Positions 1 to 20,874 of a stretch of 20,874 nt of DNA are shown piece after piece; within the stretch, counting starts at the first letter, position 1; every line of letters begins with the position of its first letter. The notes below the pieces were generated by a model. The model had not been told where the DNA came from. It saw nothing but the letters and a program-made list of their open reading frames with translations, and made no database searches. The position numbers and the translations under genes are program-made. The DNA is from a virus: IMG/VR virus record IMGVR_UViG_3300031951_001453, positions 1 through 20,874 of that record. One strand, 5' to 3'.

Positions 1-567
1 AAATTCAATGAACGGTGTGTACTTTTCAATTCTTCTTTTCCATGATGGCCAAACAACATCATCTGTTATTTTTTTAGACCACATAGGCAAGAAATTCATA
101 ATGTTATTAAGTATACACACCGTTTCAAAATTTATGGTGTTGTAAGTCAACTCTTTTAAGAGTAACGGATACTGACCATCTTCTACCACCAACATTTCAT
201 TTGGTGTTTGTGTTGCGTTGAGAAGACCTATTATATCTTGTTCGAATCTATAAGTCAAGCTCTGATTTCTTTTTTGCCATTGTTTGTATGTTTCTTCACC
301 TTCCAGATTGGCAATCTCACCAATCCAATTAGATTCGGTAACAAGAAAGTTGGAGACATAAAAGTTCTTCAAGTCATCCAGTTTGTATTTACGGGATAAC
401 TTGTAGAATGTGTACTTATCTTTCCTGATGGCAAAGTTATCTCTGGTAACGTTGGTCTTACCGTGATACTTAAAATAATCGTAGCTATCAGTAGTAAAAT
501 GAAGTTTAATGGCATTATATAAAGCAAAGGCTGAGAATCCAGAACCTTCTTCAAGCGAAAAAATCAT
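1..567 (-). CDS. 59: gp59-like loader of replicative helicase (partial, C-terminus beyond left edge)
   Basis: The frame is open from the ATG at 567 to the window edge, 189 codons, and the C-terminus is missing. The translation has the pattern of T4 gp59, the helicase assembly factor that loads gp41 onto gp32-coated forked DNA. It begins with a FALYNAIKLHF segment, followed by KYTFYKLSRKYKLDDLKNF (about residues 52-70), then VSNFLVTESNWIGEI, which resembles the gp59 segment around ISNLVANQDAWIGDI, and then a basic, aromatic helical stretch. T4 gp59 is 217 residues, so only the last 30 or so should be missing. The ATG overlaps the gp33 stop as ATGA, so translation is probably coupled. In T4 the order is 33-59-32, so a gp32-like ssDNA-binding protein gene is expected just beyond the edge. 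The assignment comes from recalled sequence similarity and gene order; no profile search was run. Confidence 0.85.
   Translation of the reverse strand, partial: MIFSLEEGSGFSAFALYNAIKLHFTTDSYDYFKYHGKTNVTRDNFAIRKDKYTFYKLSRKYKLDDLKNFYVSNFLVTESNWIGEIANLEGEETYKQWQKRNQSLTYRFEQDIIGLLNATQTPNEMLVVEDGQYPLLLKELTYNTINFETVCILNNIMNFLPMWSKKITDDVVWPSWKRRIEKYTPFIEF
230..258 (-). promoter_or_regulatory. sigma70-like promoter inside gene 59
   Basis: Reading on the minus strand, TTGACT (258-253) is followed after 17 nt by TATAAT (235-230). This is 5/6 plus 6/6 consensus with ideal spacing. It lies in coding sequence and would start transcripts near 223, giving an mRNA for the next gene to the left, expected to be gene 32. 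In AT-leaning coding DNA a chance match is possible. Confidence 0.4.
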
Positions 568-785
568 AACGGCAAAGATGCACTTCTTTTCAATAGGTTT
601 AATTCTTGGGCTTCTTCACGAATCTTGGCCTTCAAAGCATTGGAGACCAATGATGATGCAACATCGACCTCCATGCCTGTTTGCTCACAATGGTGAATGA
701 TAGCATCCATGTGTGTGCCTCCCAAGGTGTATGACAACTTGGTAATCATTTCACTAAAATCATTAATCTCTGTTTTCGTAGGCAC
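564..785 (-). CDS. 33: gp33-like late-transcription coactivator
   Basis: This is a 73-residue protein with a GTG start at 785. The Shine-Dalgarno sequence AAGGA lies 5 nt upstream, and the start is 2 nt past the stop of the wall-hydrolase gene. The central and C-terminal part (THMDAIIHHCEQTGMEVDVA, then SNALKAKIREEAQELNLL) matches the recalled pattern of T4-family gp33, the small protein that bridges the RNA polymerase beta-flap and the sliding clamp to activate late promoters with sigma gp55. It is shorter than T4 gp33 (112 residues) and lacks the N-terminal part. Position directly upstream of gene 59 supports the call, because T4 has the same 33-59 order. TAAATA-like late motifs elsewhere in the window are consistent with this system. 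The gp55 sigma gene is not in this window. Confidence 0.8.
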   Translation of the reverse strand: MPTKTEINDFSEMITKLSYTLGGTHMDAIIHHCEQTGMEVDVASSLVSNALKAKIREEAQELNLLKRSASLPL

Positions 786-787
786 GA

Positions 788-1279
788 TTATCCTTTTGTA
801 TAAAAAATGTGGTTGCCAATCTTCTTAACCATTCTGATATTGGTCCAACCGGGGTTTACATAGACTGCATGGTAGAACATTGCCTTGGCCTTGGCAAGCT
901 CTCGGTGTAGTACCGATTCCGTTATTGCCCTTTTAGCAATGTATAGGCATTCTTCCCATGCATAGGTGTCTCTCACTGGACCTACATTCTCACAAGTCCA
1001 TGAGAATTGGCAGGTTGAACCAGTTTTCTGGTAAACAACACCGCAAAAATCAGATGGATATTTCTTGCTGTTTGCACGATTGATGGTGACCTGTGCAACG
1101 GCCAATTTTCCTTCATGTGATTCTCTTGCTGCTTCATAGTAAATATTTTTTGCAATACAAAGAACCTGTTTGTTAATATCTGCACCAACTTGTTGATTGA
1201 CTGAAGGTTCATATTGCTTGGCAGAAATGGGTATGCATAACGAGGTAAATACAATCAATAAAGTTTTTGACAACTTCAT
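788..1279 (-). CDS. secreted SleB-type cell-wall hydrolase
   Basis: This 163-residue protein starts at ATG 1279, which has AAGGAG 5 nt upstream; an in-frame upstream extension to 1315 would lack this. Residues 1-20 form a Sec signal peptide (Lys-rich start, hydrophobic LLIVFTSLCIPISA, cut after Ala). Mature residues 38-163 match the SleB/Hydrolase_2 domain: CIAKNIYYEA with the probable catalytic Glu49, then VAQVTINRA, a FCGVVYQ segment, CQFSW, AMFYHAVYVNPGW and IGNHIFY. This family cleaves peptidoglycan glycan strands, so the protein probably acts in the periplasm as the endolysin or a wall-remodelling enzyme. The signal peptide would allow export without a holin. Several Cys residues (40, 79, 90, 96, 111) may form disulfides. 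A stem-loop precedes the gene. The family call is confident; the role as main endolysin is inference, and no holin was recognised in the window. Confidence 0.85.
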   Translation of the reverse strand: MKLSKTLLIVFTSLCIPISAKQYEPSVNQQVGADINKQVLCIAKNIYYEAARESHEGKLAVAQVTINRANSKKYPSDFCGVVYQKTGSTCQFSWTCENVGPVRDTYAWEECLYIAKRAITESVLHRELAKAKAMFYHAVYVNPGWTNIRMVKKIGNHIFYTKG

Positions 1280-1298
1280 TTGTTCTCCTTGTGTGTGT

Positions 1299-1315
1299 TT
1301 GGGGTTAGACCCCAA
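1299..1315 (-). other. short GC-rich stem-loop upstream of the wall hydrolase
   Basis: TTGGGGT and ACCCCAA form a perfect 7-bp stem with a 3-nt loop. It lies between the stop of the 1319-1591 gene and the AAGGAG of the wall-hydrolase gene. No T-run follows on either strand, so it is more likely an mRNA-stability or processing element than an intrinsic terminator. Confidence 0.45.
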
Positions 1316-1318
1316 CCC

Positions 1319-1591
1319 TCAGGCCGATTTCTTGGTAACTTTTGGAGTTTCCATAGGAAGATTAGACACGAAACCATTCAAGGTTTGGGCCTTGCTAATA
1401 ATTTCTATCTCTGAGGGAGTTTGTGGTAAAGCCGGATGTAGGGGTGGTGGTTCACCTTTGGCTTTTGCTGCGTCACATTGAGTGTTCCATTCTTGCGAAA
1501 TTTTATCTCTTTGTGCGTTATACTCATCATATATCATATCTCTAGCCATTTTTAAAAGCTCAAGACGAATTTCAAAGGGTGTCATTGACAT
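1319..1591 (-). CDS. small conserved phage protein, function unknown
   Basis: The protein has 90 residues from ATG 1591. AGGAG sits 6 nt upstream, so this start is preferred over the in-frame ATG at 1645, which has no ribosome site and would lie on top of a possible late promoter. The N-terminal half is helical and charged (MSMTPFEIRLELLKMARDMI). A Pro-rich linker (GEPPPLHPALPQTP) follows, then a helix starting SEIEIISKAQTLNGFV and a basic end. I recall similar MTPFE.R-type short proteins in T4-like phages of aquatic bacteria but know no function. Its leader (ACACACAGGAG) resembles that of the downstream wall hydrolase (ACACACAAGGAG), suggesting shared translation control or an old duplication of the leader. 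It lies between the outer-membrane protein gene and the wall hydrolase gene. Confidence 0.7.
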   Translation of the reverse strand: MSMTPFEIRLELLKMARDMIYDEYNAQRDKISQEWNTQCDAAKAKGEPPPLHPALPQTPSEIEIISKAQTLNGFVSNLPMETPKVTKKSA

Positions 1592-1648
1592 GGTTTTCTC
1601 CTGTGTGTAAAGTGTGGGGGTTTTTATTGGGAACCCATAACCCATTGA

Positions 1649-1656
1649 CTATTTAG
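1649..1656 (-). promoter_or_regulatory. possible T4-type late promoter (CTAAATAG)
   Basis: CTAAATAG on the minus strand resembles the T4 late -10 motif TATAAATA. It would give a leader of about 45-50 nt for the gene starting at 1591. Its TAA is also the stop codon of the outer-membrane protein gene, so part of the match is constrained by coding and it may be coincidental. Confidence 0.3.
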
Positions 1657-2189
1657 AATCCTACGGATACTGTAAGTCCTACTGCACGTTCTTGAATGTC
1701 TTGATAGCTTTGGCTAACACCCAAACCAACAGATACTTTGCTGATAACTGGCATGTCGTAAGTAGCAAATACTACAGATTGTTTTGGATTTGCGCTGTCC
1801 CAGTTTACACGGGTCTTAGCACCAGCCATGGCATAACCAGGACCAACCTTAACGCCAGCGTTTGCACCAACTAGACCATACTCATATGGTTTTGCACCGT
1901 TACCACCATTATCGAATCCAACACCAACAAATGGGTTGATACCGAAAACTGTCTTACCTGCGGTAAGTTCCAAACTATTGAACATAGATTGGTTATCATT
2001 GGTACGTGCATTACGATTTTGTAATCCAAGATTCAAACCACCTAATGTAGTACCAGCACGAACATATTGTGCGATACTTTGTTGGTTGCTTACTCGGTTA
2101 GTAACTTGGTCAACACCATACGAAACAAAACCACCGGCCTGTGCGGCTGCGGCGACTGCAATTAAACTTGCGATTGCGATTTTCTTCAT
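1653..2189 (-). CDS. exported beta-barrel-like outer-membrane protein
   Basis: The protein has 178 residues, and AAGGAG lies 5 nt before the ATG. Residues 1-18 are a textbook Sec signal peptide (MKKIAIASLIAVAAAAQA) cut before GG. The mature part of about 160 residues has no hydrophobic helix. It shows alternating small/aromatic strands separated by polar loops: QYVRAGTTLGGLNLGL, TAGKTVFGINPFVGVGF, YEYGLVGANAGVKVG, AMAGAKTRVNW, VGLTVSVGF. The chain ends in Phe, the usual C-terminal signal for insertion by the BAM complex. The length suits an eight-stranded barrel. A phage gene of this type could change the host surface, for example to block superinfection, or could assist lysis; both are inference. 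It lies upstream of the small protein and wall hydrolase on the same strand. A sigma70-like promoter and a terminator-like hairpin precede it. No specific family was recognised. Confidence 0.75.
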   Translation of the reverse strand: MKKIAIASLIAVAAAAQAGGFVSYGVDQVTNRVSNQQSIAQYVRAGTTLGGLNLGLQNRNARTNDNQSMFNSLELTAGKTVFGINPFVGVGFDNGGNGAKPYEYGLVGANAGVKVGPGYAMAGAKTRVNWDSANPKQSVVFATYDMPVISKVSVGLGVSQSYQDIQERAVGLTVSVGF

Positions 2190-2204
2190 TAAAACTCCTT
2201 AGTT

Positions 2205-2243
2205 AAAAAAATGGTTGGTTATTCTGTTACGAGGAAACCAACC
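2205..2243 (-). terminator. intrinsic-terminator-like hairpin in the leader of the barrel gene
   Basis: On the minus strand, GGTTGGTT (2243-2236) pairs perfectly with AACCAACC (2220-2213) around a 15-nt loop, and one base later a run of seven T follows (2211-2205). The barrel gene's Shine-Dalgarno sequence begins only a few bases downstream. It could end transcripts coming from the tmRNA promoter, which run antisense to the homing endonuclease, or it could attenuate the barrel gene. The large loop makes it a moderate terminator. Confidence 0.5.
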
Positions 2244-2282
2244 GAAACCCTAAGTAAATGCGAACTTGAAAGTTTGCTTTTA

Positions 2283-2290
2283 CTAAATAC
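2283..2290 (+). promoter_or_regulatory. possible late promoter for the homing endonuclease (CTAAATAC)
   Basis: CTAAATAC on the plus strand resembles the T4-type late -10 motif. It lies 24 nt before the endonuclease ATG, with a strong GGAGG (2303-2307) in between, so the leader would be short. No good sigma70 -35/-10 pair was seen for this gene. Confidence 0.35.
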
Positions 2291-2319
2291 ATTATATATC
2301 TTGGAGGATAATAATGCAA
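2291..2319 (-). promoter_or_regulatory. sigma70-like promoter for the barrel gene
   Basis: On the minus strand TTGCAT (2319-2314) is followed after 17 nt by a perfect TATAAT (2296-2291). Start would be near 2284, giving a leader of about 95 nt that contains the terminator-like hairpin at 2205-2243. The -35 overlaps the first codons of the divergent homing endonuclease and matches only the TTG part of the consensus. Confidence 0.4.
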
Positions 2320-2754
2320 TACTTTTTATACATCTGGTACGACAATTGCCGAAAAATGTTCTATGTTGGTATGCATGAAGGACAAATAACCGATGGTTAT
2401 GTATCTTCATCCCGTTGGTTTAACGGAGAATATCAATATAGACCAAATGATTTCAAACGTAAAATTATCAAAACCTTTAATGATAGGAAGTCAGCCAGAA
2501 AAGAAGAGGTAAGACTACTTCGTATGATTAAAGAATCTGAGTTTGGTAAAAAATACTACAATCTCAAAAATGGTCGTAAGAAAGGTTCTATTCCTATAAA
2601 CAAAGGTAAACCAATGTCAATTGAACAACGACAAAAACTTAGTTTAATTAAACTTGGAAAACCTTCTGCAAGAAAAGGCATTCCAAATAAAGTTAAAGTA
2701 GATTGTTTGGTTAATAAGGAACAACCTACAAATCCCCATTCGATTACCGTTTAA
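2314..2754 (+). CDS. GIY-YIG-type homing endonuclease with NUMOD3 motif
   Basis: This 146-residue protein is the only convincing plus-strand protein gene. It has GGAGG 6 nt before the ATG. The N-terminal part (YFLYIWYDNC, then MFYVGMHEG and YVSSSRWF) fits a divergent GIY-YIG nuclease fold, with the paired Tyr motifs at about residues 3-6 and 17-21. A basic helical region follows (KRKIIKTFNDRKSARKEEV, Glu64/65 candidate metal ligands). A NUMOD3 DNA-binding motif lies at about 92-122 (NKGKPMSIEQRQKLSLIKLG, then KPSARKG), typical of phage homing endonucleases. The gene converges with the tmRNA gene. Its last codons and stop (2739-2754) are the antisense of tmRNA helix 5, and its TAA shares bases with the tag stop. 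It is probably a free-standing mobile endonuclease that spread into the tmRNA locus. The target site is unknown; I infer it lies in or near the tmRNA gene. Confidence 0.8.
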   Translation: MQYFLYIWYDNCRKMFYVGMHEGQITDGYVSSSRWFNGEYQYRPNDFKRKIIKTFNDRKSARKEEVRLLRMIKESEFGKKYYNLKNGRKKGSIPINKGKPMSIEQRQKLSLIKLGKPSARKGIPNKVKVDCLVNKEQPTNPHSITV

Positions 2755-2869
2755 GCGGCAAGAGCGAAGCGGCTATCATTAGCTGCGTTTACTTTGATTT
2801 AGTTTTAACATCTTCTCTGATGAGCTGTCCACTTCTGTACTTGTTGCCCTGTCGAAACTATGCAGCCCC
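2739..2869 (-). ncRNA. ssrA: permuted tmRNA, coding (mRNA-like) piece
   Basis: The minus strand from 2869 reads GGGGCTGCATAGTTTCGACA, then GGG: the conserved 5' end of tmRNA, with the acceptor half GGGGCTG and the GTTTCGACAGGG D-domain. A CAGAA further on (2834-2830) can pair with TTCTG in the acceptor piece as part of helix P2. Next comes the tag frame (2786-2751), then helix 5: TTGCCG-CTTAAA-CGGTAA with the stop codon in the loop, extended by TTCG/CGAA across a small internal loop (ending at 2739). The true 3' end is unknown. It may stop soon after helix 5, as in two-piece tmRNAs that have lost pseudoknots, or continue into sequence antisense to the homing endonuclease. A 8-bp stem (AGGTTGTT/AACAATCT) lies just beyond. 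The acceptor-piece gene lies upstream, so the gene is circularly permuted. Confidence 0.9.
2751..2786 (-). other. tmRNA tag-peptide reading frame
   Basis: Following TAAAC, the frame from a GCA resume codon (2786-2784) reads AANDSRFALAA and stops at TAA (2753-2751). The TAAAC-GCA junction parallels TAGTC-GCA of E. coli tmRNA. The ALAA end is the degron recognised by ClpXP, ClpAP and related proteases. ANDSRFALAA is close to the betaproteobacterial ANDERFALAA type as I recall it. The resume codon could instead be the following GCT; experiment would decide. Confidence 0.85.
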
Positions 2870-2955
2870 ATCAAAAGTATACTGGTTTGGATTATTTGGA
2901 TGTCCGTGATACCTTAGTCATCTTCATTATCGCACGGCGCAGACCTTTATACTTT
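2870..2955 (-). other. intervening segment of the permuted tmRNA precursor
   Basis: These 86 nt separate the acceptor-piece CCA end (2956) from the coding-piece 5' end (2869) and should be cut out of the precursor. The two ends pair. The acceptor stem CAGCTCC/GGGGCTG (7 bp) continues as A-T, one C-A mismatch, C-G, then AAAAGTATA (2956-2948) with TATACTTTT (2881-2873): 18 pairs over 19 positions. A CCGTG/CACGG stem can form within. No protein frame was recognised. Confidence 0.8.
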
Positions 2956-3021
2956 TGGTGGAGCTGGGGGGATTTGCACCCCCGTCCAGAACACTTTTCT
3001 AGTTGCTTCATACAACCATAA
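2956..3021 (-). ncRNA. ssrA: permuted tmRNA, acceptor piece
   Basis: The piece ends GGGGGTGCAAATCCCCC, then CAGCTCC, A and an encoded CCA (2958-2956): a T-arm with a 5-bp stem and 7-nt loop, the 3' acceptor half, discriminator A and CCA. The acceptor half pairs with GGGGCTG of the coding piece over 7 bp, including the G3-U pair that marks alanine identity for AlaRS. TTCTGGAC just 5' of the T-arm matches the usual tmRNA context and can pair with CAGAA of the coding piece. GTTG...CAAC may form a small hairpin near the 5' end. The 5' end near 3021 is estimated from the promoter. The T-loop has G where U55 is usual. Encoding this piece upstream of the coding piece is the two-piece tmRNA arrangement. 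Confidence 0.9.
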
Positions 3022-3027
3022 CTTCAC

Positions 3028-3056
3028 ATTATAACACAATAAAATTAGTTTGTCAA
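3028..3056 (-). promoter_or_regulatory. full-consensus sigma70 promoter for the tmRNA
   Basis: On the minus strand, TTGACA (3056-3051), a 17-nt spacer and TATAAT (3033-3028) match the housekeeping consensus at all 12 positions. Initiation about 7 nt downstream of the -10 gives a start near 3021, just before the acceptor piece. The -35 lies only a few bases before the end of the upstream gene, whose stop codon (3045-3047) is inside the spacer. Confidence 0.9.
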
Positions 3057-3707
3057 TTTTTTTTCAGTAACTTCACCAATTAGTTGGTTAGTATTTGCTG
3101 AGGTCACTATTTTTTCAAATCCAATTTTAAGTGGATCATTACTTCCAACCAACATAAACGATTGTTCTGGAATTAATCCAATTTGTTGCAATGCTTTCCA
3201 TGTATGAGGATTTGACATTGCATTACGAAGTTTTGCAGGTGATGGATGTCCGAATGTCATAACCTCCGCATAAATTTCTTTACCAATCATTGCAGTAAAT
3301 TCATTAGCCGCATTAGCCTCAAACATTTCTTCATCAGTATATGGTGTACCATCTGGATGTTTTATTCTGGTTGGTTCAGCAATCTCATAACATTCTGCCA
3401 ATAATTTTTCTAAAATTTTAATCTCTTGTCTATTCAATTCAAATGCTTCATTCTGAATCTGTAAACTAGATTCAAATTCTAAAATGTCCGCTTCCATGCT
3501 AAGTATAACATGTGGTAATGCATTAGTATCTTTTAAATTTTGCAATTCCATTAGTTTTGCTCGATGTTTCATTTCTGAAACTTTTTCCAATTCGGCCGAG
3601 CGAAGCCTACCTTCCAAAAACCCTTTTAGAGTTTTAATCTTTTCCCAAACCGTTTCACCAATTACTTGATAACGATAGTTAAATTCAGAATTTAATTTTG
3701 CTGGCAT
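3045..3707 (-). CDS. unknown protein following the tail-repeat gene
   Basis: The protein has 220 residues from ATG 3707, with GGAG 7 nt upstream; the in-frame TTG just before it is a less likely start. There is no signal peptide or membrane segment. The N-terminal half is strongly helical and charged with heptad-like spacing (WEKIKTLKGFLEGRLRSAE, later NRQEIKILEKLLAECYEIA), suggesting a coiled coil. The second half is mixed, with a PDGTPYTDEEM loop and a helical SPAKLRNAMSNPHTWKAL segment. I do not recognise the family. Its place immediately downstream of the putative tail gene, with only an A/T-rich 30-nt gap, suggests a tail or tail-assembly accessory protein, but this is positional inference. 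The 3' end carries the tmRNA promoter. Confidence 0.75.
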   Translation of the reverse strand: MPAKLNSEFNYRYQVIGETVWEKIKTLKGFLEGRLRSAELEKVSEMKHRAKLMELQNLKDTNALPHVILSMEADILEFESSLQIQNEAFELNRQEIKILEKLLAECYEIAEPTRIKHPDGTPYTDEEMFEANAANEFTAMIGKEIYAEVMTFGHPSPAKLRNAMSNPHTWKALQQIGLIPEQSFMLVGSNDPLKIGFEKIVTSANTNQLIGEVTEKKLTN

Positions 3708-3737
3708 CAAACCACTCCATAAAAAAATAAAAAAATA

Positions 3738-4853
3738 TTAAACGAAATTTGAATATGCAACACCAGCTACAGCTGTTTTGGTTGTGCCGAGATTAGTGCC
3801 ACTGGTGATGAATGATCCTAAACTATTCAATCTTAAAGCTCCAGTTAAACCGTTGAAAACACCAGAGCTAGTACCCCATGCAAATGTTGCATTAGTGACA
3901 TTATATGTACAACCAGTATGATATGAACGACCTGTCACTGTGGTTGTATACTGAGCAAGTGTAACACCACCTTCCATCAAACTTAATCCATTTGTCCAAC
4001 CACCAAGTGCAGTTGTTTGACCACCAAAAAAAGCTGCTTTAGTGTCGCCATAACCAGCTGCAGCTAAGAAGTGTCTAGCTGTAGTACCTGTGGCGATTGT
4101 ATCACTACCAATAACGCCAGTATTTGTTACTTGATTAAAGGAGTTTAAGAATGTTAGTGTACTATTGCTATTAAGAATAGCTCCAAAAGCAAATACAGCT
4201 TTATCATAACTATGTGGCGCACATGCAGCACCCCATCTATATGCGGCGGAAGTGTTGTTATCACTACCAAGAACGCCAGTATTTGTTATCAAATTAAATA
4301 CATTTATTACACCATTTACAGGTGTTGCAGGTCCATTATTTCCAGCAAAACCAAAACCAACAATTGCTTTGTCGTAACCATATTTGCTACCAGAAGATTC
4401 TGTTCTAGGTGTACCAACTATTGAAGTGTCGCTAGCTACTACACCAGTGTTTGAAATTAAGTTGCTTAAGTTTTTATAAGCTGGTGATTGACCTCTGTAT
4501 ATACCATATACAACAATGCCTTTATCAAGTCCATATGATGTGCCAACAGCACTTTCTCTACCTGGGCCAGCTGTTGTAACATCAGCAGCAATCGAACCCG
4601 AATTCGACAATTTATTACTTACATTGATAGGTATAACACTACCGCCTTGAGTTCCAAAAACAAAGATTCCGTATATGGTCGCACCTCTGTATTTTGAAAA
4701 CAAATTAAACATTTGAAATGGCGGAGCATTTACTCTAGACAACTGACGAACATCTAGCTGACCCAAACCAATCGTGTCAGTTTCATTTTTTCCCAATTCA
4801 ACATTTATATCAGATAAACTGATTGGACCTGTTCCTGCTGCCCTTGTTACCAT
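3738..4853 (-). CDS. Kelch-like repeat protein, probable tail fibre or receptor-binding protein
   Basis: The protein has 371 residues; AAGGA lies 7 nt before the ATG. Residues 1-55 form a distinct N-terminal segment (GPISLSDINVELGKN, then LSRVNAPPFQMFNLFSKYRG), like adaptor ends of phage tail proteins with SLSDI motifs. From about residue 60 the rest is built from roughly 50-residue repeats whose clearest strand is DKAIVGFG or similar (near 61, 110, 161, 217, 271, 320 and a partial one near 360). Each is linked by NLI(S/T)NTGV.(A/G)SD turns. This looks like a six- or seven-bladed beta-propeller. Repeats rich in Gly, Ser, Thr and Asn and free of charge are usual in surface-exposed phage receptor-binding proteins. 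The tail assignment is inferred. A late-promoter-like motif precedes it. Confidence 0.75.
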   Translation of the reverse strand: MVTRAAGTGPISLSDINVELGKNETDTIGLGQLDVRQLSRVNAPPFQMFNLFSKYRGATIYGIFVFGTQGGSVIPINVSNKLSNSGSIAADVTTAGPGRESAVGTSYGLDKGIVVYGIYRGQSPAYKNLSNLISNTGVVASDTSIVGTPRTESSGSKYGYDKAIVGFGFAGNNGPATPVNGVINVFNLITNTGVLGSDNNTSAAYRWGAACAPHSYDKAVFAFGAILNSNSTLTFLNSFNQVTNTGVIGSDTIATGTTARHFLAAAGYGDTKAAFFGGQTTALGGWTNGLSLMEGGVTLAQYTTTVTGRSYHTGCTYNVTNATFAWGTSSGVFNGLTGALRLNSLGSFITSGTNLGTTKTAVAGVAYSNFV

Positions 4854-4877
4854 TTATTTTTCCTTGTTTTTATTATC

Positions 4878-4885
4878 TATTTATT
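4878..4885 (-). promoter_or_regulatory. possible T4-type late promoter (AATAAATA)
   Basis: AATAAATA matches the T4 late motif TATAAATA at 7 of 8 positions. It lies between the nuclease stop and the tail-repeat gene, about 25 nt before its ATG, the usual place for a late structural gene promoter. Confidence 0.45.
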
Positions 4886-4888
4886 TCA

Positions 4889-5548
4889 TCAGCTATTTTT
4901 GTGGTAAAAATCAATAGCTTTTACAAGCCCTTCAATGTGGTCTTGTGTTTTTTCTTTGAAAATCATTGGTTGTTCATTGTCCACGGCCATGATAATTACC
5001 AAATCATCAATAGGTTGACCAATCAATTCCTCATACATCAATGCATATGCAGTACATTGCCAAAAATAATCTAAAATATCTTCACGATTTTTGATCTTTT
5101 TTGAAGTCTTGAAATCGATAACTGATAACTGTCCTTCATATTCACCAATACAGTCCACACGGCCAGCCAATCCAAGTTGTGATGACCATAGGCCAACCTC
5201 TTGATAGTGTATATTATTTATCTTGTTTAGGTATGGTTTGATTGATATGAACATTTCCTTCGCATCCGGCATCACAACACCTGGTGGCTTTGGCTCATTA
5301 TTCAAATAATGTTCACACAAAGTATGCATATTTGTACCACGGGATGTAGCGTGTTTGGAGATTTTGTTAGCAACTTCTTCACCAACTCTGTGCCGCCATT
5401 CCATGATGGACTGTTTCTTTTGAGCACCCACCACCGTGGTCACCGATGGTAATTTCTTACCTTCTGGTGTTACATAATATCTTTTTCCGTCAGGAAAAGT
5501 TTGAGATTCGATTTTTGGAATCTCTTTTGGTGGGCAATAATTAAACAT
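4889..5548 (-). CDS. PD-(D/E)XK nuclease, RecB/Cas4-like exonuclease family
   Basis: The protein has 219 residues, and the ATG starts 1 nt after the PhoH stop, so it is probably translationally coupled. Motifs in order: LPSVTTVVGA near residue 33; RGTNMHTLCEHYL near 70-82; QEVGLW with Glu117; GLAGRVDCIGEYEG with Asp132; SVIDFKTSK with Asp145 and Lys147; and QCTAYALMYEE (Gln164, Tyr168). Glu, Asp and D-x-K form the metal-dependent active site of the PD-(D/E)XK superfamily, and the trailing Q-xxx-Y is typical of the RecB/Cas4 branch. The family processes DNA ends, and in phages may serve recombination or host-DNA breakdown. No Fe-S cysteine cluster of the Cas4 kind is present. Confidence 0.85.
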   Translation of the reverse strand: MFNYCPPKEIPKIESQTFPDGKRYYVTPEGKKLPSVTTVVGAQKKQSIMEWRHRVGEEVANKISKHATSRGTNMHTLCEHYLNNEPKPPGVVMPDAKEMFISIKPYLNKINNIHYQEVGLWSSQLGLAGRVDCIGEYEGQLSVIDFKTSKKIKNREDILDYFWQCTAYALMYEELIGQPIDDLVIIMAVDNEQPMIFKEKTQDHIEGLVKAIDFYHKNS

Positions 5549-5549
5549 A

Positions 5550-6314
5550 TCAATAACCTAGTTGTTCACATGCTACAATCCATTGTTTCACTAAGCTACT
5601 ACGGACAATATCATCTGGTGTAAAATAAATCTCCTGAAAGGATGGCATCTTACGAGCCACTTCTAAGAAACTATGAAAAGCTGTTTGGTCTTTATTACTC
5701 TTAATTAGGTCAGTTTGTTTGAAGTCACCTGAAAATATAATCTTAGACCTGTGGCCAACCCTAGTAATAATTGTGTTAACTTCCGACCAATTCAAATTTT
5801 GATTTTCATCAACTAGAATAATAGCATCATCAATAGAAATACCACGAATTGCCGTAGTTGAAATAAATCGAACATGGCCTTGTTCCTTCAATCTGTCCCA
5901 TGCATCTGTGCGACCAAACAATGTGGCAGAAATTTCTTTGTATGGCAATTCATAGATTTCTTGTTTTTCGTTCAAGTCACCTGGTAAAAAACCAACATCA
6001 CGCAATTGAACAAGTGATCGTACAACCACCACTTGTTTGAAAGAATTGGATTTATCCAATACTTCTTCTAGTGCTTTATATAGTGCCAAAAAAGTTTTGC
6101 CTACCCCAGGACTACCGAATAGTCCCATGAAGTAGGCACCGCCTTTATACATTTCAAAGAATAATCTCTGATTCTCTGTTAATGGTTCAAATGTTTTTAA
6201 ATGGTCTGGTTTTATTTTCAATGAATTGGTTGATACTGGCTGATGTTTAGTCTTATGTTCATCATCCTGCAATTGCTCCGCTGCATATCTGGCTGTCGTT
6301 TTTTTTGTAACCAT
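5550..6314 (-). CDS. phoH: PhoH-family P-loop ATPase
   Basis: The protein has 254 residues from the second of two adjacent ATG codons (6314), which lies 5 nt after GGGAG; the first ATG at 6317 is only 2 nt from it. Walker A is GSPGVGKT at residues 67-74, Walker B is AIILVDENQN at about 164-173, and IIFSGDFKQTDL (192-203) carries sensor-like residues. It aligns across its length with PhoH, an ATPase of phosphate-regulon origin that is widespread in marine and freshwater phages. Bacterial PhoH proteins are predicted RNA-related ATPases, and the phage role remains unsettled. The N-terminal 40 residues are basic and low-complexity. The nuclease gene follows directly. Confidence 0.9.
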   Translation of the reverse strand: MVTKKTTARYAAEQLQDDEHKTKHQPVSTNSLKIKPDHLKTFEPLTENQRLFFEMYKGGAYFMGLFGSPGVGKTFLALYKALEEVLDKSNSFKQVVVVRSLVQLRDVGFLPGDLNEKQEIYELPYKEISATLFGRTDAWDRLKEQGHVRFISTTAIRGISIDDAIILVDENQNLNWSEVNTIITRVGHRSKIIFSGDFKQTDLIKSNKDQTAFHSFLEVARKMPSFQEIYFTPDDIVRSSLVKQWIVACEQLGY

Positions 6315-6453
6315 CATTTCTCCCTTGGACTAGTGCTGAAACTTTTTTGGAGTTATCGGATTCTTTTTTCTTCCGATTTTTATTTAAATTTTTTGACTGA
6401 GTATTTTCCTCAGTTTTCTTTTTAGGTAGAAATAAAGCAGGGATTTGAGGCAT
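6262..6453 (-). CDS. small lysine-rich ORF overlapping the PhoH start
   Basis: A frame of 63 residues begins at ATG 6453 (TAATG overlap with the upstream stop, weak GAGAG 7 nt before) or at ATG 6459. It begins MPQIPALFLPKKK and continues as a Lys/Asn/Ser-rich stretch. It overlaps PhoH by about 50 nt, where its sequence is probably just a shadow. It fills what would otherwise be a 138-nt gap in a tightly packed operon, which is the main argument for it. No family is recognised. Confidence 0.4.
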   Translation of the reverse strand: MPQIPALFLPKKKTEENTQSKNLNKNRKKKESDNSKKVSALVQGRNDGYKKNDSQICSGAIAG

Positions 6454-6728
6454 TACCATTCTCTCTGCATTTTGGTTTTATGGCCGCCCATTGTGTTTCC
6501 TGGAATGGTTTCTTTCATGCGATTAATGACATACTTTTCAAATGCGGAGTCGGCCTTACCAACTCCTGGTGTGTCCATACGCATACCGTCCCCAAGACCA
6601 GGCAGGCCTTCAGGACCAAAGTATCTTTCGAGGTGTGGGTTGTTTACTTTAAACTCATCATACTCTGCAAGGCGCATTGTATGTTCTTCAACTTCATTTG
6701 TGTTTTTATTCAGAAATGTATAAATCAT
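6453..6728 (-). CDS. FmdB-like small phage protein lacking zinc cysteines
   Basis: The protein has 91 residues, and its ATG overlaps the upstream stop as ATGA. The start MIYTFLNKNTNEVEEHTM resembles the N-terminal beta-hairpin of FmdB-type zinc-ribbon proteins (a Y.F.N..T.E..E pattern), but no Cys residue is present. The middle has a Gly-rich GPEGLPGLGDGMR segment, and the C-terminus a KYVINRMKETIPGNTMGG stretch that I recall from short T4-like phage proteins. The function is unknown. Confidence 0.75.
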   Translation of the reverse strand: MIYTFLNKNTNEVEEHTMRLAEYDEFKVNNPHLERYFGPEGLPGLGDGMRMDTPGVGKADSAFEKYVINRMKETIPGNTMGGHKTKMQREW

Positions 6729-7285
6729 GTAGTTTGAAACCAGTTTGGCACTGGTCGTGAGTTAATCTTACCTTGCCATGAGGCTAGGTGCTGTTTATTA
6801 TTTATATAGTAATTCTTGTAGGACGCAATCGAATCATTTGCCACTTTAACATCATCAGGCATTGCAGGTGTTGGCTCAGTGAACGGTGCATGTGCAGGAA
6901 TATTCATTGGTGGATACATCAATTCTTCTTCAAGACCAGATGCTTCCACTTTATGAACTTTACCATAACGATAGGTGTATTCTTTGCACAATTCAGTCAA
7001 CAGTTTAGACAACCAGACATAATTTGCATAAGACTGCCTGCACCAAATTGCTGAAGGATGGTTGATATGAGTAGCAGAATAAAGCACAGATTCACGGCTG
7101 TCAGGAAGAACATATCGAGTTTGTTTTCGACCAGTTTCAGAGAGGTCAACAGATTCAGTACCATCAAGAAAACGATGAGCAGTAGAAAGAAGTTGAGCAT
7201 ATTCAAGGATCATTTTAATACAATGTTTGTCATTGTGCATCTGAGCACACACTTTTGGATCGTTGTCAAGATAAAAGATATTCAT
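6725..7285 (-). CDS. conserved phage protein of the MNIFYLD..P..CA..H.DKH family
   Basis: The protein has 186 residues. Its start overlaps the upstream stop as ATGA and its stop overlaps the next ATG. The N-terminus MNIFYLDNDPKVCAQMHNDK, then HCIKMILEYAQLLSTAHR, is a pattern seen in many tailed phages of aquatic bacteria. Databases sometimes label such proteins pyrimidine-dimer DNA glycosylase-like; I could not confirm catalytic residues of T4 endonuclease V, so the activity is unproven. It also has a HPSAIWCRQSYANYVWL segment with conserved aromatic and His residues, and ends in an aromatic PNWF motif. A DNA-repair or nucleotide-related role is possible. Confidence 0.75.
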   Translation of the reverse strand: MNIFYLDNDPKVCAQMHNDKHCIKMILEYAQLLSTAHRFLDGTESVDLSETGRKQTRYVLPDSRESVLYSATHINHPSAIWCRQSYANYVWLSKLLTELCKEYTYRYGKVHKVEASGLEEELMYPPMNIPAHAPFTEPTPAMPDDVKVANDSIASYKNYYINNKQHLASWQGKINSRPVPNWFQTT

Positions 7286-7569
7286 GTTAACATCCTTATT
7301 AACCCAAAGGTATCAATAGATGTGAGCAGGATGTAGTTAGCCAACATGCCAAAAGATTTCCTAGACCAAGCAGCCCAAGCATACAAGGCACAACCAGTAA
7401 TCCAAATAGGATAAAGAGTGAGAAGCGGAGGGTTTGGGACTGTGAGTGCCATAATAACAGCGCAACCGATGCTGATAGCCCAAGCAAGCAACTCAATAGC
7501 AAACCGAATTCGGTTAGACTTAAAATCATCTCTAATCCATTCAAAAGTTGGTCTAAACAACTCTAACAT
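7282..7569 (-). CDS. small polytopic membrane protein, conserved in T4-like phages
   Basis: The protein has 95 residues, starting at ATG 7569 in a TAATG overlap with the upstream stop. It has about three hydrophobic segments: FAIELLAWAISIGCAVIMAL, then LLTLYPIWITGCALYAWAAW, then FGMLANYILLTSIDTFGLI. A hydrophilic N-terminal FRPTFEWIRDDFKSNRIR precedes them. I recall closely similar proteins from T4-like cyanophage-type genomes. The topology recalls small PnuC-like transporters, but there is not enough to assign a substrate. Confidence 0.75.
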   Translation of the reverse strand: MLELFRPTFEWIRDDFKSNRIRFAIELLAWAISIGCAVIMALTVPNPPLLTLYPIWITGCALYAWAAWSRKSFGMLANYILLTSIDTFGLIRMLT

Positions 7570-7829
7570 TAACAACGTCCATCATCATCTTCTGGATCAT
7601 CCCGAAATGTTTTACGAACCAATTCAATCGTTTTAGTATCAGTATCATTAACAATTTCAAGTTGGCCATCAATATGAAAACCAAGGCCATGCAAAAAATC
7701 CTGAAATTCAGAAAGTATTGCTTCAAGGCCTTCGGCTTCAAATTCCATAGTCAGTTTTGTTCCACGGTGTTTACTGTTGATTAGACTGTACAGAGGTGCT
7801 TCATGCTCTGCCGTGAATACGAACTTCAT
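7569..7829 (-). CDS. small acidic conserved phage protein
   Basis: The protein has 86 residues, with its ATG overlapping the upstream stop as ATGA. It starts MKFVFTAEHEAPLYSLI, then KLTMEFEAEGLEAILSEF, DFLHGLGFHIDGQLEIV and a very acidic end (DDPEDDDG). The alternating strand and helix pattern suggests a small alpha/beta fold. No function is known; similar short proteins occur in related phages as I recall. Confidence 0.75.
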   Translation of the reverse strand: MKFVFTAEHEAPLYSLINSKHRGTKLTMEFEAEGLEAILSEFQDFLHGLGFHIDGQLEIVNDTDTKTIELVRKTFRDDPEDDDGRC

Positions 7830-8110
7830 AGCTTAGGAATTTCCAATTCTAATGATTTATCTTTTTTGCTTGCTTTGGTTGGGAATCGTTTTTCGATATC
7901 TTCAACCGATACAGGTTGCATAGCAAATTGCTTGAATTCACTGTAATCGTTGGTTACCTTCATAGAATTTTTAGAATTCATGCCTGCACCATCTAATGTG
8001 AACAATGCACAACCGCCTGCGGCCAATGGTGCAATTTCGATAATGTGTTCCAAATTAATAATAACTGGACAACCTTTTTCAACAGAATTAACTTCAACAA
8101 ATAAACTCAT
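7826..8110 (-). CDS. small conserved protein with FlbD-like N-terminus
   Basis: The protein has 94 residues, and AAGGAG lies 5 nt before the ATG. The first 60 residues (FVEVNSVEKGCPVIINLEHI, then IEIAPLAAGGCALFTLDG) recall the beta-strand pattern of FlbD-like proteins, in which a short N.E.I..I....I.L.G motif recurs. Similarity is weak and the function unknown. The C-terminal 30 residues are basic and then acidic, probably flexible. It leads a run of ATGA-coupled genes down to 6725. Confidence 0.7.
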   Translation of the reverse strand: MSLFVEVNSVEKGCPVIINLEHIIEIAPLAAGGCALFTLDGAGMNSKNSMKVTNDYSEFKQFAMQPVSVEDIEKRFPTKASKKDKSLELEIPKL

Positions 8111-8119
8111 ACTAACTCC

Positions 8120-8362
8120 TTATTTTTTATCACAATCAACAACACGAATCAAATACACGGTAACATCGGTATCTGGCCTAACAAAAAAACATTCACCTTT
8201 GATTGACCAGACAAGATGGTTTTGGATGCCATCTTTAAACTCTTTCAATGGTTCTGGTGGTTTGCTCTTATGTGTCAGATTAATATATATGAAGCAAAGT
8301 AAAGCAGCAATTGCAAGAGCTGCGAGTGCCCATTCTTTAATAAATTCCCAAATTTTACGCAT
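8120..8362 (-). CDS. small single-pass membrane protein
   Basis: The protein has 80 residues from ATG 8362, overlapping the upstream stop by 8 nt; an in-frame ATG at 8383 has no ribosome site. One hydrophobic segment (WALAALAIAALLCFIYINL) follows a short basic N-terminus, giving an N-in topology with about 55 residues outside. The outer part has two Cys (GECFFVRP and VVDCDKK) that could form a disulfide in the periplasm. Function is unknown; an envelope role is inferred. Confidence 0.65.
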   Translation of the reverse strand: MRKIWEFIKEWALAALAIAALLCFIYINLTHKSKPPEPLKEFKDGIQNHLVWSIKGECFFVRPDTDVTVYLIRVVDCDKK

Positions 8363-8603
8363 AAATTTTCCAATAAAAACCATAAGCTACTAAACTTAAA
8401 AAACAAATGATGAATGTATAGAAACCAAGTGCCTCACACCTATCTCTGTAGTATTTGATTTCTCGCTTGACCATATCACGCTGAGCAACCAGAGTAACTG
8501 GTACATCATTATCGTGATGCCTTGAACCACCCATCATTAGAATGGTTTTCTCAATTTCTTCTAAACGGCGAACCGCTGAAACATAATGTATAACTGATAA
8601 CAT
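8355..8603 (-). CDS. small protein with C-terminal membrane segment
   Basis: The protein has 82 residues. The soluble N-terminal part has a helical RRLEEIEKTILMMGGSRH stretch, then TLVAQRDMVKREIKYYRDR, and a C-terminal hydrophobic FYTFIICFLSLVAYGFYW anchor. It could be a tail-anchored protein. No clear Shine-Dalgarno sequence is present; it follows the stop of the 49-residue gene by 1 nt, so coupling is likely. Confidence 0.65.
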   Translation of the reverse strand: MLSVIHYVSAVRRLEEIEKTILMMGGSRHHDNDVPVTLVAQRDMVKREIKYYRDRCEALGFYTFIICFLSLVAYGFYWKIYA

Positions 8604-8604
8604 A

Positions 8605-8754
8605 TTACCAATGCCTTATAACGCCTGCAACAATGAAAATGTTTGTGATGATGTATGATAACACAATTAGAGTTCTAAGGCAAGCGATAATGTTTGCCTC
8701 ACGGTCGGAGGATCCTGCCTTCTCACCCAAGGCTTTTGCCCACAGTCTCCACAT
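8605..8754 (-). CDS. 49-residue membrane protein
   Basis: The ATG at 8754 overlaps the upstream stop as ATGA. The product begins MWRLWAKALGEKAGSSDREA and continues with a hydrophobic LIVLSYIITNIFIVAGVI segment ending IRHW, a single-pass membrane protein. I recall very similar MWRLWAKALGEKA-type proteins in T4-like phages of aquatic hosts. It is the only convincing frame in this 150-nt stretch. Function is unknown. Confidence 0.8.
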   Translation of the reverse strand: MWRLWAKALGEKAGSSDREANIIACLRTLIVLSYIITNIFIVAGVIRHW

Positions 8755-9260
8755 CACTCAATGAAACCTTCTTCCGTCTGCGGAGGTGTTCTAGGTTCTG
8801 CATCCGACCAACGGTATTCGTAGATGGGTTTATCCCGTGGTGTATACGGAAAGGTTACCGGTAATTGACATCCAGCACTGGTATAATATGATTTATATGT
8901 ATGGCCTTTTTCGTCACGGTACCATTCCCAATAGACTTTGCCGTCAATGTCATAGCATTCACCATTCGAATCTTTGAATACTGATGAACATCGTTTGTTT
9001 TGAAACCGTGGTTCACCTTTATAATCACTAATGTCTATCCATTCATCATCTTCACCGGTCAGTGGTGATATAGGTTTGAAATCCAACAATTTAGCCAAAA
9101 TGTTTAGTGCGTATCTACCAGAAAATCCAGAATGACCTTCTTCAGCAAACACCTCGACCATTTTTAGAATGTGTCCACGCATCGCACCGTTGTATTCATC
9201 TTCGTGGGTTAAACCAATACGATCTAACTCAGATTCTGCATAAGATACTAAATTACTCAT
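8754..9260 (-). CDS. conserved phage protein, acidic and Trp/Tyr-rich
   Basis: The protein has 168 residues from ATG 9260, 2 nt after the upstream stop; an in-frame GTG at 9272 would overlap that stop. The N-terminal third is helical (SYAESELDRIGLTHEDEYN, then MRGHILKMVEVFAEEGHSG). The rest is a beta-rich domain with repeated WIDIS, VYWEWYRDEKG and IYEYRWSD segments. I recall related proteins throughout T4-like and other aquatic phages, without known function. Its 3' end overlaps the 49-residue gene. Confidence 0.8.
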   Translation of the reverse strand: MSNLVSYAESELDRIGLTHEDEYNGAMRGHILKMVEVFAEEGHSGFSGRYALNILAKLLDFKPISPLTGEDDEWIDISDYKGEPRFQNKRCSSVFKDSNGECYDIDGKVYWEWYRDEKGHTYKSYYTSAGCQLPVTFPYTPRDKPIYEYRWSDAEPRTPPQTEEGFIE

Positions 9261-9262
9261 AA

Positions 9263-9976
9263 TTAATCCCACAATCCTTGGTAGTATTTGCCAAACAAAC
9301 GGAATCCGTTGGCCATTCTTTCTTCAACTTTCTTGATACCATCATAATCACATACGTAGGTATCATTTGGGCCACGCCTCATTTCGGTGTACTTGTGTTC
9401 ACCTTTAGGCACTTCGTTGCCCTTAACATCCACAGGCACCCACAGTATATCATGTTCACCTGAACGGTATGCATCTTGCCAAGAATCATCTACCTTGTGT
9501 TCAAATGCAAAAATGATTTCATCAAGAACATATACCCAACGCTTGTGGTGATTAAGATCGGTGTCCCATTCGTTTTCTTTAGGCCAACAAGCCCAAGACT
9601 TCAATTCGGTAGGAACATCATCATCATCAACAAACGGACTACCGTGTTGATTTGCTTTCAACTGCTTCAACATTGGCAGAATGATATTGGATAATGTATG
9701 ATCCATATTCCAAGTGTCCCACTTATCAATCTTCACATAATTGATTTGTGGGTGAATAAAGTCCAATACACGTTGAATTGCACGGCTGATAGGTGTCAAA
9801 CGGTCAGCCCACTTTTCAACCCATTCTGGATGGTCAACATACGGAAGTTGTTTATCAAAAAAACTAATACTTTTATCACGGCTGCACTTAGACCAGTCAG
9901 TCCAAAAGAACATATAGTCCAAAACGGTGTATGGGCTAATCCAGTGATTGCGGTAGTTTGATTTGTAAATCTTCAT
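9263..9976 (-). CDS. conserved phage protein, Trp-rich, function unknown
   Basis: The protein has 237 residues, and its start overlaps the epimerase stop as ATGA. It begins MKIYKSNYRNHWISPYTVLD. It contains a conserved WDTWNMDHTLSNIILPMLKQ segment, then HGSPFVDDDDVPTEL and a RWVYVLDEIIFAFEHK helix. This pattern is common across phages of marine and freshwater bacteria. It has no signal peptide, membrane segment or recognised catalytic motif. Confidence 0.8.
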   Translation of the reverse strand: MKIYKSNYRNHWISPYTVLDYMFFWTDWSKCSRDKSISFFDKQLPYVDHPEWVEKWADRLTPISRAIQRVLDFIHPQINYVKIDKWDTWNMDHTLSNIILPMLKQLKANQHGSPFVDDDDVPTELKSWACWPKENEWDTDLNHHKRWVYVLDEIIFAFEHKVDDSWQDAYRSGEHDILWVPVDVKGNEVPKGEHKYTEMRRGPNDTYVCDYDGIKKVEERMANGFRLFGKYYQGLWD

Positions 9977-10797
9977 TGTGGAACTCTTAACATTTCTTCT
10001 ATTGTAAAGGATTTTTGCATGTATGGCGAGACATTTTTAAGTACCGATTTGGCCATATCACCATATCTACGTGGCAAATAATTTACCTTGAAGTCACAAC
10101 CATTTACCAGTTTAAATTTGTCCACAATTTGTTGTACAGTGTGGCCTGTGCCAGTGCCTAGGTTCTCAACCAATAAATTGGATGGTCTTTGGACTGCCAT
10201 TTTGATAGCATTGCACACTTCAAGTACATGAACATAATCACGCTCGGCGGTACCATCAATTGTATCATAATCATTCCCGTAAAGATTGAACTCACCTGTT
10301 TCCCTTGCTTTCATTAAATTGTAAAACAAACCATCCCAGTTTGTTGGACCATAACCAGCACTACCCGTTACATTGTAAAAACGGAAGATGGTATAATCCT
10401 TGTTGTTCATTATACAGTATTGGCGAATCATAGATTCCACACTTGCTTTCGACAAAGCATATGGGCTGCAAGGATTTTCTGCGGCACCAGTAGATGCAAA
10501 AATGAAATTATCAAAGCTGATGTTTTCCAACAACTTCAAAGTACCTGTAACATTGTTGCGGTAGTATTCCATCGGCGCAATCATAGATTGACCAACATTG
10601 ACCAATGCAGCCAAATGAACGACTGCATCATAGTGGTCATAGTGGTCAAATCCGGATGTAATGTCCTGCATGACAAATTTCTCTGCCATTACAGGTGTGA
10701 ATACACGATCCAAACCAACCACATATTCTTTTTCCAAGACCTTACATAGGTGCTGGCCAATATAACCAGAACAACCTGTTACGAGAATCTTTCTCAT
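9973..10797 (-). CDS. NAD-dependent sugar epimerase/dehydratase (GalE-like, short-chain extended family)
   Basis: The protein has 274 residues, with its start in an ATGA overlap. The N-terminus has the Rossmann nucleotide motif TGCSGYIG (residues 8-15). VVHLAAL follows near 59-65, a STGAAENPCSPYALSKAS segment carries the active-site Ser/Thr and Tyr-xxx-Lys, and a NVTGSAGYGP motif lies in the sugar-binding region. Family members epimerise or dehydrate NDP-sugars. In a phage this may feed glycosylation of DNA or of surface structures, or change host lipopolysaccharide. The chain is shorter than GalE (about 340), so part of the C-terminal substrate domain is reduced; the exact sugar cannot be told. 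Confidence 0.85.
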   Translation of the reverse strand: MRKILVTGCSGYIGQHLCKVLEKEYVVGLDRVFTPVMAEKFVMQDITSGFDHYDHYDAVVHLAALVNVGQSMIAPMEYYRNNVTGTLKLLENISFDNFIFASTGAAENPCSPYALSKASVESMIRQYCIMNNKDYTIFRFYNVTGSAGYGPTNWDGLFYNLMKARETGEFNLYGNDYDTIDGTAERDYVHVLEVCNAIKMAVQRPSNLLVENLGTGTGHTVQQIVDKFKLVNGCDFKVNYLPRRYGDMAKSVLKNVSPYMQKSFTIEEMLRVPQ

Positions 10798-11096
10798 TTT
10801 AAACCAAAACTTTCATCTTGATATTCAACAGAGTTGATTGATTCCATCTTCTTGGAAATATCCCAAGACTTGCAATAGTCATTGTCTTTATCAAACAATT
10901 CCAAATAGTCTTGAGCAGACAATTGACGGGTAGAAACAATCACTTCATCCATGTGGTGTTGTGAAAACTCTTTGAAAGATTCTTTGCCAATTTCCATGAC
11001 GAATTCATCCGTTGCATGACCTTCTTCACGAGCTTCAATCACATAACGCATACGAAACATTGATACAGTTTCAACCAAATACAATTTCTTATCCAC
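10794..11096 (-). CDS. small acidic conserved phage protein
   Basis: The protein has 100 residues. I prefer the GTG at 11096, 8 nt after GGAG, over the TTG at 11102, which is only 2 nt from it. It begins MDKKLYLVETVSMFRMRYVI and continues with beta-strands, then EFSQHHMDEVIVSTRQLSAQ, DYLELFDKDNDY and an acidic end. Its stop overlaps the epimerase ATG. The function is unknown. Confidence 0.7.
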   Translation of the reverse strand: MDKKLYLVETVSMFRMRYVIEAREEGHATDEFVMEIGKESFKEFSQHHMDEVIVSTRQLSAQDYLELFDKDNDYCKSWDISKKMESINSVEYQDESFGLK

Positions 11097-11098
11097 GT

Positions 11099-11953
11099 TC
11101 AAATCTCCACAAATTTAAGTTTAAAACTATCAGCACGGTTTTCATAACCATCATAACCACGGGGATTACAAACGATGCGTGTAGAACCAATCATATAATC
11201 GAAATCTTCATGTGTGTGACCATGAGTCCACAATTTGATTTGTGGATGGTCCATGATAAATTCGGATAAGTCGGAACTATACCCACCATTCATAATTTCT
11301 TCTTTTTGGTATCGAGGATGTGTAGATTGTTTGCTTGGTGCATGGTGACCAACAACAACAAACTTTTGATCCCATTTACCTTCAACCATCATACGAATAT
11401 AAGACAACATTTCTTTATGGTCTTCTACCGCATCTTCTGGTGTGAAACGGCTTTCACGTTTATGGAATTTACCATCCTCATCTTTGAAGATTGTTACCCG
11501 ATTACCATTTTTAACACAACGGAAGTCATTCATCATACCCTTCATGTGTAGCAATGTGATTGGATCTTCCTTGTTCATATCTGTCCACAAGGTACCACCA
11601 ATAAAGATCGTATCTCTAATTGCAATTTGTTCTTTATCTAAGATATGAAGATTGCGGAGATAATTAAGGCGACTACGCAAATCTCCAATAGTGTTAGCGT
11701 AATCACCGTGATAGTGTTCATGGTTCCCCATAACATAAAGGACATGCGGAAATCTGTCAGAGCATTCTTGAAAGAATGTGTGCCATGCTTCAGAACGGCC
11801 AAAGCGGTCGAGAATGTCATTATTGTCCTTGTTCATCAAATCTTTAACCACACAAATATCACCAGAGAGAATAAGAACATCAGCGTTCTCGGTATTCTCT
11901 AGTGAAATTGTACCAAATTCTAGGTGTAAGTCTGAGCAGATTGCGATTTTCAT
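11099..11953 (-). CDS. calcineurin-like metallophosphoesterase
   Basis: The protein has 284 residues. The metal-binding motifs come in order: SDLHLEF (residues 8-14), LSGDI (about 29-33), GNHEHYHGDY (about 76-85), VVGHHAPS (about 200) and THGHTHEDF (near 243), then CNPRGY. These are the conserved Asp, His and Asn ligands of the metallophosphoesterase superfamily, whose members cleave phosphomono- or diesters, including cyclic nucleotides and nucleic-acid ends. The first motif begins at residue 8, so the ATG at 11953 cannot be moved far downstream. There is no Shine-Dalgarno sequence. A consensus promoter ends 6 nt before the ATG, so the mRNA is probably leaderless. It heads the run of genes down to the epimerase. 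Confidence 0.9.
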   Translation of the reverse strand: MKIAICSDLHLEFGTISLENTENADVLILSGDICVVKDLMNKDNNDILDRFGRSEAWHTFFQECSDRFPHVLYVMGNHEHYHGDYANTIGDLRSRLNYLRNLHILDKEQIAIRDTIFIGGTLWTDMNKEDPITLLHMKGMMNDFRCVKNGNRVTIFKDEDGKFHKRESRFTPEDAVEDHKEMLSYIRMMVEGKWDQKFVVVGHHAPSKQSTHPRYQKEEIMNGGYSSDLSEFIMDHPQIKLWTHGHTHEDFDYMIGSTRIVCNPRGYDGYENRADSFKLKFVEI

Positions 11954-11959
11954 AATAGT

Positions 11960-11988
11960 ATTATAACAGAAACCGGTATATATGTCAA
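11960..11988 (-). promoter_or_regulatory. full-consensus sigma70 promoter for the metallophosphoesterase run
   Basis: On the minus strand, TTGACA (11988-11983), 17 nt, and TATAAT (11965-11960) match consensus at 12 of 12 positions. The ATG follows after only 6 bases, so transcription would begin at or within a base or two of the start codon. Confidence 0.85.
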
Positions 11989-12026
11989 GTGGTTGTGTTG
12001 TTTTTTTGCGACACTCTCAGGAGCCA

Positions 12027-12236
12027 TTAATGTAGTCCTTCAGACTTCAATTTTCTTTCAATGTGTGGCAACAAACCAAGTACAGTTTTGCTGTGGCCAG
12101 ATTCTTGTGCAAGACCAACCATCTGAGCCATAATGATTCCACACAATGCGGGATATGACACCTCATAATTGCGGACAACCTTCATCAGAAAGTCATGGAA
12201 ATCATCCGTTATTGCTTGTAAATCCTCATCAATCAT
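12027..12236 (-). CDS. small helical conserved phage protein
   Basis: The protein has 69 residues, with its start overlapping the upstream stop as ATGA. It begins MIDEDLQAITDDFHDFLMKV. It is largely helical, with a moderately hydrophobic LCGIIMAQMVGLAQESGH segment that is too polar to be a clear membrane helix. It is the last gene of its run before the metallophosphoesterase promoter. Its function is unknown. Confidence 0.7.
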   Translation of the reverse strand: MIDEDLQAITDDFHDFLMKVVRNYEVSYPALCGIIMAQMVGLAQESGHSKTVLGLLPHIERKLKSEGLH

Positions 12237-12583
12237 TTTTTATCCAGTTTAGGTTCTACAAATTCTTGATTCACTGCTTGCACTTCTTGTTGGTGAAACC
12301 GCATATTGAAACTAAATGCACTAACTATTGCGGTGAATAGTGCATACAGAGGGAAGAAAACGATGGCCAGACCAACCGTCATCAGAATTCCAAATGCAAC
12401 AAATGATTTCACATATAGAATGTAAACAATTTCAAGCAACAGATTCCAAAAACCTGCACTACCAAAACTCTGTTCATCACCACCGCCATTGAAGGTTCTA
12501 ATGTGTGTAATGAATTCTTTATTCAAAGATTCACATTGACTTGTCAATATATCAATCAAACCACGGTATAGTTTAATCATCAT
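12233..12583 (-). CDS. membrane protein, function unknown
   Basis: The protein has 116 residues, and AGGA lies 7 nt before the ATG. Residues 45-95 are hydrophobic (FWNLLLEIVYILYVKSFVAF, then ILMTVGLAIVFFPLYALFTA, then IVSAFSFN), giving two to three membrane segments. The first 40 residues are soluble. The C-terminus is hydrophilic and Glu/Lys-rich. It sits between the Pro-rich two-TM protein and a small helical protein. A holin-like role cannot be excluded, but nothing specific supports it. Confidence 0.7.
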   Translation of the reverse strand: MMIKLYRGLIDILTSQCESLNKEFITHIRTFNGGGDEQSFGSAGFWNLLLEIVYILYVKSFVAFGILMTVGLAIVFFPLYALFTAIVSAFSFNMRFHQQEVQAVNQEFVEPKLDKK

Positions 12584-12585
12584 GT

Positions 12586-13167
12586 TTATTTCCTATCTTG
12601 CAAAGTGTAATGAGTAACAAATGCGCCAGGCTTCTTCAATGCTTCTGCACGGCGTTTCTTGTATGCAACATTGTCAACATCAAGCAATTTTTGGTCAGCA
12701 GTCTCACGCTTGTCCCAAATGGCTTCACATTGTTTCTTGTTGTAGTCCGTGTATGACAGGCAATCTTCAACAAAATACTTCCGGTCATCTTCGGGTTTTG
12801 ACAACAGTTCTTCCTTAGGTGGTTTCACCTCGGTAGGCTTCACTGTTTTGGATTCAAGTGGCTTCAGTGGTTCGACAATCTTTTCCACAATCACCTGTTT
12901 TTCAACAATGACCTCGACTGGTTTTTCCACAATCTTTTCAACCTCTACGATTTTTTCCATCACAGGAGTTGGTGCAGGCTCTGGTTTCTTGGCAGGCTGG
13001 TGGTTTGCAAAGACAACAACACCAAACAGAGCCAAACAGCCAAAGATAATTTGTTTCCAGTACAAATAGAAAATTGCACCGAAAATTAAGATACCAAGAG
13101 AACCCAGCACCATCAATTCTAATGTGTGCTGAGAGAGACCCGAATTATTGACAACCTCGGAATACAT
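12586..13167 (-). CDS. two-TM protein with VEK/Pro-rich linker and Cys-pair domain
   Basis: The protein has 193 residues, with AAGGTG before the ATG. Two adjacent hydrophobic segments lie at about residues 17-36 (LMVLGSLGILIFGAIFYLYW) and 40-54. A Pro/Ala stretch follows, then a Lys/Glu/Val repeat (EKIVEVEKIVEKPVEVIVEK and more, about 70-105), then a Pro/Lys segment. A C-terminal domain carries two Cys (EDCLSYTDYNKKQCEAIW) and basic helices. The extended charged linker recalls TonB- or spanin-like proteins that cross the periplasm. A lipoprotein gene lies immediately upstream with a 19-nt gap. A paired envelope function is inference, and topology is uncertain because two membrane segments would place both ends on the same side. 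Confidence 0.75.
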   Translation of the reverse strand: MYSEVVNNSGLSQHTLELMVLGSLGILIFGAIFYLYWKQIIFGCLALFGVVVFANHQPAKKPEPAPTPVMEKIVEVEKIVEKPVEVIVEKQVIVEKIVEPLKPLESKTVKPTEVKPPKEELLSKPEDDRKYFVEDCLSYTDYNKKQCEAIWDKRETADQKLLDVDNVAYKKRRAEALKKPGAFVTHYTLQDRK

Positions 13168-13186
13168 TTAAATCACCTTATGTGGA

Positions 13187-13438
13187 TTATGGACGAGCAA
13201 CGTAAGTTTCACAATTAACAGCAACGGGGTACATGATAGTACCATGATCCGTTTTCTGCGGCAGTGTTTGAATCACTGGTTTCATTTTTGCATCAATACA
13301 ATCTTTTTGTGCTCGAATGACCTCAGCACGTTCAATCATCTTTGGCTCTTTGAAGCCTGCCAATTTTGGAGTTGAGCAAGCAGCAATCACCAAAAACAAA
13401 ACAGTAAACATACCATACCTCAAACTTTTATTAAACAC
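13187..13438 (-). CDS. small lipoprotein
   Basis: The protein has 83 residues from a GTG at 13438, which has AAAGGA 6 nt upstream and overlaps the preceding stop by 8 nt; a TTG at 13453 is in frame but lacks a site. The signal sequence ends in the lipobox VIAAC (LFLVIAACSTPK), so the mature protein should be acylated at Cys. The residue after Cys is Ser, which favours sorting to the outer membrane. The mature part has about 60 residues with two Cys (QKDCIDAKM and AVNCETYV). Size and lipidation resemble an outer-membrane spanin subunit, and the downstream two-TM protein could be its partner; this is inference from size, topology and adjacency. Confidence 0.8.
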   Translation of the reverse strand: MFNKSLRYGMFTVLFLVIAACSTPKLAGFKEPKMIERAEVIRAQKDCIDAKMKPVIQTLPQKTDHGTIMYPVAVNCETYVARP

Positions 13439-13652
13439 TTTTAATCCTTTCAATTAACAAATTTGCTTCCGTAAAATTGGAAACACTGTCGGTCATTTCC
13501 ATTTCTTGGACCATCAACTCAGCTCGAGCCATGCGAATCAATTCCAATGCATAATTAATGTCATTGTCATCGGCTTGCTCGAGCCATTCATCAAATGCAC
13601 CGTCATCTGTTTCCATAATAAATTTCAGATTATCTCTGTCCCAGTCATTCAT
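13431..13652 (-). CDS. small acidic conserved phage protein
   Basis: The protein has 73 residues, with its ATG overlapping the upstream stop as ATGA. It begins MNDWDRDNLKFIMETDDGAF, then a DDNDINYALELIRMARAEL helix. I recall MTDWDRDNL-type proteins from T4-like phages of aquatic bacteria, without known function. The strongly acidic surface could suit a protein-binding or DNA-mimic role, but nothing specific shows it. Confidence 0.75.
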   Translation of the reverse strand: MNDWDRDNLKFIMETDDGAFDEWLEQADDNDINYALELIRMARAELMVQEMEMTDSVSNFTEANLLIERIKSV

Positions 13653-13885
13653 TTGTATGATGCCGAAAAGCCGTTATCTTTGAACAGGATGCCACAAAGA
13701 CCGGTGATACCAAGCGCTTGAATGAAATCAATTTCATTGAAACCTGTAATTGCAGGAACAAGAAACAAATTCCAACACAACATCACCAAAATGGCATTAA
13801 GACATGCCAAGAAAATGGTGAATGCTACCACAGCAGCGAACTTTGGCCAATCAATCGTTCGATTAGCCCATTTGAGATTAAACAT
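13649..13885 (-). CDS. small two-TM membrane protein
   Basis: The protein has 78 residues from ATG 13885, with GAGG 6 nt upstream. A longer in-frame reading to 13966 lies inside the winged-helix gene and is rejected. A basic N-terminal MFNLKWANRTIDW precedes two hydrophobic segments: FAAVVAFTIFLACLNAILVM and, after a loop, FIQALGITGLCGILF. The size would allow a holin, but no holin family is recognised. Confidence 0.7.
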   Translation of the reverse strand: MFNLKWANRTIDWPKFAAVVAFTIFLACLNAILVMLCWNLFLVPAITGFNEIDFIQALGITGLCGILFKDNGFSASYK

Positions 13886-13886
13886 A

Positions 13887-14207
13887 TTAGGCCTCAACGG
13901 CAACAGGTTGTGCAACAGGTGCAGGTGTTGCAACAGGTTTGCCAACATAACGGCCATTGGCATCAAACTCGGTAAAGTTAACCAATTGATATGCGGAAAC
14001 TCTACGACCTTCTTTGTGTACCTTCACAATACCACCATCTTTGCGGATATTGTAAATGTTGGTGGACAAGCGATAGAGAACCGCTTCTTGATCCGTGCCT
14101 TTGAAGCAGGATTTAATTTCATCGGGAGATACCGGTTTGCCAGATAGCAAAGTAACGGTGATTTTTTCGTGGCGATTTTGTTTGCCGGTGCGTACAGTGT
14201 TTGACAT
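13887..14207 (-). CDS. winged-helix-like small DNA-binding protein
   Basis: The protein has 106 residues, and AAAGGA lies 5 nt before the ATG. Residues 12-80 show a winged-helix pattern: EKITVTLLSGKPVSPDEIKS, then YRLSTNIYNIRKDGG and a wing VKVHKEGRRVSAYQL. The C-terminal 20 residues are Pro/Ala/Val-rich (ATPAPVAQPV) and probably flexible. It could regulate transcription, possibly its own: its promoter is embedded in a 13-bp inverted repeat. The fold call is moderate and the regulatory role inferred. Confidence 0.7.
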   Translation of the reverse strand: MSNTVRTGKQNRHEKITVTLLSGKPVSPDEIKSCFKGTDQEAVLYRLSTNIYNIRKDGGIVKVHKEGRRVSAYQLVNFTEFDANGRYVGKPVATPAPVAQPVAVEA

Positions 14208-14250
14208 TTAAGTCCTTTCAAAATTACATGATTAAAGAACCAACATAGTG

Positions 14251-14279
14251 ATTGTAACACATGGGTGGCATGTTGGCAA
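14251..14279 (-). promoter_or_regulatory. sigma70-like promoter for the winged-helix operon
   Basis: On the minus strand TTGCCA (14279-14274) is followed after 17 nt by TACAAT (14256-14251), 5/6 at each element. Start would be near 14244, about 37 nt before the ATG. The -35 lies in the loop of a 13-bp inverted repeat and the spacer contains one arm, so a protein bound there would block it. Confidence 0.6.
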
Positions 14280-14301
14280 CCATCCATGTGTTGTTTTTTT
14301 T
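14256..14301 (+). terminator. strong hairpin with T8 on the plus strand, or operator palindrome
   Basis: AACACATGGGTGG (14256-14268) pairs with CCATCCATGTGTT (14280-14292) over 13 bp with one G-U, loop 11 nt, followed by G and eight T (14294-14301). This is an excellent intrinsic terminator for plus-strand transcription, though no plus-strand gene lies to its left. On the minus strand no T-run follows. The same palindrome brackets the -35 of the winged-helix promoter, so an operator role is an alternative. Confidence 0.6.
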
Positions 14302-14304
14302 ACA

Positions 14305-15450
14305 TCAGAATGGAATCTCATCCAGAATTGTTGCCTTCACGGCTGCTGATGTAGGTGCATCGACCTTTGCATCCACCTTGGAATAGAGGTCCAAGAACGC
14401 CAGTTTGGTTTCAGTATCAAACCTTGCCACACACAGCTCGATGGCCTTCATGCGGTTGCCAAAGATTTTGAATGCTCTAGCAATGTGGACCAAGCGGCGG
14501 GTGGAAATGATTTCATCCGTAGCACCTTGGTCAAATGATTGACGAACAACATCAGCCCATTGTGTCAGCTTCTCAACAAAATCCTGGTCATCAATCAATG
14601 GTGATAGGATTTTCTTTTCAGTCTTGATATCAGGATATTCCTGTTCCACTGTAATGGGGAATCGTTCAAGAAATGCATCATCAAGAATCTGTGACAGATA
14701 GCGACCTTCTTCACTACCACGACCTTTGGTGTTTGCAGTAGCAATGATGGAGAATCCATTCTTTGGATAAACCATCTCACCGTTTTTCTTGTTGTAGTAT
14801 GGTTTGCCTTCTAAGATGCCTTGTAAACACATCAACTTATTGGAACCACGATCAACTTCATCAATCAATAGAATGGCGCCACGCTTCATGGCCGTAATAA
14901 CAGGACCATCACGATTAACCACATTACCATCAACAAGAGTAGGACCACCAAGTAAATCCGATTCGTCAGTTTCGATTGAGATATTGACACGAATACATTC
15001 ACGTTGGAGTGTGGCGCAAACCTGTTCAACCATGAGTGTCTTACCATTTCCTGATAGGCCAGTGATGAAAACAGGATAAAATTGACCAGACTTAACAATA
15101 TTGCTAAGGTCTTTATAAAAACCAAAAGGGACATAATCTGGATATTTTACAGGAATTGATACATCAGAATCATCAACCATTCTAGGTTGTTTGAATTCTA
15201 GCACTTGTGCAGCCAGTGCAACTTCCATTTCAGGTTCAGGTTGTTTCATTTGTTTTTTGGTACCAATAGATGGCAACTTGTAACGACCACGATCAACTCG
15301 GTATTCCGATTTAGTTACAAACCAGTATGGGAAAGAAATATCTGCTTCTTCAACAACGTGCTGAATACCATCCCGTGTCAGTATAGAACCAACACCGAAA
15401 ATATCTTCAGCAGCTTTAACAAAGGCAGCCTGGTTACGATTCAAACTCAT
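14305..15450 (-). CDS. cobS: CobS-like AAA+ ATPase (MoxR/CbbQ-related)
   Basis: The protein has 381 residues from the second of two ATG codons (15450), 6 nt after GGAG. The first 100 residues form an N-terminal domain. The ATPase core has Walker A GLSGNGKT (131-138), Walker B GAILLIDEVD (191-200), sensor IATAN (236-240) and a DDAFLERF segment with the likely Arg finger (R263). The sequence is that of the phage CobS family, named for the cobaltochelatase subunit and common in T4-like phages of aquatic bacteria. CobT and CobN partners are not in the window. CobS-type proteins are chaperone-like AAA+ rings, so a role in cobalt insertion is unproven. It has its own near-consensus promoter. Confidence 0.85.
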   Translation of the reverse strand: MSLNRNQAAFVKAAEDIFGVGSILTRDGIQHVVEEADISFPYWFVTKSEYRVDRGRYKLPSIGTKKQMKQPEPEMEVALAAQVLEFKQPRMVDDSDVSIPVKYPDYVPFGFYKDLSNIVKSGQFYPVFITGLSGNGKTLMVEQVCATLQRECIRVNISIETDESDLLGGPTLVDGNVVNRDGPVITAMKRGAILLIDEVDRGSNKLMCLQGILEGKPYYNKKNGEMVYPKNGFSIIATANTKGRGSEEGRYLSQILDDAFLERFPITVEQEYPDIKTEKKILSPLIDDQDFVEKLTQWADVVRQSFDQGATDEIISTRRLVHIARAFKIFGNRMKAIELCVARFDTETKLAFLDLYSKVDAKVDAPTSAAVKATILDEIPF

Positions 15451-15480
15451 CATTTACTCCAATTAATAGAACCAACCCAT

Positions 15481-15509
15481 ATTATACGCCAAAATCACTT
15501 GCGTGGCAA
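15481..15509 (-). promoter_or_regulatory. near-consensus sigma70 promoter for the CobS-like gene
   Basis: On the minus strand TTGCCA (15509-15504), 17 nt, TATAAT (15486-15481): 5/6 and 6/6. Start near 15474, about 24 nt before the ATG, leaving room for GGAG. Confidence 0.75.
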
Positions 15510-15524
15510 GTAACACAATAGTTA

Positions 15525-15776
15525 TCATTCTTCATTCCACTTTCCGGTTTGTTCAAAGGACTTTTCCTGTATGGTTTTCTCATTGTATAATTTCCTTGGG
15601 CTACTACACAAAGGACACCTAGGATTGCCACAATCCATTGCATGATGTTTGGCAAACTTGTGAGGTTCTTTAACATTCATGCCATGAGACTTGGCAATCT
15701 TGGTTTGCTTCTTGATAGCATTTTCATCCTTTAACAGGCGTTTCGAATGCTTCAGCTTGTCATCAGGATTGGACAT
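15525..15776 (-). CDS. small basic Cys/His-rich conserved phage protein
   Basis: The protein has 83 residues from ATG 15776, 1 nt after the rIIB stop; longer readings to 15857 lie inside rIIB. It begins MSNPDDKLKHSKRLLKDENA. It carries a HKFAKHHAMDCGNPRCPLCS segment, whose Cys spacing (C-x4-C-x2-C, with His nearby) suggests zinc binding. Similar MSNPDDKLKHSKRLL proteins are, as I recall, usual in T4-like phages of aquatic hosts. The basic character and Cys/His cluster would suit nucleic-acid binding; the function is unknown. Confidence 0.8.
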   Translation of the reverse strand: MSNPDDKLKHSKRLLKDENAIKKQTKIAKSHGMNVKEPHKFAKHHAMDCGNPRCPLCSSPRKLYNEKTIQEKSFEQTGKWNEE

Positions 15777-15777
15777 A

Positions 15778-16536
15778 TCAAACAGCAGAGTTTGCGTTAT
15801 CTTGCACAGGTGCGGTGAATTCCACAGTATCTTCTGGATTAACACCAACTTCGCCAATCACTTCATAACGGCAGGCACGACCTTTTGAATTGTCGTAGTC
15901 AGTTGGAATGGACACCACATCCCGTGGATTGATTTTCACAATCACGGTGCGGTCACCACCAAACGATCTCAAATAGTTTTCACTACAGAAATGCAAACCA
16001 GAAGAACAGGTGTTGTTTTGGTTGTCATCGACTTTGTTGCGTTCCATTTCAACAATCTTGCCAACAGAATTGTCCATAGTGCCGGTGTGGCAGTCGGTGT
16101 AATTCTCACGAACACGCTTGTATGCCAAGAAATGGCCATCAGGTGTAATTGGCAGGCGATTCTTTTCCAAGAAACCATACAACTCATTCACGGCACGGAA
16201 TGATGGGTTAGTCATCATGTTCTCCATGAAGGCAACCAATGGGTCAACAGGGAAACCATCTTGCAACATTTGCACCATGCGGTCAACGATGGCACCATGC
16301 ATTTCTTCATCTTTCCAAAATAATTTCTCGCCTTGGACTGCAATGTTACCTGCACCATAGTTGAGCACAACCTTTTTGGGATCAATAATATCCCGCACGG
16401 TGTCCCAATCACTGGCCTTAATGGCATCAACTACCTTTTGGTAGGTGATATGAGTTTTGGAAATTGTATGTGGTGTGTTATTGATAACAACCACAACATT
16501 GGAACCTTGAATCAAATACGGAAACATTTTAGACAC
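15778..16536 (-). CDS. rIIB: rIIB-like protein
   Basis: The protein has 252 residues, and AAAGGTG lies 6 nt before the ATG. The start overlaps the end of rIIA by 8 nt, the same rIIA-rIIB order as in T4. Matching features are VVVINNTPHTISKTHITYQK near the N-terminus, LMTNP-like MMTNPSFRAVNELYGFLEK, LPITPDGHFLAYKRV (about 130-144), and a CSSGLHFCSENYLRSFGGD segment followed by VVSIPTDYDNSKGRACRYEV, all of the rIIB family. T4 rIIB together with rIIA acts at the membrane in rapid-lysis control and resistance to lambda Rex exclusion; the biochemical mechanism is not settled. The length is below that of T4 rIIB (about 312). Confidence 0.9.
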   Translation of the reverse strand: MSKMFPYLIQGSNVVVVINNTPHTISKTHITYQKVVDAIKASDWDTVRDIIDPKKVVLNYGAGNIAVQGEKLFWKDEEMHGAIVDRMVQMLQDGFPVDPLVAFMENMMTNPSFRAVNELYGFLEKNRLPITPDGHFLAYKRVRENYTDCHTGTMDNSVGKIVEMERNKVDDNQNNTCSSGLHFCSENYLRSFGGDRTVIVKINPRDVVSIPTDYDNSKGRACRYEVIGEVGVNPEDTVEFTAPVQDNANSAV

Positions 16537-18700
16537 CTTTCACTGTATCAACTAAATTAACATACTCACACACATCGTCCTCATTTGCATAAGAACCAAA
16601 CTTGTTTATCAATGGATATCTATTTGAGAATTCCATCAATTTGCTTTTAAACTGTGCAGTCACAGCTTTAACATCAATATTATTTTGAATATTCATATTT
16701 TGCATCAATCGATTCAGCCAATGAATACCAGTCATCTTTGGTAGGCCAACAAAACTGTCCAAGAACATTTTTGCGGGACTCTTTGCATCGACACCATCAG
16801 ACACTTTTTGGTAATTATAACCGAAAATCGGATGTTTGTCAAGCCCTTCCAACACGGAAGCCATGCCGATTTTGGTATTTAACCCAGTCAAAACGGTAGT
16901 AATATGGTCTTCGATGTTAATCCAGTTGGACATTTTCTTAATGGCCTCAATATCACCTTTACGCACACCATATAGGTCGATGGCAAATTCTGGCATACCA
17001 GTTCTACGCAGCAAATCTGCCAATTCGGTTACACCGTAATGTGTATTCAATTTTTTGAATTGTGGCACAAAACCAGTCATTGGTACATAGTACATCTTTA
17101 GATTTTTATTAAATGTGTCCAAAGTACCTGCAGCACGCCACACCATGTCATTTGATGATGAGCTTCTAGATGGACCACCACGCTTTTCAAGTTTGAGAAT
17201 GGTTACGTTTTTACCGAAACCATTACCAACACCAGCCTTACGTGGTTTCTCAGTCAAACTTGATGCAGCCATACGCTGTGCAGCAGGTGGATTGTGCAAC
17301 ATTGCATAGAATGAAACCAAGTCCATTGGATGTTCTTTATCCAACCTATCTAACACAAACACAGATTCACGATAAGAGTTTTTCTTCTCTTTGTTACGGA
17401 AATGGTGCTTAGCACGTTCAAATGAACCTGTCTTACAATCATTCTCAACAAACATTGAGTTGTCGTTAACCTCGATATTGAAATACTCAATACGCTTTTG
17501 GTCTTTGTCATAGGATACACAAGGACTACAATTCTTGCAACGGCTAATACCACGCTCAGTTTCGAACTTCTTGATATGAATGTTCATAGCTTTCAAATCA
17601 AGCAAATTGGCCTTGATATCAAATGAATGATTCCATGCACTTACATCAAACAAAGGGAAATTGGTGGCGGTTACATAATCAAACACCGCAACTTGCCACA
17701 AATCTTGGCGTTTCTTGTCATACAAAAACTTTGATCGTTCCCATTCACCTTCAACCGCATCAGCTTCAGTAGCAAGAACCTTGGTCAATGCAGAGTTAAC
17801 TGCAACCAATTTTTTGCGAATAGAATCAATCGTCAGCGGAATGTAGGACAAACCTTCACGACTTGCTTGAAAGTCCAACTCGCCGATGCCAAACTCCATA
17901 ACAAGGCCACATTTTAACAATTTGTGTAGGCCTTCAAGTGCTTGTTCTGCTTGTGGTACATCAATTGGATATGCAATATTACCCATCACAGCAATGGATG
18001 AAGAATTACGACCATAACCATCATATTTGCGTGAATGAACACCAGGAATAATATTCTTGGTTTCATATTCAACACGTTCGATGGCGATTGTGTTACCTGT
18101 GATTGTAGGCAATACAGGGAACCAACGATACACGCTACGTGATTCATCGGTGAATTTACTAAAATCGTACCTGTCATTGACGGAGAATTTTACCTCAACG
18201 CCATTATGTTCTGTTACCTGCTCTTCACCCATCAGAGCAATGGATGGCACACCAACATCATTAATGAAGGCAGAATAAATGCCTTTGCGGCCATTTTGAA
18301 TGGCAGTAACGGTGAAGTTATCAGTGTAGGAGAATGGAGATTTTGAACCAAGACCAAGAGCACCAATGAAGTCGTTGGATTCTGTTTTGGTTGATTCGAA
18401 ATATGTGGTGTAAATTTTGGTCACTTGGTCATGCGACAAACCAGTACCAAAATCACGGATAGAAAACCACGGTTCAAGCGTGGTTGGAAGATGCACCTCA
18501 AACGGCTGTGTGGTGCCGGCGGCGGTGTGAGAATCAATCGCATTGCACGAAAGCTCACGGATGATCGCCTTAATTTTATTGGCGTATAAGCCAGAGCTAA
18601 GGATATTGAAGGCCTTAGCAGAATTGCGTATACGGAATTCACCGATTTCGCCTACATTAGATAACACGGCTTCCGCCTGAGGTGCGTTATTCAAAATCAT
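16529..18700 (-). CDS. rIIA: rIIA-like protein with GHKL ATPase domain
   Basis: The protein has 723 residues, close to T4 rIIA (725), and AAGG lies 6 nt before the ATG. The N-terminal GHKL (Hsp90/MutL-type) ATPase domain has IIRELSCNAIDSH (N-box Glu49, Asn53), FSIRDFGTGLS (Asp83, Gly85, Gly87) and GALGLGSKSPF (113-123). FQASREGLSY near 277-286 is the second-domain motif. A compact Cys cluster (C388, C391, C394 in RCKNCSPC) could bind metal. In T4, rIIA with rIIB controls lysis timing and Rex exclusion. The C-terminal half is less conserved. The gene has its own near-consensus promoter, and rIIB follows with an 8-nt overlap. Confidence 0.92.
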   Translation of the reverse strand: MILNNAPQAEAVLSNVGEIGEFRIRNSAKAFNILSSGLYANKIKAIIRELSCNAIDSHTAAGTTQPFEVHLPTTLEPWFSIRDFGTGLSHDQVTKIYTTYFESTKTESNDFIGALGLGSKSPFSYTDNFTVTAIQNGRKGIYSAFINDVGVPSIALMGEEQVTEHNGVEVKFSVNDRYDFSKFTDESRSVYRWFPVLPTITGNTIAIERVEYETKNIIPGVHSRKYDGYGRNSSSIAVMGNIAYPIDVPQAEQALEGLHKLLKCGLVMEFGIGELDFQASREGLSYIPLTIDSIRKKLVAVNSALTKVLATEADAVEGEWERSKFLYDKKRQDLWQVAVFDYVTATNFPLFDVSAWNHSFDIKANLLDLKAMNIHIKKFETERGISRCKNCSPCVSYDKDQKRIEYFNIEVNDNSMFVENDCKTGSFERAKHHFRNKEKKNSYRESVFVLDRLDKEHPMDLVSFYAMLHNPPAAQRMAASSLTEKPRKAGVGNGFGKNVTILKLEKRGGPSRSSSSNDMVWRAAGTLDTFNKNLKMYYVPMTGFVPQFKKLNTHYGVTELADLLRRTGMPEFAIDLYGVRKGDIEAIKKMSNWINIEDHITTVLTGLNTKIGMASVLEGLDKHPIFGYNYQKVSDGVDAKSPAKMFLDSFVGLPKMTGIHWLNRLMQNMNIQNNIDVKAVTAQFKSKLMEFSNRYPLINKFGSYANEDDVCEYVNLVDTVKGV

Positions 18701-18731
18701 TACAAACCTTTTTCATTCAAAGTAAGACTCT

Positions 18732-18759
18732 ATTATACCAGATCCAAGGTAAATGGCAA
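18732..18759 (-). promoter_or_regulatory. near-consensus sigma70 promoter for rIIA-rIIB
   Basis: On the minus strand TTGCCA (18759-18754), 16 nt, TATAAT (18737-18732): 5/6 and 6/6. Start near 18725, about 25 nt before the rIIA ATG. It uses the same TTGCCA -35 as the CobS-like and winged-helix promoters. Confidence 0.7.
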
Positions 18760-18791
18760 CAACTATTTGCTGTGGTTGCACAAATACAACA

Positions 18792-18944
18792 CTAAGAAAA
18801 TAGATACAAAAGTACTACAGATAAATTGAATGAGAAAACCAGGCCGTCCAACAGGTAATACCAAGTTGGATGTTTTTGGTAGTCCACATTGACCAACCTC
18901 CAACCTGACCAGACTGTGAAAAATAAAGCAAAGAATACATTCAT
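18792..18944 (-). CDS. 50-residue membrane protein
   Basis: The ATG at 18944 overlaps the upstream stop as ATGA. The product begins MNVFFALFFTVWSGWRLVNV, then a polar YQKHPTWYY stretch, then a second hydrophobic LVFSFNLSVVLLYLF segment: two short membrane helices with a polar turn. The other frame here, open from 18978 to 18763, is a shadow without a ribosome site. The function is unknown; small membrane proteins near rII could act in lysis control, but that is only positional. Confidence 0.7.
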   Translation of the reverse strand: MNVFFALFFTVWSGWRLVNVDYQKHPTWYYLLDGLVFSFNLSVVLLYLFS

Positions 18945-19192
18945 TCTTCAACTCCAAAATGGCCTTTAGTCTTATCAATCATTCTGCGAAAATGCACAAT
19001 CTTACCTTCATGCCATCTGCGGTCATAATCATTGCATGATGTAGTTTTATATTTCTCCAACATAGCAATTTCATATTCAAGTAAGCCGATGAATTCATCC
19101 GTCAGCACTTCAGCAAACTCTTGCAGTCGAACATGGCTGATACAATGTTCCACTTTTGCTTTTGTAGCAAGTTCTTTCAATCGGTCATTCAT
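18941..19192 (-). CDS. small conserved protein of the MNDR..LA type
   Basis: The protein has 83 residues from ATG 19192, overlapping the upstream stop as ATGA; an upstream reading to 19240 lies within the previous gene. It begins MNDRLKELATKAKVEHCISH, then RLQEFAEVLTDEFIGLLEYE, and ends with a HFGVEE acidic tail. The MNDR(L/I)K.LA start and an FA-centred helix recur in the gene at 20560-20757 and, more weakly, at 20112-20258. Proteins of this pattern are common in T4-like phages of aquatic bacteria; no function is known. Confidence 0.75.
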   Translation of the reverse strand: MNDRLKELATKAKVEHCISHVRLQEFAEVLTDEFIGLLEYEIAMLEKYKTTSCNDYDRRWHEGKIVHFRRMIDKTKGHFGVEE

Positions 19193-19398
19193 TCTGTAAC
19201 CTCCCAAGCCCAATGCACAACAATCCAATCTGTCAAACAATCTTCAAAACAATAATTGGCATCCACAATTTCTTTTCCATATTTCTCACACATTTTTCCA
19301 TACCAATGTGGCCAATATTCTTTGCGAATATCATCTTCTGATTTTGTTTCAATAAAATCACCACCGTCAATTGGGTATGCAAAGGAATAATATCTCAT
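19189..19398 (-). CDS. small aromatic-rich conserved phage protein
   Basis: The protein has 69 residues and begins MRYYSFAYPIDGGDFIETKS. A KEYWPHWYGKMCEKYGKEIV segment follows, with a DWIVVHWAWEVTE end. This motif set (E.YWP.WY.KMC.K.G, then W.V..WAWEV) recurs in T4-like phages as I recall, without known function. The ATG follows the upstream TAA by 2 nt. Confidence 0.8.
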   Translation of the reverse strand: MRYYSFAYPIDGGDFIETKSEDDIRKEYWPHWYGKMCEKYGKEIVDANYCFEDCLTDWIVVHWAWEVTE

Positions 19399-19400
19399 TT

Positions 19401-19646
19401 TTATTCAATCAATGTAACATCTTGCATTTGCCAAAAGAGTTCAACGGCATTTTTTGCAAAGGCGCATGATATGTACTGACCAAGAAAAGATTCATCATTG
19501 TGGTTGTGTATGATTTTTGCAATGAAAACTTTGGTGAATGCTATTTTATTTACTTGGCCAACGATTCTACCATCCTCTTTACTGTAATAATAATGGCAAT
19601 CATCGTTCACATCCTTCCATTCTTTTTCTTTTATATTAGTTAACAT
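19401..19646 (-). CDS. small protein, function unknown
   Basis: The protein has 81 residues; the ATG follows the upstream TGA after 1 nt, so translation is probably coupled. It starts MLTNIKEKEWKDVNDDCHYY, then YSKEDGRIVGQVNKIAFTK, and contains a SFLGQYISCAFAKNAVELFW segment. The pattern looks like a small beta-sheet followed by a helix (strands around Y..EDGRI.G.V). It has no membrane segment or known motif. Similar short proteins are found beside the MRYYSF gene in related phages as I recall. Confidence 0.7.
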   Translation of the reverse strand: MLTNIKEKEWKDVNDDCHYYYSKEDGRIVGQVNKIAFTKVFIAKIIHNHNDESFLGQYISCAFAKNAVELFWQMQDVTLIE

Positions 19647-19647
19647 A

Positions 19648-20079
19648 TCAATCTTCCAATTTCTCTACCACAATTTTGTTCTCCATATCCGGACCAAAGG
19701 ACATATTCTCACGATAGATTTTGACCAAACCTTTGCGAGCCAATTGTTCACAGGTCAACAACATTATAAATTGTGACATTCGATTCTGAATTTCTTCAAG
19801 GTCAAATGTATTCTCAAGCCCTTCAGCAGAGCAAAGCATTTGTGTAATCAAAATCAAATCTTCATATTTTGGACTATCCTGGTCATCAGCAACACCAGTC
19901 AATGTAATCAGGTCACCATTGGGCAAGTCACGCATGAAATCACCAACGGTCATATATGGATTCCGCATTAGGTCGGCTGCAAGCAACCTGGTTACAGCAA
20001 GGCAATCTTTTGACTTGACAACCATATCATAGTTGATATTGTAACCATTGAATTCATCTTCGTTATATTCCATATCCAT
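19648..20079 (-). CDS. conserved acidic phage protein
   Basis: The protein has 143 residues from ATG 20079, which has AAAGGA 5 nt upstream. An alternative ATG at 20112 (TAATG overlap with the 48-residue gene) would add 11 basic residues. It begins MDMEYNEDEFNGYNINYDMV, then DCLAVTRLLAADLMRNPYMT and a helical FIMLLTCEQLARKGLVKIY segment, with an acidic C-terminus. The strongly helical, acidic make-up suggests a soluble regulatory or assembly protein; no motif identifies it. Confidence 0.75.
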   Translation of the reverse strand: MDMEYNEDEFNGYNINYDMVVKSKDCLAVTRLLAADLMRNPYMTVGDFMRDLPNGDLITLTGVADDQDSPKYEDLILITQMLCSAEGLENTFDLEEIQNRMSQFIMLLTCEQLARKGLVKIYRENMSFGPDMENKIVVEKLED

Positions 20080-20111
20080 ATTATTCCTTTGAATTTGTTT
20101 TTTGCGCCACA

Positions 20112-20258
20112 TTATTCTTTCCAATCACCATAAAGGTCTTCAACTTCTTTGATAAGACGGTCAGCAAATTTTTGACAGAATACATTGAACCATAATTCGT
20201 CCAACATTTCAACAGGCGCACCTACCTCAATCACCAATTTTTTAAGTTCTTCATTCAT
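20112..20258 (-). CDS. 48-residue conserved small protein
   Basis: The frame from ATG 20258 to TAA (20114-20112) gives MNEELKKLVIEVGAPVEMLD, then a FCQKFADRLIKEVEDLYGDW helix. It starts 1 nt after the upstream stop and is the only sensible frame in this 147-nt stretch. The N-terminal MNEELKKL and the KFADRL helix recall the MNDR..LA proteins at 18941-19192 and 20560-20757. Its function is unknown. Confidence 0.75.
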   Translation of the reverse strand: MNEELKKLVIEVGAPVEMLDELWFNVFCQKFADRLIKEVEDLYGDWKE

Positions 20259-20259
20259 A

Positions 20260-20556
20260 TCAATCACCCGAATCTATGTTATGCATATCACCACAATGCA
20301 CACAGGTGTACTTAGTGTAACAATGACCTGCACTCTGCGAATTGTAAAGGTGGACACAAGGTGTACCATCAGGCCTCAATTTAACCTGACCTGTCGGTCG
20401 ACCCATCATATACTGAGCACCACAATTGGTACAGTCCACCGTATCATCTTCAGCACGGTAACCATACCAATTGTAATCTTTACCATAACGCCTCAAATGG
20501 TCTGGACAAGGCATATGCCCTGAGCCATTACAAGTTGGACAAACTCCTAATTCCAT
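20260..20556 (-). CDS. zinc-ribbon-like protein with DnaJ-type Cys motifs
   Basis: The protein has 98 residues; GGAG lies 7 nt before the ATG. Cys motifs: CPTCNGSGHMPC near the N-terminus (CxxCxGxG as in DnaJ zinc centres), DCTNCGAQYMMGRPTGQ in the middle, and a C-terminal CVHCGDMHNIDSGD. A lone TPCVHLYNSQSAGHCY segment adds further Cys and His. Two or three zinc sites are likely. Phages of aquatic bacteria often carry similar proteins with the GRPTGQV and CVHCGD signatures. Function is unknown; binding nucleic acid or protein is plausible. Confidence 0.85.
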   Translation of the reverse strand: MELGVCPTCNGSGHMPCPDHLRRYGKDYNWYGYRAEDDTVDCTNCGAQYMMGRPTGQVKLRPDGTPCVHLYNSQSAGHCYTKYTCVHCGDMHNIDSGD

Positions 20557-20559
20557 TAT

Positions 20560-20757
20560 TCAACTCCGAAATGTTCCTTTGATTGCACTCCAACAGCCAA
20601 GCGCAGAGTTATCTTTTTTCATAACATCTTCACAGATTTTCATACATTCCCATACAAGCAAATCGGCAAACTTTGCTTTATCAAACAAAGGTTCAAACTC
20701 AGAAGTCATTGGATTACCACGACATTGTTCAGCCAGTAGTTTAATTCGGTCGTTCAT
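20560..20757 (-). CDS. small conserved protein of the MNDR..LA type
   Basis: The protein has 65 residues, with AAGGT about 7 nt before the ATG. It begins MNDRIKLLAEQCRGNPMTSE, then FEPLFDKAKFADLLVWECMK. This resembles the MNERI.ELAEQA....FAELIV.EC family of short proteins found repeatedly in T4-like phages of aquatic bacteria as I recall. Its closest relative in this window is the gene at 18941-19192. The function is unknown. Confidence 0.75.
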   Translation of the reverse strand: MNDRIKLLAEQCRGNPMTSEFEPLFDKAKFADLLVWECMKICEDVMKKDNSALGCWSAIKGTFRS

Positions 20758-20769
20758 TTTGTTACCTTA

Positions 20770-20874
20770 TCAACCGCAAATGGTGTACTCTGCCAAATTA
20801 GCCCAGTTTTTACCTGCGCTTTGGCGAATCTTTGTTACCTGAATCAAGGTACGGAGCGACAACTCTAACTGAAT
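20770..20874 (-). CDS. partial small protein at right edge (5' part missing)
   Basis: A frame open from the window edge ends at TGA (20772-20770), giving 34 residues: IQLELSLRTLIQVTKIRQSA, then GKNWANLAEYTICG. The composition looks like real protein, and the end lies 12 nt before the next ATG, with the next gene's Shine-Dalgarno sequence in between. Nothing more can be said without the upstream sequence. Confidence 0.55.
   Translation of the reverse strand: MQLELSLRTLIQVTKIRQSAGKNWANLAEYTICG

What the first reader, a model, noticed from the sequence alone, without database searches (positions are those of the whole stretch)
11951..11988. Probable leaderless mRNA from a perfect promoter
TTGACA-N17-TATAAT is followed after 6 bases by the ATG of the metallophosphoesterase. 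The start cannot be moved downstream because the first metal-binding motif begins at residue 8. With normal initiation the transcript starts at or next to the A of ATG, and there is no Shine-Dalgarno sequence. Leaderless mRNAs favour 70S initiation and may be translated when normal initiation is impaired during infection.
Basis: partly seen in the sequence, partly recalled or inferred. Interest (0 to 1): 0.55.

Follow-up and report, generated by a model that had tools for sequence, protein, structure and literature searches.

The report
Phage genes whose mRNAs lack leaders
An enzyme gene of an uncultured phage appears to make an mRNA that begins exactly at its start codon, with no ribosome-binding site, and dozens of other genes in related large phages share this unusual layout, which only a bench experiment can now confirm.

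Summary
On the minus strand TTGACA-N17-TATAAT (11988-11960) is followed by six bases and the ATG (11953) of a metallophosphoesterase (MPE) gene, without a Shine-Dalgarno (SD) sequence. M1, D8 and H10 are invariant in 25 of 25 aligned relatives.

Comparison strengthens the leaderless reading. Of 193 distinct MPE upstream regions, 69 have a strong sigma70-type promoter within 60 nt of the ATG: in 23 the -10 box ends 5-6 nt before it, with no SD 4-mer and always a pyrimidine before the A; in 46 it ends 18-43 nt before; none ends at 7-17. The state changed at least 11 times on the MPE tree.

Other genes do it too: in nine related contigs plus the window, 50 of 194 promoter-linked starts lie at 5-7 nt (40 at 6); shuffled consensus gives 5 of 198; three further contigs 20 of 91; five named phages 1 of 41.

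No RNA 5' end was measured. The mechanism (lambda cI type) is known; recurrent multi-gene use in large phages looks new. Translation under impaired initiation during infection is untested.

The parts
11983..11988 (-). -35 element TTGACA
   Evidence: Exact match; kept in the five leaderless clade members WIN, L004, L005, L006, L008.
11960..11968 (-). Extended -10 element TGTTATAAT
   Evidence: Exact match, 17-nt spacer; all 23 MPE regions with the -10 box 5-6 nt before the ATG have the TG.
11954..11959 (-). Six-base gap ACTATT between -10 and ATG; no leader and no SD
   Evidence: same length in L004, L005, L006, L008.
11953..11953 (-). Predicted transcription start: A of the ATG, pyrimidine before it
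   Evidence: Inference from -10 position; T or C precedes the A in 23 of 23 such MPE genes and 47 of 50 genes genome-wide.
11099..11953 (-). Metallophosphoesterase gene, 284 aa
   Evidence: PF00149 and phrog_1649; invariant M1, D8, H10; model pLDDT 89.4.
11989..12016 (-). A-rich block upstream of the -35, (G)TGTCGCAAANAAACAACA, possible UP element or regulator site
   Evidence: Conserved between leaderless and several leadered MPE promoters; function inferred.
9263..11102 (-). Downstream chain ORF102 (11102-10794), epimerase (10797-9973), ORF237 (9976-9263), each start overlapping the preceding stop by 4 nt
   Evidence: translational coupling inferred.
8754..9272 (-). Tad3-like anti-Thoeris gene at the end of the chain, overlapping ORF237 by 10 nt
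   Evidence: PF25185, E 5.2e-40; coordinates.

Best explanation
A host-type sigma70 RNA polymerase starts at the A of the MPE start codon and makes a leaderless mRNA, whose 5'-terminal AUG is recognised directly by the ribosome, as for lambda cI. The same layout is used by a sizeable minority of promoter-driven genes across a group of related large phages. In evolution the upstream region of a gene flips between two working designs: no leader, or a leader long enough to hold a ribosome-binding site. In the window the leaderless AUG would also be the ribosome entry for a chain of overlapping downstream genes. Shown: spacing, absence of SD, conservation, recurrence, specificity against controls, base pattern. 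Inferred: the 5' end itself, 5'-AUG ribosome binding, coupling, timing.
For: Exact spacing and no SD. In 193 distinct MPE upstream regions the -10-to-ATG distance is bimodal: 23 at 5-6 nt, 0 at 7-17, 46 at 18-43. 0 of the 23 have an SD 4-mer and 23 of 23 have T or C before the A. From -35 to -1 the four nearest relatives are 100, 100, 100 and 97% identical to the window while third codon positions are 84-97%; dN/dS 0.12-0.32. On a tree of 170 rows the state changes at least 11 times, 9 forced by well supported branches. Genome-wide 50 of 194 starts at 5-7 nt against 5 of 198 with shuffled consensus; further contigs 20 of 91; pyrimidine before the A in 47 of 50 against 418 of 868 called ORFs, 31 of 33 families and 19 of 20 in the further contigs. 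SD 4-mer in 0 of 50 against 72 of 107 genes at 18-35 nt. More A in codons 2-4 and weaker 5' structure than in leadered genes. M1 invariant in 25 of 25.
Against: No RNA was measured and no host is known. In the window and its four nearest leaderless relatives MPE is the only gene at 5-7 nt; rIIA and the CobS-like gene there have 27-32 nt between -10 and ATG. Absence of an SD alone is weak: 80 of 124 MPE regions without a strong nearby promoter also lack an SD 4-mer, as do 18 of the 46 with a distant one. No terminator was listed on that strand in the gap to the upstream gene, so read-through is possible. Ten named phages carrying a relative of MPE do not show the layout. Seven of 194 starts lie at 8-17 nt, so the gap is not empty genome-wide. 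Contigs share ancestry and were not drawn at random.
Confidence: 0.8

Rival explanations
1. MPE is translated mainly from a longer message read through from the upstream genes on the same strand, and the adjacent promoter adds little.
For: Upstream genes on the same strand end about 73 nt before the ATG and no terminator is listed between. Many MPE relatives without a close promoter also lack an SD 4-mer (80 of 124), so SD-less internal starts are apparently tolerated in this family.
Against: Such a message would carry no SD either (+1.0 kcal/mol). It does not explain the fixed 5-6 nt distance, the pyrimidine before the A or the recurrence. Sequence further upstream (-150 to -64) is only 33-37% identical without gaps in three of four relatives whose promoter is kept.
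Confidence: 0.1
2. The promoter mainly serves the downstream genes; MPE itself is poorly translated, and the 5-6 nt distance is a way to keep enzyme levels low from a strong promoter.
For: The next three genes overlap the preceding stop by 4 nt.
Against: Overlapping genes without strong SDs of their own (duplex energies about -2.4 to -2.8 kcal/mol) would need ribosomes arriving from MPE. MPE is under purifying selection. This is a variant of the leaderless model rather than a different 5' end.
Confidence: 0.06
3. The polymerase starts a few bases before the ATG (for example at the A three bases upstream), so the mRNA has a 1-3 nt leader rather than none.
For: Start sites vary by a few bases around the usual distance (PMC3160421, passage).
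Against: The pyrimidine-A step falls on the ATG in 23 of 23 MPE genes and 47 of 50 genes.
Confidence: 0.03
4. The spacing is a chance result of AT-rich DNA.
For: The window has 39% GC and ATG begins at about 2.9% of positions on that strand.
Against: Conservation, recurrence and the genome-wide peak against shuffled hexamers and named phages.
Confidence: 0.01

Closest known systems
Phage lambda cI transcribed from PRM (leaderless mRNA)
   Same: -10 box, six bases, ATG, with no SD: read from the lambda record as TAGATT-TAACGT-ATG. cI is described as leaderless and initiated by 70S ribosomes (PMC8630535, passage).
   Different: PRM has a weak, activator-dependent -35 and drives a repressor (recalled). 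Here the promoter is near consensus, drives an enzyme, and the layout recurs in many genes of one phage.
paaR2 of a cryptic E. coli O157:H7 prophage
   Same: Start site by 5' RACE coincides with the start codon; leaderless translation shown (PMC8630535, passages).
   Different: A single regulator gene in a prophage; no genome-wide pattern.
-10-adjacent leaderless genes of Deinococcus-Thermus
   Same: -10 motif a few base pairs before many ORFs, giving leaderless mRNA for about a third of D. radiodurans genes (PMC12340547, passages).
   Different: Cellular genomes; -35 often dispensable there. Here -35 and -10 are both near consensus and the carriers are phages.
TA-led leaderless genes of bacteria
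   Same: TATAAT-like signal around 10-12 bp upstream of the start codon taken as the sign of leaderless genes; found in 9 of 71 beta-proteobacterial genomes (PMC3160421, passages). In Burkholderia cenocepacia 72 genes start exactly at the start codon (PMC4603805, passage).
   Different: Survey and mapping of bacteria, not phages.
T4 and other named phages with sigma70-type promoters
   Same: Host-type promoters drive genes, with a -10-to-ATG distance mostly of 18-40 nt in T4 (18 of 21).
   Different: 0 of 21 starts at 5-7 nt in T4; 1 of 41 over five named phages.

Membership tests
Leaderless mRNA gene (lambda cI type) | -10 box placed so that transcription starts at or within a base or so of the start codon | tested here: met
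   Six bases between TATAAT and ATG; as in lambda cI.
Leaderless mRNA gene (lambda cI type) | No SD upstream of the start codon | tested here: met
   +1.0 kcal/mol; 0 of 23 MPE regions of this type have an SD 4-mer.
Leaderless mRNA gene (lambda cI type) | AUG (not another codon) at the 5' end | tested here: met
   ATG in the window and, by the aligned M1, in 25 of 25 relatives. Genome-wide starts were only sought at ATG, so that survey does not test it.
Leaderless mRNA gene (lambda cI type) | Measured transcript 5' end at the start codon | not testable with these tools
   No RNA data for this phage were available in any call.
Leaderless mRNA gene (lambda cI type) | Translation from the 5'-terminal AUG, resistant to kasugamycin | not testable with these tools
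   Needs a reporter assay.
Sigma70-type promoter | TTGACA and TATAAT with a 16-18 nt spacer | tested here: met
   12 of 12 positions, 17-nt spacer, TG before the -10.
Calcineurin-like metallophosphoesterase (PF00149) | Profile score above the gathering cut-off and invariant D-x-H, GD, GNH(E), GHH, GH(T)H motifs | tested here: met
   38.2 bits against 21.5; D8, H10, G31, D32, G76, N77, H78, E79, G202, H203, H204, G245, H246, H248 invariant in 25 of 25. That these motifs hold the metals is recalled.
T4-like early promoter with leader | Leader long enough to carry an SD between start site and ATG | tested here: not met
   Six bases between -10 and ATG; T4 itself 0 of 21 starts at 5-7 nt.

The most novel reading that the evidence does not exclude
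A group of large uncultured phages runs a leaderless expression programme: about a quarter of the genes started by near-consensus host-type promoters have mRNAs beginning at the AUG, across some 33 protein families including DNA metabolism genes. Genes switch repeatedly between leaderless and leadered designs. These phages would then use two ribosome-recruitment routes at once, so that the leaderless set could respond to shifts in initiation factors or ribosome state during infection.
Probability: 0.55. Interest if true: 0.72.

Novelty: new member of a known kind. Interest (0 to 1): 0.55.

Why it matters
Outside a few bacterial phyla, leaderless mRNAs are mostly known as single cases such as lambda cI. 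If dozens of promoter-driven genes in large phages are leaderless, start-codon prediction that relies on an SD will misplace genes, and there are natural pairs of leaderless and leadered alleles of the same gene behind nearly the same promoter (for example the window and L023). That makes the open question of what leaderless translation is good for directly testable.

Tried and rejected
Rejected: chance spacing; a longer or shorter MPE; leaderless starts as a trait of MPE alone; leaderless starts as a general trait of T4-like phages.

Led nowhere: relatives of MPE in the genome collection (29 pattern matches, none confirmed). A named phage with the layout at MPE: none by eye in the ten upstream regions read, of 152 records with a match. 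NCTB and Dickeya phage AD1 carry a relative of another gene of the set, without the layout; NCTB has 0 of 1 promoter-linked start at 5-7 nt. One HTVC008M gene has it (position 76469). Solved relatives of MPE by sequence: nothing meaningful; by fold PptH and Dbr1; the substrate stays unknown. A search with a 150-aa protein of the set gave only distant named relatives.

Papers: ten searches ran, some with more papers than were listed (20 of 24; 12 of 113; 10 of 192). Among the listed titles and abstract starts I recognised no report of multi-gene leaderless architecture in large phages. One paper says in passing that phage transcripts are often leaderless (PMC5312081, passage). No paper was read whole; passages only of PMC5312081, PMC8138138, PMC4603805, PMC8630535, PMC12340547, PMC3160421, PMC9004378 and PMC4631060. 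Most subscription journals are not in that library.

Limits: a simple longest-ORF caller was used, and only ATG starts. Contigs were chosen because they hold an MPE relative; of the 20 whose pattern counts were seen, nine went into the first survey and three into the second, so the choice was neither random nor blind. In one search, a first and looser count, some near starts were internal MPE codons (for example L079, L080, L274, L044); one search kept only starts that retain at least 80% of the called ORF. The promoter threshold was fixed by me before and varied: at each threshold 5-7 nt outnumbers 8-17 nt (50 to 7, 40 to 5, 22 to 4, 2 to 0). Habitat of the contigs comes from no call.

Full report
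What was claimed. Elements and coordinates are correct; gene and promoter are on the minus strand. Three perfect consensus promoters occur in the window against 0.08 expected in shuffles. The other two lie just ahead of a permuted tmRNA gene and inside rIIA.

The start codon is firm. The nearest in-frame stop is about 66 nt upstream with no common start codon between. In 25 aligned MPE proteins M1, S7, D8 and H10 are invariant. In the predicted structure (mean pLDDT 89.4) the first core strand is residues 2-7. The fold is that of calcineurin-like phosphoesterases, the best solved match being PptH at about 15% identity; the substrate is unknown.

The same gene elsewhere. Five scans of viral contigs (each capped at 80 loci) gave, with the window, 306 sequences. 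One had no findable start, three had too little upstream sequence, and after identical ones were removed 193 remained. In 69 of the 193 a strong promoter lies within 60 nt of the ATG. The -10 box ends 5 nt before the ATG in four, 6 nt in nineteen, and 18-43 nt in forty-six; none at 7-17. The 23 close ones have no SD 4-mer and always T or C before the A. Of the 46 distant ones 28 have an SD 4-mer; the 18 without are nearly all one group with 26 nt between -10 and ATG. Of the 124 without a strong close promoter 44 have an SD 4-mer. Absence of an SD is therefore weak evidence alone; the position of the promoter is the strong evidence.

The window's clade. The window, L004, L005, L006 and L008 share the six-base gap. 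From -35 to -1 three of the four relatives are identical to the window and the fourth 97%, while third positions of the first 130 codons are 84-97% identical. MPE dN/dS is 0.12-0.32 in the six comparisons possible among the window, L004, L005 and L008; L006 differs in length and was not compared. Related MPE genes (L009, L018, L023, L025, L027) have a similar promoter with 21-25 nt between -10 and ATG holding AAGGA. Loss of the leader is the simplest route (inference). On a tree of 170 MPE rows, 21 of them leaderless, the label needs at least 11 changes, 9 forced by well supported branches, against a mean of 20.1 for shuffled labels, so it is clustered yet recurrent. Gain and loss cannot be told apart, and exchange of promoter segments also counts: L256-L258 carry a promoter much like the window's although their MPE proteins are only 57-58% identical to it.

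Other genes. In nine related contigs plus the window (1.45 Mb) 624 strong promoters were found, 194 with a called ATG start within 60 nt: 2 at 0-4 nt, 8 at 5, 40 at 6, 2 at 7, 7 at 8-17, 107 at 18-35 and 28 at 36-60. Twelve searches with shuffled hexamers gave 5 of 198 starts at 5-7 nt. Three further contigs gave 20 of 91 at 5-7 nt (15 at 6) and 6 at 8-17. Named phages: T4 0 of 21, HTVC008M 1 of 11, S-CRM01 0 of 3, Milchi 0 of 5, NCTB 0 of 1. The 50 genes form 33 families. Representatives of 20 of them were scanned, ten per library: matches include a second metallophosphoesterase, a helicase, an AAA ATPase of the CobS type, MazG, GIY-YIG, a toprim protein and an exoribonuclease-like domain (2 of 10 had no match), and an endonuclease, a primase family, a radical SAM family and a DNA binding protein family (2 of 10 had no match). 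In the window and its four nearest leaderless relatives MPE is the only gene at 5-7 nt.

Base pattern. T or C precedes the ATG in 47 of 50 of these genes, against 74 of 107 genes at 18-35 nt and 418 of 868 called ORFs of 150 aa or more; by family 31 of 33; in the further contigs 19 of 20. A pyrimidine followed by a purine is the usual bacterial start-site pattern (recalled), so this hints independently that transcription starts at that A. An SD 4-mer is present in 0 of 50 against 72 of 107, and median anti-SD energy is +0.3 against -6.3 kcal/mol. These genes also have more A in codons 2-4 (0.49 against 0.39) and weaker 5' structure (mean -2.8 against -3.9 kcal/mol).

Against. No RNA was measured and no host is known. 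Read-through from upstream genes is possible, as no terminator is listed in the gap. Ten named MPE carriers show no such layout by eye. Contigs share ancestry and were not drawn at random. Only ATG starts were sought.

How it probably works. Host polymerase starts at the A; the ribosome recognises the 5'-terminal AUG, as reported for lambda cI (PMC8630535, passages), whose -10 box in the lambda record also ends six bases before the ATG. In the window the next three genes overlap the preceding stop by 4 nt, so ribosomes entering at the leaderless AUG may feed a chain that ends near a Tad3-like gene; coupling is inferred.

Novelty. Leaderless mRNAs are a known kind, in lambda and in several bacterial groups (PMC3160421, PMC12340547, PMC4603805, passages). 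The MPE gene is a new member. Recurrent, multi-gene use in large phages was not recognised in the listings of the searches named under tried and rejected, and is the part worth testing.

Noticed in passing
2660-3070, minus strand: A permuted two-piece tmRNA gene (RF04321, 111 bits; ARAGORN tag AANDSRFALAA) with a perfect sigma70-type promoter directly upstream (3056-3028). Such tmRNAs in aquatic phages, one of them behind an early promoter, are described for phage Melnitz (PMC9004378, passages)..
   Followed up: partly
8754-9272, minus strand: Tad3-like anti-Thoeris gene (PF25185, E 5.2e-40) at the end of the gene chain headed by MPE.
   Followed up: no
16814-16842, minus strand: Third perfect promoter of the window, inside rIIA and about 280 nt ahead of the next ORF, which I take for rIIB from its place (16536-15778; no family search matched it, only PADLOC was tried)..
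   Followed up: no
G003, G005, G014, G015 and in the second survey G004, G008: Many promoters at 5-7 nt share more than the hexamers: TTGACCAATAATTC followed by TTTGCTATAAT; in G002 TTTACAATAATTCG followed by TGTGATATAAT. A conserved spacer suggests a regulator site or a particular polymerase form.
   Followed up: no
11989-12016, minus strand, and L005, L008, L023, L025, L027: A block (G)TGTCGCAAANAAACAACA ahead of the -35, preceded in several relatives by GGTAAGAATCCTACG (alignment A1). Neither is explained.
   Followed up: no
11099-11953, minus strand: MPE matches the PADLOC candidate model PDC-S10 over residues 1-120 (E 1.1e-8), perhaps only through the shared phosphoesterase domain.
   Followed up: no
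G016 position 10727 and G026 position 3810, minus strand: A 92-aa gene at 6 nt in two relatives whose MPE is leadered; its start resembles the MazG-type protein of G002 by eye.
   Followed up: no
HTVC008M (NC_020484) position 76469: The only start at 5-7 nt among 41 in the named phages: a 160-aa ORF behind TTGCCA-N17-TATAAT. As this phage is in culture, its 5' end could be mapped.
   Followed up: no
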